From assembly GCF_900106765.1 (NCBI RefSeq), contig NZ_FNNG01000003.1, positions 62,001 to 126,000 on the forward strand: a stretch of 64,000 bases of DNA. Reading direction: 5' to 3'. This document shows, piece by piece, positions 1 through 64,000 of this stretch; positions within the stretch are counted from its first letter, which is position 1; each line of letters starts with the position of its first letter. The notes beneath the pieces were generated by a model, which did not search any database, was not told the origin of the DNA, and saw only the letters and a program-made list of their open reading frames with translations. This DNA is from Tepidimicrobium xylanilyticum. Lineage in GTDB: Bacteria > Bacillota > Clostridia > Tissierellales > Tepidimicrobiaceae. Position numbers and translations under genes: made by a program.

Positions 1-1231
1 ACAATTTTCTCATTACCCTTTCCGTTGTAGTTGCTGCGATTATTGGAGCCTTTGGTCTGAATTTAGAAATGGCTTTGGATGTATATCCGGAAGAAGTAGC
101 AGTAATAATTGCGTTAGCATCCAAATCTTCAGCAGTGGTACAAGTAGCTTTGCTAATTGCATTAGTAGTTGAAACATCTTTATCCACTGGACGGTGCTTA
201 AGAACTTCTAAATATTCATCAGATGTTTCAGTCCTAATAGCAATATCGTGCATAGTTTTTACAGCTTCTACAGGGTATTTTCCTGCTGCAGTCTCACCTG
301 ACAACATAATGGCATCGCTGCCATCTAAAATTGCATTTGCCACATCTGTTACTTCTGCTCTAGTTGGTCTAGGATTCCTCATCATGGAATCCAACATTTG
401 AGTTGCTGTAATAACAGGCTTCCCGGCTATATTACATTTTCTAATAATCTGCTTTTGTATAAGAGGAATTGCTTCCGTTTCTATTTCAACACCCAAATCT
501 CCTCTTGCTACCATTATTCCATCAGAAGCCTCTATGATTTCATCTATATTTTCTACTCCTTCCCGGTTTTCTATTTTAGATATAATATCGATATGTTCTC
601 CTCCATATTCCTCTAAAATTTTTCTTATCTCCAAAACATCATCAACTTTACGTATAAAAGATGCAGCAATAAAATCTACATCATTTTCAATTCCAAACTT
701 AATATCCTCAATATCCTTTTCTGTTACAGCTGGTAGATTAATAGACGTATTGGGTAAATTGATGCCCTTATGGTCTTTTATTGTCCCACCATTCAAAACA
801 AAACATTTTATATCTGTTCCATCGACTATCTCAACAACTTCCAACTCAATTAAACCATCATCTATTAATATTTTATTGCCTATTTCTAAATCCTGAGCCA
901 AGCCCTTATAGGAAACACTGGCAATAGATTGATTACCCACTATATCCCTAGTAGTTAAAGTAAAAGTATCTCCAGCTTTAAGTTCTACCATTTCTTCACT
1001 TAGGCTACCCAATCTAATTTCTGGTCCTTTTGTATCTAGCATTATCCCAATGGGTAAATTCATTTCTTCTCTCAATTTCTTTATCGTATCTATTCTCTTC
1101 TTATGTTCTTCATGGCTACCATGAGAAAAATTAAGTCGTGCCACATTCATCCCATGTAAAAATAACTGTCTTAGAATATCTTCCTTTTCAGAAGCTGGTC
1201 CTATGGTACAAACTATCTTGGTTTTTTTCAT
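1..1231 (-). CDS. pyk: Pyruvate kinase, 3' part cut by window edge
   Basis: Catalyses phosphoenolpyruvate + ADP to pyruvate + ATP, the last step of glycolysis, in the cytoplasm. The reverse-strand frame is open from an ATG at 1231 to the window edge, about 410 residues. It begins MKKTKIVCTIGPAS and continues with the barrel motifs NVARLNFSHG, the Mg-binding stretch around ISKIENREGV, and the active-site segment MVARGDLGVE followed by ATQMLDSM. The last visible part is the start of the C-terminal domain. No frameshift is visible. It lies 16 bp downstream of pfkA on the same strand, so the two lower-glycolysis genes are probably one transcript, the usual Firmicute order. Whether this protein has the extra C-terminal PEP-utiliser domain of many Firmicute enzymes cannot be seen here. 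Confidence 0.97.
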   Translation of the reverse strand, partial: MKKTKIVCTIGPASEKEDILRQLFLHGMNVARLNFSHGSHEEHKKRIDTIKKLREEMNLPIGIMLDTKGPEIRLGSLSEEMVELKAGDTFTLTTRDIVGNQSIASVSYKGLAQDLEIGNKILIDDGLIELEVVEIVDGTDIKCFVLNGGTIKDHKGINLPNTSINLPAVTEKDIEDIKFGIENDVDFIAASFIRKVDDVLEIRKILEEYGGEHIDIISKIENREGVENIDEIIEASDGIMVARGDLGVEIETEAIPLIQKQIIRKCNIAGKPVITATQMLDSMMRNPRPTRAEVTDVANAILDGSDAIMLSGETAAGKYPVEAVKTMHDIAIRTETSDEYLEVLKHRPVDKDVSTTNAISKATCTTAEDLDANAIITATSSGYTSKAISKFRPKAPIIAATTTERVMRKL

Positions 1232-1247
1232 ACTCACACCTCATCCC

Positions 1248-2207
1248 TCATATAGATAGTATTCTCCCAATATCATACATCCCTTTATCAAATTCTTTTT
1301 TTACATTTAATGCTTCGTCTATATCCATGCTGATCAATTGATTGCATTTGATTCCTAAAGCCTTGCCCGATTCACCAGCAAGTAATAGTTCTACTGCTTT
1401 ATTGCCCATTTTACTTGCAATAATCCTATCATATGCTGTAGGAGTTCCTCCCCTTTGAATGTGTCCTAAAATAGTTACCTTAGTTTCAGCACCAGTTTTT
1501 TCCTCTATCTCCCTCCCCACCTCATAGGCATTACCAATGCCTTCTGCTAATACTATGATATGATGTAGTTTCCCTCTGTTCCTGCCGTGTATAATTTTCC
1601 TACATACTTCATCTATGTCAAATTCTACTTCAGGAACAATAATGCTTTCCGCTCCACCAGCAAGTCCAGAATAAAGAGCAATATCACCACATTCCCTTCC
1701 CATTACCTCTATTATATTAGCTCTTCCATGGGAAGTTGATGTATCCCTTATTTTGCTTATCGCATCTACAACCGTTTCGACTGCAGTAAAAAAACCTATA
1801 GTATAATCAGTGTATCCCATGTCGTTATCTATTGTACAAGGAATACAAATAGTAGGTATTCCTGCATCATGTAATTTTTTAGCTCCTCTGAAGGTACCAT
1901 CTCCGCCTAAAATTATCAATCCTTCAATTCCAAAAACCCTAACAACATTTAAAGCTTTATTAAATCCTGCTTTAGTCGTAAATTCATCGGATCTGGCACT
2001 CCTTAACATTGTACCCCCTCTGTGTATAATATCCGCTACAGAGGATAGATTCATCTCTTCTATTTCACCATTTATTAACCCATTATAGCCTTGTTTAATT
2101 CCAAATATCCTAGCATTCTGATAAATAGATGTTCTTACTACAGACCTAATGGCTGCATTCATACCTGGTGCATCTCCACCGCTAGTTAGTACACCAATTG
2201 TCTTCAT
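1248..2207 (-). CDS. pfkA: ATP-dependent 6-phosphofructokinase
   Basis: Phosphorylates fructose 6-phosphate to the 1,6-bisphosphate in glycolysis. The 319 residues match the usual length of the bacterial ATP-PFK. The N-terminal ATP loop reads [24 protein letters not shown] follows, and the catalytic segment is [19 protein letters not shown] with the base Asp after TID. The Gly after GGD (GGDGT) is typical of the ATP rather than the pyrophosphate enzyme. The frame extends five codons further upstream from a TTG, but those codons are the GGGAGGAG ribosome-binding site, so the ATG at 2207 is the real start. It is followed closely by pyk and preceded by a 64-aa gene, all on the minus strand. Confidence 0.97.
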
Positions 2208-2238
2208 GTAGTCTCCTCCCAACTATACTTATTATTAA

Positions 2239-2433
2239 TTAAAGAATTCCTAAATCTAAAAGAACTGCTTGTATTTCACCAGCCTCAAATTCAGGTGCTA
2301 ATATCTCGTATAGTTCCTCATCTCCCTCCTTTGAAAATAGCTGTTTCTTTACTAAGAACCCTTCTTCTAACAATTTTTTTTCAATCTTTGATGCTTTGTC
2401 AAAACCTGTAGCTAAATAAACTGCAGTCCACAT
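2239..2433 (-). CDS. Small conserved protein, DUF2007-like
   Basis: A 64-residue cytoplasmic protein of unknown function beginning MWTAVYLATGFDKASKIEKK. The pattern of an aliphatic strand, a helix containing a KIEKKLLEEGF segment, then a YEILAPEFEAGE strand-helix resembles the small putative signal-transducing fold of DUF2007-type proteins. That assignment is from memory of the family and is tentative. It has no signal peptide, Cys pair or membrane segment. It sits between dnaE and pfkA on the same strand, 31 bp before the pfkA start, a position in which similar small proteins are found in Clostridia, so it is probably co-transcribed with pfkA-pyk. Confidence 0.7.
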   Translation of the reverse strand: MWTAVYLATGFDKASKIEKKLLEEGFLVKKQLFSKEGDEELYEILAPEFEAGEIQAVLLDLGIL

Positions 2434-2525
2434 GGTTACACTCTCCCTACTTTAATCATGTTAAGCACATATTTTATATTTTAAATTATAACATAAAACC
2501 CAATTATTTTTAATGTATATTAGCT

Positions 2526-5500
2526 TTATGAAACTTTAATATTATCTTTACCCAATATTTCAACTAATTCATTGAATAATTGAGCTTGTTCTACATCTAC
2601 CCATAAATCCCTATTTGCCATTACAGTTTTATTATCCCTTTCCAAATATACGTAAACTGGAGTTTCTCCTTTGTATTTAGATAGTACCCTCTTTATCGCA
2701 TTAAACGTATTTAGTGGCTTTTCCTTCGGTATTCTTAAATATATCTTCTCTGTCTTATATCTATTTAATGTGATAATCCTTTCACATATAATTTTAGGTT
2801 CTTCCTCTTCACTTAAACTTACATTTCCTTCAATTACCACCAGATTATCTTCTTCTATTAACTGATTATATCTTTCATATATGGCTGGAAAAACAATACA
2901 CTCAACAGCACCATATAGATCCTCCAAGGTTATAAAGGCCATCATATTGTTGTTTTTAGTGATCTTATTCTTCTTGGAAACGATAATACCACCAATTACA
3001 ACCCTTTTTCCCTCTATATCTACATTCAAATTGTTCTCTATTTGATCTTGAGCTTGTACTAATTCAGAAGTGCTTATTGTAGATATTTTATTCAATTCCT
3101 TTTCATAGGGTTTTAATGGATGACCGCTAATATAGATCCCCAACATTTCCTTCTCCATTGCTAACAAATTTCTTTGAGGAAATTCCTTTAAATCAGGCAA
3201 ATTATCCTTAGTAATACTAGTATCTATTGTATCAAACATTGAAAATTGTCCTTCTATATTCCTCTTCCTATCTGCATGGATTCCGTCCATGGTCTTTTCA
3301 AAGATTGCTAAAAGTTGAGCCCTATTCCCACCTAAACTGCCCATAGCACCACACTTTATTAAACTTTCTACTGCTCTTTTATTCATTACTGAAGGGTCGA
3401 TTTTTTCAATTCTTTCACAGAAATCTGTAAAGCTTGTAAAAGGCCCATCTTCTCTGGCTTTTATGATTACATCTATAAAGTTTTCTCCAACATTCTTTAC
3501 AGCCATTAATCCAAATCTAATCCTACCATCTACAACTGTAAATTTTTTATAGCTTTCATTTATATCAGGAGGTAATATCTCAATCCCCAGTCTTTTACAC
3601 TCCTGAATATATAGGGAAACTGAATTGGTATCCCCAATAACGCTACTTATAAGGGCAGCCATAAATTCTACAGGGTAATAATATTTAAGCCAAGCAGTTC
3701 TATAAGCTACTACAGCATAAGCAGCTGAATGGCTTTTGTTAAAAGCATATTTAGCAAAGTCTATCATTAAATCATATATCTTATTGGCAGTCTTTTCATC
3801 TACACCGTTTCTTAAAGCTCCCTTAATCACTACCTCTCCCTTTTCATTGGTTTCTCCATAAATAAATCTTTTCCTCTCCTTCTCCATTACATCCATTTTC
3901 TTCTTACCCATAGCACGTCTTAATAGGTCTGCTCCACCCATTGTAAATCCACCAATATCCCTTACTATCTGCATAACCTGTTCTTGGTAGACTATACAAC
4001 CATAAGTTACTTCTAAAATAGGTTTTAGCTTAGGATGTAGATATTCTATCTTATCTGGATTATTCTTATTTTGAATATACTGTGGAATCTGATTCATTGG
4101 TCCTGGCCTAAACAGGGAATTAGCAGCTATTAAATTTTCAAACATATTAGGTTTTAATTCCTTCAAAAATTGTCTCATACCAGCAGATTCAAACTGGAAT
4201 ATGCCTAAGGTTTCCCCCTTAGCAAACATTTCTAAAACCTTAGGGTCATCATAGGTAAATTTAGAAAAATCTATTTTTACCCCATGGTTTTTCTCTATTA
4301 AATTCACCGCATCTCTTATTACGGTAAGGGTTCTTAAGCCTAAAAAATCCATCTTCAAAAGGCCTAATTCCTCTAATTCAATCATATTAAATTGGGTGGT
4401 TATAGCATCGTTGTTTCTAGCTAAAGGCACATAAGTAGTAATGGGTTCCTTTGAAATTACAACTCCTGCTGCATGAGTGGAAGTATGTCTTGGTAATCCC
4501 TCTACTGCCATGGCCAAATCTATTAAATTCTTTATATCTTCCCTCGATTCATAAAGTTGCCTTAAGGTCTTATTTACCTCTAGGGCCTTTGAAATTGTCA
4601 TACCCAGCTCCATAGGAATTTGCTTTGCTATATAATCCACTTCTCCATAGGACATATTTATAGCTCTTCCTACATCTCGTATGGCACCACGTGCAGCCAT
4701 GGTTCCAAAAGTAATTATTTGTGCTACCCTGTCCTCTCCATACTTTCTCACTACATAATCTATTACCTCTTCCCTTCTCTCGTAGCAAAAATCTATGTCT
4801 ATATCGGGCATAGACACCCTCTCAGGGTTTAAAAACCTTTCAAATAATAGGTCATACTCCAATGGATCTATATCTATAATCTCTAAAGCATAAGATACGA
4901 TACTTCCTGCAGCAGATCCTCTACCAGGACCAACCATAATTCCATTATCCTTGGCAAATTTTATAAAATCCCAAACTATTAGAAAATAATCCACATATCC
5001 CATTTCTACTATGGTATTAAATTCAAAATTGAACCTGTCCATTATCTCTGGTGTCAGCTCTTCATATCTTTTCTCTAATCCCTCTAAACACAGTTTTTTT
5101 AAGTATTCTACATTAGTATATCCTTCGGGTACTTTAAATTCTGGCAAATGTAATGTATTAAAATCTAAAGTGACATTACATCTTTCTCCAATCCACAATG
5201 TATTTCCTAAAGCATCCTTTACATGCCCAAAAATATATTCCATCTCTTTCGGAGACTTTAAATAGAATTCATTGGTAGGGAATTTCATCCTATCCGTATC
5301 ATTAATGGTTTTCCCAGTCTGGATACATAAAAGTACATCATGGATTATAGAATCTTCTTGTTTTAAATAGTGAACATCATTAGTTGCTACCAAAGGTATT
5401 CCTATTTCCCTGCTTAGTTTTATGAGCTGTTCATTTATCCTTTTCTGTTCTTCCATACCGTGGTCCTGTATCTCTAGGAAAAAATTATCCTGGCCAAATA

Positions 5501-5999
5501 CCTCTTTATATTTAAGAGCTAGTTCCTTTGCCCTTTTATAGTTCCCTTCTAGCAGGCTGCTAGGTATTTCTCCCCCAATGCATCCGCTTAAGGCGATTAT
5601 TCCTTCACTATATTTTTCTAATACATCATGGTCCACCCTTGGTTTATAATAAAAACCATTTACATATCCTTCTGAAACTATTTTCATTAAATTTTGATAA
5701 CCTTTATCGTTTTCTGCCAACAATACCAAATGGTATTGATTTTTATCCTTTGGCTCTCTTTCCGTATACTTATTTATGGCAATATAAACTTCAGATCCAA
5801 GTATTGGCTTAATACCTCTCTTTTTAGCCTGTTTATAGAATTCCACCACTCCAAACATGGACCCATGGTCAGTTATTGCTATAGTATCCATTCCCAATTC
5901 CTTTGTTCTATCTAAAAGCTCTCCTATTCTAGTGGAGCCATCTAACAAACTATATTCTGTATGCACATGTAAATGGACAAAACCCTTTCCATTGACCAT
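2526..5999 (-). CDS. dnaE: DNA polymerase III alpha subunit (DnaE)
   Basis: Replicative C-family DNA polymerase subunit, about 1157 residues, the normal DnaE length. Domains in order: N-terminal PHP domain (FVHLHVHTEYSLLDG), the polymerase core with GRGSAAGSIVSYALEI and the catalytic acidic motif PDIDIDFCYERR, then the fingers and beta-binding region, and a C-terminal OB fold near the end (VVIGGIIVSKKN). No proofreading exonuclease insert is present, which separates it from the other Firmicute polymerase, PolC. The frame starts seven codons earlier at an ATG (6020), but the ATG at 5999 has an AAAGGG site 7 bases ahead and is preferred. It is divergent from the grdX-like gene. No frameshift or odd residue was noticed. 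Confidence 0.97.
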   Translation of the reverse strand: MVNGKGFVHLHVHTEYSLLDGSTRIGELLDRTKELGMDTIAITDHGSMFGVVEFYKQAKKRGIKPILGSEVYIAINKYTEREPKDKNQYHLVLLAENDKGYQNLMKIVSEGYVNGFYYKPRVDHDVLEKYSEGIIALSGCIGGEIPSSLLEGNYKRAKELALKYKEVFGQDNFFLEIQDHGMEEQKRINEQLIKLSREIGIPLVATNDVHYLKQEDSIIHDVLLCIQTGKTINDTDRMKFPTNEFYLKSPKEMEYIFGHVKDALGNTLWIGERCNVTLDFNTLHLPEFKVPEGYTNVEYLKKLCLEGLEKRYEELTPEIMDRFNFEFNTIVEMGYVDYFLIVWDFIKFAKDNGIMVGPGRGSAAGSIVSYALEIIDIDPLEYDLLFERFLNPERVSMPDIDIDFCYERREEVIDYVVRKYGEDRVAQIITFGTMAARGAIRDVGRAINMSYGEVDYIAKQIPMELGMTISKALEVNKTLRQLYESREDIKNLIDLAMAVEGLPRHTSTHAAGVVISKEPITTYVPLARNNDAITTQFNMIELEELGLLKMDFLGLRTLTVIRDAVNLIEKNHGVKIDFSKFTYDDPKVLEMFAKGETLGIFQFESAGMRQFLKELKPNMFENLIAANSLFRPGPMNQIPQYIQNKNNPDKIEYLHPKLKPILEVTYGCIVYQEQVMQIVRDIGGFTMGGADLLRRAMGKKKMDVMEKERKRFIYGETNEKGEVVIKGALRNGVDEKTANKIYDLMIDFAKYAFNKSHSAAYAVVAYRTAWLKYYYPVEFMAALISSVIGDTNSVSLYIQECKRLGIEILPPDINESYKKFTVVDGRIRFGLMAVKNVGENFIDVIIKAREDGPFTSFTDFCERIEKIDPSVMNKRAVESLIKCGAMGSLGGNRAQLLAIFEKTMDGIHADRKRNIEGQFSMFDTIDTSITKDNLPDLKEFPQRNLLAMEKEMLGIYISGHPLKPYEKELNKISTISTSELVQAQDQIENNLNVDIEGKRVVIGGIIVSKKNKITKNNNMMAFITLEDLYGAVECIVFPAIYERYNQLIEEDNLVVIEGNVSLSEEEEPKIICERIITLNRYKTEKIYLRIPKEKPLNTFNAIKRVLSKYKGETPVYVYLERDNKTVMANRDLWVDVEQAQLFNELVEILGKDNIKVS

Positions 6000-6134
6000 A
6001 ATAATACCCTTTCTAGTCATTTCTATATTTTTATTCTATCACATTAAAAAATAAATGAAACTACCTTTCATAATCTTCTATTAAGTACTAATTTATGATA
6101 GAATAAGTATATAATTAAATATTGGAGGTTAAAA

Positions 6135-6515
6135 ATGGGCAAAATTTTAGTAACAAACAATAAATACGTATATGAAAAATATAAGGCTACTGTCGAAGTT
6201 ATATACGATGAAAACTTCACCTATTTAGATGTTTTAGAATATGTAAGGGATAAGGTCCATATGGGGCATAAATTGTTAACCCATCCTTTATCAGGAAGCG
6301 TAAAGCCTAATGAAACTCCCTATAAAACCATAATGATAAGTAAGGATAAGAATGATATGGACTATGATAGTTTAAATATCATAGAAGAAAGCATTACTAC
6401 AGCTAAAAAATTTTTGGAAAATAAACCCACCCCTAAATGGACTGAAAAGGTCCTCGATGATTTCAGGGTTATTGATTTATCTTTAATCGATAATGTCATG
6501 AATAAGCTTATATAA
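6135..6515 (+). CDS. grdX: GrdX-family protein
   Basis: A 126-residue protein with the pattern I associate with GrdX, the small protein of unknown function encoded in glycine, sarcosine and betaine reductase operons. It opens with ILVTNNKYVYEKY, has LDVLEYVRDKVHMGHKLLTHPLSG, the signature KPNETPYKTIMIS, and a C-terminal DMDSL-like stretch (DYDSLNIIEESI). The start ATG has GGAGG seven bases ahead. No selenocysteine-dependent grd genes are near it in this window: it stands alone between dnaE (divergent) and HPr (convergent). It may be an orphan paralogue rather than a working part of a reductase operon. Confidence 0.78.
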   Translation: MGKILVTNNKYVYEKYKATVEVIYDENFTYLDVLEYVRDKVHMGHKLLTHPLSGSVKPNETPYKTIMISKDKNDMDYDSLNIIEESITTAKKFLENKPTPKWTEKVLDDFRVIDLSLIDNVMNKLI

Positions 6516-6519
6516 ATAA

Positions 6520-6549
6520 TTAATCCCTTCATAGAAGGGATTTCTCTAT
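6520..6549. terminator. Hairpin between convergent grdX-like and HPr genes
   Basis: The sequence AATCCCTTC, a short loop, then GAAGGGATT forms a 9-bp stem followed by a T-rich stretch on the plus strand (TTTCTCTATTT) and by an A/T-rich stretch in the other direction. It lies exactly between two convergent stop codons, so it probably terminates both transcripts. Confidence 0.6.
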
Positions 6550-6816
6550 TTATAAATCCTTTAAACCATGTTCAATTAATCTAGATAATTCTTCCATGGC
6601 TTCCTTTTCATCTTCGCCGTTAACGATTAAAGTAATTTCCTCTCCATGGAATGCTCCCAAGGACATAACCCCTATTATACTTTTCCCATTTACTTTTTTG
6701 CCATCCAGTTCTATATACACATTACTAGAAAATTTACTAGCAGTTTGGACAAACAGGGCAGCTGGTCTAGCATGTAAACCGATCTCATTATTTAATACCA
6801 CATTTTTTCTTATCAT
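6550..6816 (-). CDS. ptsH: Phosphocarrier protein HPr
   Basis: An 88-residue phosphocarrier of the PEP:sugar phosphotransferase system. The phosphoryl-accepting His15 is present in GLHARPAA, so this is HPr and not Crh (which lacks it). The regulatory Ser46, target of HPr kinase, is present in GKSIIGVMSLG. Its kinase gene hprK is in this window at 18.8-19.7 kb. Its ATG overlaps the whiA stop by 4 bp (ATGA), so it is translationally coupled to whiA. The whiA-HPr neighbourhood is usually occupied by Crh or HPr in Firmicutes. No enzyme I gene is nearby. Confidence 0.95.
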   Translation of the reverse strand: MIRKNVVLNNEIGLHARPAALFVQTASKFSSNVYIELDGKKVNGKSIIGVMSLGAFHGEEITLIVNGEDEKEAMEELSRLIEHGLKDL

Positions 6817-7772
6817 GTCAGATTCTCCTTTCTTCTTAATTCTTCAGCAATTTCGTCAATTTTCCTTAATCTATGGTTCACCCCAGATTTTCCTACTGGA
6901 GGATTTAACATAGCTCCCAATTCCTTAAGGCTTGCTTCCTTATACTGTAATCTTAATCTGGCAATTTCTTGTAAACTACTTGGTAATTTTTCAATCCCTA
7001 TTGTCCTATCTATAAATTCTATACTCTCAACTTGGCGTAAAGATGCTTCTATGGTCTTTCCTAGATTGGCAGTTTCACAATTAACTAGCCTATTTACATT
7101 GTTTCTTACATCTTTAAAAACCCGAATATCTTCAAATTTAAGCAAAGCCTGATGAGCTCCCATAATATTTAATATATCTACTATCTGTTGTCCTTCCTTT
7201 AGATAGACTACATAATTGCCTTTTCTGGCTACTATTTTAGAATCTAAGTTAAATGAATTTATTATATTTGATAAATCTTTAGCATGTTCCATACTGTTTG
7301 TCACAAATTCTAAATGGTAAGCTTTTTCAGGATTGTTTACAGAACCTCCTCCTAAAAAAGCTCCTCTGATATAAGCCCTTTTACAATTCCTATCTTCAAT
7401 TAGTTCTGCTGGTGTTTTATAATTTATTATATAAGGATTGTCCTTTTTGTTTGTCAAAATTCCTACATTCTTTAATATTTTTATGGCTAATGATTCATTA
7501 TCTACAATTATCAAATAGCTATTATTCTTTTTAAGTTGTTTGTTTTTCCTTACCATTACTTCTACATTAGCATTATATAGAATCTTTATCAATGAAAATA
7601 TTCGTCTTGCTATGGCAGCGTTTTCCGTTTCAAATCGCAAACTAATACTCCTTCCATTTATATGAACTGCTCCATTCATTTTAATTATAGCTGCTAATTC
7701 TGCTACAGCATATATCCTATTTTCGATAGGTAATCTTGATAATTCATTCTTAGTACTTGATGAAAAGGACAT
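6813..7772 (-). CDS. whiA: WhiA, DNA-binding regulator
   Basis: A 319-residue WhiA protein. These combine a LAGLIDADG-like N-terminal domain with a C-terminal helix-turn-helix and act in cell division and chromosome segregation in Firmicutes. The N-terminus SFSSSTKNELSRLP is typical, GAFLGGGSVNNPEKAYHLEF is the LAGLIDADG-type motif, and the end (LGAMLNPPVGKSGVNHRLRK) is the recognition helix region. It overlaps HPr by 4 bp. In most Firmicutes it sits in one operon with rapZ and yvcK. Here a Nudix gene, an M42 peptidase and a 173-aa gene separate them. Confidence 0.95.
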   Translation of the reverse strand: MSFSSSTKNELSRLPIENRIYAVAELAAIIKMNGAVHINGRSISLRFETENAAIARRIFSLIKILYNANVEVMVRKNKQLKKNNSYLIIVDNESLAIKILKNVGILTNKKDNPYIINYKTPAELIEDRNCKRAYIRGAFLGGGSVNNPEKAYHLEFVTNSMEHAKDLSNIINSFNLDSKIVARKGNYVVYLKEGQQIVDILNIMGAHQALLKFEDIRVFKDVRNNVNRLVNCETANLGKTIEASLRQVESIEFIDRTIGIEKLPSSLQEIARLRLQYKEASLKELGAMLNPPVGKSGVNHRLRKIDEIAEELRRKENLT

Positions 7773-7817
7773 ATTATCACCTTATTCAATTTTATAATAA
7801 TTTTATTAAAAATAAAG

Positions 7818-8225
7818 TTAAGAAGGAACAAACCTTAACACCTTTTTTATAATCTTTCTTTCATCGTTATATTTGATTAAATCCTTAACCTTGTCCTTAT
7901 GGATAAAGGTTGCTTCTATAAAGCCTTCTTTTTTTTGTGGTACCGATTCCATACTATTTGCCTTCATTAAATACCAATGAACCGTTTTATATACAATTTT
8001 ATCTTCCTTAATATTCTTATAGGTATAATGTACCATGCCAATATATTGTATGATTTCAGCTCTTACCCCGCTTTCCTCGAACACTTCCCTAATAGCAGCT
8101 TCTCTAGCACTTTCGTTTTTTTCTACCCTTCCCTTTGGCAATACCCAATCTCCATTAAATCTTTTTAATAATAGTATGGCATTTCCAAAAACTACTACCC
8201 CCCCTGCACTTACCTCTTCAACCAC
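7818..8225 (-). CDS. Nudix hydrolase
   Basis: A small cytoplasmic hydrolase of nucleoside diphosphate derivatives, about 135 residues. The Nudix box is complete: a Gly, then E at +5, then REVFEESGV in the segment GRVEKNESAREAAIREVFEE, with the catalytic Glu residues present. The substrate cannot be told from sequence; the short form with VSAGGVVVF at the N-terminus resembles diadenosine or NTP-cleaving members. The frame runs to a TTG at 8234, but that codon abuts the GGGAG site, and a GTG at 8225 has better spacing. It lies 45 bp upstream of whiA on the same strand and is divergent from the M42 gene. Confidence 0.9.
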   Translation of the reverse strand: MVEEVSAGGVVVFGNAILLLKRFNGDWVLPKGRVEKNESAREAAIREVFEESGVRAEIIQYIGMVHYTYKNIKEDKIVYKTVHWYLMKANSMESVPQKKEGFIEATFIHKDKVKDLIKYNDERKIIKKVLRFVPS

Positions 8226-8286
8226 AAAAACCAACTCCCGTTATTTTAAATATATGGATATTAAAATTATTATACTATAAAAATTA

Positions 8287-8301
8287 GCATTATGCTAAGT
8301 T
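8287..8301. promoter_or_regulatory. Perfect 15-bp palindrome between divergent nudix and M42 genes
   Basis: TTAGCAT-T-ATGCTAA is a perfect inverted repeat ahead of the M42 peptidase promoter (extended -10 TGGTATAAT near 8334-8342). It is followed by a T-run, so a minor terminator role is possible, but no gene ends here. A repressor or activator site is the simpler reading. Confidence 0.35.
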
Positions 8302-8376
8302 TTTTTAATAGTTATCTACATAAAGTATCAAAATGGTATAATAGTTAAGAAAGATAATTTTAAGGGGGTTTTATTA

Positions 8377-9411
8377 ATGAAAATAGATATGAATTATGTA
8401 GTTGATACTCTAGTTTCCTTGCTTAATATCCCAAGTCCTTCAGGTAATACAAAGAAAGCTATAGAATTTGTTGAAAGAGAATTAAACTCTTTAGGTATTG
8501 CAACAAGAAAAACCGAAAAAGGTGCGTTGATTGCCACCATTCTAGGAAAAAATCAAGAAAAGGAAATAACCCTATCTGCCCATGTGGATACATTGGGTGG
8601 TATGGTAAAGGAAATAAAATCCAATGGGAGAATAAAAATAACACAAATTGGTGGCTATGTTTGGAGTACCGTAGAAGGAGAATACGTCTCCATTGAAAAC
8701 AGTGAAGGAAAATTGTATACCGGTACTATGTTGATTACTAAAGCCTCTTCTCATGTCCACGGAGAGGAAGCTGAAACTTTAGAGAGAAATATGGATAATA
8801 TGGAAATTCGATTGGATGAAAAAGTATCCTCAAAAGAAGATGTAGAAAAATTGGGAATTAACGTAGGGGATTTTGTATTTTTCGACCCTAGAGTTGTCGT
8901 TACTGATAGCGGATTTATAAAATCGAGGCATTTAGACGATAAAGCAGGTGTAGCTTCCTTGTTGGGAGTTGCCAAATATTTAATCGACAATGATATTAAA
9001 CCTAAATATACTACTAATTTCTTTATCAGTAATTACGAAGAAGTAGGCCACGGAGCTTCTGCTGCTATCCCCGAAAAAACCTTTGAATTTATTGCAATAG
9101 ACATGGCTGCACCAGGAGAAGGACAAACTTCAGATGAATTTAGCGTTACTATATGTGCAAAGGACAGCACAGGCCCCTATGATATAGAACTGAAAAATAA
9201 ACTGATAAAATTGGCTAAAGACAATAATTTAAATTATAAAATTGATATTCATCCCTACTATGGATCTGATGGCTCTGCTGCTTTAAGGGCAGGTTATGAT
9301 TTTAAGGTAGGATTAATAGGCCCTGGAGTAGATGCTTCCCATTCCTTTGAAAGAACTCACAAAGAAGCCATAGAAAATACTATAAAATTAAGCTTATTGT
9401 ACTTAATTTAA
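8377..9411 (+). CDS. M42 family metallo-aminopeptidase
   Basis: A 344-residue cytosolic dinuclear-metal aminopeptidase of family M42, which trims peptides (glutamyl or general aminopeptidase, formerly misnamed endoglucanase). Metal and catalytic motifs are in the expected order: SAHVDTLGGMV (first ligand His and catalytic Asp), RHLDDKAGVAS (bridging Asp), NYEEVGHGAS (general base Glu plus ligand Glu), AIDMAAPG (ligand Asp), and THKEAIENT near the end (ligand His). The start has GGGGG seven bases ahead. It fits the peptide-consuming lifestyle suggested by the other peptidases in the window. It is a monocistronic plus-strand gene flanked by palindromic sequences. Confidence 0.93.
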   Translation: MKIDMNYVVDTLVSLLNIPSPSGNTKKAIEFVERELNSLGIATRKTEKGALIATILGKNQEKEITLSAHVDTLGGMVKEIKSNGRIKITQIGGYVWSTVEGEYVSIENSEGKLYTGTMLITKASSHVHGEEAETLERNMDNMEIRLDEKVSSKEDVEKLGINVGDFVFFDPRVVVTDSGFIKSRHLDDKAGVASLLGVAKYLIDNDIKPKYTTNFFISNYEEVGHGASAAIPEKTFEFIAIDMAAPGEGQTSDEFSVTICAKDSTGPYDIELKNKLIKLAKDNNLNYKIDIHPYYGSDGSAALRAGYDFKVGLIGPGVDASHSFERTHKEAIENTIKLSLLYLI

Positions 9412-9420
9412 TCAGCCATT

Positions 9421-9500
9421 AAACCATCCCATAAGAATAATGTTTAATATTTCCACGTTTAATTTTAAATAATAATTATAAAATATAGATGGGGTGGTTT
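9421..9500 (+). promoter_or_regulatory. Leader stem that can mask the ribosome-binding site
   Basis: AAACCATCCCAT at 9421-9432 pairs with ATGGGGTGGTTT at 9489-9500 over 12 bp, including one U-G pair in RNA. The 3' arm contains the GGGGTGG ribosome-binding site and ends one base before the ATG of the 173-aa gene. The 56-base loop is AT-rich with no evident structure. This suggests translational control; the 5' arm also lies just behind the M42 stop. Confidence 0.45.
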
Positions 9501-9501
9501 A

Positions 9502-10023
9502 ATGAATATTAACGAAAAGTTTATCATAAATTTACAGGGTAAATCCTATGTAACCTATGAAGGACTTCTGGATTTAGCCCACCAAAAGAACTTGAGATCT
9601 ATTGAGGTGGAACTAATACAAATCCCAACAAATGAAAATAATATGACAGCCATATGCAAGGCTACTGCAAAAACGGATAATGGAATCTATACTGATTTAG
9701 GAGATGCCAATCCTCAGTCAGTTAACTCTACCATAGTTCCCCATTTAATTAGAATGGCTTCTACTCGTGCAAAAGCACGAGTCTTAAGAGATTTAACTAA
9801 TGTGGGAATGACATCTATTGAGGAATTGTCTTTGGAAGATACAACAAATGAAAGGGAAGAGTATTATTCCACTCAACAACTTGAACCTCCAACTAAAAGG
9901 CAGTTGGAAACCATCAAAAAGTTGTCGGAGGAATTAAATACTCCCATTGATTATGAAAATCTTACAAAGAAAACAGCAGGTAATTTAATTTCTAGGATGT
10001 TAGGCGAAGTCAAAAAAACTTAG
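9502..10023 (+). CDS. Conserved hypothetical, possible Rad52/Erf-like annealing protein
   Basis: A 173-residue protein with no signal peptide. Residues 1-110 have the pattern YVTYEGLLDLAHQ ... AICKATAKT ... DLGDANPQSV ... PHLIRMASTRAKARVLR. I associate this with single-strand-annealing (Rad52/DdrA-like) proteins found in phages and some anaerobes. A proline-rich linker leads to a C-terminal module, KRQLETIKKLSEELN then LTKKTAGNLISRML, a short helical tail seen in similar proteins. The assignment is from pattern only. It stands alone, convergent with yvcK (stops 1 bp apart), and has no phage genes beside it. Its own leader may regulate translation. Confidence 0.5.
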   Translation: MNINEKFIINLQGKSYVTYEGLLDLAHQKNLRSIEVELIQIPTNENNMTAICKATAKTDNGIYTDLGDANPQSVNSTIVPHLIRMASTRAKARVLRDLTNVGMTSIEELSLEDTTNEREEYYSTQQLEPPTKRQLETIKKLSEELNTPIDYENLTKKTAGNLISRMLGEVKKT

Positions 10024-10024
10024 T

Positions 10025-11038
10025 CTAACATCCTTGAACTATCCTCCGCCCTATTTCTATTAATATCTTACTTAATTCCTTAGAATCATGACGGATATAT
10101 TCCTTCTTAATGTCTATCAGATTTTCTTTTATCACTTGAATACCTTTAGAATTTAATATTTCTTCATCATCTTTCCCTAGAACTACAGGTTCAGAACCAT
10201 CTGATGCATATTTACTTAAAACTTCCTCTGGTATCTTTTCAATATTAACAATCACAAAATCTAAGAAGTCTTCTCGGCTATGGGTTAGTATTCCATTCAC
10301 GTGGTCTAATACCGTATACCCATCTGTTTCTCCTGGCTGAGTCATTACATTGGATACATATATCTTAGGAGCTTTTGCATTGTAAATAGTATCCACCATA
10401 TTATTTACTAATAAATTAGGTATTACGCTGGTATACAAGCTCCCAGGCCCTAATACGATTAAATCAGCTTCCTCAATAGCTTTTAAGGTTTCTACCAATG
10501 GATAGCTAATTTCAGGCTCCATATAAACTCGTTTTATTCTACTGGACAATTCTCTATTCTTCAGTGGTATTTTTGATTCTCCCTTTACTGTATGACCATT
10601 TTCTAATACTGCATATAAAGTTACATCTTCCAAGGTCATAGGAAGTACTTTACCGGTTACTGCTAATACATTGCTGGTCTCCTTAATAGCTTCTTCAAAA
10701 CCACCGCATATATCATTCATGGCAGCTATAAAAAGATTACCAAAATTTTGCCCTTTAAGTCTGCCTTCTTTAAATCTATACTGTAGCAATTTTTCCATTA
10801 TGGGCTCTGTATTAGCTAAGGCCAATATGCATGATCTAATATCTCCAGGAGGAAGCATACCTAAATCCTCCCTTAGTATTCCTGAGCCGCCTCCATCATC
10901 AGCTACGGTAACAATTGCAGTTATATTAGATGTAAATTCCTTAAGCCCCCTTAACAATACGGATAAGCCAGTTCCTCCTCCAATAGCCACAACTTTCGGC
11001 CCTTTAGAAAGCATCTTTATAGATTTTTTATTATTCAT
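10025..11038 (-). CDS. yvcK: YvcK/CofD-like protein (gluconeogenesis factor)
   Basis: A 337-residue Rossmann-type protein of the CofD/YvcK superfamily. In Firmicutes YvcK binds UDP-sugars and is needed for growth on gluconeogenic carbon sources and for cell-wall homeostasis. Nucleotide-binding motifs are VVAIGGGTGLSVLLRG and ADDGGGSGILREDLGMLPPG, then LGPGSLYTSVIPNLL. The start has AGGAG ahead. It directly follows rapZ (17 bp) in the conserved rapZ-yvcK order. No transferase activity is expected. Confidence 0.94.
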   Translation of the reverse strand: MNNKKSIKMLSKGPKVVAIGGGTGLSVLLRGLKEFTSNITAIVTVADDGGGSGILREDLGMLPPGDIRSCILALANTEPIMEKLLQYRFKEGRLKGQNFGNLFIAAMNDICGGFEEAIKETSNVLAVTGKVLPMTLEDVTLYAVLENGHTVKGESKIPLKNRELSSRIKRVYMEPEISYPLVETLKAIEEADLIVLGPGSLYTSVIPNLLVNNMVDTIYNAKAPKIYVSNVMTQPGETDGYTVLDHVNGILTHSREDFLDFVIVNIEKIPEEVLSKYASDGSEPVVLGKDDEEILNSKGIQVIKENLIDIKKEYIRHDSKELSKILIEIGRRIVQGC

Positions 11039-11055
11039 TTACCATACTCCTTTTT

Positions 11056-11910
11056 TTATAATTTACAATCCCTATGGCTCGCAATGGCTCTATGGCCATA
11101 TTCTTCAAGCCTTATTGCTATCTCATCTGCAATGGCAACAGACCTGTGTTTCCCCCCAGTACACCCTATTCCAACTATCAATTGGGTTTTACCTTCTTTT
11201 ATATAGTAGGGAATGAGATATAGCAACATATCCATTAGTTTATCTACAAAAATATTGGTTTGCTCCCATTGAAATACGTATTCTCTAACCTTTTCATCTT
11301 CTCCTGTTAAATCCTTTAATTCAGGTATATAGTAAGGATTGGGAATGAACCTAACATCCAACACTATATCAGCATCTAAGAGTATTCCATGCTTAAAACC
11401 AAAAGATGTTACAGATATTGTCAGTTTACTTAATTCTATTCCTTCTAAAAATATTTTATATATTTCTTCTTTAAGCATTCCTATTGAAAACTTAGACGTA
11501 TCTATAATATAATCCGCTCTATTTTTTACTTCCTTTAATAGCTCCCTTTCTTCTAAAATTCCATCCAATATTCCCCCTTTAGGATTTAAAGGGTGAGGCC
11601 TTCTAAGTTCCTTATATCGTTTAATCAAAACTTGGTCTAAAGCGTCTAAATACAATATGCTGTATTTAATTCCCTGTTCATTTAATTCTTCCAATCCCTC
11701 AAATAGGTCTACAAAAAATACTCCACCTCTAATATCCACCACAACAGCTACCTTTTCTATATTCCTTTTAGATTGATTGCATAGTTCAGCAAACTTAGGA
11801 AGCAAAGCAGGAGGTAAATTATCCATGCAATAATATCCCATGTCCTCTAAAGCTTTCATAGCTTGACTTTTACCTGCTCCAGACATTCCAGTAATTATTA
11901 CAAATTCCAT
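11056..11910 (-). CDS. rapZ: RapZ-family RNase adapter / nucleotide-binding protein
   Basis: A 284-residue RapZ (YvcJ) protein. The N-terminal P-loop is ITGMSGAGKSQAMKAL, and the C-terminal domain has GCTGGKHRSVAIADEIA and ends in an HRD-type motif (IASHRDCKL). RapZ controls glucosamine-6-phosphate synthase mRNA decay in enterics; in Firmicutes YvcJ has GTPase/ATPase activity and a less defined role. The frame extends five codons upstream from a TTG, but those codons hold the GGAGGTG ribosome-binding site, so the ATG at 11910 is chosen. It is packed between the PHP gene and yvcK. Confidence 0.94.
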   Translation of the reverse strand: MEFVIITGMSGAGKSQAMKALEDMGYYCMDNLPPALLPKFAELCNQSKRNIEKVAVVVDIRGGVFFVDLFEGLEELNEQGIKYSILYLDALDQVLIKRYKELRRPHPLNPKGGILDGILEERELLKEVKNRADYIIDTSKFSIGMLKEEIYKIFLEGIELSKLTISVTSFGFKHGILLDADIVLDVRFIPNPYYIPELKDLTGEDEKVREYVFQWEQTNIFVDKLMDMLLYLIPYYIKEGKTQLIVGIGCTGGKHRSVAIADEIAIRLEEYGHRAIASHRDCKL

Positions 11911-11928
11911 GCAACTCACCTCCAAAAT

Positions 11929-12666
11929 TTAGTAGATTATATTTTTTATCCGATTAATAGGTGCACCTGCTTCTTTTATCCTATTGATACCCTCTTCCAT
12001 ATTACCTACATCTTCTGGGGTATGAGCATCACTGTTAACATAGAATTCAACTCCAGTTTTCAAGGCTATCTTAATGTTTTCAATGGATAGCTGACTATGG
12101 CTTGAATTGATTTCCAAAGCCACCCCTTTCTCAAAAGCAGCTTTTCCAATTCTTTCTATATTTAATTTTGCCTTCGATCCAGGATGGGTAATTATTTTAA
12201 CCGGGTATCTATTAATTGCTTTTATCAATGCTTCTGTATTCTTTTCTGTAATTTTTCTTTTGTATATAGGAAGTACTTTCGTTAAAGGATTCATTAGATA
12301 CATAAATAATCCATCTTTTATAGATTTAGGAGTTATTCCATAATGATAGCCCAGTAACAATATATCTATAATATTTATTATATCATCATCCACATCTATG
12401 GTACCATCATAGCCAATAACATTGGCTTCTACCCCTAAAAGGATTCTAATTCCTTGATTTTCATATTCCTTGTTTAACAAGTCTATTTCCTCTCTCATCT
12501 TAAAAATATTTTCTTTTTTCACACCATATAAATAATGGGCAGGTCCATGATCGCATATGGCTATTTCCTTTAATCCCTTTTTAATAGCTGCTTCAACATT
12601 TTCCCTTATAGTTCCCTTCCCATGACTATATGTGGTATGGGTATGATAATCTCCAATGACTCTCAT
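11929..12666 (-). CDS. PHP-domain phosphoesterase (YcdX-like)
   Basis: A 245-residue metal-dependent phosphoesterase of the PHP superfamily. The metal-binding motifs are DYHTHTTYSHGKG near the N-terminus, CDHGP, the HPG in KIITHPGSKAK, the ligand region ALEINSSH, and the C-terminal NSDAHTPEDVG. Such proteins are found in this murB/rapZ gene group in Clostridia; the substrate is unknown, and histidinol-phosphatase is a frequent but unproven label. A GTG at 12678 overlaps the murB stop, but the ATG at 12666 has a properly spaced GAGG and is preferred. Confidence 0.88.
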   Translation of the reverse strand: MRVIGDYHTHTTYSHGKGTIRENVEAAIKKGLKEIAICDHGPAHYLYGVKKENIFKMREEIDLLNKEYENQGIRILLGVEANVIGYDGTIDVDDDIINIIDILLLGYHYGITPKSIKDGLFMYLMNPLTKVLPIYKRKITEKNTEALIKAINRYPVKIITHPGSKAKLNIERIGKAAFEKGVALEINSSHSQLSIENIKIALKTGVEFYVNSDAHTPEDVGNMEEGINRIKEAGAPINRIKNIIY

Positions 12667-12677
12667 ATCCGACCTCA

Positions 12678-13589
12678 CTAATCATCGCCAATTATTTTTA
12701 TTTCTGGTTCTAATATTACATTAAATTTATCATAGACAATTTTTTGTATCGTCCTAATAAGGGTAAGAACCTGTTCAAAAGTAGCTTCTCCCCTATTTAC
12801 TATAAAGCCACAATGTTTTTCAGATACCTGAGCATCTCCAAATCTAACACCTCTAAGGCCTGCATCTTCTATTAATTTACCTGCGAAATGCCCTTCAGGT
12901 CTTTTAAAAGTACTACCTCCACTTGGTAGTTCTAGAGGTTGCTTTGAAACTCGCCTTTCAGTTAAATCCTCCATCCTCTCTTTAATTTGAGAAAAATCTC
13001 CATTTTTCAATTTAAATTCTGCTCCTAAAACTACCAGCCCTTGGTCTACTACCTTGCTACCCCTATATCTAAAATCCATTTCTTCATTACTAAACTCTAC
13101 TACACGATTGTTCTTATCAAGAACCCTTACTTTGACAACAATATCTTTCATCTCTCCTCCATAGGCTCCTGCATTCATGGTAATAGCCCCACCTATGGTA
13201 CCAGGAATACCACTTGCAAATTCAAATCCAGTTAGAGAATTCTTCAAGGCTTTTTTAGCAACTTTAGATAATAGGGCTCCACTTTGGCAAATTACTTTAT
13301 CTCCTTGAATTTCAATGTTGTCAAAACCATTGGAAATTTTTATTACTACTCCCCTTATACCCGTATCTTTAACCAATAGATTGGTTCCATTCCCCATTAC
13401 AAAATATCTTATATTATTTTCCCTACAAAATTTTATGGACTTTGTTATATCATCTTCTCTATTTGGTATTATCATTATATCCGCTGGACCACCTATTTTA
13501 AAAGAAGTGTGGTTCTTCATTGGCTCATCAAATAAAATCTCACCAAAGGATTTATCCTTGAACAATTCATGAAGCTTTGATTTTTCCAA
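12678..13589 (-). CDS. murB: UDP-N-acetylenolpyruvoylglucosamine reductase (MurB)
   Basis: A 303-residue FAD enzyme that reduces UDP-GlcNAc-enolpyruvate to UDP-MurNAc, a committed step of peptidoglycan synthesis in the cytoplasm. FAD-binding motifs are NHTSFKIGGPADIM, GNGTNLLVKD and ASGIPGTIGGAITMNAGAYG. The catalytic Ser is in LPSGGSTFKRPEG, and the C-terminal Glu is in the end segment NVILEPEIKIIG. It is the short type IIb-like form lacking the extra loop of the E. coli enzyme. It is in an apparent operon with the PHP and rapZ genes. Confidence 0.96.
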   Translation of the reverse strand: MEKSKLHELFKDKSFGEILFDEPMKNHTSFKIGGPADIMIIPNREDDITKSIKFCRENNIRYFVMGNGTNLLVKDTGIRGVVIKISNGFDNIEIQGDKVICQSGALLSKVAKKALKNSLTGFEFASGIPGTIGGAITMNAGAYGGEMKDIVVKVRVLDKNNRVVEFSNEEMDFRYRGSKVVDQGLVVLGAEFKLKNGDFSQIKERMEDLTERRVSKQPLELPSGGSTFKRPEGHFAGKLIEDAGLRGVRFGDAQVSEKHCGFIVNRGEATFEQVLTLIRTIQKIVYDKFNVILEPEIKIIGDD

Positions 13590-13599
13590 AATACCACTC

Positions 13600-14910
13600 C
13601 TAATTTTTATTTTTTATTTTGTCTATTTCAATTTTAGCATCTTCTATTGCCTCATAGGAAGCCTTTTTCCCTAAAATAGCATTCCTTATCTCTTCCTGTA
13701 CTATTGCAATTATATCTTCCCAATTATCCATAAAGGGGATGTATTCCGTATATACCATACTCTCCTCAATTCTTTTCATCTTGATATTATCCATGTACAT
13801 ATCTTTTATTCCGCGGTTAACAGTAAATAAACCTAATTTTTCCAAGGATCTTTGGTTAAATTCATTAGTCAAAAATTTAAGAAATTTAACACACATTTCC
13901 GTCTTTTTAGGGTCTTCCTTTTTAATTACTCCATAGGAAATTACTTGATCACTAAGGACTATTGGTAGTTCCTTGTTCCCTGTTGGATAATTTGCTATAT
14001 CGAAATTAAATCCTTCTCCATTGCCATATAATTGGTCCAAATATTTTGAAGCCCAAGCTCCATTAATTGCAATAGCAATTTTTTGGTCTTTATAAAATAG
14101 TTCCCAAACATCTTTCTCATTTATTATACCAAAATAATCTGGCACTACCCTATATTTTTCTTTTAAATCTATAACCTTTTCTAATCCCCTAATGGCCTTC
14201 TCTCCATAAAAATTATATTCAATCCTTTTGCGATTGAATAATTCACTGCCATCAGATAATATTATTCCCCAAATATGATAAGTATTTCCAATGTCGGCAA
14301 TAAAACCATATTCATCTGTAATTCCATCATTATCTGAATCATAGGTAAGTTTTTTTAAAACATCCACAAATTCCTCATAGGTCCAATTCCCATTAGTAGG
14401 AGGAGATACTCCCCTTTCATTAAATTTATCTAAATTAATATACATAACATAAGTACTTACTCCTATTGGAACTGCTACAAGGCTATCATTGTACTTAACA
14501 GACTTTAAAACTTGGTGTTTAAACTGTTCTACTTCTTCCTTAGTAAAATATTCATCTAAAGGTTCCAATATATTAAAATCCCTAAAATTCGGATTTACAG
14601 GAACTATATCTGGTATATCCGCTAATGATATATTGTTGTCACTTAAGCTTGAATTTAAACTATCTTTATCAATAGTAGTAAGTTCTATATATACACCTGG
14701 ATTTCTTCTTTCAAAGGTTCTAATTTTTTCCCTTAACCATTCTTGATGGTTTCCTTTTGTAATACTATCCCATGGTTTATCCCATATCCTAATTATACCC
14801 TTATAAGGTTTTTCTTTTACCTCTTCTAAAGTAATAATATTATTTATAAATAGATTATAAGTCCAAATAAAAATAAAGCAAAGTATAATAAATGAAATAA
14901 CCTTTCTCAA
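13600..14910 (-). CDS. Extracellular solute-binding protein, family 1
   Basis: A protein of about 436 residues resembling the sugar/oligosaccharide-binding proteins of ABC importers. An N-terminal hydrophobic segment (FIILCFIFIWTYNLFI) anchors or exports it. There is no lipobox Cys, unusual for a Gram-positive binding protein, so it may be a membrane-tethered sensor-type protein. Family features are FERRNPGVYIEL, the domain with TNGNWTYEEFVDVLKKLTYD and the C-terminal FLKFLTNEFNQ. No permease or ATPase genes adjoin it. The start is probably the TTG at 14910, eight bases after AGGAGG, rather than the GTG at 14919. It lies 10 bp upstream of murB. Confidence 0.8.
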   Translation of the reverse strand: MRKVISFIILCFIFIWTYNLFINNIITLEEVKEKPYKGIIRIWDKPWDSITKGNHQEWLREKIRTFERRNPGVYIELTTIDKDSLNSSLSDNNISLADIPDIVPVNPNFRDFNILEPLDEYFTKEEVEQFKHQVLKSVKYNDSLVAVPIGVSTYVMYINLDKFNERGVSPPTNGNWTYEEFVDVLKKLTYDSDNDGITDEYGFIADIGNTYHIWGIILSDGSELFNRKRIEYNFYGEKAIRGLEKVIDLKEKYRVVPDYFGIINEKDVWELFYKDQKIAIAINGAWASKYLDQLYGNGEGFNFDIANYPTGNKELPIVLSDQVISYGVIKKEDPKKTEMCVKFLKFLTNEFNQRSLEKLGLFTVNRGIKDMYMDNIKMKRIEESMVYTEYIPFMDNWEDIIAIVQEEIRNAILGKKASYEAIEDAKIEIDKIKNKN

Positions 14911-15005
14911 TGAAGTCACCTCCTACAATATAATTATTCATAGGAGGGAATCAATATTCAGTCTACCACATTCTTCATAACTACATTGATATATTGTGTT
15001 AACGA

Positions 15006-15037
15006 AAAAAGGGACCCATTATATAGGCCCCTTATCA
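15006..15037 (-). terminator. Probable terminator of nifJ
   Basis: On the minus strand AAGGGGCC, an AT-rich loop, then GGGTCCCTT is followed by a run of six T. The stem is imperfect. It begins 11 bp after the nifJ stop codon and separates it from the solute-binding protein gene. Confidence 0.6.
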
Positions 15038-15047
15038 TTTATATCCG

Positions 15048-18605
<3,558 letters not shown>

Positions 18606-18632
18606 TTATATGTTAATAAAGTATGTTTATTT

Positions 18633-18708
18633 TTAAACAAAGTATGCTCGCAAGTGCCTAAAAATTTTAGATAATGGTATTTTTAGGCATGCTGCAAAGT
18701 TTGTTTGA
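18633..18708 (-). promoter_or_regulatory. Structured 5' leader of nifJ
   Basis: The leader contains a perfect 10-bp stem (GCCTAAAAAT at 18656-18665 against ATTTTTAGGC at 18679-18688) with a 13-base loop, enclosed by AAACAAA (18635-18641) against TTTGTTT (18700-18706). There is no U-run after it, so it is not a simple terminator. It lies wholly inside the predicted 130-base untranslated leader. I do not recognise it as a known riboswitch. Confidence 0.5.
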
Positions 18709-18731
18709 ATATTAATTACAACTCCAAATTA

Positions 18732-18760
18732 AGTATATTAAACATTGGAAATAAAGTCAA
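18732..18760 (-). promoter_or_regulatory. Promoter of nifJ
   Basis: TTGACT (18755-18760) and TATACT (18732-18737) are separated by exactly 17 bases on the minus strand, a near-consensus vegetative promoter. It lies just past the hprK stop codon; transcription would start near 18725, leaving a leader of about 130 bases before the nifJ ATG. Confidence 0.7.
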
Positions 18761-18764
18761 CCAA

Positions 18765-19703
18765 TTACAACATCATTTTACCTTTTCTTATCTTAGCCTG
18801 CTCTTTTATTTTCTCATTTAATTCTACTGCAGCATTATATCCCAATTTCTTCTGTCTAGCATTTCTTGCAGCAACTTCTATAATCATCGCTAAATTTCGT
18901 CCAGGCCTTACAGGAATAACCAACTTAGGCACCTTTACTCCCAACAATTCTATATAATCTTCATCTAAGCCAGTTCTGTCATACTCCTTGGATTCATCCC
19001 AAAATTCAAATTCAACAACTAAATCAATAAACTCACTGTTTTTGACAGCACCTACACCATATAACCTCTCAATATCTAATATTCCTATTCCTCTTATTTC
19101 CATAAAATGTCTAATCACATCAGGAGCTTCACCTCTTAAACCTTCTTCAACCCTTTTAATTTCTACTACATCATCAGCTATTAGGCGGTGTCCCCTTTTG
19201 ATTAGTTCCAATGCTGTTTCGCTTTTCCCTACTCCACTATCTCCAGCAAGGAGTACTCCCATGCCATAAACCTCCACTAATACTCCATGAATCGTCATTT
19301 CAGGAGCCAATACATAATCTAAATAATTGATAACTCGATTGACAAATTTAGTGGTGGAAATATCGGTCCTCAATATAGTCCTATCATAAATCTTAGCTAA
19401 TGTTAACGCCTCTTCAAAAACTGGTAACTGTCTAGCAAATATTATAGCAGGAAAAGGGTAGGAAAATATTTTTTCGAACCTCTTATATCGAACTTCATCG
19501 GTCAAGTTATTACAATAATGCCACTCTGCATTCCCAATTATCTGCAATCTTTCATAGGCAAACATGTCATAATATCCCGTTAATGGTAAACCAGGCCTGT
19601 TAATTTCACTGGCAACTACTCTTATATTCTCTATATTATCTGCTTTATGAATTATTTCTAAATTCAAATCTTCTATTATCTTATCTAAAGTTACATATTC
19701 CAT
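18765..19703 (-). CDS. hprK: HPr kinase/phosphorylase
   Basis: A 312-residue bifunctional enzyme that phosphorylates and dephosphorylates Ser46 of HPr, the switch for carbon catabolite repression in Firmicutes. The P-loop is LLAGDSGVGKSETAL, followed by IADDVVEI, and the signature EIRGIGILDIERLYGVGAV is present, as is the C-terminal RPGRNLAMIIEVAARN. The ATG at 19703 is chosen because the five codons ahead of it, which start at an earlier ATG, contain the AGGGGAG site. It starts 1 bp after the uvrC stop. Its substrate HPr (with Ser46) is at 6.6-6.8 kb. Confidence 0.96.
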   Translation of the reverse strand: MEYVTLDKIIEDLNLEIIHKADNIENIRVVASEINRPGLPLTGYYDMFAYERLQIIGNAEWHYCNNLTDEVRYKRFEKIFSYPFPAIIFARQLPVFEEALTLAKIYDRTILRTDISTTKFVNRVINYLDYVLAPEMTIHGVLVEVYGMGVLLAGDSGVGKSETALELIKRGHRLIADDVVEIKRVEEGLRGEAPDVIRHFMEIRGIGILDIERLYGVGAVKNSEFIDLVVEFEFWDESKEYDRTGLDEDYIELLGVKVPKLVIPVRPGRNLAMIIEVAARNARQKKLGYNAAVELNEKIKEQAKIRKGKMML

Positions 19704-19704
19704 A

Positions 19705-21573
19705 TTATCTCCCCTCATTCTTCCTAAAATAACTATATAGGTCCTCAGCCACTTTCCTGTTCATGCTTTTGACTTGAGCCAACTCATCTATAGATGCTTT
19801 CTTTATATTTTCAACCGTTTTAAAATGCCTTAGAAGTTCTCGCTTTCTCTTTTCTCCAATCCCCTTTATATCATCTAATTCGGATTTTATCATATTTTTA
19901 CTCCTTAAACTTCTGTGGTAGGATATGGCAAATCTATGGGCTTCTTCCTGTATCCTATATATGAGTTTAAAGCCAGAGCTGCGTTCATCTAATTTGATTT
20001 CCTGATTATTATATATAATACCTCTAGTGCTATGAAATTCATCTTTAACCAACCCACAAACGGGTATATCTAATCCCATTTCCTCTAAAGCTTGTAAAGC
20101 TACATTTACCTGCCCCTTCCCTCCATCCATCATTATTAGGTCAGGGAAAAGGGAGAAACCTTTTAATTCAATCTTGTTTTCCTCCATCATCTTTTTTTCC
20201 TCTAATCCCCTAATAAATCTTCTTTTTATAACCTCTTCTAAACTCTTGTAATCATCAGAACCCAATACAGTTTCTATTTTGAACCTTCTATAATCGCTTT
20301 TTTTAGGCCTCCCATATTCAAAGACTACCATAGAACCTACAGATAAAACTCCAGATATATTTGAAATATCATAAGCCTCTATTCTATTAGGCATACTGTC
20401 CAAGCCTAAAAGGTTTTTTAGTTGTTCCAAAGCCTTTTCCTCTTCTCTTTGCTTCCTTACAATTTCTTCACCATGCTGATTTAACATATCCATAGCATTC
20501 TTCTTCACCATTTCCATTAGCTGTGATTTTTCACCCCTCTTAGGTACTCTTATGCTGACTTTATTCCCTCTTTTTTCTGAAAGCCATTTGGATATGGCTT
20601 CCATATCCTCAATTTCCTCTTCAATAAATATTTCCTTGGGAATATAGGCAGTTCCCAAATAAAACTGCTTTATAAAAGAACTGAGGATCTCCTTTCTATC
20701 ATCGTTGAAAGTATCGGATATAATAAAGTGTTCTCTTCCTACTATCTTGCCTGACCTAATAAAGAATATTTGTATGCATACCTCATCTATTCCCCTTGCC
20801 ATTCCAATTACATCTTGATCCATTAAATTAGAACTTACTATCTTCTGTTTTTCCAAGACTACTTTCAAGGAATTTATTTGGTCCCTATATTTTGCAGCGC
20901 TTTCAAAATCTAGATTTTCGGAAGCCTTCTTCATCTTTTCTTCAATTACCTCTATTAATTTATCTTCTTTGCCATTCAAAAACATTATTACTTCATCTAT
21001 CATTTCCATGTATTTTTTCTCATCTACATTTCCCTGGCAAGGCCCTAAACACCTTCCAATGTAGTAGTTAAGACAAGGTCTAGTCCTTTTCTGCTGCTTA
21101 TCGAAGTTCTTATTGCAGGTCCTTATCGGATATAGGCTTCTAATTATCTCTATAGTATCCTTAACAGCATAAGCGCTTGGGTAAGGTCCAAAATATTTAG
21201 CACCGTCTTTTAAAACCCTTCTGTTTTTTATAACTCTAGGATATTTTTCATTGGTAGTCACCTTTATATAGGGGTACTGCTTATCGTCTCTAAGCAATAT
21301 ATTATATTTAGGCTTATTCTTCTTAATTAAATTTGCCTCCAATATTAAAGCTTCCACTTCGCTATCCACAATTATATATTCAAACTCATGAATATGTTTA
21401 ATCATGGCATTGACTTTGGGAGGATTATTGCGAGACGATTGGAAATATTGCCTTACTCTTTTCTTTAATGAATTAGCTTTTCCTACATATATTATGTGTC
21501 CGTTCCTATCCTTCATCAGGTAGACACCAGGTTCATCTGGTAACTTCTTCAATTCCTCATCTATATTAAACAT
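19705..21573 (-). CDS. uvrC: Excinuclease ABC subunit C
   Basis: A 622-residue UvrC, the nuclease that makes both incisions in nucleotide excision repair with UvrA and UvrB (both encoded at 52.8-57.6 kb). Domains in order: GIY-YIG nuclease (PGVYLMKDRNGHIIYVGKAN), Cys-rich region (RTCNKN ... CLNYYIGRCLGPCQG), UVR domain (LDFESAAKYRDQINSLK), RNase H-like domain with EAYDISNISG and DLIMMDGGKGQVN, and a C-terminal tandem helix-hairpin-helix (IKGIGEKRKRELLRHF). The start at 21573 has AAAGGTGAT ahead; the longer TTG start encodes that site. It is read together with hprK. Confidence 0.96.
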   Translation of the reverse strand: MFNIDEELKKLPDEPGVYLMKDRNGHIIYVGKANSLKKRVRQYFQSSRNNPPKVNAMIKHIHEFEYIIVDSEVEALILEANLIKKNKPKYNILLRDDKQYPYIKVTTNEKYPRVIKNRRVLKDGAKYFGPYPSAYAVKDTIEIIRSLYPIRTCNKNFDKQQKRTRPCLNYYIGRCLGPCQGNVDEKKYMEMIDEVIMFLNGKEDKLIEVIEEKMKKASENLDFESAAKYRDQINSLKVVLEKQKIVSSNLMDQDVIGMARGIDEVCIQIFFIRSGKIVGREHFIISDTFNDDRKEILSSFIKQFYLGTAYIPKEIFIEEEIEDMEAISKWLSEKRGNKVSIRVPKRGEKSQLMEMVKKNAMDMLNQHGEEIVRKQREEEKALEQLKNLLGLDSMPNRIEAYDISNISGVLSVGSMVVFEYGRPKKSDYRRFKIETVLGSDDYKSLEEVIKRRFIRGLEEKKMMEENKIELKGFSLFPDLIMMDGGKGQVNVALQALEEMGLDIPVCGLVKDEFHSTRGIIYNNQEIKLDERSSGFKLIYRIQEEAHRFAISYHRSLRSKNMIKSELDDIKGIGEKRKRELLRHFKTVENIKKASIDELAQVKSMNRKVAEDLYSYFRKNEGR

Positions 21574-21749
21574 AAAATCACCTTTCAAACTAAAATCGCT
21601 GTAATATTATAATACCATAAGGATTGAAAAAATAATAAATCAATTATTGTAGGCATTAAATGTTATAATTCCCATGTTTTTGGTTATATATAAATAAGGG
21701 GACATTTTTTCTTATTAAATTTAAATAGTAGAAACAAGGGGGGATAATT

Positions 21750-21992
21750 GTGTTCTTTTCAAAAAAATTGAGTATTTTAGGAATAGAGGTTGAAGAGTTA
21801 GAAGATGATGAGATCTACTTATGTTTGCTAAAGGATAAAAAACGGAGAATAATAGATGAGGAACCAATAGAAACATCTGGTAAGGAATTAAAAATCTTAG
21901 CTGAAATGAAAGGTCAAAGATATGGAATGATAAGATATAGCAGTGAATTCTTTTATGAAGTAATAGGCGTTAAAGAAGAAGCACCCGTTTAG
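21750..21992 (+). CDS. Small hypothetical protein
   Basis: An 80-residue protein starting at a GTG (FFSKKLSILGIEVEE) with a GGGGGG site. It is acidic, soluble, has no Cys pair, transmembrane segment or motif I recognise. The arrangement of short strands (DEIYLCLLKDKKRRIID, then GMIRYSSEFFYEVIG) suggests a small beta-rich fold. It is a monocistron between uvrC (divergent) and ftcD (convergent). Its last codons form the 5' arm of the shared terminator, and its stop codon lies in or by the loop, which supports it being a real gene. Confidence 0.6.
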   Translation: MFFSKKLSILGIEVEELEDDEIYLCLLKDKKRRIIDEEPIETSGKELKILAEMKGQRYGMIRYSSEFFYEVIGVKEEAPV

Positions 21993-22006
21993 GTGCTTCT
22001 TTCCTA
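21976..22006. terminator. Bidirectional terminator between the 80-aa gene and ftcD
   Basis: AAGAAGCACC and GGTGCTTCTT form a perfect 10-bp stem around a 6-base loop holding the stop codon of the 80-aa gene. The plus-strand side is followed by TCCTATT and the minus-strand side also runs into T-rich sequence, so both convergent transcripts can end here. Confidence 0.7.
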
Positions 22007-22927
22007 TTCCATTAAATGATACTCTAAAATTTGATCCATTCTTAATCCTCGTAATCCTAGATAGAATTCCAAATTATTTAATAGATGCTCTAATTTTACA
22101 GGACCAACCAACTCAGATCCAGTTACTGCAACCCCATATTTACTTGCTTCCTGTTTTATTAGCTCAAAAGCTCTATATAATGGAGTTTGAGTGCAGTCAA
22201 ACATATTCATTGAAACAACTACCCCTTCTCTTTCAGGGAATTTAATTCCCACAGCTCTCACTGTTGAAAATCCTCCACTTGGACCTCTTACAGCTTTTGC
22301 AATTGCCTTAGCTATGTTAACATCTTCTGTTGCTAGAAACACATTATAAGCTGTTAATCCTTCAGTAGCAGCAGATACTATGGTAGCCCCATATCTATCG
22401 CTTAGCTTTCCATCTATGGATAAGTCTGGTTTTCTAGTCTCATAATCTGGATGATTCTTATCTTCCAATAGAGCCTTTAATCCTTCATATTGACCTTGTC
22501 TTATAAAGGATATACTCTTCTTATTCTCTGTTCTAGCATTTTCTCCAGAAAAATAAATGGGTACTTGATATTTATCAAATAGTTCTTGTCCAATTTCCTC
22601 TGCCAACTGAACAACTTCTTCTAAGCTAATATTTTTAAAAGGAAATAATGGTATAGTATCCTGTGCACCTATTCTTGGATGGGAACCCTTCTGCTCCCTC
22701 ATATCAATTAATTCATAAGATTTTCCAGCCATAGCTATTAAAGCCTCTTTCAATGGCTCTGGTTCTCCTAGTATAGTAAGCACTGTTCTGTTAAAATCAT
22801 ATTCTGGTTCAACGCTTACTAATGTTACCCCTTCTTTATTCCTTATTTCATTAGCAATGGCATCGATTACCTCTTGCCTTCTACCCTCACTAAAATTTGG
22901 TACTGCTAAAACATATTGTTTAGACAT
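22004..22927 (-). CDS. ftcD: Glutamate formimidoyltransferase
   Basis: A 307-residue protein matching the formiminotransferase half of FTCD. It moves the formimino group of N-formiminoglutamate (a histidine breakdown product) to tetrahydrofolate. The N-subdomain begins VLAVPNFSEGRRQEVIDAI, the catalytic His is in SHPRIGAQDTIP, and the C-subdomain has MNMFDCTQTPLYRAF. The cyclodeaminase domain is absent, as in most bacteria. It is the last gene of the liv operon, 24 bp after livF, so it is probably controlled with amino-acid uptake. No hut genes are visible. Confidence 0.93.
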   Translation of the reverse strand: MSKQYVLAVPNFSEGRRQEVIDAIANEIRNKEGVTLVSVEPEYDFNRTVLTILGEPEPLKEALIAMAGKSYELIDMREQKGSHPRIGAQDTIPLFPFKNISLEEVVQLAEEIGQELFDKYQVPIYFSGENARTENKKSISFIRQGQYEGLKALLEDKNHPDYETRKPDLSIDGKLSDRYGATIVSAATEGLTAYNVFLATEDVNIAKAIAKAVRGPSGGFSTVRAVGIKFPEREGVVVSMNMFDCTQTPLYRAFELIKQEASKYGVAVTGSELVGPVKLEHLLNNLEFYLGLRGLRMDQILEYHLME

Positions 22928-22951
22928 CTTTCTACCTCCTCTATATAATTA

Positions 22952-23662
22952 TTATTCTTCTCCTAAATAAGCTTTCCTAACCCTATCGTCCCCTAATAGT
23001 TCCTTTCCGCTACCTTCTAAAACTATTTCTCCAGTTTCGATTACATAAGCATAATGAGCTGCTTGCAAAGCCAAATTGGCATTTTGTTCTACCAACAGAA
23101 CTGTTAAGTTCCTTTCCTCGTTCAATTTCTTTATGGTTTCATATATTTCCTGAACGATTATTGGAGCTAACCCCATAGATGGTTCATCTAACATTAACAA
23201 TTTAGGTTTAGACATCATCGCTCTACCTATTGCTAGCATCTGCTGTTCTCCACCACTTAGGGTTCCTCCCATTTGTGTTCTCCTTTCCTTCAACCTTGGA
23301 AATAGTTCATAAACATTTTCTAAATCCTCTTGAATTTCTTTTTTATCTTTTCTCAGATAGGCTCCCATTAATAAATTCTCTTCAACATTTAAAGCAGTGA
23401 ATATCTTTCTTCCTTCTGGAACATGGATTACGCCTAGTTCAACTATTTTTTCAGAGGGAAGCTTGCTAATGTCCTCTTCTTGAAAAAACACTTGTCCATT
23501 TTTTTGTTTTACTATTCCTGAAATGACTTTTAGAATAGTAGTTTTACCTGCTCCATTACTGCCTATTAGTGTTACTATCTGTCCTTCATTGATTTCAAAA
23601 TTGATCCTCTTTAATGCATGAATTCCTCCATAGAATACGTCTAAATCTCTAATTTTTAGCAT
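22952..23662 (-). CDS. livF: Branched-chain amino-acid ABC transporter ATPase LivF
   Basis: A 236-residue ABC ATPase of the amino-acid importer encoded upstream. Walker A is IGSNGAGKTTILKVI, the signature LSGGEQQMLAIGRAM, and Walker B KLLMLDEPSMGLAP. The MLDEPSMGLAPIIV form is typical of LivF. It is directly abutting livG, so the two ATPases are co-translated and should form a heterodimer on the cytoplasmic face of LivHM. Confidence 0.95.
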   Translation of the reverse strand: MLKIRDLDVFYGGIHALKRINFEINEGQIVTLIGSNGAGKTTILKVISGIVKQKNGQVFFQEEDISKLPSEKIVELGVIHVPEGRKIFTALNVEENLLMGAYLRKDKKEIQEDLENVYELFPRLKERRTQMGGTLSGGEQQMLAIGRAMMSKPKLLMLDEPSMGLAPIIVQEIYETIKKLNEERNLTVLLVEQNANLALQAAHYAYVIETGEIVLEGSGKELLGDDRVRKAYLGEE

Positions 23663-24427
23663 TTAACCTACCTCCTTCCCTAAGTAGGCAGATATAACTC
23701 TTTCATCTCTTTGGACCTCATTAGGTTTTCCCTCTGCAATTTTATTCCCATAGTCTAAAACAGCAACCCTGTCAGATATACCCATAACCAATTTCATGTC
23801 GTGTTCTATCAGTAATACGGTATATCCTTTATCCCTAATCTTTCTTATTAAGGATTGCATCTCTACTTTTTCTTGAGTATTCATCCCTGCAGCTGGTTCA
23901 TCTAATAGCAATAGTTTTGGTTCTGTTGCTAAAGCTCTACCAATTTCAACTCTACGCTGCTCGCCATAGGGTAGACTTGTTGCTATTTCATTTGCTACAG
24001 ACTCTAATCCTAAGAAGTCTATTATCCTCTGAACCTTTTCTCTAGCTTTTTCCTGTTCTTCCATAGCCTTTTTGGTTTTAAATATTACGTTTACCAGATT
24101 GGCTTCAGTTCTACAATATTGCCCAATCATAATATTTTCAAAAACTGTCATACTGCTGAATAACCTTATATTTTGAAAAGTTCGAGCTATTCCTGCTACT
24201 GTAATCTCATAGGACTTTAAATTATGGATTTCTTTGCCTAAGAAATTGATTACACCGCTGGTAGGTTCATAAACTCCCGTTATTAAATTGAAAAAAGTAG
24301 TCTTACCTGCCCCATTGGGACCAATAAGGCTCACTATTTCTCCTTCTTCAATATAAAAATCAACGTTATTTACTGCTGTAAGACCTCCGAAGGATTTTGT
24401 TATTCCTACTGCCTCTAAAATTTTCAT
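23663..24427 (-). CDS. livG: Branched-chain amino-acid ABC transporter ATPase LivG
   Basis: A 254-residue ABC ATPase, partner of LivF. Walker A is IGPNGAGKTTFFNLI, the signature is LPYGEQRRVEIGRAL (the LivG variant with Y in place of S), and Walker B is KLLLLDEPAAGMN. The characteristic LivG segment GIARTFQNIRLF is present. The start ATG lies inside the 3' end of livM (62-bp overlap), with its AGGGAGG site in livM codons, so the two are translationally coupled. Confidence 0.95.
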   Translation of the reverse strand: MKILEAVGITKSFGGLTAVNNVDFYIEEGEIVSLIGPNGAGKTTFFNLITGVYEPTSGVINFLGKEIHNLKSYEITVAGIARTFQNIRLFSSMTVFENIMIGQYCRTEANLVNVIFKTKKAMEEQEKAREKVQRIIDFLGLESVANEIATSLPYGEQRRVEIGRALATEPKLLLLDEPAAGMNTQEKVEMQSLIRKIRDKGYTVLLIEHDMKLVMGISDRVAVLDYGNKIAEGKPNEVQRDERVISAYLGKEVG

Positions 24428-25478
24428 TGTTCTTGCCTCCCTTTAATCTATCCATATCAATCATTCCACCTGGACGATTAATCATCATGAGTATTAAAAG
24501 TAGTCCGTAAATTGCATATCTATAAAGGGCTATGCCTCTTAAAGCCTCTGGAAGTATTGTAAGAACAATCGCTCCTAAAATTACTCCAGGTATACTTCCT
24601 AGACCTCCTAGTACAACCATACACAATATGGTTACCGATTCCATATACGTAAAGTTATCTGGATTTACATAATGGACGAAAGTAGCAAAGAAGCTTCCTG
24701 CCATTCCTGCAATAGCTGCCCCCAACACGAAAGCAAGTATTTTCAAATAGGTAGAATTTATTCCCATGGCTTCAGCTGCTATTTCATCATCTCTAACAGC
24801 TATAAAACCTTGACCAAGTCTTGAATGTAAAAGCCTGCTGGAGATAAATACTGTAAAAAAAGCAAGTAATAAAATAATATAGTAATAACCTATATTATTA
24901 TTTATGGTAAATCCAAATATCTTAGGAGAAGGAATTCCTGGAATGCCTGCAGGACCTCTGGTTACTTCAATCCAGTTTACAAGTATTAACCTCAATATTT
25001 CTCCAAAACCAATAGTAGTTATGGCTAAATAATCGCCTTTTAACCTTAAAGTCGGTACGCCAAGAAGAAATCCAAAAAATCCTGCTACTATAGCACTAGC
25101 AATAAATGCAATCCAAAATGAAACCTTAAAGTTTACCATTAGTAGTGCCGTAACATATGCACCAATACCGTAAAAGGCAGAATGTCCCATCGAAAGTTGG
25201 CCTGCAAAGCCTAATACGAAATTTAAACTAAGTGCAAGAACTACGTACATAATAGCCACTATACTAGTTCTCAAAATGTAGGGGTACCGGCTAATTAAAA
25301 AGGGCGCCACTAATAGGATGCCAACAATAAGGTATATGAGCTTTCTTACCATTTGGCTATCCATAGTTGATATTTTATCCGTTATCTTATCAAAGCCCTT
25401 AGATAAAATCTTAATGACGAAGTAGAGTATAACTGTTGCAATCGATAACTTGATTAACACATCTGCTAAGTTTCCCAA
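24366..25478 (-). CDS. livM: Branched-chain amino-acid ABC transporter permease LivM
   Basis: A 370-residue inner-membrane permease with about ten hydrophobic segments. Family signature residues are in LSLNFVLGFAGQLSMGHSAFYGIGAY and the EAA-like loop AVRDDEIAAEAMGINSTYLK. The last about 20 residues, rich in N, R and K (from the livG overlap), are unlikely to be structured. The start is TTG with GGGAG ahead. The N-terminus is longer than in the shortest LivM proteins and has one extra membrane segment. Confidence 0.94.
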   Translation of the reverse strand: MGNLADVLIKLSIATVILYFVIKILSKGFDKITDKISTMDSQMVRKLIYLIVGILLVAPFLISRYPYILRTSIVAIMYVVLALSLNFVLGFAGQLSMGHSAFYGIGAYVTALLMVNFKVSFWIAFIASAIVAGFFGFLLGVPTLRLKGDYLAITTIGFGEILRLILVNWIEVTRGPAGIPGIPSPKIFGFTINNNIGYYYIILLLAFFTVFISSRLLHSRLGQGFIAVRDDEIAAEAMGINSTYLKILAFVLGAAIAGMAGSFFATFVHYVNPDNFTYMESVTILCMVVLGGLGSIPGVILGAIVLTILPEALRGIALYRYAIYGLLLILMMINRPGGMIDMDRLKGGKNNENFRGSRNNKILRRSYSSK

Positions 25479-25493
25479 ATCTTTTCACTCCCT

Positions 25494-26366
25494 TTATACC
25501 TTCTCTTTTACCGTCTTCCCAAACAATCCAGTAGGTTTAAAAAGAAGTATGATAATCAAAATGATAAAAGCTATAGCATCCCTATACCCTGAAGAAATAT
25601 AAGCTGCTCCTAGACTCTCTGCTATACCCATAATTAAACCACCAAACATGGCACCAGTTATACTTCCTATACCTCCTATAACTGCTGCCACAAAAGCCTT
25701 TAATCCAGCGGAAAATCCCATCATAGGATATACAGCTTTATAATACATGGCAACAAGAGTACCTGCAGCAGCTCCTAATGAAGAACCTAAAGCAAAGGTG
25801 ATGAATATGACTTTATTTGTATTTATTCCCATTAATCTGGCTGCTACCATGTCCTGAGAAGCACATCTCATTGCCCTACCAATCTTTGTCTTTTTAACAA
25901 TATAAGTTAGAATCAAAACCAAAATAATAGAAGTTAATAATATAACAGCCTGTAATTTAGTAATCTTAAATCCGCCAAAAGCATATATCTCGTTTTGAAT
26001 CATGGTTGGAAATGATTGGGTTTCAGGTCCCCATACAAGCATTGCAAAATTCTCTAGAAATATTGCTGTACCTATCGCACATAAGAATAGGTTTATCTTA
26101 GGTGCATTAAAGACAGGGGTATATGCAAACTTTGCTATAAAAACCCCTAGCAAAGCTGCACATACCATGCCTATTAAAAACGAAGGTACTAGCGGTAGAT
26201 TAAAGTATGCTATAGCGGTATATGCAAAGAAGGCTCCCATCATATAAATATCCCCGTGGGCAAAGTTTATTAGGCGTATTATTCCATATACCATGGTATA
26301 TCCTACTGCTGTTAAGGCATAGAGACTTCCTAATGCAATACCATTACTAAGTTGTTCTAAAAACAT
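25494..26366 (-). CDS. livH: Branched-chain amino-acid ABC transporter permease LivH
   Basis: A 290-residue membrane permease that pairs with LivM. It begins FLEQLSNGIALGSLYALTAV and has the typical YGIIRLINFAHGDIYMMGAF segment and the cytoplasmic EAA-like loop RAMRCASQDMVAARLMGINT. It ends in a FKPTGLFGK motif common in the family. It lies 15 bp ahead of livM and 37 bp after livK in the operon. Confidence 0.95.
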   Translation of the reverse strand: MFLEQLSNGIALGSLYALTAVGYTMVYGIIRLINFAHGDIYMMGAFFAYTAIAYFNLPLVPSFLIGMVCAALLGVFIAKFAYTPVFNAPKINLFLCAIGTAIFLENFAMLVWGPETQSFPTMIQNEIYAFGGFKITKLQAVILLTSIILVLILTYIVKKTKIGRAMRCASQDMVAARLMGINTNKVIFITFALGSSLGAAAGTLVAMYYKAVYPMMGFSAGLKAFVAAVIGGIGSITGAMFGGLIMGIAESLGAAYISSGYRDAIAFIILIIILLFKPTGLFGKTVKEKV

Positions 26367-26403
26367 AAGCTACACCTTCCTTTAATTTAGAAATCCTAAG
26401 CGA

Positions 26404-27570
26404 CTAATCAACCTGCTCTGCTGCTGGTACTATTTTCCCATCCTTCACAGTTAAAACGACTATATTTCTTACCACATCGTGGTTTTCATCAAAGGAGATA
26501 GGCCCTGCTACTCCTGGAAAATCTTCAACTTCGTCTAAAAATTCCATTATACCTTGTCTGCTTTCACCTTTTTCTTCAATGGCAGCAAAAATCAATTTTG
26601 CTGAGTCATAAGCTAAAGCTGCATAGGTATCAGGATCCTTATTGTATTTTGCTCTGAAAGCTTCAACAAACTCCTTAGTACCAGGAAACTCTATATCTGG
26701 ATGGAAGAATCCTGCAAATATTATACCTTCTACTGCTTCTCCACCTAACTTAATTAATTCTTCTGAACTAATTCCCTCAGTACCCAACATTTGAATGTCA
26801 AGGCCTAACTCTTTAGATTGTTGTGCAATCAATGCTGTCTCAACATAATATCCAGCTATGAATAATAAATCTGGATTGGTACCCTTTATCTTAGTTAATT
26901 GAGGGCTGAAATCCTTTGATTGTCCTTCAAAATAGGTTTCTGTAGCTACTATTTCCCCACCTAATTCCTTAAAGGCCTTACCAAAGTCTTCCATTAATCC
27001 TGTTCCAAAGTCATTTGCTGTGTATAGAATTGCAGCTCTTCTCTTGCCCAACTTATCATATGCATATTTTGCTAAGGATTTTGCTTGCGCTGTATCTGTC
27101 AATGAAATCCTATAAGCAGTTGGAGTAGTACCGTCTGTTAAAGCTTTATTAACTGAATCTGCAAGAAGTGGTATACCTGCTGCATCATAAATTCCCCTTG
27201 CTGCAAGGGTACATGAACTATTCCAATGACCTATAACAGCAAGAACCCTGTCATCTTGGGCAAATTTCTGTGCCACATTAGGAGCTTCTTTAGGATTACT
27301 TGTATCATCACCAGTTAATAGAACTACTTTCTTCCCATTAATTCCACCCTTTTCATTTACCTCATCAATTGCTAATTGAATAGCTTTGTTTTTCATATCG
27401 CCAAATTGAGCTGAGTCCCCAGTCATTGGACCAGCATGGGCTATAACTATTTCGCCTTCTGAAGAAGAACCTGTATTCTCATTACCAGTACTTCCATTGC
27501 TGCAAGCAGACAATGCAATTGTAATGACTAATAATAAAGCAATAGTTAACAGTGATTTTTTGTTTTTCAC
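26404..27570 (-). CDS. livK: Branched-chain amino-acid-type binding lipoprotein LivK
   Basis: A solute-binding protein of the type 1 periplasmic-binding fold (about 388 residues) that delivers substrate to LivHM. The lipoprotein signal is KNKKSLLTIALLLVITIALS followed by the lipobox Cys (LSAC) and a Ser/Gly/Asn-rich tether. The mature domain opens EIVIAHAGPMTGDSAQFG, with QLAIDEVNEKGGINGKKV and later AYDSAKLIFAAI. The start is the GTG at 27570, preceded by AAAGGGGGAG; an apparent upstream extension to 27612 would overlap the promoter. The substrate may be leucine-type or another amino acid; ftcD in the operon hints at a histidine/glutamate link. Confidence 0.93.
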   Translation of the reverse strand: MKNKKSLLTIALLLVITIALSACSNGSTGNENTGSSSEGEIVIAHAGPMTGDSAQFGDMKNKAIQLAIDEVNEKGGINGKKVVLLTGDDTSNPKEAPNVAQKFAQDDRVLAVIGHWNSSCTLAARGIYDAAGIPLLADSVNKALTDGTTPTAYRISLTDTAQAKSLAKYAYDKLGKRRAAILYTANDFGTGLMEDFGKAFKELGGEIVATETYFEGQSKDFSPQLTKIKGTNPDLLFIAGYYVETALIAQQSKELGLDIQMLGTEGISSEELIKLGGEAVEGIIFAGFFHPDIEFPGTKEFVEAFRAKYNKDPDTYAALAYDSAKLIFAAIEEKGESRQGIMEFLDEVEDFPGVAGPISFDENHDVVRNIVVLTVKDGKIVPAAEQVD

Positions 27571-27620
27571 AATAACTCCCCCTTTAAAAATATTTTTAAT
27601 TAAGCTCTGCATAATATTTT

Positions 27621-27637
27621 TGCAATAACTATGCCAA
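27621..27637 (-). promoter_or_regulatory. Sigma-54 promoter of livK-livHMGF-ftcD
   Basis: On the minus strand TTGGCAT-AGTTA-TTGCA has the diagnostic GG and GC 12 bases apart (-24/-12 elements), close to the consensus TGGCAC-N5-TTGC. Transcription would start near 27610, 40 bases ahead of the livK GTG. The adjacent upstream gene encodes a sigma-54 activator, which supports the call. Confidence 0.78.
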
Positions 27638-27651
27638 GTTTTTATTCCCTC

Positions 27652-27710
27652 ATAAAAAAATAAAAGCTTGAAATCATCAGGTTTTTACTATAGCCTTCCG
27701 ATTCCAAGCT
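27652..27710 (-). terminator. Terminator of the sensor kinase/NtrC-type operon
   Basis: AGCTTGGAATC and GATTTCAAGCT (minus strand) form an 11-bp stem with one mismatch and a loop of about 24 bases, followed by TTTTATTTTTTT. It begins 55 bases after the activator stop codon and ends before the sigma-54 promoter, insulating the liv operon from the genes upstream. Confidence 0.65.
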
Positions 27711-27765
27711 GTATTAGAATAATTGATTTATCTGAATATTTTTCAAAGTATGAAATTTTTTCATG

Positions 27766-29121
27766 CTAATCCATTCCATATTCATTTAATTTATTATATA
27801 AGCTTCTTTCACTGATACCCAAAGTTTTGGCAGTCTTTCTTTTATTCTTATGGAAAAATTCATAGGTTCTCAATATCAACTTTCTTTCCACATCTTCTAG
27901 TTTTTCCCCAATATATACAGAAATATAGTCTCTATTTCCTTTCAACTCTAAAGTTGATAACAGTTCAGCAGGTAAATCCTGTAGACCAATAAAATCATTA
28001 TTTGTGAGAGCCACTGCCCTTTGTATTATATTTTTTAATTCCCTTATATTTCCAGGGTAGTTATAAGATTCTAGGGCTTCTGCAGCACTAGGCAATACTC
28101 CTCTTATTTCCTTATTGAACTCCTTGGAATATTTGTTTAAAAAGTATTGAGTTAAAATGGGAATATCTTCTTTTCTATTTCTTAAGGGAGGAACCTCTAT
28201 AGTAATAACTTTCAAACGAAACAATAAATCTTCTCTGAAATTTCCTTTTTTAACTTCTTCCTCTAGATTTAAATTAGTAGCAGCTAAAAATCTAATATCT
28301 AATGGAATGGGAGTATCACTGCCTAATGGAGTAATCATTCTCTCCTCCAATACTCTTAAAATTTTGGCCTGCATCCCAATTTCCATATCTCCAATCTCAT
28401 CAAGTAATAGAGTTCCACCATTAGCCAATTCAAATTTACCTTTCATACGCTGATTGGCCCCTGTAAAAGCACCCTTTTCATACCCAAAAAGTTCCGATTC
28501 CAATAGATTATAGGGTATAGCTGCACAATTAACACTAATTAATGGCTTATTTCTCCTCTTACTAGAATAGTGAATAGCCTTAGCTATTAACTCCTTTCCT
28601 GTGCCACTTTCCCCTGAAATCAGAACATTAATATCCAAGTCCTTAATCCTATTAATAACATCAAATACATTTTTCATTGCCTTACTTGTAAATACAATTT
28701 CTCTCATATCAAATTCTTCTGAAGATTTATCTTTCTTCAGATTTTCTACTTCCCTACTTAAATTTTTATACTCCAGAGCCTTTTTCATCAGAATTTTTAA
28801 ACTATTCATGTCTATAGGTTTGGTTATATAATAATAAGCCCCACGTTGAATGGCTTCAACTGAAGATTCAATAGTCCCATAAGCCGTCATAGATATGACT
28901 ATAACGCTAGGATAATTCGCCTTGATCATTCCCAATATATCAAGTCCATTATATTCGCCAAGATAAATATCTAGTAAAACTATATCTATATCCTTATCTC
29001 TAATTATTTCTAAGCCTTCCTCCACATTGGTAGTTATGTCTACATTATATTCATCTTCAAGGGCAAATTTTAATGCCGTTAAAATGCCAGGTTCATCATC
29101 TATAATAAGAACTTTGTTCAT
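27766..29121 (-). CDS. Sigma-54-dependent NtrC-family response regulator
   Basis: A 451-residue enhancer-binding activator. The N-terminal receiver has IIDDEPGILTALKF, the phospho-acceptor Asp in DIVLLDIYLGEYNG and the conserved Lys in YITKPIDM. The central AAA+ domain has Walker A ISGESGTGKELIAKAI, the sigma-54-contacting loop GYEKGAFTGANQRM, and Walker B GGTLLLDEIGDM. The C-terminal Fis-type helix-turn-helix is RKTAKTLGISERSLYNKLNE. It is 15 bp downstream of its histidine kinase. The next operon downstream (liv) has a sigma-54 promoter and is the obvious target, though this is inferred from position. Confidence 0.95.
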   Translation of the reverse strand: MNKVLIIDDEPGILTALKFALEDEYNVDITTNVEEGLEIIRDKDIDIVLLDIYLGEYNGLDILGMIKANYPSVIVISMTAYGTIESSVEAIQRGAYYYITKPIDMNSLKILMKKALEYKNLSREVENLKKDKSSEEFDMREIVFTSKAMKNVFDVINRIKDLDINVLISGESGTGKELIAKAIHYSSKRRNKPLISVNCAAIPYNLLESELFGYEKGAFTGANQRMKGKFELANGGTLLLDEIGDMEIGMQAKILRVLEERMITPLGSDTPIPLDIRFLAATNLNLEEEVKKGNFREDLLFRLKVITIEVPPLRNRKEDIPILTQYFLNKYSKEFNKEIRGVLPSAAEALESYNYPGNIRELKNIIQRAVALTNNDFIGLQDLPAELLSTLELKGNRDYISVYIGEKLEDVERKLILRTYEFFHKNKRKTAKTLGISERSLYNKLNEYGMD

Positions 29122-29136
29122 TAGTATCCCTCCAGT

Positions 29137-31077
29137 TTATAGCACAGGTAACGATACAGTTACACTGGTTCCACTGTTTTCATGACTCTCTATGGAAATA
29201 TTCCCCTTATTCTCTTCCACAATTTTTTTAGTAATGGCTAACCCTATTCCAGTACCATGAGGTTTCAATGTAAAGAAGGGTTGAAATATTCTATCTATAT
29301 GTTCCTCTGGTATCCCACAACCATTATCTTTTATGATAATAATTCCCTCATTTTCATTTTTATACGTTGATATATGGATTTCACCCCCTCCTTCTATAGA
29401 TTCTATGCTATTAAGTATGATATTTACTAATACTTGTTTGATTTGATTCCTATCTGCAAATACGGATAATTTTCCCATGTTTTTAATAGTATTTATTCCT
29501 TTTTTCCTGCATTGATTGCTAAATAAAATTAATATTTCATCTATCACTTCATTAACTAAAAATGAAGTAGGTTGCCTTATTACAGGTTTGGTATAGTCAA
29601 TTAACTGGGTTATTAGTTCGTTCATTCTATTTATTTCTTTTTTGGTAACAGTAACCAGGTCCTTCCTAAATTGTTCATCCTCTAATTTATATGGTATTAA
29701 ATCGATGAATGTATTTATAGATGTTAGAGGATTCCTTATTTCATGGGCAATTCCCGCTGAAAGTTGACCTAATGCCTGCATTTTATCGTTGTAACTAGCC
29801 ATTTCCTGATATTTTTTCATATCAGTTAGATCGTTTATTAAAAGGATTATTCCCTCACCTGATTTGTTTATTGGTATGAAGCTATAGCTAATATATAATT
29901 TTTTGTTTTTACTTGAAATCTCTTTATTACCAGTCATTAATTTCCCCTTTTTAGCAATGTCATAACCCTTTAATCCATATACTCCTTCTAGATTAAGGCT
30001 TTTCCAATCTTCTTCTATGTTTAATTTCCTATTTAGAATCCTTTCAGCTGCCTTATTGTATTCAATGACCTTATCATAGTTATCAAATACAATAATACCG
30101 CTCAATATACTTTCTAAAATTTTCCCTTTCAGTTTATTGCTTTTTTCAATTGCCTGCTTCTGATCTTCTAACTCTCTATTCAAGGTGTTTAATATTACAG
30201 TTCTTTCTTCAACTTTCTTCTTTAAATTTTTATTCCAATACAAGTTAACAAAAGCCACTACAGAAACTACTAAAAGAACAGCTATAGAAATATATAACAA
30301 GTTCTTAAAAAATTTGGTCTTATCAACAAAGGTTTCCCCAAACCATTTCTTATAAATCTTATCGTAGGTCCCATTTTTAGTTATGGCTTCTATTCCAGAG
30401 TTAAACAATTCTAATAATTGATCATTGCCCTTTAAAACGCTTACACAATACTCAGTTTCATGCATAGGCTCGCCAACTATCTTTACTTTGTCAAAATTCC
30501 CCTCTTTTTGTAGGTAGTATATTCCTGTGAGCCTATTTCCCATAAAAGCATCTACTTTACCTTCCAACAAAAGATCTATTGCTTCCTCTTGATTAACTCT
30601 CGTATAAGATTCAATGCCTTCAACTTCTTGGCTTAATTCATAACTAATATCTCCTTTTTGAAAGGATACTCTGCTCCCCTTTAAATCCTCAATGCTAGAA
30701 ATATAATTGGTTTCCTTTAAAACGAATATGGCTTGTGAGTTAATAACTAAAGGCAAGGAGAAGTCAAACTTTTCTTCTCTACTCTTACTCCTTGTCATTC
30801 CCTGTACTGCATCAACTTCTCTTCTTTCCAAAGCCTCCATAGCTTCCTGCCAGGACATAGGAATTAATTCTATTTCAAGTCCTAGTTCTATTGCTATGGC
30901 TCTCATCATATCCACATTAAAACCTCTGTATCTACCGTCCTCATCTACAAATTCATAAGGCGGATAATTGTTATCTCCAGCTATTTTTATCACCTTTTTT
31001 TGGTAATAGTTGCTTGATGAAGATGGAGTAGTTAATAGCATTAATATAATGGTCAATAAAATAATCTTTCGTTTCAA
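29137..31077 (-). CDS. Histidine kinase with amino-acid-binding (SBP_bac_3) sensor domain
   Basis: A 646-residue membrane sensor kinase. It has a signal segment (IILLTIILMLLTT), an external family-3 solute-binding domain (residues about 30-250: YPPYEFVDEDGRYRGFNVDM, then AVQGMTRSKSREEKFDFSLP), one transmembrane segment (LLYISIAVLLVVSVVAFVNL), a coiled linker, a PAS-like domain, the HisKA box LSAGIAHEIRNPLTSINTF and a HATPase domain with NIILNSIESI, DNGCGIP and GTGIGLAI. The sensor domain is of the glutamine/polar amino-acid type, so the kinase probably reads an extracellular amino acid and drives the partner activator. Confidence 0.94.
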   Translation of the reverse strand: MKRKIILLTIILMLLTTPSSSSNYYQKKVIKIAGDNNYPPYEFVDEDGRYRGFNVDMMRAIAIELGLEIELIPMSWQEAMEALERREVDAVQGMTRSKSREEKFDFSLPLVINSQAIFVLKETNYISSIEDLKGSRVSFQKGDISYELSQEVEGIESYTRVNQEEAIDLLLEGKVDAFMGNRLTGIYYLQKEGNFDKVKIVGEPMHETEYCVSVLKGNDQLLELFNSGIEAITKNGTYDKIYKKWFGETFVDKTKFFKNLLYISIAVLLVVSVVAFVNLYWNKNLKKKVEERTVILNTLNRELEDQKQAIEKSNKLKGKILESILSGIIVFDNYDKVIEYNKAAERILNRKLNIEEDWKSLNLEGVYGLKGYDIAKKGKLMTGNKEISSKNKKLYISYSFIPINKSGEGIILLINDLTDMKKYQEMASYNDKMQALGQLSAGIAHEIRNPLTSINTFIDLIPYKLEDEQFRKDLVTVTKKEINRMNELITQLIDYTKPVIRQPTSFLVNEVIDEILILFSNQCRKKGINTIKNMGKLSVFADRNQIKQVLVNIILNSIESIEGGGEIHISTYKNENEGIIIIKDNGCGIPEEHIDRIFQPFFTLKPHGTGIGLAITKKIVEENKGNISIESHENSGTSVTVSLPVL

Positions 31078-31091
31078 ATGAAAAACCCCTT

Positions 31092-31118
31092 TATTATAGT
31101 GTCTATAATACTATAATA
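31092..31118. promoter_or_regulatory. 27-bp inverted repeat at the sensor kinase promoter
   Basis: TATTATAGT (31092-31100) and ACTATAATA (31110-31118) are perfect 9-bp arms with a 9-bp spacer, 15 bp upstream of the kinase ATG. They overlap a TATAAT-like -10 on the minus strand, so a repressor or autoregulation site is plausible. AT-rich composition makes chance possible. Confidence 0.35.
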
Positions 31119-31189
31119 TCACAAATTATGTCGAAATAATAAATATTTCATCATTCTTTGATATATTATTAACATTAATTATAAATATT

Positions 31190-31218
31190 GAAAAAAAGAG
31201 CACTTAGTAAGTGCTCTC
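31190..31218 (-). terminator. Terminator of the aminopeptidase P gene
   Basis: Minus-strand AGAGCACTTA, a tiny loop, then TAAGTGCTCT is followed by a run of T (TTTTTTTC). The 5' arm overlaps the last bases of the gene. This is a textbook intrinsic terminator. Confidence 0.8.
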
Positions 31219-33000
31219 CTATATAGACCTAGTTTCCTCTTTTAGCCATTCCTTTTCCTCTTCATTTAAAAATGGCGACAGCTTTTCGTACACTTTTTCG
31301 TGATAATCGTTTAACCATTTTCTTTCCTTTTCCGTTAACATGTCCACATCTATTCCTTCTAAATCTATTGGGCAATAGGAAATGGTTTCAAATTTCATAA
31401 ATTGGCCTGAATCCGTTTCAATGTCTTCTACTACTACAGCAACATTTTCAATCCTTATGCCGTATTTCTCAGCCCTATATACCCCTGGCTCTATGGTTAC
31501 TACCATACCCTTCTCCAATATGACATTATTAGGAATAGTAGATATTCTATGGGGTCCTTCATGGACATTTAATAAAAATCCAATTCCATGACCTGTTCCT
31601 GATTTATAATCTATCCCTTCCTGCCATAGGGGATATCTTGCCAATACATCTAAATTAGAACCGGTAGCTCCATATAAAAATCTAGCATCGATCAAATTTA
31701 TGTGTCCCTTTAATGTAAGGGTGAAATCCTTCTTTTCCTCTTCCGTAATATCTCCCAATATTATAGTTCTAGTTATATCCGTAGTACCATCTAAATATTG
31801 ACCTCCTGAATCTACTAAAAACATACCTTCTTTCTTTAATTCATAATTGGATTTTCCTTCTTCTGCTTTATAATGCATCATGGCTCCATTTTCCTTATAA
31901 GCAGCTATGGTATCGAAACTTGGTTCTATAAAACCTTCCTGTTTCCTCCTGAACTCTTCCAATTTTTCAGCAGCGGATACTTCTGTAATATTGATCTTTC
32001 CTATATTATTATCTAGCCAATATAAGAATTTTACTAAAGCTACTCCATCCTTAATATAAGCTTTCTTTTGATTTTCAATTTCAGTGCTATTTTTTATCCC
32101 CTTTAACTTGGTAGTAATATTAGTTCCCTCTACTATTTCACATCCTACAGGTACTCCCTTATAGAGCCATCTGTTTATTCTAGAAGGATCTAAAAATACT
32201 TTGTTCCCTTCATTTATGCCCTTAACATAATCGATAACCTTATCGTATCCATCTACAGCTATACCATTTTCTTTCAAATGGGTCTTAACCTCATCATCTA
32301 GTTTATCCTCATCCACAAACAACCATGCTTCATATTTAGAGATAAGAGCATAGGATATTACTACTGGATTGCAAGCTACATCTCTACCTCTTATATTATA
32401 AAGCCAAGCAATATCGTCTAGACTGCCCAATAGAAAATAATCTACTCCCTTCTTTTCCATTGCTATTCTCACTTCTTCGATCTTTTCCTTGGCAGTCTTT
32501 CCAGTATATTTTACATCATGTACAAATGCCTTGCTCTTTGGTGCTGGAGGTCTATCAGTCCACAACTCACCTATTAAATCATATTCATCTATAAACCTAA
32601 TCCTCTTTTGCCCCATTTCTTCTTCTAGCCTCTTCACATCCGATTGAGGGAATACCTTTCCATCAAATCCCAATGCATCACCATCATTCAAATTATCTCT
32701 TAACCATTCCATATAGGTAGGAAAGCCCGGAATCCCTATTTTAAATAATTGAATTTCACTGCCTTCCAATTCCTTTTCCGCTTGTATAAAATACCTTCCA
32801 TCAGTCCACAATATAGCCTTATCTTCGGTTACTATAACAGTTCCTGCAGAACCAGTAAAACCTGAAATCCAGACCCTAGTCTTATAATGATCTGCTAGAT
32901 ACTCCGATTGGTGAGGATCATAGGTTGGAATTATGTAAGCTTTAATTCCCCTTTCCTTCATTAAATTTCTTAATTTTTTAATCCTATCATTCACCTTCAA
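31219..33000 (-). CDS. Xaa-Pro aminopeptidase (M24B, aminopeptidase P type)
   Basis: A cytosolic enzyme of about 593 residues that removes the N-terminal residue before proline. It is the long three-domain form: two creatinase-like N-terminal domains (SEYLADHYKTRVWISGFTGS, then WTDGRYFIQAEKEL) and a C-terminal pita-bread metal domain. The ligands are DSGGQYLDGTTDITRT (two Asp), GHGIGFLLNVHEGPHR (His), TIEPGVY (Glu) and IENVAVV (Glu). The frame runs back to 33039, but the TTG at 33000 follows AAAGGAG at good spacing and avoids overlap with the EutH-like gene. Confidence 0.93.
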   Translation of the reverse strand: MKVNDRIKKLRNLMKERGIKAYIIPTYDPHQSEYLADHYKTRVWISGFTGSAGTVIVTEDKAILWTDGRYFIQAEKELEGSEIQLFKIGIPGFPTYMEWLRDNLNDGDALGFDGKVFPQSDVKRLEEEMGQKRIRFIDEYDLIGELWTDRPPAPKSKAFVHDVKYTGKTAKEKIEEVRIAMEKKGVDYFLLGSLDDIAWLYNIRGRDVACNPVVISYALISKYEAWLFVDEDKLDDEVKTHLKENGIAVDGYDKVIDYVKGINEGNKVFLDPSRINRWLYKGVPVGCEIVEGTNITTKLKGIKNSTEIENQKKAYIKDGVALVKFLYWLDNNIGKINITEVSAAEKLEEFRRKQEGFIEPSFDTIAAYKENGAMMHYKAEEGKSNYELKKEGMFLVDSGGQYLDGTTDITRTIILGDITEEEKKDFTLTLKGHINLIDARFLYGATGSNLDVLARYPLWQEGIDYKSGTGHGIGFLLNVHEGPHRISTIPNNVILEKGMVVTIEPGVYRAEKYGIRIENVAVVVEDIETDSGQFMKFETISYCPIDLEGIDVDMLTEKERKWLNDYHEKVYEKLSPFLNEEEKEWLKEETRSI

Positions 33001-33019
33001 GTTTACTACTCCTTTCCAT

Positions 33020-34114
33020 TTAATTATTTTCTTTTTCAATACTATTCTTAGCCTGATTTAACAATAGATTAGCAAGAAAAATAGAAGACAGACCTGCAGA
33101 TAACTTGGCTAGAATAAAAGGGCTGACTATCCTTTTTGAAATTCCAGATACAAATCCTAGTTGTCCTCCAAAGACAAAAGCTCCGCTAACTACAAAGGCA
33201 GCATTTATAATCTTTCCCTTAGCATCCATTTTATCATAAATTGCCAACATAGGGACACAATTTGCAAGAGAAGATATAAGGCCTAATATGGAAAATTGGT
33301 TCATACCAATCTTTGCAGTTATTTTACTCAAGTTAAATTTAAATTTTTCTTGTACTAGATGAAACATTGGATAGGCTCCAGATAGAACTATTCCAATTTT
33401 CCCAACTATTATAATCCCTTCTTCAAAAGAAGCCATATGAGGAATTATCCTTATGCCCAATATGGCATCTATTATACTAAGTAATAGGCCTATTAAACTT
33501 AAAGTCATAATACCTTTGCCTATTAAATTAAAAATCCTAACGGTTATATCATGAAATTTGAACAACCCTATAACTATTAGTAGAGACAATATAATCACAG
33601 GTATTAAATTCATCCAAATTTCCTTTATGGATATACCCATAGCAAGTCCACCTACTACCATTCCTAAGGGAATGGTTACAATCCCAATTAGTACTCCCTT
33701 TGTAAAAAAGGGAAAATCCTCCTTAGAGACCAAGTTTAAAGCTAGGGGCATTGTAAAAGAAATGGTAGCTCCTAACATGGATGCTAGAATTAAACCAGAA
33801 AATTCAGCCATCTGTTGGCTCCCTGCAATCTCCACACTGGTTGAATAACCTCCCATATCAGTAGCAAGTAGGCTTGAAACGAATATAGAAGGATCTGATC
33901 CTGTTAATTTAGATAAAGGAGATAGAATTGGCCTTGCTAACTGAGCAATAACTGGCGATAGACTAATTATTCCAACCATAGTAATTGCCAAAGGCCCCAT
34001 ACTTTTAAATCCTTCTTCAAACCTTTCTCCTAATCCTTTGCGATTGCCTAATAGTTTATCTATCCCACTTATAATAGAAAATAAAACCATGATGAATAGT
34101 ACAATGTTACTCAT
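33020..34114 (-). CDS. EutH-like permease (ethanolamine utilisation family)
   Basis: A 364-residue integral membrane protein with about ten hydrophobic segments and the hallmarks of EutH: EEGFKSMGPLAITMVGIISLSP, SLLATDMGGYSTS and NAAFVVSGAFVFGGQLGF. EutH proteins are thought to transport ethanolamine. No other eut genes (ammonia-lyase, shell proteins) are here, so the substrate may differ. The ATG at 34114 follows GAGGTG; an ATG at 34126 is also possible. It lies between carbamate kinase and aminopeptidase P on the same strand. Confidence 0.85.
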   Translation of the reverse strand: MSNIVLFIMVLFSIISGIDKLLGNRKGLGERFEEGFKSMGPLAITMVGIISLSPVIAQLARPILSPLSKLTGSDPSIFVSSLLATDMGGYSTSVEIAGSQQMAEFSGLILASMLGATISFTMPLALNLVSKEDFPFFTKGVLIGIVTIPLGMVVGGLAMGISIKEIWMNLIPVIILSLLIVIGLFKFHDITVRIFNLIGKGIMTLSLIGLLLSIIDAILGIRIIPHMASFEEGIIIVGKIGIVLSGAYPMFHLVQEKFKFNLSKITAKIGMNQFSILGLISSLANCVPMLAIYDKMDAKGKIINAAFVVSGAFVFGGQLGFVSGISKRIVSPFILAKLSAGLSSIFLANLLLNQAKNSIEKENN

Positions 34115-34225
34115 TCTACACCTCATAACTACAATTTTTTGTATCCATTATATTATATAATAAAATTCACCATATTCTGTGCCCATTGCTATACTTTTCT
34201 TATTGTAAAATACATAATTATTATC

Positions 34226-35161
34226 CTACTCAATAATAGTGCCACTCAAACCCTTTAGGGCGTCCTTAGCCTTTTGTAAAGATGTTATTATAGCCTTTCT
34301 TCCTGGTTTTGATTCTACAAATCTAATTCCCGCTAAAACCTTTGGTAACATGCTTCCAGGTGCAAAATGTCCTTCGTCTACATATTTTCTCATGTCTTGA
34401 GTATTTACTCGGTTTAAATTCCTTTGATTAGGATTTCCAAAGTTAATAGCTACATTATCTACAGCAGTTAATATTATTAAAATATCTGCATCTATATCTT
34501 CTGCTAATCGCTGAGATGCCAAGTCTTTATCTATTACTGCTGCTACACCGTTGAGAATACCTTCTTCTTCTATTACAGGAATTCCCCCTCCCCCTACAGC
34601 TATTACTACATTATCTTTTTCCAGCAGCGTTTTTATGGTTTCTAACTCCACAATCCTTTTAGGCTCTGGTGATGCTATCACCCGCCTATAACCTCTTCCT
34701 GAATCTTCAATCATAATATAGCCCTTTTCTTCATTAATTTTAGCAGCTTCCTCCTTAGAATAGAAAGGGCCTATAGGCTTAGTAGGATTATTAAAAGCTG
34801 GATCTTTTTTATCCACAACTACTTGCGTTACCACTGTAGCTACAGGCTTTTGGATTCCTCTTTTTCTCAATTCATCTCCCAAAGCTTGTTGTATGTGGTA
34901 GCCAATCATTCCTTGACTCATAGCTCCACACACATCAAAAGGCATAGCTGGGGTAACATCACTAGCGATTTCATTTTGAATGACTATTCTTCCTACTTGA
35001 GGGCCATTACCATGGGTTATAATTACAGTATTTCCGTCCTCTATTATATCAGCTAGGTGTTTTACAGTTTCCCTCACTATTTCCAGTTGAGCTTCAGCAG
35101 TTGCACCCTTATTGCCATCTTGTAGGGCGTTGCCACCTAATGCAATAACTATCTTTTTCAA
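34226..35161 (-). CDS. arcC: Carbamate kinase
   Basis: A 311-residue enzyme making ATP from carbamoyl phosphate and ADP, the energy-yielding end of arginine, citrulline or allantoin fermentation. Motifs are VIALGGNALQDGNKG, ITHGNGPQVGRIVIQNE, VIAVGGGGIPVI and the C-terminal GSMLPKVLAGIRFVESKPGR. The usual partners (arginine deiminase, ornithine carbamoyltransferase) are not in the window. The start follows GGGAGGTAGGTTC. Confidence 0.96.
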   Translation of the reverse strand: MKKIVIALGGNALQDGNKGATAEAQLEIVRETVKHLADIIEDGNTVIITHGNGPQVGRIVIQNEIASDVTPAMPFDVCGAMSQGMIGYHIQQALGDELRKRGIQKPVATVVTQVVVDKKDPAFNNPTKPIGPFYSKEEAAKINEEKGYIMIEDSGRGYRRVIASPEPKRIVELETIKTLLEKDNVVIAVGGGGIPVIEEEGILNGVAAVIDKDLASQRLAEDIDADILIILTAVDNVAINFGNPNQRNLNRVNTQDMRKYVDEGHFAPGSMLPKVLAGIRFVESKPGRKAIITSLQKAKDALKGLSGTIIE

Positions 35162-35319
35162 TTGAACCTACCTCCCGTATTATAGTATCCCTCAATATTA
35201 TACACTAGATATAAATTTAATAAATTAAAACTTTATGCTACTTAACCTCAATTATATAATGTGTTATTTTTATTTATCTAGAAAAATGCTAATTGTTCTG
35301 GTAACCCAAATGCTTAGAT

Positions 35320-35500
35320 AAATCTTCTAAACCCTACATTATTTTCTTGGAAATCGTCATCTAATTTACTCAACCTTTTCTCCTGCTATCGCAGCTTCAA
35401 TCTATGCATTCAAGTTTGCTCTGCTAATCCATTTGCCGTATTGATGACCATTGTAATTTCCCTTACTCTGATATCATTGAAATTGAGTATATTAGTTTCA
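35320..35500 (-). pseudogene. Remnant of a methyl-accepting chemotaxis protein
   Basis: On the minus strand REITMVINTANGLAEQTN continues, after a frame change, into IEAAIAGEKVE with stop codons between. This is the pattern of the chemoreceptor hairpin tip (I..[21 protein letters not shown]). The flanking 500 bp carry no open frame. A short, old remnant, moderately supported; nothing else is recognisable between 35161 and 35580. Confidence 0.5.
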
Positions 35501-35583
35501 TCAATTAACGCTAAGTCCTTGGATGTTTGTAATAATCAACTCATGACATTAGTACTAAATTATATTATTTTTTGTTTCCCTAT

Positions 35584-35642
35584 TGACAACAATATAGCTT
35601 TAGTGTACTATGTAATTAATACTGTGGCACAGTGTTAATTAC
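35584..35642 (+). promoter_or_regulatory. Promoter and 31-bp palindrome ahead of the M16 peptidase
   Basis: TTGACA (35584-35589) and TACTAT (35607-35612) with a 17-bp spacer form a strong promoter. Beginning at the end of the -10 box, GTAATTAATACTGTG (35612-35626) and CACAGTGTTAATTAC (35628-35642) are 15-bp arms with one mismatch around a single G. The palindrome covers the predicted start point, the classical position of a repressor operator. The mRNA leader would be about 95 bases. Confidence 0.6.
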
Positions 35643-35717
35643 ATATATCATTTACAATATTCATGTTAAAAACACTGTACTAACTATTACTTAAAAAATA
35701 TAAAAAAGGGGGATACT

Positions 35718-38700
35718 ATGAGATTATTGGTTGAAAAGAGAAAAAAAATATCATCATTTATCTTAACTATAATGTTATTAACATTATTAGTTTCTAATTT
35801 CAGTTATGCCCAAACGCATACTGCAGAACCTAAATTGGAAGTAGGAAAAACTTATCATGGTTTCAAATTAATTGAAGAAACAAATTTAAAGAACATTGAA
35901 TCAGTAGGAAGAATTTTTTATCATGAAAAAAGTGGTGCAAAACTATTACAAATAGAAAATGATGATGAAAATAAAACCTTTACTATTTCCTTTAGAACAC
36001 CTGTTGATAATGATAAAGGAATACCCCATATTCTTGAACATGTCATACTAAATGGAGGATCAGAAAAATACCCTGTAAGACAGCTATTCTTTGAGATTCT
36101 GAAGGGGTCTTTAACAACTTTCATCAACGGTGTAACATACCCTGATAGGACATCTTATCCATTTTCAAGTATGAACGATACTGAATTTTCTAATTTAATG
36201 GATGTATATTTAAATGTAGTCTTCAAACCTTCTTTCTATGAAGATGAGAAGTTCTTCAAAACCGATGGATGGCATTATAAAATTGAAGACAAGAATTCTC
36301 CTCTAGAGTATAATGGAGTAGTCTATAATGAAATGAAAGGAGCTTTGTCTTCACCAGATTCCCAGCTTTATTACTATATAATGAAAAGCTTATATCCAGA
36401 GACCAATTATAAATATATGTCTGGTGGAGATCCAGCAGAAATACCCAATTTAACCTTTGAGGAATTAAAAGAATTTTATGATAAATACTATCATCCTTCT
36501 AATTGTTATATTTATATTTATGGAAAAGTAGATATTCTAGAGAAGTTGGAGTTTATTAATGAGAATTATTTGAAGGATTATAATAAAATAGAAGTGGATT
36601 CAAAGCCTATTATCCAAAAACCTTTTAAAGAGAAAAAGGAATTAATAGTAGAATATCCTATACTAGATGAAGATACAGAAGAGAATAAAGCGATTATATC
36701 ACTCAACTTTACATTAGATGAAAATCCAAGTTTAAAAACGACCTTAGCTTTTAGTCTTTTAGGCCAAATGCTCTTTGATAATCCAGCTTCTCCAGTGGTT
36801 CAAAATTTAAATAAGGCTGGCTTTAATAATATTAGCTCTATGTATTTTACTAACGCTATCCAACCTTATATATCAGTAGTAGCACAAAACACCAATGAAG
36901 ATATGAAAAATCTATTTGAAGAGATTGTCTATTCTTCATTAAAGGATATAGTAGATAAGGGAATAGATAAAACTTTGATTAAATCAACATTAAATAGTGT
37001 GGAACTAGACCAAAGACAACAATTCTCAAGAGGAGCAACCACAGGACTATTATATGGTGAATTAGCCATGTTAAGCTGGCTTTATGATGGAAATCCTCTC
37101 AACATGATAGATATTGATGGCGCCCTTTCAGAACTAAAAGTGGCTTTAGAAGAACCATATTTTGAAAATCTAATTGAAAAATACATTCTAAAAAATAATC
37201 ACAGCTCGATAGTAGTTATTAAACCTAAAAAAGGTTTGATGGAAGAAAGAAATAAAGCCGTTGTAGAAAAATTAGCAAAATATAAAGCTTCTTTATCTGA
37301 AGATGAAATAGAAAAGTTGGTTAAAGAGTATGAGGAATTACAAGAATGGAATAGCACTCCTAATTCTGAAGACATATTAAGCACCATACCTACTCTGTCA
37401 AAAGAAGATCTAGAACCTAAGATAGAAAAAATTCCTACACAAGAGAAAAAGATAAATGGAATAAAAACTCTACATCATCCATTATTTACAAATGGAGTAG
37501 GTTTTATAAATCTATATTTTGATGCATCTACTATAAAACAAGAACAAATTCCTTATATCAACTTACTATCTCAATTATTAGGAAAGGTCAACACTAAAAA
37601 ATACAGTTATACTCAACTGCCAATAGAAGAAGCTATGTACACCGGCGGAATCCGATATTATACTAACGTAGTTGCAAAACCGGGTTCAAGCAATATATAT
37701 GACCCTAAATTTGTTGTATCATCCTATGCAACAGAAGAAAACATACCAAAGATGTTAGAAATTATGGCTGAAGAAATAGCAAATACTAATTTTAATGATA
37801 AAGAAAGGATTAGACTGTTAATTTCCAATATCAAAAGCAATCTGGAAATGCAAATGAGTTCATCACCTATTGAAATTGGAATTATAAGAAACCTTTCATA
37901 TTACTCACCCGTATATAAATATAATGATTTACTATCGGGTTTATCCTATTACGATTTTATTGTAGACCTTGATAAAAATTTTGATAAGAAATATGAGGAG
38001 ATGGTTCAAAATCTAGAAGAAGTTAAAAATACTCTATTAAATAGAAAAAATATGTTGATTTCTATTACTGGAGAGCAAAAGGAATACGATGCATTTAGCA
38101 AAAATCTTCCAACTTTACTAAAAGTCATTGGAAATAAAGAAGTTTCTTCACAAAAATACGATTTTAATTTTGATAATAAAAATGAAGCCTTTTCTTCAAC
38201 CATGGATGTATTATTTAATTTCCAAACCTTTGACTTTACAAAACATGGATATAGCTATAGTGGAAAAATGAAAGTCTTAAATAATATTTTACAATCAGAT
38301 TATCTATTCAATGAAATACGTATAAAAGGTGGAGCCTATGGAGCCTTAATGGAAATCATAGATGAAGCCAATATATTTCTCGGCAGCTATAGAGATCCAA
38401 ATTTAAAACAAACCTATGATGTATATAAAAGTATCATAGATTATCTTAAAAACTTTAATATGAGTGAAAAAGACTTTGAAAAGCATATAATATCTTCTTT
38501 ACAAGAATACTTTGTTCCTACATCCAATGTAGCAAAAGGTCAAACGGCTGATTACTACTACCTTTCAGAAATAACAGAAGAAGATCTAAACAGGGAATTA
38601 GAAGAAATATTAAATACAAAACCAGAGGATATTAAAAAATTCGCTGAACTATTTGAAAAGGGATTAAAAGAAAACAATATTTTGACAATAGGCAATGAAA

Positions 38701-38756
38701 AAGCAATTAAAGAGAATAAAGATTTGTTTAACAATGTAAAAAATTTAATAAAATAA
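35718..38756 (+). CDS. Secreted M16C-type zinc peptidase (insulinase / presequence-protease family)
   Basis: A 1012-residue peptidase with an N-terminal signal peptide (SSFILTIMLLTLLVSNFSYA, cleavage before Q). The inverted zinc motif is HILEHVILNGG (HxxEH), with the distal Glu ligand in VVYNEMKGALS about 80 residues on, and KYPVRQLFFEILKGSLTTF and GVTYPDRTSYPFSS between, as in M16C enzymes that degrade peptides in a closed chamber. Many bacterial relatives lack a signal peptide, so the exported form is notable. The start follows AAGGGGG. It has its own promoter and terminator. No Cys lipobox is seen. Confidence 0.93.
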   Translation: MRLLVEKRKKISSFILTIMLLTLLVSNFSYAQTHTAEPKLEVGKTYHGFKLIEETNLKNIESVGRIFYHEKSGAKLLQIENDDENKTFTISFRTPVDNDKGIPHILEHVILNGGSEKYPVRQLFFEILKGSLTTFINGVTYPDRTSYPFSSMNDTEFSNLMDVYLNVVFKPSFYEDEKFFKTDGWHYKIEDKNSPLEYNGVVYNEMKGALSSPDSQLYYYIMKSLYPETNYKYMSGGDPAEIPNLTFEELKEFYDKYYHPSNCYIYIYGKVDILEKLEFINENYLKDYNKIEVDSKPIIQKPFKEKKELIVEYPILDEDTEENKAIISLNFTLDENPSLKTTLAFSLLGQMLFDNPASPVVQNLNKAGFNNISSMYFTNAIQPYISVVAQNTNEDMKNLFEEIVYSSLKDIVDKGIDKTLIKSTLNSVELDQRQQFSRGATTGLLYGELAMLSWLYDGNPLNMIDIDGALSELKVALEEPYFENLIEKYILKNNHSSIVVIKPKKGLMEERNKAVVEKLAKYKASLSEDEIEKLVKEYEELQEWNSTPNSEDILSTIPTLSKEDLEPKIEKIPTQEKKINGIKTLHHPLFTNGVGFINLYFDASTIKQEQIPYINLLSQLLGKVNTKKYSYTQLPIEEAMYTGGIRYYTNVVAKPGSSNIYDPKFVVSSYATEENIPKMLEIMAEEIANTNFNDKERIRLLISNIKSNLEMQMSSSPIEIGIIRNLSYYSPVYKYNDLLSGLSYYDFIVDLDKNFDKKYEEMVQNLEEVKNTLLNRKNMLISITGEQKEYDAFSKNLPTLLKVIGNKEVSSQKYDFNFDNKNEAFSSTMDVLFNFQTFDFTKHGYSYSGKMKVLNNILQSDYLFNEIRIKGGAYGALMEIIDEANIFLGSYRDPNLKQTYDVYKSIIDYLKNFNMSEKDFEKHIISSLQEYFVPTSNVAKGQTADYYYLSEITEEDLNRELEEILNTKPEDIKKFAELFEKGLKENNILTIGNEKAIKENKDLFNNVKNLIK

Positions 38757-38758
38757 GA

Positions 38759-38797
38759 TAAAATCCCCTAGCTTATAACAAGTTAGGGGATTTTATT
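38759..38797 (+). terminator. Terminator of the M16 peptidase gene
   Basis: AAAATCCCCTA and TTAGGGGATTTT form an 11-bp stem with a 12-base loop, followed by ATTGGCTTTT. It starts directly after the stop codon. Confidence 0.75.
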
Positions 38798-38818
38798 GGC
38801 TTTTCTCCTGTTTTTTAT

Positions 38819-40125
38819 TCAAAAGGAGTTGTTGCTTCTGAATCCTTTATTAACTACTATATATTGAAAATAATCGGTAGTCACCCCTCCATTTGGATCC
38901 TGTACGAAATATAATTCTTCTTTGAATGAAGAACCTTTTCCATTTAACTTAAATATTGTAATATCCTTATCTAAATATCTTTCTAAAATTCTCATATTAT
39001 TTAGATGACTCGCCGATGTTTCTTCCCGATATTGATATTTTCCCCTCTGTACATCAGGTTCTTTCGCTAAATAACACGAATCCTTATATCCATATTTTAT
39101 AGACAATACCTTCCCCTTTACAGGTGAATCCTCTTGATTTAAATAGATTCCGAATCTTCCCTTCCCGTACATATAATCTATAATATATTTTTGGTGAATA
39201 TGTGCAGAGCCAAATTGCCCAAAATATTTTCCCTTTGGAAAATGTTCATATGCCCTTATAAAATTGTCATAAATGCTCTTCTCCCGAACATAATGTAAAT
39301 CATCATAATTCTCACTCTTCACATAGGAATAATATGCCTCTCCCGGTATTGCTAAATTATATAGCACCATTGAAAAATGAAAATATTTATCTCCTAAATA
39401 CTCCTAATAAATTTCTTCCTTTTCCTCCATATTATCCACTATTAATTTTAAAAAATTAGTATATTCAAGACGTTCTTCCCAAGAACTAGCAGTATATTCC
39501 AATCCCTTAAAACGATTTATAAGAATCTTTTATTTGTAAAGATGACTCGTCTTTAGGTAATATGGACTTTAAATATGCTGTTGAAGAAGTCACGTGCTGC
39601 TCCATATCTATTCCAATTAACTTAATTTTTTTACTATCATTAAGGGGCATATTGTATTCCCTTAGTTTTTTAAAGAATTCATATTCTTCTTTACTTGAAG
39701 GCAAGGAAATATTTGTATATTTAAATGAAAAAAATAGGTTTTTTTATCTCCTGTATCTAAATATCTATTAATATATACAGTGTCACTATATCCTTTTTCG
39801 CATAGTATATATTTCACATCAGCCTTTTTGTTTAAATATTTAATAAATGCTAACATCAAATCATAATTCTTCTTTGTATAATGCGTTTCCCCTATCAAAA
39901 AAACATGGTATTTATTTATAGCTTTATCAAATATGCTAAAACCCTTTATATATTTTTCATCTTGCAAATCTAAGCTAACATGGTTCTTTTTAAGATATTC
40001 ATCTATATCAAGAATATTATTGCCAGCAGTTGTTGTACATCCTGTTAATATAAATGCAATTGACAGAATTAAAATAAATACTAATATGGACTTGTTAAAT
40101 TTTTGGCTGTTAATATTCCTTCTCT
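38819..40125 (-). pseudogene. Broken esterase-like lipoprotein (EreA/ChaN-like)
   Basis: One gene split over three frames. The N-terminus reads as a lipoprotein signal (ILILSIAFILTGC), but no good start codon is present. HVFLIGETHYTKKNYDLML follows (the ETH motif recalls erythromycin-esterase-like and ChaN/Tiki-like proteins), then a frameshift at a poly-A tract near 39740, KIKLIGIDMEQHVTSS, a second frameshift near 39508, a TAG stop at about 39405, and the last 183 residues (GQFGSAHIHQKYIIDYMYGK). It lies 75 bp downstream of the 51-aa peptide gene on the same strand, so it was probably part of locus A. The family assignment is tentative; the decay is clear. Confidence 0.7.
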
Positions 40126-40198
40126 TTTTATAACATACTATAGTGTGTAACTACTCCAATTTTACTACTAAAATTAGAATAGTTACTAAAACTAATAT

Positions 40199-40354
40199 TT
40201 ACTTAATTTTAGGTTCTACTATGGGCTCCGAGTCAGCTCTGATTATTTCTAGGTCGCATCCGACACTACCTTTACTAGAGCACGGATAGTAATCAAGACA
40301 AATGGGAGTTAGCCATAATCCATTAAGCTCAACATTTTCCACTAAGTACTTCAT
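40199..40354 (-). CDS. 51-aa Cys-containing peptide, candidate RiPP precursor of locus A
   Basis: This small gene is read from an ATG at 40354 with a perfect AAAGGAGG site seven bases ahead, to a TAA at 40199. The peptide begins MKYLVENVELNGLWLT, has PICLDYYPCSSKGSVGCD in the middle (Cys at 19, 25 and 33) and ends EPIVEPKIK. It has no signal peptide or membrane segment. It starts 69 bp after the end of the radical SAM/SPASM pseudogene on the same strand, the place of a maturase substrate. The conserved spacing, perfect ribosome-binding site and Cys pattern support a translated precursor. With its maturase broken it may be made but not modified. I know no named family that it matches. Confidence 0.65.
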   Translation of the reverse strand: MKYLVENVELNGLWLTPICLDYYPCSSKGSVGCDLEIIRADSEPIVEPKIK

Positions 40355-40422
40355 ATCCTTGCCTCCTTTACATAGTATTTTTATAATAATATATTGAATA
40401 TAATTATTATGCTAATTGTGGT

Positions 40423-41753
40423 CTATACGTTATCTTTTACAATTGCTTCTCTATATAACTCATCAGCTATTTTCTTAATATAATCTTTTAATACATATAT
40501 ATATTTAGAGCATCTGTTAGCTTTGTTTCCCATTCTATTTTTAAGGCATTCCCCATACACAAGGGCAAAATCTTACATTCTCTACATTCTTCATCCATAG
40601 TAGCATCATAAAGAACATATCCCAAATATCTGCTTATATTTTCATAATTTTTTTAATTTATGGTCTAATATATTACCTATTTTATATTCACATATGTCTA
40701 TTTCACACCAACATTTATAGACATTGCCTCCCGGGTCTATAACCATTGAATTAATTTTATCTGCACTGCAATAACTACTCTTAAGTTCTGAATAGTTATA
40801 TATGATATTTTTGATAAAACCATATTGTTGTAATTTTTCATTATATTTCAAATCTTTATATGAATATTCCTTTACAGCCAGACAATTGGCTGAAGAATGA
40901 CAGTTGTTTATAGACTCTACACATCCTAAGTAAGGATATACCTTACCTTTTAAACCAAATCTATCTAACTCCTGTAAGATAGAATTAACTTCATCAGTAT
41001 TTTTTTGTCTATATTAATTCTTAAAGATATATTGGGTAAAACATCAACAGATTTTGATAGATTATCTAATATTTTATGGAAAGTGCCTTGTCCATTTTTT
41101 AGTGGACGCCTCTTGTTATGCATTTCTTCATTTCCACCTAAGGTTATTTGGATAGAATTAATGTTTATCTTTTTCAATTTTATTGCAATATCCCTATTCA
41201 AGTTATATCCATTTGTTACGATAGAAGAATTATATTTGATATCTTTCTCTTTACACATTTTCATAATAGCTTCCAACATTCTCTTTATAATATCAAATGC
41301 TAATAAAGGTTCTCCTCCGTACCATGATATATGTATATTTTCTAAATATTTGGATTGACCTTTTATATAATCTATTATTCCTTTTTAAACTTCTTCTGTC
41401 ATGAATATGTTTTCTTCACGAGGTTTCTCATAACAATAAATACAATTAAAATTACAATTCATTGTAGGTGCAATGGTTATGGACAAGCTTTTGTTATCGA
41501 ATCTTGAACTTAGGAGCCTGAATCTTAATAATTCTAATTCATCAATATCATCATCAATTAAAAATTGTCCCCTTCTTAAATCTTTTACTAATTCCTCATC
41601 ATCAATAGGAATATGCTTATCTTTAAAATTCCTATACTTAGAATACTTTTCCTTTTCAATTAATGCTAATGAGTTAGTTCTGGAATTGTATGCAATCAAT
41701 TCATTGGAATCCCTTGGAAATTCATAAAAGAAATTATATTCAGATGGTTTCAT
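40423..41753 (-). pseudogene. Radical SAM/SPASM peptide maturase, inactivated
   Basis: Reassembled, this encodes about 443 residues. An N-terminal 90-residue recognition-type region leads to the radical SAM motif CNFNCIYC (residues 100-107), then a TAA at about 41387, then in the same frame HISWYGGEPLLAFD. A frameshift near 41000 in a poly-A tract leads to a Cys-rich segment (GCVESINNCHSSANCL), KSSYCSADK and VYKCWCEIDICEY. Further frameshifts near 40650 and 40545 lead to ECRECKILPLCMG and the last Cys. The SPASM cysteines for two extra Fe-S clusters are all there, so it was a sactipeptide/ranthipeptide-type maturase. The start has AAAGGAG eight bases ahead, 58 bp after the lipoprotein gene. 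Confidence 0.8.
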
Positions 41754-41810
41754 ATAACCTTGGCTCCTTTCATCTGTTAACTCATAATAATCGCGTCAGG
41801 CTTATCAAGA

Positions 41811-43010
41811 TCAATCTAATATTTTTACATTAGTATAGATGCCTAAGCCTTCAAAATAAACCCCATAGACATTTTTTCTATTTGGATGTATTCTAATAAC
41901 TCTGCTAGTGGATTTTCTAGTAGACCCTATTATTTCATTATGTATATCAATATAAGTATTTATTATTTGGTCATCCCTAACCATAAAATGATTAAGATTA
42001 AAAGAATCCCCCGTTCCTATACAATCCATTTTCCCATTGTTTACCATATAATACATGGGACCTATGTGCTTGCGAATTATTTTATCGGATTTTAAATCAA
42101 GAAACTCTATATAATATTTGCCTGAATCCTTTTCTTCAATTGACATAATTATTCCATTGGATAATAGATTATATGAACGGATTCTCTTATTTAAATCTAA
42201 GGGCTTCTTTAATAAAAAACCATCTTCGTTAAAAATATAGAAAAAGGCCTGCTCTCCTTCATCTATAGATAACATCATTTCTTTACCATTACTATATATT
42301 CTACTATCTAACAATTTAATATCCTTGTACTCAACTATATTAATTACAGAATCATCTATAATTTTATTTATTCCAAATACCTCTTGATTGTTTACCTTTT
42401 TGTTATAAGAATAATAAATATCACCGTTTAGGGTAGCCAAAAAAGGAACATCATAATAAAAGTTTATTACAAAGGAATCTATATTTGTCATTTTATTCCC
42501 TTTTATTTTTGCTATATAACAATGGACCTTAGATGCATTTAAGCTTTCTAAATCATCCTTATGGTCACTGTATGTTATTATTACTTCATCACCCTTAACA
42601 GCTACATCGTAACATTGTATAGGACTTTCAAACTTATAAATTTCTGATAATGTATCTTTATTTAAATCATACTTCATTAATTTTGAATGGGTTACAGGAG
42701 GACCAAATTCAGTGGCTTTTGTAACATCTTCAATTTCAATAGTAGGATTTCGTATGCCAAAGATTAACACATCATCTTTAACACTAAAAATATCGATTTC
42801 TGGCGTCTCTAGTGTAACTCCATGTTCTTCTAAACTTTTTATAATATCATACTTTTCAAATTTGACCTTAACTTCCTGCACATCTTTTCTTATAACATCT
42901 TTTGTCTTATCTAGCGATTCCAACTTATCTTCATTGTTACATCCAAAGAGGAAGAAAAATATACTAACAGATAGCAAAATTAATAACAATTTTCTATTAA
43001 GATTTTCCAT
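41811..43010 (-). CDS. Lipoprotein of locus A, propeller-like, function unknown
   Basis: A 399-residue predicted lipoprotein: signal LLLILLSVSIFFFLFGC with the lipidated Cys at 24, then a charged linker and repeated short strand motifs (for example DVLIFGIRNP, EVIITYSDHKD, GDIYYSYNKK, GIIMSIEEKDSGKYYIEF) that suggest a beta-propeller exposed outside the membrane. The frame is intact and the start has AGGAGG at good spacing. It is the first gene of the minus-strand locus A operon, ahead of the radical SAM pseudogene. It could be immunity, a receptor or a processing factor for the peptide; nothing in the sequence decides. Confidence 0.7.
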   Translation of the reverse strand: MENLNRKLLLILLSVSIFFFLFGCNNEDKLESLDKTKDVIRKDVQEVKVKFEKYDIIKSLEEHGVTLETPEIDIFSVKDDVLIFGIRNPTIEIEDVTKATEFGPPVTHSKLMKYDLNKDTLSEIYKFESPIQCYDVAVKGDEVIITYSDHKDDLESLNASKVHCYIAKIKGNKMTNIDSFVINFYYDVPFLATLNGDIYYSYNKKVNNQEVFGINKIIDDSVINIVEYKDIKLLDSRIYSNGKEMMLSIDEGEQAFFYIFNEDGFLLKKPLDLNKRIRSYNLLSNGIIMSIEEKDSGKYYIEFLDLKSDKIIRKHIGPMYYMVNNGKMDCIGTGDSFNLNHFMVRDDQIINTYIDIHNEIIGSTRKSTSRVIRIHPNRKNVYGVYFEGLGIYTNVKILD

Positions 43011-43109
43011 AAATAGACCTCCTAAATTTAGTTCTCCTTTTTTTAGATGGAGATATTAACGGTAAAATGCCTGCTCATTCCCTCTTCCCAAATATTTCCA
43101 AATACTAAG

Positions 43110-43640
43110 TTTTGATCAATTTTTTAATTCCTCTTTTCTAAAATAAATCCATATTTTAATATAATAGGGATAAATCATAACTTAGAAAAGTTACTCTCAT
43201 CATTCATTTCTAATATTAAATTTATTTACCTTATTATAAACATAAATTTCCAATTATTTCAATACAATTCAAATTAGATTAATTTTTGGGAAATCTATGA
43301 TAATATTAAATGCTATGCTATTTATAAATTTTCAGTATAAAACCTAAATTTTTCCTTCAATTACCTACAGTTACCAATACTAGCCATTAGTACTTTATAA
43401 TAATTCATTTTTAGTAATTTCATAAATACTACAGGATATCAGATGAATGAGAACAAAAAAGTTAGATTTCAAACAATCTAATTTTTTGATTCTATTCGCA
43501 CCACTTTTCTTATAATTAGCACCAAAATTAATAAAAATTAGTATAAATATGCTATATTATTAATAAAGTATAAACATATTTTGTCTCTAATCCATTTATA
43601 TTTAACAAAATCAAAACTCTCCAACTTTTACCTTTAAGAG
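43110..43640. promoter_or_regulatory. Control region A, paralogous to control region B
   Basis: No gene is seen here. The stretch matches 51.4-51.8 kb along its length: ACAATTCAAATTAG (43265-43278) corresponds to the palindrome of region B. ATTCGCACCA (43494-43503) and ATTAGCACCA (43515-43524) are direct repeats 21 bp apart, as in B. TATGCTATATTATTAATAAA follows, as in B. A minus-strand promoter for the lipoprotein (TGAAAT, 17 bases, TATAAT) fits around 43232-43260. Confidence 0.6.
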
Positions 43641-43648
43641 TGAGATGA

Positions 43649-44004
43649 TTGTATTACAATCTATATGAATTTGGCAAAAACATACAGAGTATGAGAAGGC
43701 GTTTAAAATTAACCCAGCATAATATTTCAAATCAAACAGGATAAGCATTGAAACGTTGACAGAATCTATCCACGACAAACCCAACGAAACTATGGGTAAA
43801 TTAATTGAGACCTTAAAAATGGCTACACCAGAATTTTCACTTTCTAATTATAAATCCTTTCTCTATAATTCTATAGAATTAAGGATACTAATGAATATGA
43901 TACTTATAACGGAGAAGATGGAAACTATTGAGAAAAATTAGAAATTATGAAGTTCTGTATAAAAACAGCGGAACATAATGATAACATATATCCAGAAATA
44001 TGTT
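43649..44004 (+). pseudogene. Deleted copy of the XRE-TPR regulator
   Basis: Strongly similar in DNA to the intact regulator at 51.8-52.7 kb. It starts at the equivalent TTG. After the codons for NISNQTG a 1-base deletion gives a stop. A deletion of roughly 250 bp then joins the end of the helix-turn-helix region to the TPR region (ESIHDKPNETMGKLIETLK, then LSNYKSFLYNSIELRILMNM). A second small deletion is near 43772, and a stop interrupts MKFCIKTAEH. The copy ends abruptly at 44004, where unrelated sequence begins. It holds the same position relative to locus A that the intact gene holds to locus B. Confidence 0.85.
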
Positions 44005-44125
44005 AGTTCCTGAACCTATAATTACAAACTTAGACGCATATAATCACAAGCTACTTGAAAAATGCCTTAAGACTAAGAATGCCATTCCCCCATAAAACAT
44101 CAATAGAAAAGCTTTTTATTTGATA
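44005..44125 (+). pseudogene. Possible IS21-type transposase fragment
   Basis: The plus-strand frame PEPIITNLDAYNHKLLEKCL, then a short break and NINRKAFYLIK, resembles a segment found in the C-terminal half of some IS21 IstA transposases. It joins the truncated regulator copy exactly where similarity to the intact gene stops. It is a short, decayed piece with stop codons, so the assignment is weak. Confidence 0.3.
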
Positions 44126-44179
44126 AAAAGCCGATAGTTGTAATAGTCGATAGGCTAGTATATCACTCACACATGCTAA

Positions 44180-44400
44180 TATCTACAGGGAAAAGTTATC
44201 GTATAGCAAATTAAAAACTATGCTGACAATTGCATTGTAAAATTGCATTTTAAATGGCCAAAAATTGTATTTTCATATTGCCAAACACATTAATCCATAT
44301 ACAATCTTTTTTTCATTACAAATATTTTCTACCTTCCATAAATCCATTGTTGAAATACCACTATTATTCTTTAGCATTAAAAACATTGTAAATAGCCAAT
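44180..44400 (-). pseudogene. Decayed gene start behind the second permease
   Basis: After the permease stop, AGGAGG is followed at eight bases by a TTG opening an 11-codon frame (AIYNVFNAKE) that ends in two stops. In another frame SGISTMDLWKVENICNEKK continues for about 30 residues before a stop. It looks like the remains of a further operon gene, but too little is left to name it. The rest of 44126-44400 holds nothing recognisable. Confidence 0.3.
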
Positions 44401-44416
44401 GAAGATTCCTCCTACA

Positions 44417-45154
44417 TTAATTACCGTTACCTTCATACTTCTTCAATCCTCTATCAAAAAATTTTTTTGATATAATAGCTAAAACACACAAGATAATTCC
44501 TTCTACTAGAAATACATTAAATCCTATATTAACCTTATTCAAAAAAAAGTTTGAAGGATAATAACTCAGAAATCCTAATGGTATCACAAAAGTTAGAATT
44601 TTCTTTAATACTGTACCAAATATAGACATTGGATATTTAACAAACTGGGCTAGAAAAAAAATGCTATCTATTGGTGTAAAACTATATCTAGTATAGAATA
44701 AAATAGTTTCAGCAATAATTGCTATACCACCAAAAATTAAACTACCCAAAATCATAAATACAATAACATATCCGATAGTGGTAAAATTAATTGCAATATT
44801 CAGGTTTAAAAATGAGTACAGTATAATAATAAATCCTAATATTGTCTGAAATATAGATCTTTCGTCAAAGCCTGATATCATAATATGAAAAATTGGTGGA
44901 ATTGGTCTTATAAGCATAGTCTCAAATTCACCTGAAAATAAATAACCTTTAAGGCTCCTAAGGTTACCAAATAAAAACATGAAAAATCCATAATTAAGAG
45001 TATAAAACCCATATACTAATAAAACTTCATATAGGTTCCAACCACTTATTTCTGGTACCGCCTCAAATATTAGATAAAAGAAACTCAAATTTAAAGATTG
45101 GGTAAGCAATATACAGAATATTCCTAAATAAAAGTCAACTTTTGTAAACGGCAA
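44417..45154 (-). CDS. ABC-2-type permease, N-terminus cut off by IS21 element
   Basis: A 245-residue membrane protein with six hydrophobic segments, the second permease of the locus B exporter. It has the ABC-2 permease pattern of paired export permeases (YEVLLVYGFYTLNYGFFMFLFG, then FETMLIRPIPPIFHIMISGF). The first visible in-frame start is TTG at 45154. Removing the IS21 element restores the frame ATG-AGA-TTT-AAG-GAA-AAG-TAC, so the original protein began MRFKEKYLPF, eight residues longer at its start. By chance an AAGGA lies seven bases ahead of the TTG, so a nearly full-length protein might still be made, but from a transcript that must pass the IS. Confidence 0.8.
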   Translation of the reverse strand: MPFTKVDFYLGIFCILLTQSLNLSFFYLIFEAVPEISGWNLYEVLLVYGFYTLNYGFFMFLFGNLRSLKGYLFSGEFETMLIRPIPPIFHIMISGFDERSIFQTILGFIIILYSFLNLNIAINFTTIGYVIVFMILGSLIFGGIAIIAETILFYTRYSFTPIDSIFFLAQFVKYPMSIFGTVLKKILTFVIPLGFLSYYPSNFFLNKVNIGFNVFLVEGIILCVLAIISKKFFDRGLKKYEGNGN

Positions 45155-45205
45155 GTACTTTTCCTTAAATTTCGGAAAATAATTTTCCCGAACAATTTCC
45201 AGTTT

Positions 45206-45958
45206 CTAATCCTCTAAAAAGGATTTTCTATGTGTAAGCCTATAGCTTTTGCCAGTCATATTAAATAACTCACATTTATAGGTAAGCCTGTCTAATATAG
45301 CTGTAGTTAATGCTGGGTCTCCTAATAATTCGTTCCAATCTCCAAAGCCCTTATTTGATGTAATTATAATTGAAGTCTGTTCGTGTAAGGCTGATATTAA
45401 CTGGAAAAACATATTAGCTTCCTCGCGATTAATTGGTAGATATCCAATTTCATCAATAATTACAAGGTCTGAGGAATGTATTTTATTTATCTTTATCTTA
45501 CTCTTTCTCATTATATCCTGTGTTTTTAATGAATAGACCAAATTGTCCATTGAGATGAAGCTTACCTTGTATCCCATATCTATAGCTTTATAGCCTAATG
45601 CTATGGCTAAGTGAGTTTTCCCTACACCAGGAGGACCTAGGAAGATAAGATTGTATATCTTATCTATCCAGTCCATTTCTAGAAGCCTGTTTATATGTCT
45701 TTTGCTGATAGACTTTTGAAATTCAAAATCAAATTCTTCTATTGTCTTTATTACAGGAAATCCTGCATTTTTTAATCGAGTTTGTTTTTTCCTCTGCTCC
45801 TTAGCAATTATCTCTTCATTTAATATTTGGTAAAGAAATTCTTGATATGATAAATCTTCCTTTTCTCCATGTTCTATGAACTCGTCTATCTTTTTTTGCA
45901 GATTTAATAACTTTAGTTCTTTGGCATATTCTTTTATATAATCAATTTTACCTATCAT
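45206..45958 (-). CDS. istB: IS21 helper ATPase IstB
   Basis: A 250-residue AAA+ ATPase that selects target DNA and activates the IstA transposase. Walker A is [16 protein letters not shown], Walker B is [11 protein letters not shown], and the sensor region has [17 protein letters not shown]; the arginine finger region is [15 protein letters not shown]. It follows istA directly (stop and start almost overlapping), the usual IS21 arrangement. It is full length. Confidence 0.95.
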
Positions 45959-45959
45959 C

Positions 45960-47513
45960 TTATCCCTCCAATGCTTTTACATATTCTGATGTATCCCTAA
46001 TTTGGGTTTTAATATCATATCTTTGAGGGATAGAAGGGATGTTTTTATTAGCTGTTTCTAGTTTTTGGTTATCTAATTCCTTATATTTCTCACCTAAAAA
46101 TTCAATTGCATCTCTAAAACTTACAGCACTGAATATCTCTCTTTCTATGCAATATTTAAGAGATTCTTCTATGAGTTTTTTCTCTACATTTTTACAAGTG
46201 TTGCATATTAAACTGTATTGGTCCCTGATGTATCTTGGTTTTTCAATCCTAATTCTATCGAGAAAAATCTTGGCTTCATTGGTGTTGTTCAGTACATTTA
46301 AAGCTTTTTCATATAGTTTGTCTATCTTTAAAGTTTTATCCCTTTCAGGATGGCTAATCTGTATTAATTTCCCTTTCAGTGTGCATTCATTATGCTCTGC
46401 TAAAATTTTACCTGTATCCTTATCTATTATCTGAATAATACCATCTAAATTACGAACTCCAACTGTTTTTCCTGGTTCATAGGTTCCTTTTGGTACTTGA
46501 TATCTGTTTTGTTTGTAAGAAATTGTATTGTCTTTTCTTACTGTATAGGTTAAAATTGAATTAGATGGTACATTTCTAAATGTTTGTGATACTGGAAGAA
46601 GGTATTTCTTTTCGAGGAAGAATACTTCTTTCGGTATCTTTTTTGTTGTTCCATGAATATTAGCATTTCCTGTTCTATCTAACCACAATAGACAATCTTC
46701 ATTAAACTTGTCTATATCAACAAAAGTTCTATTCTTTGCAAAATTATACTTTAAATATTTGACAACTGCTTCTATTTTTCCTTTGCTTTCTGGGTCATAT
46801 CCTCTATACATTCTTACTCTAATTTTCATAAAGTCTTTAAAGTTTTGAAATTCTTCTGTAAAAATTATGTCTCCATAGTTTTCATCAACTGCTAATAGTC
46901 TGTCTTGGTCATATACTATTTCGTGGGTTTTACCTCCAAAGTATTCAAAGGCCTTAATATGAGCATCGATAAAATCTTTCGTTGTAAATGGCTTGTCCTG
47001 CCAATAGGCATATTTCATTCTAGAGTGAGACAGTACCATAGCAAAGGCATAAAGTTTAACTCTTTTTCCATCTGCATTGTTAAGCCATATTTGTCCAAAA
47101 TCAACTTGTGCCTGATAGCTCATTGGAAGTTCTTGCACTGCTTCATGTTGTCTTTTAGATACAACCTTTGGAATATCATATTTATCTCTTATATATCTTA
47201 CATAGTTTCTCACACTCCTATGTGTGCATTTAATATCTCCATATCTTTCCTTTAACCAATCCAAAATCTGAGCTGCACTCATGTCTGGAAAATCTCTTAA
47301 CCAACCTACTATCTCATCTTCATATTCATCTAGTATTTTCTTTCTAACCTTCACTTTTTCCATATTTTCAGCAAACTCCTTTACCTGCATATTCCAGTAT
47401 TTAGATACAGTCCCATAGTCTAAATCTAAATATCTTGATACTTGAGATTTCTTTAGCCCTAATTCTTTCATGTTTTTAATTTCATTAAACATATGCCAAC
47501 CCTTCAATCCCAT
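45960..47513 (-). CDS. istA: IS21 transposase IstA
   Basis: A 517-residue DDE transposase. The N-terminal helix-turn-helix is [20 protein letters not shown], the catalytic core begins [12 protein letters not shown] (first Asp), then [10 protein letters not shown] (second Asp) and [17 protein letters not shown] (Glu), with a C-terminal DNA-binding region. Translation starts at 47513 behind AGGAGG, or at 47492. A 7-bp hairpin (CCTGTAA at 47527-47533 against TTACAGG at 47540-47546) overlaps the ribosome-binding site and may damp expression from transcripts that enter from outside. Confidence 0.95.
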
Positions 47514-47713
47514 TTTCTATCTACCTCCTGTAAGATATTTTACAGGAAAGTAGATTTGTTTCATATACAACTGGAAAAATTTCAGGATTCTTATTTTCCG
47601 AAATCTCATGATTTTATTTTACCACTTACAACTTTATATTCTGAAAGCCTTTTTATATTAAATTTGATAAAAGTAATTATAATAGATATATAATACAGAA
47701 AAATTTTCAAATT

Positions 47714-48514
47714 TTACCCCCCATTTATAAAAACTTGTTTTCTTGCCAAATTAAACAAATACCTTCCTAATAATATAAACAAGACAATCCACCCAGCCTG
47801 GCGTATTAAATACATTAAAAAATAGTTAATACTCCAATAATTTTGATAAATATCTATTGGAGTAAAAATTATCCCTGAAAAAGGTAATATGTTAATAGAT
47901 ATGTATTTAAGATATTCAGGAAAGAAATCAAGAGGTATTAACTTGCCCGAAAAAAAAGATATTATAGTGAATTTAAAAGTGTTGATTCCCCAACTGTTTT
48001 CAGTCCAAAAACAAATCACACCTAAAACAAAATCGAATGTTATTACGGTCAAAGCAGACAAGAATATACTAATAATAAAGTAGACAAAATTAACTGGACC
48101 ATCTAGCGGCAATACAAATATTCGAAATAGCAAAACTGAAAAAAGTGATATCATTGACATAGGAATTATAATTCCTATATTCTTAAATAAAAATTGCATT
48201 TGATAGTCTAATGGCTTAAGCAAGGTATAGGCTATATTGCCTGATCTTATATCAATCGACATAAAATAGATATTGGGATATATGAAGATATTAGATATTC
48301 CTACGCTTAGAACTATATAATTAATCATTTGAGAAAAAGTCCGTCCATTTAATATATCTCTCCCCCCATATATTCCTTTCCATAAAAAATAGGATAAAAA
48401 AATTTGGGAGATTAGACTAAATATATTTTCTAAAATAATCCCTCTATCAAATATCTGAATTTTTATTCCAATTTTTAACCATTCAAAGTATTTTGATAAA
48501 CCTAGCCTACCCAC
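47714..48514 (-). CDS. ABC-2-type permease, first exporter permease of locus B
   Basis: A 266-residue membrane protein with about six hydrophobic segments. It begins GRLGLSKYFEWLKIGIKIQ and has GRTFSQMINYIVLSVGISNI and SGNIAYTLLKPLDYQMQFLF, the typical pattern of the ABC-2 permease pair in bacteriocin or small-peptide exporters. The start is GTG with GGAG nine bases ahead. It follows the ATPase by 12 bp and precedes the IS-cut partner. It probably forms a heterodimeric exporter with it and the ATPase. Confidence 0.88.
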   Translation of the reverse strand: MGRLGLSKYFEWLKIGIKIQIFDRGIILENIFSLISQIFLSYFLWKGIYGGRDILNGRTFSQMINYIVLSVGISNIFIYPNIYFMSIDIRSGNIAYTLLKPLDYQMQFLFKNIGIIIPMSMISLFSVLLFRIFVLPLDGPVNFVYFIISIFLSALTVITFDFVLGVICFWTENSWGINTFKFTIISFFSGKLIPLDFFPEYLKYISINILPFSGIIFTPIDIYQNYWSINYFLMYLIRQAGWIVLFILLGRYLFNLARKQVFINGG

Positions 48515-48526
48515 CTAATCCACTCC

Positions 48527-49522
48527 TCATTTTGATTCTTGTAGATAAATATTTTCTATTATATCCTCAAATTTAAAAGAAGATATACTATAATCTGTAA
48601 TTACACAAATCTCATTCATTTTATCTAAAACATGTCTTATATTATCTATTCCTCCATCTTCAATATGTAGAATTAAATTATTATTATGGATATCTTTAAT
48701 CTGCCCAAACCTTTCAACTATTTCTAACAGATTTTGTTTGTCAAGTTCTATAACATTTCTAAATGTTATAGATAATACTTTTTGTTTATTATAAGATGCC
48801 TTTAATTCTTGAATTTTGCCATCATACATAATTAGTCCTTTATCTATCAATATTACTCTATCACATAAATCTTCAATGTCATGCATATTGTGAGTAGTAA
48901 ATATTATAGTCTTTTGATATTGTTCATTCAATTCTTTGACAAATGATAACACTCTCTTTTTAGTTAATATATCCAATCCTATGGTAGGTTCATCTAGATA
49001 AATTACATCTGGCCAATGAATAAGACTTCCAGCAAACTCACATCTCATGCGTTGACCTAAACTTAGCTTCCTCACTGGAATTTTCATAAGTTCTCCTATA
49101 TCTAGCATATTGTCTAAAAATTGAATTCTTCTTTTATAATCTTCATCTGCTACATTATAGATTTTCTTTAATAAAATAAAGGAATCTTGAACTGGCAAGT
49201 CCCTCCATAACTGCCCCCGTTGCCCAAACACTACTCCAATATTCATGTTATTCTCCCTTCTATTTTTAAAAGGATTAATCCCATTTACCCTTATACTGCC
49301 TGTATCAGGATTTAATATCCCACATAACATCTTTATTGTCGTAGATTTCCCAGCACCATTTAAACCAATATAGCCAACCAATTCTCCCTTATTCACAAAG
49401 AAACTAATGCCTTTAACAGCTTCTTTGTAAATATATTCTCTACTGACGAGACTTTTAAAAAATCCGTCATCTCTTTTGACAGGAATTACAAAAGTTTTTG
49501 TGATATTATCTACTTCTATCAT
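48527..49522 (-). CDS. ABC exporter ATPase of locus B
   Basis: A 331-residue ATPase. Walker A is GYIGLNGAGKSTTIKML, the Q-loop region is VVFGQRGQLWRDLPVQDSF, the signature KLSLGQRMRCEFAGSL, Walker B VIYLDEPTIGLD, and H-loop TTHNMHDIEDL. The C-terminal about 90 residues are an extra domain as in DrrA/YbhF-type export ATPases. It starts with AAGGAGG ahead, 190 bp after the radical SAM gene. That gap holds a TATAAT and a copy of the ATTCGCACCA-like motif (49676-49684), so a second promoter is possible. Confidence 0.92.
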   Translation of the reverse strand: MIEVDNITKTFVIPVKRDDGFFKSLVSREYIYKEAVKGISFFVNKGELVGYIGLNGAGKSTTIKMLCGILNPDTGSIRVNGINPFKNRRENNMNIGVVFGQRGQLWRDLPVQDSFILLKKIYNVADEDYKRRIQFLDNMLDIGELMKIPVRKLSLGQRMRCEFAGSLIHWPDVIYLDEPTIGLDILTKKRVLSFVKELNEQYQKTIIFTTHNMHDIEDLCDRVILIDKGLIMYDGKIQELKASYNKQKVLSITFRNVIELDKQNLLEIVERFGQIKDIHNNNLILHIEDGGIDNIRHVLDKMNEICVITDYSISSFKFEDIIENIYLQESK

Positions 49523-49711
49523 GGGAGCCTCCTTACATTTCTATACACTTTATAAATATAAATAACAGATCGAAACCTTAATTTTGGTTAATAATTCAAA
49601 TGCAACATAAACAACCTCTCTTCAATTTTTTCATTAAAAACAAGTGTTTAATAAAGTCATTCTATTATAGAAAATTTCGCACCATTTCTCATGATTAACT
49701 TTCAAAATATG

Positions 49712-51031
49712 TTATTTAATCTCCCACTTTGGACAATAAGGGTCATTATCAAATACATTGTAAGTATATATGTCAGAAATAGCAGGGCAACCTCCAACAC
49801 ATAATCCATTTATGTACGATTCACAAGATATGCAACTATCCCCAGCCTCAAGATTTCTCATAAATACAAATTGCTCATTAGAATCCCATATTTCCTTAAA
49901 ATGTTTATCAAAAATGGACTCCGAAAAAATATTTCTTCTATCAAAAAATTCTTTTAAATGCACACATGGAAACAAATCACCATTTGATGATATAGTTACA
50001 ATATACGAACCAGCTGCACATCTCTTTAATCCTAATTTAGTACGAATCTCGTCATGTTCCAAAATAAATTCTCCATCTGGAGTAACAACCTTACCGAATG
50101 CATATTGAGATAATGAAGTTTTCTTTGCAAATTCCTGTATACTTTTCTTTACCTTAACAATTTTATCCTTCCAATGACTATCATCTAATTTAATCAGATT
50201 AATTTGCCCTTTACCTGCCCTTCCTGTTGGCATTACTAATGAAAAAGAAACATTGGTGATTTTGTTTTCTAACAGCATATCTAAATATTGCTCTATAGTA
50301 TCTATATTATAATTATTTATTACTGTATTGACACCAAAATTAAAATTATTATGCTGCAAATACCTGATCTTATCCATGACTCTTGAAAAATTGCCTTTTC
50401 CCCTAATCATATCATGTGCCCCTTCTATTCCATCTAATGAAATTGAAACTCTAAAACATTGATTGCTGTATTTAGATAATGCATTTACAAATTTATCATT
50501 TATAAGTAAACCATTGGTGGTTATCTGTATTGTAAAATTTTCTTCTATTATTAATTCAATTATTTCATATATTCTTGGATGACATAAAGGTTCTCCTCCA
50601 GTAATACTTATTTGGGGTACCCCTAATTCTTTTAATTGCATTATCACATATTCTATTTGTTCCATACTCATTTCACTACCTTGTCCAAAATCCCCAAAAC
50701 AATGTTCACATCTTAAATTACAAATATCAGTAATAGTTAAATATGCTTTTATTGGTGCAGATAAAGATTTTTCAGTTGGCTTATTTATTATAATATCAGC
50801 ATTAATTTTATTATCTTTAATTAGACCCATTTTGCTTAATTCTTTAATATATTCAACAACATTATTTCTCTCGATATTGTCATAAATCAATATTGTTTTT
50901 TGAATACCCATCTGAGCAATGTTAAAAATTATATCAAAACCAAACATATCTATAAAATAGAATTCAAAATTATCCCTATCATATAACAATCCACCAAAAT
51001 TTTCTTTTCTCAACAAAAACCTAGATCTCAT
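49712..51031 (-). CDS. Radical SAM/SPASM peptide maturase of locus B
   Basis: A 439-residue intact enzyme. Residues 1-75 (FGGLLYDRDNFEFYFIDMFG ... VVEYIKELSKMGLI) look like a PqqD-like peptide-recognition domain. The radical SAM cluster motif is CNLRCEHC (104-111), with GGEP at 145-148. The SPASM domain has Cys 338, 356, 400, 403, 411, 415 and 433 (for example CISCESYINGLCVGGCPA), enough for two auxiliary Fe-S clusters. This matches PqqE/MftC-type enzymes that cross-link or edit ribosomal peptides. Its start has AAAGGGG ahead, 60 bp after the 22-aa peptide. The substrate is inferred from position. Confidence 0.9.
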   Translation of the reverse strand: MRSRFLLRKENFGGLLYDRDNFEFYFIDMFGFDIIFNIAQMGIQKTILIYDNIERNNVVEYIKELSKMGLIKDNKINADIIINKPTEKSLSAPIKAYLTITDICNLRCEHCFGDFGQGSEMSMEQIEYVIMQLKELGVPQISITGGEPLCHPRIYEIIELIIEENFTIQITTNGLLINDKFVNALSKYSNQCFRVSISLDGIEGAHDMIRGKGNFSRVMDKIRYLQHNNFNFGVNTVINNYNIDTIEQYLDMLLENKITNVSFSLVMPTGRAGKGQINLIKLDDSHWKDKIVKVKKSIQEFAKKTSLSQYAFGKVVTPDGEFILEHDEIRTKLGLKRCAAGSYIVTISSNGDLFPCVHLKEFFDRRNIFSESIFDKHFKEIWDSNEQFVFMRNLEAGDSCISCESYINGLCVGGCPAISDIYTYNVFDNDPYCPKWEIK

Positions 51032-51060
51032 AATAAACCCCTTTCTATGTTTTAGAATAA

Positions 51061-51086
51061 ATCACAGGAGATTTAACTCCTGTGAT
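51061..51086. terminator. Perfect stem-loop between peptide and maturase genes
   Basis: ATCACAGGAG and CTCCTGTGAT form a perfect 10-bp stem around six bases, 4 bp after the 22-aa peptide stop. On the minus strand it is followed by TTATTCT, a weak U-tract, so partial termination or mRNA protection is likely. This is the usual device for making more precursor than enzyme. Confidence 0.7.
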
Positions 51087-51090
51087 CTTT

Positions 51091-51159
51091 TTAATCTACT
51101 CTTGGATGGGCATTTAAGCTAACCTTTTTTATTATGGGTTTTCTGATTCTTTTCATCAT
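51091..51159 (-). CDS. 22-aa basic peptide, candidate precursor of locus B
   Basis: A tiny gene: ATG-ATG at 51159 with AGGAG five bases ahead of the first ATG, TAA at 51091. The peptide begins MMKRIRKPIIKKVS and ends LNAHPRVD, with seven K/R residues in the first 12 or 20. It has no Cys, Trp, Tyr or Phe and no secretion signal. It is first in the operon, ahead of a stem-loop and a radical SAM/SPASM maturase and ABC exporter, behind a well-formed promoter with a 240-base leader. Lack of Cys and of the aromatic residues excludes sactionine, streptide, PQQ and mycofactocin type chemistry; His18 with following residues, or epimerisation of Ile/Val, remain possible. I recognise no family. Confidence 0.65.
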   Translation of the reverse strand: MMKRIRKPIIKKVSLNAHPRVD

Positions 51160-51404
51160 CTCATCTCCTAAAGTTAACGGGTATCATCAAATATAATGAC
51201 ACCTAAATTTAAATCCACTCACTCATCAAGTTTTAAAGATAAAAGCCTCATGACCTTGACAGCCTTCAATTCTAACAAATAACCCTAGTCAGTGATAAGA
51301 ATATTATTTTCATACATCAAATTTAGTAAATAGCTATGATGTTTAATGTTACTATAAGCTATTTTGTATTATCTCTCTTCTCTTACATTTATTTACTTAA
51401 CGTT

Positions 51405-51477
51405 ATTATATTTATTAATAAAGTATAAATCAATCCAATTCAAATTGGGTTGACTTTTTTGAAATCTATGGTATTAT
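51405..51477. promoter_or_regulatory. Divergent promoters flanking a palindrome, control region B
   Basis: On the minus strand TTGATT (51428-51433), 17 bases, TATAAT (51405-51410) points to the 22-aa peptide. On the plus strand TTGACT (51450-51455), 16 bases, TATTAT (51472-51477) points to the regulator. Between the two -35 boxes lies the perfect palindrome CCAATT-CA-AATTGG (51435-51448). A factor bound there would contact both promoters. Confidence 0.6.
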
Positions 51478-51649
51478 TTAGAAATTATACTATTTATGTT
51501 TTCTTACTCTCATATCTTTATTTTGCCTCTTCAAAGTTCCCAATTAATAAAATTGGTTATCACCATTCTATCGTTATATAAAATCCATTTTCTAGATTTT
51601 ATAATTGCTATTAGTTGTTAATTTATGACAAAATTTAAAACAAAATACT

Positions 51650-51714
51650 ATTCGTACCGTTTTCCCTACCATTCGTACCGAAATTAACAAATTTTAGCAT
51701 GTATATGCTATACT
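51650..51714 (+). promoter_or_regulatory. Direct repeats and palindromic box ahead of the regulator
   Basis: ATTCGTACCG occurs at 51650-51659 and again at 51671-51680, exactly two helical turns apart. TAGCAT-GTAT-ATGCTA (51695-51710) is a palindrome with 6-bp arms and the 16-bp layout of PlcR-type boxes, overlapping a possible second promoter (TTAACA 51684-51689, TATACT 51709-51714, 19-base spacer). The direct repeats and most of the palindrome recur in control region A. These are candidate binding sites of the XRE-TPR regulator. Confidence 0.55.
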
Positions 51715-51804
51715 ATTAATAAGATATAAGCATATTTAATTAGTAATCCATCCATTTTTAATAAAAACAAAACTCTCCAACCTTTGAGTTTAGGGGTGAG
51801 ATAT

Positions 51805-52716
51805 TTGTATTATAATCTATATGAATTTGGTAAAAACGTACAAAGTATGAGAAAGCGTCTAAAGTTAACCCAACGTGATGTTTCAAATTTAACAGGAGTA
51901 AGCGTTGAAACATTGAGGAAGATTGAAAATGGTAAGGTAATTCCAAAGCATGAAACCTTGGATCTACTATCTCTTATATTAAAAGAAGATTTGAACCAAC
52001 TTCTACTCAATTATAGAATTAATAATTATAATAAATTTGAACAAGCCATCAATAACATCGACTATAAACTTTATATAAATGATTATGAAACCCTTCAAAT
52101 TGAATTAGATAAGTTAGAAACCCTTTTGAATAATAGCATAAGTAAATATTTTTCCAATTTACTAAAACAATTTATACTGCTGACAGAATCCATCATTTTA
52201 AATAAAAATCACGACAAACCCAATGAAGCTATGAGTAAATTAATTGAGGCCTTAAAAATGACTACACCAAAATTTTTACCTTCTAATTATAAATCCTTTG
52301 TCTATAATTCTATAGAATTAAGGATATTAATGAATATGGCGCTTATAATGGAAAAGATGGAAACAATTGAAAAAAGTTTAGAAATTATGAAGTTCTGTAT
52401 GAAAACAGCGGAACATAATGATAACATATATCCAGAAATATGTTATAATTTAGCCCATACATATCACAAACTGAAAATCCATGAAGAGGCTTTAAAATAC
52501 TCAAATTTAGGTATAGAATACTATGTTAAACATAAAAATTATAATGGAATAAGCCTTTTATACTTTAGAAAAGGGATTGCTGAGTATTTTCTTCATCATA
52601 ACTCTTTTATGGATTCTTTAAATAAATCCATAGTTTTATGTGAAATTTTTAGGCAATTTAAATTGAAGGATATGATCGTAGGCAATTGTAGGAAGTTTTA
52701 TGGTATAGAATTGTAA
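51805..52716 (+). CDS. XRE-family regulator with TPR repeats (RRNPP-like)
   Basis: A 303-residue transcription regulator. The N-terminal helix-turn-helix is MRKRLKLTQRDVSNLTGVSV then ETLRKIENGKVIPKHETLDL. The rest (residues about 70-300) is helical with TPR-like pairs such as ICYNLAHTYHKLKIHEEALKY. This is the PlcR/NprR/ComR type of build in which the TPR groove binds a signalling peptide. The start is taken as TTG at 51805, six bases after AGGGGTG; the same codon is kept in the pseudogene copy, while the longer frame from 51784 would cover the ribosome-binding site. It is divergent from the 22-aa peptide operon, which it probably controls. Confidence 0.85.
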   Translation: MYYNLYEFGKNVQSMRKRLKLTQRDVSNLTGVSVETLRKIENGKVIPKHETLDLLSLILKEDLNQLLLNYRINNYNKFEQAINNIDYKLYINDYETLQIELDKLETLLNNSISKYFSNLLKQFILLTESIILNKNHDKPNEAMSKLIEALKMTTPKFLPSNYKSFVYNSIELRILMNMALIMEKMETIEKSLEIMKFCMKTAEHNDNIYPEICYNLAHTYHKLKIHEEALKYSNLGIEYYVKHKNYNGISLLYFRKGIAEYFLHHNSFMDSLNKSIVLCEIFRQFKLKDMIVGNCRKFYGIEL

Positions 52717-52735
52717 GTCCTATTTATACAGTCAA

Positions 52736-52766
52736 AAAAGAATCAGCCATAAGAGCTGATTCTTTA
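52736..52766. terminator. Bidirectional terminator between regulator and uvrA
   Basis: AAAGAATCAGC, a seven-base loop, then GCTGATTCTTT form an 11-bp stem with T-rich tails both ways, between two convergent stop codons. Confidence 0.8.
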
Positions 52767-52784
52767 ATATCAATTTAGCTCATT

Positions 52785-55613
52785 CTATTTTTGCTTTTCT
52801 AATATCCTCTTCAAAAACTGGCCTGTATAGGATTCCTCTACTTCTGCTATTTCTTCAGGGGTACCAGTTGCTACTATTGTGCCACCTTTGTCCCCTCCTT
52901 CAGGACCTAAGTCTATTATATAGTCGGCAGTCTTTATTACATCTAGATTATGTTCTATTACTATTACCGTATTTCCACCTTCCACTAATTGTTCTAAAAC
53001 CTTGATTAGCTTATGGATATCCGCCATATGAAGGCCAGTTGTTGGCTCGTCTAATATATAAATGGTCTTTCCTGTGCTTCTCTTGCTTAATTCCGTTGCC
53101 AATTTAACCCTTTGGGCTTCCCCGCCAGATAGCTCCGTTGAGGATTGGCCCAGTTTTATATATCCTAACCCTACATCGTATAAGGTCTGTAGTTTTCTCT
53201 TTATTCTAGGTATGTTTTCAAAGAATTCTAGTGCTTCTTCTACTGTCATATCTAATACATCAGAAATGGTCTTTCCTTTATACTTAACCTGTAAGGTCTC
53301 CCTATTATATCTTTTTCCTTTGCACACCTCACAGGGCACATAGACATCGGGTAAGAAGTGCATTTCCACCCTTAAAATCCCATCGCCTTTACAAGCTTCA
53401 CATCTGCCCCCTTTTACATTGAAGCTAAATCTACCTTTTTCATATCCTCTCATTTTAGCTTCTGGAGTCATGGCAAATACATCTCTTATATGATCGAATA
53501 CTCCTGTATAGGTGGCAGGGTTGGATCTTGGAGTTCTGCCAATGGGAGATTGGTCTATTACTATCACCTTATCTAAATGTTCTAACCCCCTAATCTCCTT
53601 ATGTTTCCCAGGCTTAACCTTTGCTCCATTTAGCTTTTGAGCAAGGCTTTTATATAGTATTTCATTAACCAAGGAGCTTTTACCAGAACCAGATACTCCT
53701 GTTACACAGGTGAAAACCCCCAAGGGAAATTTCACATTTATTTTTTTAAGATTATTCTCCTCTGCCCCTATCACTTCTATCCAATTGCCATTGGGTTTAG
53801 TCCTTTTAGCTGGAATTTCAATTCGTTTTTTCCCCGATAAATATTGGCCTGTAATGGATTCAGGATTATTTCTAATATCCTCAACAGTTCCTTGTGCCAC
53901 TATATACCCGCCATGAACTCCGGCGCCAGGTCCTATATCCACTACATAATCTGCACTATATATGGTATCTTCATCATGTTCCACTACTATGAGGGTATTG
54001 CCTAAATCGGTTAGGTTTCGCAAAGCCTTTAAAAGTTTAGCATTATCCCTTTGATGAAGTCCTATACTTGGTTCATCTAATACATAGATTACTCCTACTA
54101 GACTTGACCCAATTTGGGTCGCCAATCTAATTCTCTGTGATTCTCCTCCAGAAAGGGTTCCAGCACTTCTTGATAGGGTTAAGTAATCTAGTCCTACATC
54201 CTTCAAAAAACTTAATCTTTCTCTTATCTCCTTTAACACCTGATGTCCTATTGCTCTTTTTCTGTCATCTAACTCTAAGTTATTTATAAAGTCAATGGCC
54301 TGGGAAATGGACATGTGAGTAAATTCAGCAATATTTAGCCCTCCTACTTTAACTGCCAGTATCTCATCCTTTAATCTATCCCCCTTACATTTAGGACAGG
54401 GTATTTCCGTCATATAATCTTCTATCCAACCTTTTATATAATCAGAGTTAGTCTCCCTATATCTTCTTTCCAAATTAGGAATAACTCCCTCAAAAGTTCC
54501 ATTATAATTGCGAGGTCCATTGTAGCGGCTATTAAATTTAATATTTATAATCCTATCAGTCCCGTATAACACTTCATCCAAAAATTTCTTAGGTGCATAT
54601 TTCAAAGGAGTATCCATATCAAATCCATTTTCCTCAGCTAATGCTTTAAATATCTGATGATAGTAGCTCGATTCATTTGTAGTATTATAGGGGGCAATAC
54701 CTCCCTCATTTATGCTTAATTCGGGATTTGGTATTACTAAATCCTTGTCTACTTCATAATGATATCCTATCCCATTACAATTGGGGCATGCTCCATAGGG
54801 TGAATTAAAGGAAAACATCCTTGGGGATAGCTCCTCTATAGCCACACCACAGTCGGGACAGGCTAATTTTTGACTAAATAAAATCCTTTCCTTATTTATT
54901 ACACCTACAATGACTAATCCATTAGATAACTTGAGAGCCGTTTCTAAGGAATCAGTTAGCCTACCTTCCACTCCTTCTCTTACAATGATTCTATCTACCA
55001 CTATTTCAATATCGTGTTTTTTATTCTTTTCCAACTTAATTTCATCGGTTACCTCATATATTTCTCCATCTACCATTACTCTGATAAAACCTTCTTTTTT
55101 AATATTTTCTAATATATTCTTATGTTCTCCTTTCTTACCTCTAACTACTGGAGAAAGTATTTGAATTCTAGTTCCTTCCTCAAACTCCATTATTCTATCC
55201 ACCATTTGATCTACAGTTTGGCTAGTTATCTCCTTGCCACATTTATAGCAATAAGGAGTGCCTATTCTAGCATATAATAGCCTAAGATAGTCATATATCT
55301 CCGTTACCGTTCCAACAGTAGAGCGAGGGTTTCTGCTAGTAGTCTTCTGGTCAATAGAAATAGAAGGCGATAAACCTTCCACATAATCTACATCCGGTTT
55401 TTCCATTTGTCCTAGAAATAATCGGGCATAACTGGATAGGCTTTCTACATATCTTCTTTGCCCTTCTGCATATATGGTATCGAAAGCTAAGGAGGATTTA
55501 CCAGAACCACTTAATCCAGTAATTACAATGAATTTATTTCTAGGAAGTTCTAAATCTATATTCTTTAAATTGTGTTCTTTTGCACCTTTAATTATTATTT
55601 TGTCATTTACCAC
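52785..55613 (-). CDS. uvrA: Excinuclease ABC subunit A
   Basis: A 942-residue ABC-type damage-recognition ATPase of nucleotide excision repair. It has two ATP sites: [16 protein letters not shown] and [16 protein letters not shown], signatures [14 protein letters not shown] and [14 protein letters not shown], and zinc fingers built from CYKCG and CPDCG with CPNCNGIG, and CEACKGDG with CEVCKGKR. Walker B segments are [13 protein letters not shown] and [13 protein letters not shown]. It is 38 bp downstream of uvrB in one operon under the LexA-type box. Full length, no defects. Confidence 0.98.
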
Positions 55614-55651
55614 TATATTTTCACCTCTTTTTTCAATTCACAATCTGGAAA

Positions 55652-57631
55652 TTATCTTATTCCTGCATCTTGCAGTTTTTTCAGTTCTATCATCTTATCC
55701 CTTAGTTCAGCTGCTTTTTCGAAGTTTAACTCTTCTGCAGCTTTTAGCATGGCTTCTCTTAAATTGTTTATCATAACTTCCAATTCTTCTCCAGTAAATG
55801 TATCTGCTACATATTCTGCCTCTTCTTCTAAGACGACAGTGGCTTCTATTACATCCCTTACCCCCTTAACAATACTCCTTGGAGTTATGTTATATTCTTT
55901 ATTATATCTTGCTTGTATTTCCCTTCTTCTATTGGTTTCCTTAATAGTATTTTCCATAGATTTAGTTATGGTATCTGCATACATAATAACCTGACCATTA
56001 ACGTTCCTCGCAGCTCTTCCAACAGTCTGTATTAAGGAAGTCTCAGACCTCAAAAATCCTTCCTTGTCTGCATCAAGTATAGCTACTAAAGATACCTCTG
56101 GAAGGTCTAACCCTTCCCTTAATAGGTTAATCCCTACTAGTACATCGTATTTTCCAAGCCTTAAATCTCTTATAATCTCCATTCTTTCAATGGTGTCAAT
56201 ATCGGAATGGAGATAGGTTACCTTTATTCCAATTTCTTTGAAATAATTAGTTAAATCTTCTGCCATTCTCTTAGTCAGTGTTGTTACTAAGACCCTCTCA
56301 TTTTTCTCTGCCCTAATTCGTATCTCCCTTACCAAATCGTCTATTTGGTGTTCTGTAGTCCTTACATCGATTTTAGGATCTAATAACCCTGTTGGTCTTA
56401 TGATTTGCTCTACTATCTGTTCAGAATGCTTCTTCTCATAGGGGCCTGGTGTAGCAGAAACATAAATTATCTGATTGACCAATTCTTCAAATTCAGAGAA
56501 TTTTAAAGGTCTATTATCTAAAGCTGAAGGAAGCCTAAATCCATATTCAACTAAGGTAGTCTTTCTCGACTTATCCCCTTCGTACATACCTCCAATTTGG
56601 GGAATGGTAACATGGGATTCATCCACAATTATAAGAAAATCTTTAGGAAAATAGTCTATCAAGGTAAAGGGTCTACTTCCAGGAGGCCTACCGCTTAAAT
56701 GTCTTGAGTAGTTTTCAATCCCTTGACAAAATCCCATTTCCCTTAACATCTCTATGTCGTATCTGGTCCTCTGCTCCAATCTTTGAGCTTCTAATAACTT
56801 ACTTTGCGCCCTTAATTCCTTTAATCTTTCCTCCAACTCCTCTTCTATGGTAGTTATCGCCCTATTAATCTTTTCAGGAGATGTAGCATAGTGGGAAGCA
56901 GGAAAAATAGAAACATGTTTCCTAGCACCTATAATCTCTCCGGTTATATGATTTACTTCCACTATCCTGTCTATTTCATCTCCAAAAAATTCAACTCTAA
57001 TGGTATTCTCACTGGATGAAGCAGGAAATATTTCCAGTATATCTCCTCTAACTCTAAAGGTTCCTCGAGTAAAATTTATGTCATTGCGCATATATTGGAT
57101 ATCTATTAGCTTTCTTATTATTTCATCCCTGTCTTTAACCATACCAGGCCTTAAGGACACTACTAAATTTTCATAATCAATAGGGTCTCCCAACCCATAG
57201 ATACAGGATACGCTGGCTACTATTATTACATCTCTTCTTTCAAATAAGGCAGCTGTTGCTGAATGTCTTAATTTGTCTATCTCATCGTTTATTGAAGCAT
57301 CCTTTTCTATATAGGTATCCGTCTGAGGCACATAGGCTTCCGGTTGATAATAATCATAATAGGACACAAAATACTCTACTGCATTTTCTGGGAAAAACTC
57401 CTTAAATTCGCTAGCTAATTGATAAGCTAAAGTCTTATTATGTGCTATAACCAAAGTAGGCTTTTGTACCCTTTCAATTATATTTGCCATAGTGAAAGTC
57501 TTCCCAGAACCAGTTACTCCTAAAAGGGTTTGATGTTTTAATCCGTTTAATACGCCATTTGATAATTTTTCTATAGCTTGTGGTTGGTCGCCAGTTGGTT
57601 TGAAATTAGAATGGATTTTAAATCTTTGCAT
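55652..57631 (-). CDS. uvrB: Excinuclease ABC subunit B
   Basis: A 659-residue helicase-like damage verification protein. Walker A is [16 protein letters not shown], the beta-hairpin region contains [17 protein letters not shown], motif II is [13 protein letters not shown], motif VI is [13 protein letters not shown], and the C-terminal UVR domain ([17 protein letters not shown]) binds UvrC. ATG at 57631 follows GAGGTG; a GTG at 57640 is inside that site. It heads the uvrBA operon, with UvrC encoded separately at 19.7-21.6 kb. Confidence 0.98.
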
Positions 57632-57648
57632 ATATTTCACCTCTGATT

Positions 57649-57697
57649 GAACGCTTGTTCCTGCCTATTATTATAATACATATAATATAAAAGTCAA
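57649..57697 (-). promoter_or_regulatory. uvrBA promoter with LexA-type SOS box
   Basis: TTGACT (57692-57697), 16 bases, TATAAT (57670-57675) on the minus strand. Just past the predicted start point is GAAC-GCTT-GTTC (57649-57660), which fits the Gram-positive LexA/DinR box core GAAC-N4-GTTC. It is 18 bp ahead of the uvrB start, so uvrBA should be SOS-induced. Confidence 0.8.
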
Positions 57698-57775
57698 AAC
57701 AATAATTCTGAAATGAAAATAATATTGAACAATTATTATTAATATTATAAACTATTAGGTAAGGAGGAGCTAATT

Positions 57776-59383
57776 ATGAAAAAAATATTCCTTATAGTAG
57801 TAATCTTTGCATTAGCCCTAATAACCCTAGGATGTAGTAGCCATATAGACAAATCCTATTCCGGCATTAACAATGAAATTAAGGAAAAATCTTTAAACTA
57901 CATGATTGAAAAAATTACTTTGTCTAAAGGGTTCCAAGCCCTAGATCCTAGCGTAGAAATACTGGATAAAACTAATAATTTAAAACTTCTGGCAAACATT
58001 GGATTGATAGAAAGCTCTGGTGTTAGGATAGATAAAATTACAAAAACCCAAAATACTATAAATATCTTTGTAAGTAGTTTGCAAGAAGAAGGAAAAACCC
58101 AGTTAGCTGTTCCCAAAGTAGTATTGGAATTGCGAGATACCATTGATGAAAAAATTGAAAATTTAAAATTTAATATAATCAACCAAAACTATGACCTTAT
58201 TCCTCTAAAATTTAATAAAGATCAAATATTAGATAAAATTTACACCGATTTTAAAATTGAACCTAATTCCATACCAGAAGTAACATTAGGTAAACTGAGA
58301 AATCAAATATATTGGAATATTATTTTTACCAATATATTTGATAAAGAAAACCGAGAATCTCCATTGATAAACTTTAACATAAAAGTTGATGCCCTTACTG
58401 GTACTGTATTAAGTTCAACAAAGGAACCCATTTCTACTTATATTGATAATGGCATACTATTAGATTATATACCCAACAGCTACTTATTATATAAGCAATC
58501 CCATGCTGAAAATAATATGGATTATGAAGCTCTTTGGATTTACGATCTTGAAAAGGAAGAGCAAAATAAACTATACAGCTCTAAAGCTAAAATTCAATCT
58601 GCCCAATTCAGTCCTGATGGTAAATGGGCGTCCATAATTGAAAAGGTTGAAGATAAAACTGATTTATACCTAATATCGATACAAGAAAAAATTGCTTATA
58701 AGATTAACCCCGATAGCTATTTGCACCCTAAGCTCATGAAATGGAAGGATAATAAAACACTTATCTTTATAAATATGAAAAATGGATACTCTAACTTTTT
58801 AACCTATGATCTAGATAAAAATGAAGCAAAGCAAATATTTAAAACCGACAAAAATGTAGATTCCTTTGATATATATGGGGATATGATACTATTTACTGAA
58901 CCAAGGCAGGATCTTACCAATAAGAATATCTATATCTATGACGGTGGTAACAAATATAGCGATGGCAACAAATCAATAAAGATAGGGGAAGGATTTAAAA
59001 TTAGCTTTTTAAATGATGAAAAGATTATTTATTTGAAAAATTTAGAAGTCGAAAATAAGAATATATTTTATATATTTGATTTAAACGAAAATAAATTTGA
59101 ATATAAAATAGATAAAAATATCGCCAACTACATGAAATTAAGTAAAGACGAATTCATTATCATTGAGCAAAATACCCACAACAAGGACTATACCCTATAC
59201 AAGTTTAATAATTTGGAAAAGACCATAACCCCATATGCTAAAATTAATAACGATAAATTATTCTATGATTCCGCTAAGGAAAAAGGATATATCAGTACTC
59301 ACTTACCCTATGATAGGGATGAAATGAGTATTATATATGCAGTAGACTTAAGCAAATCCGATGTAGTTAATAATAAAAATTAA
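57776..59383 (+). CDS. TolB-like lipoprotein, function unknown
   Basis: A 535-residue predicted lipoprotein: signal FLIVVIFALALITLGC with the lipidated Cys at 20. The first half (residues 30-230) contains a GerMN-like alpha/beta region by eye (weak). The second half has propeller-type repeats such as SAQFSPDGKWASIIEKVEDK and KLMKWKDNKTLIFINMKNG, like TolB/WD40-type blades. It is anchored outside the membrane. It is a single plus-strand gene divergent from uvrB, with its own terminator. The start has AAGGAGG. Possible role in sensing or envelope work; not decided by the sequence. Confidence 0.7.
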   Translation: MKKIFLIVVIFALALITLGCSSHIDKSYSGINNEIKEKSLNYMIEKITLSKGFQALDPSVEILDKTNNLKLLANIGLIESSGVRIDKITKTQNTINIFVSSLQEEGKTQLAVPKVVLELRDTIDEKIENLKFNIINQNYDLIPLKFNKDQILDKIYTDFKIEPNSIPEVTLGKLRNQIYWNIIFTNIFDKENRESPLINFNIKVDALTGTVLSSTKEPISTYIDNGILLDYIPNSYLLYKQSHAENNMDYEALWIYDLEKEEQNKLYSSKAKIQSAQFSPDGKWASIIEKVEDKTDLYLISIQEKIAYKINPDSYLHPKLMKWKDNKTLIFINMKNGYSNFLTYDLDKNEAKQIFKTDKNVDSFDIYGDMILFTEPRQDLTNKNIYIYDGGNKYSDGNKSIKIGEGFKISFLNDEKIIYLKNLEVENKNIFYIFDLNENKFEYKIDKNIANYMKLSKDEFIIIEQNTHNKDYTLYKFNNLEKTITPYAKINNDKLFYDSAKEKGYISTHLPYDRDEMSIIYAVDLSKSDVVNNKN

Positions 59384-59413
59384 TGAACCCTAAAATAGGG
59401 TTCATTAATTTTT
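59376..59413. terminator. Bidirectional terminator between lipoprotein and MinJ-like gene
   Basis: AATTAATGAACCCTA and TAGGGTTCATTAATT are perfect arms around a short loop, followed by TTTTTATTT on the plus strand and an A/T-rich tail on the other. It overlaps the end of both convergent genes. Confidence 0.8.
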
Positions 59414-60565
59414 ATTTCTACATCTTCTCTTTTTAAAATTTTTGATAAGCTTATTTACAGGAGCAATGGATTCTTCTACTATAAAAATCTGTTCTGGAAT
59501 TTTGGGAACTACAACAATTCCTAAGTGACTAATGCCATTCTGATAATCTTTGTACTCCTTTGTTACAAACCTCTTATTTAAGTCATAAACCTCCATCCAG
59601 ATGTATTTTGGTCTAAAGAAAAGCAAAGTTTCGATATCTCTATTAGAATATACCCTACATCCATTTAAAGCTAATATAATGTCACCAGGATTAAGTCCTA
59701 TTTTTTCACCAATACTTTTTGGCAATGTGTCCAATACTCTTAACCCCTCATCTACAGAAGTAAAAATATAATCCTTTTCTTCCATTTTTCTTCCTATCTT
59801 TATTATTATTTCGTGAGCTACAGGTGAAAAGATAGCTGCCAAGTATTTAAAAATAAAGTATTCCCGAGATAGTCTTGCTAAAATCAGTAAAGTTAAGCTA
59901 AATAGAGAAAGCATACTAGCAGTTATTCTAGCTTTTTTTTCTGGAAAATTGGAAAGGACAAAATCACCATAACCCAATATGGCAAATACGGTTACTGGGT
60001 GTAAATATCCTGAATTAATAAGTATGGTAAAGGGGACCGGCCAAAACCTATTCATGGAAAAACCACCTACTATTTCCCCTCTTCTTTCCATAAAGACTGG
60101 TATTTTACTACTTTTCCCATCTACAAGGATTAAAAAGCTTTCTACCAAATGAAGCACTCCAATTATAAACATTATTTCACTTATATTAATTTCAGGCCAT
60201 CCAAATATAAGACTTATAATGGAAATAATTCCACCAGCATATGAAAAACAAATGAATCTAGGATGAATTAAGGATAAAAATAAAGCTAATGGCAGAATAA
60301 AATAAAAATCCATAGCCCTAATAGTTATGCCGAAGTACATTAATAAAATACTTCCTAATATGCCTCCTATTAATCCATATATAGTGGATAGTAATACATT
60401 TAGAAAAGGGGAAACTTTATAACAACCTAGGATCCCCTCCTCCATTTTTCCATATTTTCTATACTGAATATATATAACCCCGATAACAACCCATAAAAGG
60501 GGAGATTTTAAAATATTAAATACATTGTATATGGAATAATATACAATTTGTAATAGATAATGCAT
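59405..60565 (-). CDS. Multi-spanning PDZ-domain membrane protein (MinJ-like)
   Basis: A 386-residue protein with about seven hydrophobic segments (residues 1-250) followed by a cytoplasmic or external PDZ domain (residues about 265-350: IGEKIGLNPGDIILALNGCRVYSN). In Bacillus subtilis the similar MinJ, a division-site topology factor linking DivIVA and MinD, is encoded next to ctpB. Here it is 31 bp behind a CtpA/B protease gene in the same order, hence the label. The sequence alone shows only the PDZ and membrane parts. Confidence 0.72.
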   Translation of the reverse strand: MHYLLQIVYYSIYNVFNILKSPLLWVVIGVIYIQYRKYGKMEEGILGCYKVSPFLNVLLSTIYGLIGGILGSILLMYFGITIRAMDFYFILPLALFLSLIHPRFICFSYAGGIISIISLIFGWPEINISEIMFIIGVLHLVESFLILVDGKSSKIPVFMERRGEIVGGFSMNRFWPVPFTILINSGYLHPVTVFAILGYGDFVLSNFPEKKARITASMLSLFSLTLLILARLSREYFIFKYLAAIFSPVAHEIIIKIGRKMEEKDYIFTSVDEGLRVLDTLPKSIGEKIGLNPGDIILALNGCRVYSNRDIETLLFFRPKYIWMEVYDLNKRFVTKEYKDYQNGISHLGIVVVPKIPEQIFIVEESIAPVNKLIKNFKKRRCRNKN

Positions 60566-60595
60566 ATCATTGCTCCCTTACAATGGTTTAAAAAG

Positions 60596-61819
60596 TTATT
60601 GAATCATATCTTTAATCTTCTCTATGGCCTTTTGTAATTGTGTATCTTCTTTTAAGTTTTCTACTCCTATTTCCTGTATATCTTCAGGCAAGTCTACAAC
60701 TATATCTGGTTCTATCCCTACGCCATGAATATTGGTGCCATTTGGAGTAAAGTATTCAGATACTGTTAATTTAAAACCAGAACCATCAGATAATTCTCTT
60801 ATCCTTTGGACAACCCCTTTGCCAAATGTTTTGCTTCCTATAAGAATTCCTCTGTTATGGTCCTTAATAGCTCCTGCTAATATTTCAGATGCACTGGCAC
60901 TACCTTCATTTACTAACACTACTAAGGGAATATCTACATGTCTTTTATCCGATCTCTCATAAACCCTTTCTCCATGTCGAGTTTCTGTATATACTATTAC
61001 CCCTTCTCCCAGTAGCTCATCTGCTATATCCACACATACATTTAATAGTCCACCAGGATTATTCCTTAAATCTATTATAATACCTGCTATATCTTTATTC
61101 ATCAGATTGTTTAAATCCTTTTTAAAGTCATCATAAGTTAATTCATCGAATGAGGTTATCTTAATATACCCAATATTGTCCTGTATTATATCCGATTTAA
61201 CCGTCTCCAATCTAATTTCTTCCCTTATTATTTCTAAATCTATATACTCATTCTTGCCATCTTTATCTTTCCTTAAAATGGTTATATTTACTTTTGTTTT
61301 GGGTTCACCCTTCATCAATTTTACAGCTTGATCCATCCTATCTGCTGTAAATTCTTCACCGTTCACCTTGATAATCTTATCTCCCGTTTTAATGCCTGCT
61401 CTTTCGCCTGGAGTTCCTTCTATGGGAGATACCACAGTTATTAGATTGTCCTCGCCAGGTGTTACTATTACTCCTATTCCTCCATATATTCCTTGAGTTT
61501 GTTCTGTAAAACTTTTAAATTCATCTTCAGTCATATATACTGAATAAGGGTCTTCTAGGGCTTGGAATAACCCTTTTAATTGCCCTTCCATAAGCTTATC
61601 TTCATCTACAACCTTAAGGTAATTATCTTTAATATAATTTTCCAACCCCATAACCTTAGAATATTTTCTATACGAAGACATAAGCTGTTCATATTCACTT
61701 GCTGGTAGAATAACTCTATCTTTGAATCTAATGGTCAATAAGTTGGTTGCTCCAAAGGTAATAATATTTGTAAATATGATCAATATTATTACCAACGTTA
61801 TGTTTCTTTTTTTAGACAT
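60596..61819 (-). CDS. C-terminal processing protease (S41, CtpA/CtpB)
   Basis: A 407-residue secreted protease. It has an N-terminal hydrophobic anchor (ITLVIILIIFTNIITFGAT), a PDZ domain (GIYGGIGVIVTPGED ... GIKTGDKIIKVNGEEFTA) and the S41 catalytic core: Ser in LVNEGSASASEILAGAIKD and Lys in GSKTFGKGVVQRI. CtpB acts in sporulation signalling, CtpA in protein quality control; which applies is not clear. It is in an operon-like row with the M23 protease and FtsX genes and the MinJ-like gene. Confidence 0.95.
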   Translation of the reverse strand: MSKKRNITLVIILIIFTNIITFGATNLLTIRFKDRVILPASEYEQLMSSYRKYSKVMGLENYIKDNYLKVVDEDKLMEGQLKGLFQALEDPYSVYMTEDEFKSFTEQTQGIYGGIGVIVTPGEDNLITVVSPIEGTPGERAGIKTGDKIIKVNGEEFTADRMDQAVKLMKGEPKTKVNITILRKDKDGKNEYIDLEIIREEIRLETVKSDIIQDNIGYIKITSFDELTYDDFKKDLNNLMNKDIAGIIIDLRNNPGGLLNVCVDIADELLGEGVIVYTETRHGERVYERSDKRHVDIPLVVLVNEGSASASEILAGAIKDHNRGILIGSKTFGKGVVQRIRELSDGSGFKLTVSEYFTPNGTNIHGVGIEPDIVVDLPEDIQEIGVENLKEDTQLQKAIEKIKDMIQ

Positions 61820-61904
61820 GTTCTCACCTCTATATTATGGATATGTATTCTATTGTATTAGTTCTACTCAAACATTATACCATAAAAGGACCAAAGAAAG
61901 ATAA

Positions 61905-61931
61905 TAAAAAAGGGGAATCAATTCCCCTTTA
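61905..61931 (-). terminator. Terminator at the end of the M23 endopeptidase gene
   Basis: Minus-strand AAAGGGGAAT, a two-base loop, then ATTCCCCTTTTTTATT. It overlaps the last codons of the M23 gene, so the gene ends here and the protease gene behind it needs its own promoter or readthrough. Confidence 0.75.
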
Positions 61932-63057
61932 GCCAAGGTATAGGATCTACATATGAACCATTCTTTCTAACTTCAAAATGACAATGTGGGCCTGTAGATA
62001 TGCCAGTACTACCTATTTTTGCTATTGTATCGCCTTTTTTCACCGATGTCCCTTCACTTACCACCAGCGAGGAATTATGTCCATATAGTGTGACAATACC
62101 TCCTCCATGATCTATCATTATTGTTTTCCCATATCCTCCTAAAGTGCCCGAATATATTACAGTACCATCAGCTGCTGCAACTACTTTAGTTCCTGTAGAT
62201 GCAGGAATATCGATTCCCGTATGTAATTTTTTAGTCTTAAATACTGGATGTATTCTATACCCATAGGGAGAGCTAATCCTAGTATGCCCTGGTACTGGCC
62301 AAGCCATAACTCCACCAGAATAGGGACCATCCACCCTTTGCCTTTTTACTATTTCTGACTCAATATCCTTCGCTAACTTGTTTAATTTATCATATTCTTC
62401 CTCATATTTCTTTATATCCTTTTCTAATTCCGCCATTAAGGATTCTTTAGCCCTAGTGGCTCTTGCTAATTCAGATCTCCTTTCCTCCAATTTACTCCTT
62501 GTAACCTCAACGGAGGCTCTTTGCGCCTGAAGTTGAACCTTCTTAGCATCTATAATATCCCTCTGTTCCTTCATATACTTTAAAAGCTCCACATCATGAT
62601 CAACTATTGCTTGTATCATATCCATTCTAGTTAAAAAATCGCTTATATCTGCAGACGATAGCAATACTTCTAAGTAACCTACATTTCCATTTTTATACAT
62701 TACCCTTAAACGAGAATTAAAAACATCTTGTTTTCCTTCTATCTTCTTTTCTGCTTCTTCTAACTCCTTCAATGTTTTATCTATAGCTTGGTTTAATTCC
62801 TCCAATTCCTTTTCCACTTTCTCAAGCTCTACTGCTGCATGATCCATTTGCCTGTCCAATTCATCTATTTGGCTGCTAACATCTTTAGCCTGATTCTGTA
62901 AATTTTTAATTTCCTCTTTTGTTTTATCCATCTGTTGCAGTGTTTCTTTTTGCTTCTTTTTTAAATCGTTTAAAGAATTATCTGCAAAAACCAAAGCATA
63001 GTTAAAAATTAACATTAGGGCAATGATAAAATATATTTTTCTCTTCTTATGTCTCAA
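61918..63057 (-). CDS. Murein hydrolase activator / M23 endopeptidase with coiled coil (EnvC-like)
   Basis: A protein of about 379 residues with a signal peptide (IYFIIALMLIFNYALVFA), a long coiled-coil stretch (residues 30-235, heptads such as LKKKQKETLQQMDKTKEEIK) and a C-terminal M23 domain. Unlike many EnvC proteins the zinc residues are kept: HTGIDI (His and Asp) and GPHCHFEV (HxH), so it may cut peptidoglycan itself. It lies 8 bp behind ftsX, and FtsEX recruits such coiled-coil hydrolases or activators at the division site. TTG at 63057 has AGGAGG at nine bases; the TTG at 63066 abuts that site. Confidence 0.92.
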   Translation of the reverse strand: MRHKKRKIYFIIALMLIFNYALVFADNSLNDLKKKQKETLQQMDKTKEEIKNLQNQAKDVSSQIDELDRQMDHAAVELEKVEKELEELNQAIDKTLKELEEAEKKIEGKQDVFNSRLRVMYKNGNVGYLEVLLSSADISDFLTRMDMIQAIVDHDVELLKYMKEQRDIIDAKKVQLQAQRASVEVTRSKLEERRSELARATRAKESLMAELEKDIKKYEEEYDKLNKLAKDIESEIVKRQRVDGPYSGGVMAWPVPGHTRISSPYGYRIHPVFKTKKLHTGIDIPASTGTKVVAAADGTVIYSGTLGGYGKTIMIDHGGGIVTLYGHNSSLVVSEGTSVKKGDTIAKIGSTGISTGPHCHFEVRKNGSYVDPIPWLKGN

Positions 63058-63074
63058 AATCCCCAACCTCCTTT

Positions 63075-63977
63075 TTATGCATCTAAAAAACGCTTCAAAG
63101 AAACTAAACTACCTAAAGTCCCTATTCCCGAACCTATTGCTAAGAAGATGATAGCAATATCCTTTACCAACACCTTAGGCGATACTAAGTATACGGTAAA
63201 TAATACATAAAGCCTATCATTTACCCTGTTAAAGAAATAGCCATACCCATAATTTATAATTAAAATGGATATCATGGCTCCAATAAGCCCAAAGAGTAAA
63301 CCTTCTATAATGAAAGGTCCCCTTATATAGCCATTAGTAGCTCCTACGTATTTCATAATGTCTACCTCTCTTCGCCTTGCAGTTACAGTTATCTTTATGG
63401 TATTAGATATAATAAATACCGAGACAAACACTAAAATAGCAACTACTACTAGTCCTCCCGCTCTAATATAATTAGCAAATAGTACCAGTTTATCTATAAT
63501 ATCCTTATTGTATTTAATTTCTTCTACTCCCTGAAGACCTTTTACCTTGTCCACTACTAAATCAGCATACTCTATATCCCTTAACTGAACAATCAAAGCA
63601 TCGGGTAGAGGATTTGTTTCTAAACCTTCCAATAGATAAGCATCATCTTCCCACTGTCTCTTCATTATTTCCAAAGCCTGTTCCTTTGTTTGAAATACTA
63701 CTGATAAAACCCCTTGGGTATTCTTAGCCTCATTCTCAATCTTGCTTCTCTGTTCATCTGTAATTCCATCAGTTAGAAATATTTGCACTTCATCAAATTT
63801 ATTCTTGGTATCGATTACCACATTATTTATGCTCAAAATAATTATTAGAACCAAACCAAGGATTACCAATACTGCAGTAATAGAGCTAATGGAAGCTAGT
63901 CCCATTCCTCTATTCCTCCACATTCCTTGAAATCCCTGCTTGATAATATTCTTAAGAATTCGAAAGCTCATGCTCAT
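63075..63977 (-). CDS. ftsX: Cell division protein FtsX
   Basis: A permease-like protein of about 300 residues with four transmembrane segments: one near residue 25-45, a large external loop (QIFLTDGITDEQRSKIENEA and following) and three at the C-terminal half. It does not transport but transmits ATP hydrolysis by FtsE to a murein hydrolase outside. The ATG at 63977 is chosen (AAGGG five bases ahead); GTG at 63983 is also in frame. It overlaps the end of ftsE by 26 bp and is followed after 8 bp by the M23 gene. Confidence 0.95.
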   Translation of the reverse strand: MSMSFRILKNIIKQGFQGMWRNRGMGLASISSITAVLVILGLVLIIILSINNVVIDTKNKFDEVQIFLTDGITDEQRSKIENEAKNTQGVLSVVFQTKEQALEIMKRQWEDDAYLLEGLETNPLPDALIVQLRDIEYADLVVDKVKGLQGVEEIKYNKDIIDKLVLFANYIRAGGLVVVAILVFVSVFIISNTIKITVTARRREVDIMKYVGATNGYIRGPFIIEGLLFGLIGAMISILIINYGYGYFFNRVNDRLYVLFTVYLVSPKVLVKDIAIIFLAIGSGIGTLGSLVSLKRFLDA

Positions 63978-64000
63978 ACACACCCTTCTCTTCGTCTCTA
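63952..64000 (-). CDS. ftsE: Cell division ATP-binding protein FtsE, last 15 codons
   Basis: A short in-frame end of a gene that runs off the window: RDEEKGVYEHELSNS then TAA, overlapping the ftsX start. The tail RDE-GVYE is like known FtsE C-termini and ftsE normally precedes ftsX with overlap. No other part is visible, so the call rests on position and this short tail. Confidence 0.7.
   Translation of the reverse strand, partial: RDEEKGVYEHELSNS

Follow-up and report, generated by a model that had tools for sequence, protein, structure and literature searches.

A candidate radical SAM RiPP operon under possible two-layer control

Within a 64,000-nucleotide stretch of DNA (the window), we find an operon whose probable role is to make and export a mini-peptide in chemically altered form. 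On the reading that we favor, to which as a whole we give an even chance, this is a radical SAM RiPP operon whose most likely precursor is a 22-residue peptide, MMKRIRKPIIKKVSLNAHPRVD, with control of the PlcR and Agr types and with damaged export. The best reading of this candidate precursor, which is free of Cys and aromatic residues, is that it is unusual for a radical SAM RiPP operon, and the control region looks like a two-layer cell-density switch over the operon. The enzyme and regulator families, the shared Agr-type promoter, the split permease and the purifying selection described below are read from sequence. If the favored reading is correct, the operon would represent a radical SAM RiPP family outside streptococci whose precursor lacks every residue of the best-known cross-links, and in its circuit Agr would act above a PlcR-type regulator that governs a peptide operon.

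In the favored reading, the operon would make a short precursor, most likely from the ORF at 51159-51091. The SPASM enzyme would use its RRE-like N-terminus to hold the basic N-terminal part of this precursor, KRIRKP, and would alter the precursor near its C-terminal NAHPRVD, and the altered peptide would be exported by an ATPase and two PF06182 permeases. The hairpin past the ORF may cause more peptide mRNA than enzyme mRNA to accumulate. Transcription would be set by the divergent PlcR-type regulator via a palindrome between two promoters, and an Agr-type system would switch the regulator on through the ATTCGTACC direct repeat. The IS21 split of the second permease would leave export lost or incomplete in this genome. 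What we infer in this scheme is that the ORF is translated and serves as the substrate, how leader and core divide, which chemistry takes place, and every binding event.

The radical SAM/SPASM maturase

The maturase (positions 49,712-51,031, minus strand; 439 aa) was assigned by Pfam, profiles and Cys motifs, and carries a putative RRE-like N-terminal domain. Its Pfam matches to Radical_SAM (9.4e-29) and SPASM (3.8e-7) are both above cut-offs. The CX3CX2C motif (Cys104/108/111) and the seven-Cys SPASM motif (Cys 338/356/400/403/411/415/433), which follows a characteristic spacing rule, are invariant in three of three sequences, two of which are nearly identical. In profile searches, the best solved relatives are SkfB (2.2e-18) and SuiB (2.9e-17), and the SuiB alignment covers residues 5 to 416, N-terminal domain included. 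A structure model of low confidence (pLDDT 45.2) has SuiB and SkfB as its top Foldseek matches, a result that we count only jointly with the profile matches; residues 12-67 of this low-confidence model form two strands and three helices (block pLDDT 52-81). With Pfam cut-offs passed, Cys residues invariant, and SkfB and SuiB as nearest solved proteins, the intact RiPP-type SPASM enzyme described in an earlier, sequence-only reading of this DNA is upheld. By profile, the maturase resembles SuiB and SkfB in fold family and probably in its N-terminal domain, but the named NCBIfam maturase families, among the best 25 of 82, all score below cut-off (for example, WgkB at 132.7 versus 650 bits and MftC at 129.3 versus 265 bits).

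The 22-codon ORF and its stem-loop

The candidate precursor ORF (51,091-51,159, minus strand) was proposed on the basis of its Shine-Dalgarno (SD) sequence, its position and a shuffle test. The ribosome site claimed for it is present as AGGAG. Along the 921-nt stretch 51900-50980 of the minus strand, it is the sole ORF of at least 8 aa with an SD match of 5/6, and the maturase start lies 59 nt downstream. Dinucleotide shuffling of the 752-nt region yields an ATG ORF of 20-60 aa with an equally good SD in 293 of 5,000 cases, so that the ORF by itself is a ~6% event; when the SD condition is dropped, such ORFs appear in 1,711 of 2,000 shuffles. The codon score of the ORF is low, at 6.3 bits. As a short query against 10 genomes, the 22-mer matched its own genome and none of the other nine, and no match was found among plasmids or in NCBIfam and Pfam. 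A match (E 0.058) to the beginning of an apparent glycyl radical enzyme was rejected as chance.

A perfect stem-loop had also been noted, and the fold agrees: positions 51030-51100 have a folding energy of -21.3 kcal/mol (z -4.9), which none of 200 shuffles equals. The stem-loop between ORF and maturase (51,061-51,086, no strand assigned) has 10 pairs by scan and 12 by fold. Because the 10-pair stem of this strong fold starts 4 nt past the ORF stop codon, the ORF could instead be a regulatory uORF coupled to the hairpin, which would control the maturase by attenuation and yield no product. We consider this unlikely, given that the ORF contains no single-amino-acid run able to sense charged tRNA, that the scan rates the stem-loop as terminator-like on the plus strand only, and that Rfam at gathering threshold gives no match in the window.

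The 22-mer contains no Cys, Trp, Tyr or Phe, as had been stated, and from this composition it had been concluded that the common radical SAM linkages cannot form. That conclusion stands for sactionine, Lys-Trp, Arg-Tyr and Cys-thioether links. For radical SAM chemistry overall it is overstated, because Thr-Gln ether, bicyclostreptin links, cyclopropylglycine from Val and epimerization, which need neither Cys nor aromatic residues, are among the radical SAM outcomes described in the accessible text of PMC13361665 and PMC9062424.

Relatives and distribution of the operon

The maturase has only two close relatives (in genomes G031 and G057), which are 70% identical to it and nearly identical to each other. 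Over maturase residues 1-85, 58 of 85 positions (68%) are identical in these relatives. DNA similarity between G031 and the window starts at the maturase ATG, and G057 is nearly identical to G031 in this region. Short-query searches found no peptide resembling the 22-mer in either genome. The ORF adjoins the maturase in the window and is unconserved in two close relatives, and the proposal that the 22-mer is the substrate is plausible but not established. The sequence-only reading had held that homologous maturases lacking a conserved ORF in front would speak against the substrate claim, and this is partly what is seen. However, both G031 and G057 carry group II intron debris ahead of the maturase, so these genomes are not a clean test of the claim, and the peptide may have been lost or replaced there.

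In the Anaerosalibacter block, the region before the enzyme holds the micro-ORFs MDSIYTIIIS and MVSICTIIISQDK in a 56-nt direct repeat that is 77% identical. The latter has 13 codons and an SD match of 5/6, as good as that of the window's ORF. The block also holds a GTG 28-mer before the enzyme, with a weaker SD; it was rejected as a homologue of the 22-mer, its score being reached by 1,975 of 5,000 shuffles. In the comparison with the 22-mer, 221 of 2,000 shuffled peptides attain the score of the best stretch found anywhere upstream in the Anaerosalibacter block.

These micro-ORFs and the GTG 28-mer, the unrelated upstream regions beside conserved operon genes, and the chance rate given by the dinucleotide shuffles all fit a RiPP operon that is real and whose substrate is not the 22-mer. 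The precursor would then lie elsewhere or have been lost, and the ORF would be chance coding in an AT-rich leader. To this possibility we assign a substantial minority of the probability. It is opposed by the setting of the ORF in the window, where it alone combines a 5/6 SD with a position just ahead of the maturase and a hairpin that follows, and by the intron debris upstream in the relatives.

At E 1e-45, the maturase is detected in 3 of 249 genomes of the order, its own included, and at E 1e-60 in 1 of 391 genomes in a class sample, namely its own. A maturase profile at 1e-34 finds 4 of the 249, the fourth being G206, whose relative (L022) is distant and full-length with 27% identity and adjoins genes that read like glycan synthesis; no peptide matching the 22-mer was found in G206. 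A single-sequence scan of genome contigs recovered no further maturase relatives, an alignment scan of genome contigs recovered the two known relatives and two distant partial matches, and two scans of viral contigs recovered none. The operon gene set is patchily distributed and rare, and the operon looks horizontally mobile. Because it is rare and apparently mobile, it offers a small, testable case of how substrate and regulator change on moving.

The divergent regulator and its palindrome

The divergent XRE-TPR regulator (51,805-52,716, plus strand; 303 aa) is PlcR/RRNPP-like by Pfam and PlcR profile. It is present as the sequence-only reading had described it, with a palindrome in the control region, except that its start moves. 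TTG 51805 sits 4 nt past GGGGTGAG and is probably the start, rather than the alternative at 51784; residues from 51808 were used as the query in regulator searches. The regulator family profile matches PlcR over positions 5-295 (E 6.5e-10), and an RNPP_C domain is found in 6 of 13 homologues, though not in the window's own protein. These matches, and an HTH-TPR domain layout akin to that of a solved RRNPP protein, agree with the RRNPP type proposed earlier. A single-sequence model (pLDDT 47.7) was left unused in favor of sequence profiles. A RiPP enzyme with Pfam support is among the divergent genes in 4 of 12 regions around regulator homologues (L057, L059, L065 and L066).

The 24-nt palindrome TCAATCCAATTCAAATTGGGTTGA (51,430-51,453, no strand assigned), identified by promoter scan and genome search, is a putative operator of the regulator. 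It reaches into the -35 boxes of a divergent pair of promoter-like sites, a putative operon promoter, TTGATT-17-TATAAT (51,405-51,433, minus strand), and a putative distal regulator promoter, TTGACT-16-TATTAT (51,450-51,477, plus strand), both from the promoter scan. The region contains 13 promoter-like sites versus 6.9 in shuffles (sd 2.9). Even when up to 3 mismatches are allowed, the 22-nt palindrome core has no second copy in the genome, and the scan that rated the stem-loop also rates the palindrome as terminator-like on the plus strand. By DNA comparison, the control region and regulator also exist as a decayed second copy at 43,199-44,010 (plus strand), in two pieces of 70% and 80% DNA identity, with nine stops in the best-matched stretch.

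No secretion-signal propeptide (18-75 aa, SD of at least 5/6, hydrophobic) was found within 900 nt on the divergent side or 500 nt downstream of the regulator, and a looser search (SD 4/6, ATG or GTG starts) found none within 700 and 400 nt. A hydrophobic TTG 20-mer (51770-51708) was rejected as a pheromone, with an SD of 4/6 and no conservation in the same-genus copy. Because no other propeptide was found nearby, the mature 22-mer might itself be the pheromone of the divergent regulator, with the enzyme making a modified RRNPP signal. On the same side, regulator homologues L034, L035 and L036 (44-48% identity) are flanked by a divergent propeptide of the secreted type. PapR-type signals are heptapeptides, a length that the C-terminal heptapeptide of the 22-mer would match. 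However, the 22-mer has no hydrophobic signal, no regulator homologue was detected at E 1e-12 in the genomes of either close relative of the operon, and a same-genus genome (G001) keeps the regulator with no maturase match. We therefore regard the pheromone role as very doubtful. A particular form of the product, in which the 22-mer is modified at His-Pro-Arg-Val-Asp, is epimerized, or undergoes C-H chemistry on Val or Ile, and in which a heptapeptide-size product is the signal for the Agr-gated PlcR-type regulator, is likewise highly improbable. The lack of a regulator homologue at E 1e-12 in both close relatives also counts against the favored reading, and across these two genomes and G001 the pairing of regulator and operon is not conserved.

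A putative Agr/LytTR-type operator above the regulator

Returning to the favored reading of a modified peptide under PlcR-type and Agr control, pattern search and alignment place a direct repeat, ATTCGTACCG-N11-ATTCGTACCG, at 51,650-51,680 (plus strand), as a putative Agr/LytTR-type operator. By alignment, an extended -10, TATGCTATACT (51,704-51,714, plus strand), lies at the offset seen in agrB promoters. The operator pattern has 7 sites in its own genome versus 1 for a reversed control pattern; one of these sites precedes AgrB and one precedes a LytTR response regulator. Over 20 family genomes, there are 24 operator matches, in 11 genomes, versus 13 for the control pattern, in 8 genomes, so any single 3-mismatch match carries little weight; among the 24, 19 show no more than 2 mismatches, a figure for the operator pattern alone. 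An agrB gene, partial in one case, lies about 70 bp past the operator at 7 of 17 relative loci, and the extended -10 is found at the same offset in 18 of 24 aligned sites, among them the one in the window. The operator is therefore common to agrB and LytTR genes in both genome and family. What is new here is that the direct repeat in the regulator promoter is common to agrB and LytTR promoters. This sharing suggests that an Agr-type system probably drives the regulator promoter and that a LytTR regulator would bind at the direct repeat.

Relation to known systems

As described in the accessible text of PMC13361665, the streptococcal RaS-RiPP systems under Rgg/SHP (streptide, tryglysin, threoglucin and bicyclostreptin) are alike in short precursor, SPASM enzyme, exporter and RRNPP-type regulator, and some of their subfamilies require neither Cys nor an aromatic residue. 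By contrast, the regulator here resembles PlcR instead of being an Rgg, a peptide of the SHP kind was not found, an Agr-type promoter lies above the regulator, and by-eye comparison of the 22-mer with 16 subfamily motifs from that text gives no match. According to the portion of PMC10075063 that is available, 196 BGCs adjoin RRNPP systems, one of them in Tissierellaceae, and PlcR-PapR and other RRNPP systems likewise have an XRE-TPR regulator beside a biosynthetic cluster. In the window, however, no adjacent PapR-like propeptide was found, and the regulator promoter is of the Agr/LytTR type. With Agr (AgrBD/LytTR) systems, the window shares the operator common to agrB and LytTR promoters, but here the putative target is itself a regulator of the quorum type. 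In Clostridium acetobutylicum, the control of a lanthipeptide synthetase-like protein by Agr (PMC10301443, accessible text) also places a RiPP-type protein under Agr in a clostridium; the enzyme class differs, and in that text there is apparently no PlcR-type regulator between. Neither the operon nor an Agr-to-PlcR-type cascade over a RiPP operon is named among the matches listed, from a literature mostly without subscription papers.

The exporter and its IS21-type element

Two parts of the ABC exporter noted earlier are intact, namely the ATPase (48,527-49,522, minus strand; 331 aa; Pfam and NCBIfam searches, dN/dS) and permease 1 (PF06182; 47,714-48,514, minus strand; Pfam, dN/dS). Permease 2 is split by a 2,488-bp IS21-type element (45,143-47,630, minus strand) into an N-terminal part (47,631-47,710, minus strand; sequence comparison) and a C-terminal part (PF06182; 44,417-45,142, minus strand; Pfam, dN/dS), so an ATPase with both permeases intact is not present. 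The element, recognized by Pfam, ends and target duplication, has the features of the IS21 family: istA (45960-47513) and istB (45206-45958), with IstB at E 1.5e-79 and an rve domain, TGTAA... inverted ends, and an AAAGT 5-bp target duplication. Because of this split, export in this genome is probably lost or incomplete. Across maturase, ATPase and permease 1, dN/dS is about 0.14-0.28 (about 0.28 for the maturase versus the Anaerosalibacter copy), and for the C-terminal part of permease 2 it is 0.17; by these ratios, purifying selection acts on the operon.

Operon layout and maturase

The window carries a radical SAM operon of RiPP type that is real and under selection, and its candidate precursor is unusual. 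On the minus strand, a 22-codon ORF (51159-51091; its peptide is here called the 22-mer) is followed by a hairpin (51086-51061), a radical SAM/SPASM enzyme, or maturase (51031-49712), an ABC ATPase (49522-48527), permease 1 (48514-47714) and permease 2. In its way of working the operon can be likened to a streptococcal RaS-RiPP system.

The genes of the ABC exporter noted in the sequence-only reading are present, but permease 2 is split by a 2,488-bp IS21-type element with istA and istB (45143-47630), which separates its starting part (47710-47631, minus strand) from the rest (45142-44417, minus strand). That reading overlooked the split because its coordinates end at 47714. The element has the termini TGTAAGTGGTAAA and TGTAAACGGCAAG, and AAAGT on either flank forms a 5-bp target duplication. 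The corresponding empty site, ...RLSEYKVDFYLGIF..., agrees with the intact permease 2 of L011, a locus of Anaerosalibacter. Judged by its sequence, the operon is export-damaged in this genome. By reading, contig C3 of the same genome carries a further cluster outside the window (L013:10854-17462), with an ABC transporter and three enzymes of radical SAM-like type; it appears to be a separate RiPP-like locus.

The maturase matches Radical_SAM and SPASM in Pfam. A profile of this enzyme and its two close relatives matches SkfB (2.2e-18), SuiB (2.9e-17, from residue 5) and 5wgg (2.8e-12), which we take to be CteB, among PDB entries. The best 25 of 82 NCBIfam matches all score under the families' own cut-offs, so that none of these 25 families claims the enzyme, and no membership in a named maturase family was found among them. 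Overall, a shallow AlphaFold model came out poorly (pLDDT 45.2). Residues 41-70 are rated best in it and lie largely inside a stretch of two strands and three helices (residues 12-67) that, in this low-confidence model, looks as expected of an RRE-like domain. Foldseek with the model ranked SuiB and SkfB at the top.

Candidate precursor and its possible chemistry

Across the 921-nt stretch that was read, no ORF of 8 or more codons other than the 22-codon one has a 5/6 match to a ribosome-binding site. When the 752-nt region was shuffled 5,000 times with dinucleotides preserved, 293 of the shuffles had an ATG ORF of 20-60 codons with a site as good. Such ATG ORFs are contained in 1,711 of 2,000 shuffles if the site is ignored, and ORFs of this length with any start and a 4/6 site in 1,186 of 2,000. 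The codon score of the ORF is only 6.3 bits across 21 codons. The hairpin exceeds chance (z -4.9, equalled in 0/200 shuffles).

The 22-mer contains Ser, but no Cys, Trp, Tyr, Phe, Thr or Gln. The earlier claim that common radical SAM linkages cannot form on it holds for sactionine, Lys-Trp, Arg-Tyr and Cys-thioether links, which are excluded because Cys and the aromatic residues are missing; however, other radical SAM outcomes exist. Those requiring neither Cys nor aromatic residues include Thr-Gln ether, bicyclostreptin-type links, Val cyclopropylglycine and epimerisation (PMC13361665, PMC9062424). Among the NCBIfam matches of the maturase, the MftC family ranks second, below its cut-off. Mycofactocin-like chemistry is a C-terminal decarboxylation, and by analogy decarboxylation at the terminal Asp of the 22-mer would be an option.

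Distribution, selection and probable transfer

Maturase matches at E 1e-45 or better are found in 3 of 249 genomes of the order, this one counted, and at 1e-60 in 1 of 391 genomes of a class sample, namely this one. A pattern-based scan of an 84,980-species collection returned the same two relatives, Anaerosalibacter bizertensis (NZ_VULR01000002.1; G031) and a MAG contig (JAHXQP010000027.1; G057). Maturase, ATPase and both permeases are present in each. Compared with the window, dN/dS is ~0.28 for the maturase, ~0.14 for the ATPase, ~0.18 for permease 1 and ~0.17 for the C-part of permease 2, and the operon genes are therefore under purifying selection.

Between G031 and G057, six comparable flanking genes are 93.6-96.0% identical (a seventh has no match), and the gene at L011:836-1747 has 38 synonymous changes. 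The four operon genes have 0 synonymous changes in ~763 synonymous sites, and 8 nonsynonymous changes. Alignment of L011 with region L012 gives a near-identical block (mostly 98-100%) from ~8,300-8,600 to 15,800 of L011, with the whole operon inside; only a run of 499 nt in the intron part is lower, at 94%. Group II intron remnants stand at the start of the block, and its end comes directly after permease 2. Its contrast with flanks differing by ~5% points to recent transfer, and the operon is probably mobile. The regulator is absent from the block, and neither relative is among the 44 genomes with a regulator homologue.

The relatives also bear on the proposal that the 22-mer is the maturase substrate. 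When the window and L011 are compared as DNA, similarity sets in precisely with the ATG of the maturase (window 51031, L011 11748; E 1.5e-29). All other blastn matches between them are weak, with E 3.6e-4 at best, and none was seen collinear with the upstream region. The corresponding G057 stretch is nearly identical to that of G031, and no match to the 22-mer was found in the genome of either relative. Upstream of their maturase are a 28-codon GTG ORF (ribosome-binding site below 4/6), whose peptide resembles the 22-mer no more than chance, and the micro-ORFs MDSIYTIIIS (4/6) and MVSICTIIISQDK (5/6). Both micro-ORFs lie within a 56-nt direct repeat, 77% identical (L009:1211-1266 and 1419-1474), just upstream of the Anaerosalibacter maturase. 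The unrelated upstream DNA and the missing peptide thus go part of the way to the outcome that the sequence-only reading had itself named as refuting the proposal; no counterpart of the precursor was found in the two relatives. Because introns have remodelled their upstream region, the 22-mer is kept as the best local precursor candidate in the window, with about an even chance of being correct.

Regulator

Pfam finds only HTH in the divergent regulator, but a profile of 13 homologues matches PlcR (positions 5-295, 6.5e-10). RNPP_C is matched by 6 of the 13, the window's protein not among these. Counting this one, 44 of the 249 genomes searched in the order encode a homologue. Twelve homologue regions, picked mainly from the best matches, were read (L055-L066), and four have a Pfam-supported RiPP enzyme among the divergent genes. 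L057 has two radical SAM enzymes and a Cys-containing candidate precursor; L059, a 53-aa Cys- and Gly-rich candidate precursor (L059:3581-3742) ahead of radical SAM and ABC genes; L065, radical SAM, ATPase and PF06182 permease genes with transposon-like sequence in between; and L066, LanC-like and nitroreductase-family genes. A 48-aa precursor-like ORF lies at the contig edge in L058, and a radical SAM gene is near the rearranged region L055. L056, from the same genus, has its control region split by IS-like sequence and runs into a contig end. No RiPP enzyme was recognised in L060-L064, whose ORFs were judged by reading alone.

A search beside the window's regulator gave no PapR-like propeptide. 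At 3 of 13 loci (L034, L035 and L036; 44-48% identity), divergent propeptides have hydrophobic N-termini and a common C-terminal W-x-[AS]-Y; some other homologue loci have hydrophobic short ORFs without this motif. The three propeptides are pheromone-like and possibly represent a new RRNPP signal family.

At 43199-44010 the control region and regulator are present a second time, in decayed form and in two pieces (70% and 80% identity); the best-matched stretch contains nine stops. The operon is flanked by the intact copy and the decayed one, which suggests an old duplication.

Control region

Each of two divergent promoter-like sites has a -35 box that overlaps a palindrome (51430-51453). With up to 3 mismatches allowed, the 22-nt core of this palindrome is found nowhere else in the genome. 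Because a scan rates the palindrome terminator-like, as it does a hairpin at 51180-51203 (minus strand), a terminator is an alternative reading.

The direct repeat ATTCGTACCG-N11-ATTCGTACCG (51650-51680) lies 124 nt upstream of the regulator's TTG start (51805, plus strand). At up to 3 mismatches the genome has 7 such sites, versus 0 and 1 on the two strands for the reversed pattern. Of the six further ATTCGTACC copies (L069, L070, L071, L072, L073 and L074), one is upstream of AgrB (PF04647, 7.1e-36) and one upstream of a LytTR response regulator (LytTR 2.8e-20); the remainder precede small or secreted-type proteins without convincing Pfam matches. By reading, an AgrD-like ORF (MKNMKIKVLENVAKLSKKAVSTAEGKQSMFIFFEPKKPEKK) lies ~0.6 kb downstream of agrB. 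These sites are a probable Agr regulon.

The site is found in 11 of 20 family genomes (24 sites in total, 19 at up to 2 mismatches). The reversed pattern gives 13 matches in 8 of 20 genomes, 1-3 each, so single sites with 3 mismatches are weak. An agrB gene (one partial) starts ~70 bp past the site in 7 of 17 relative loci, a count that leaves out L090, which the search pattern did not catch. Of 24 aligned rows, 18 show an extended -10 placed 23 nt past the chosen reference point, among them those of the window and of the same-genus regulator L091; six rows do not match the pattern used. The operator upstream of the regulator in the same-genus genome matches exactly. In S. aureus, the LytTR regulator AgrA binds at a pair of direct repeats that lie upstream of the agr promoters (PMC4227749). 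From the shared repeats we infer that Agr would activate the regulator in this genome, and an Agr-to-PlcR-type chain of control over the operon is probable.
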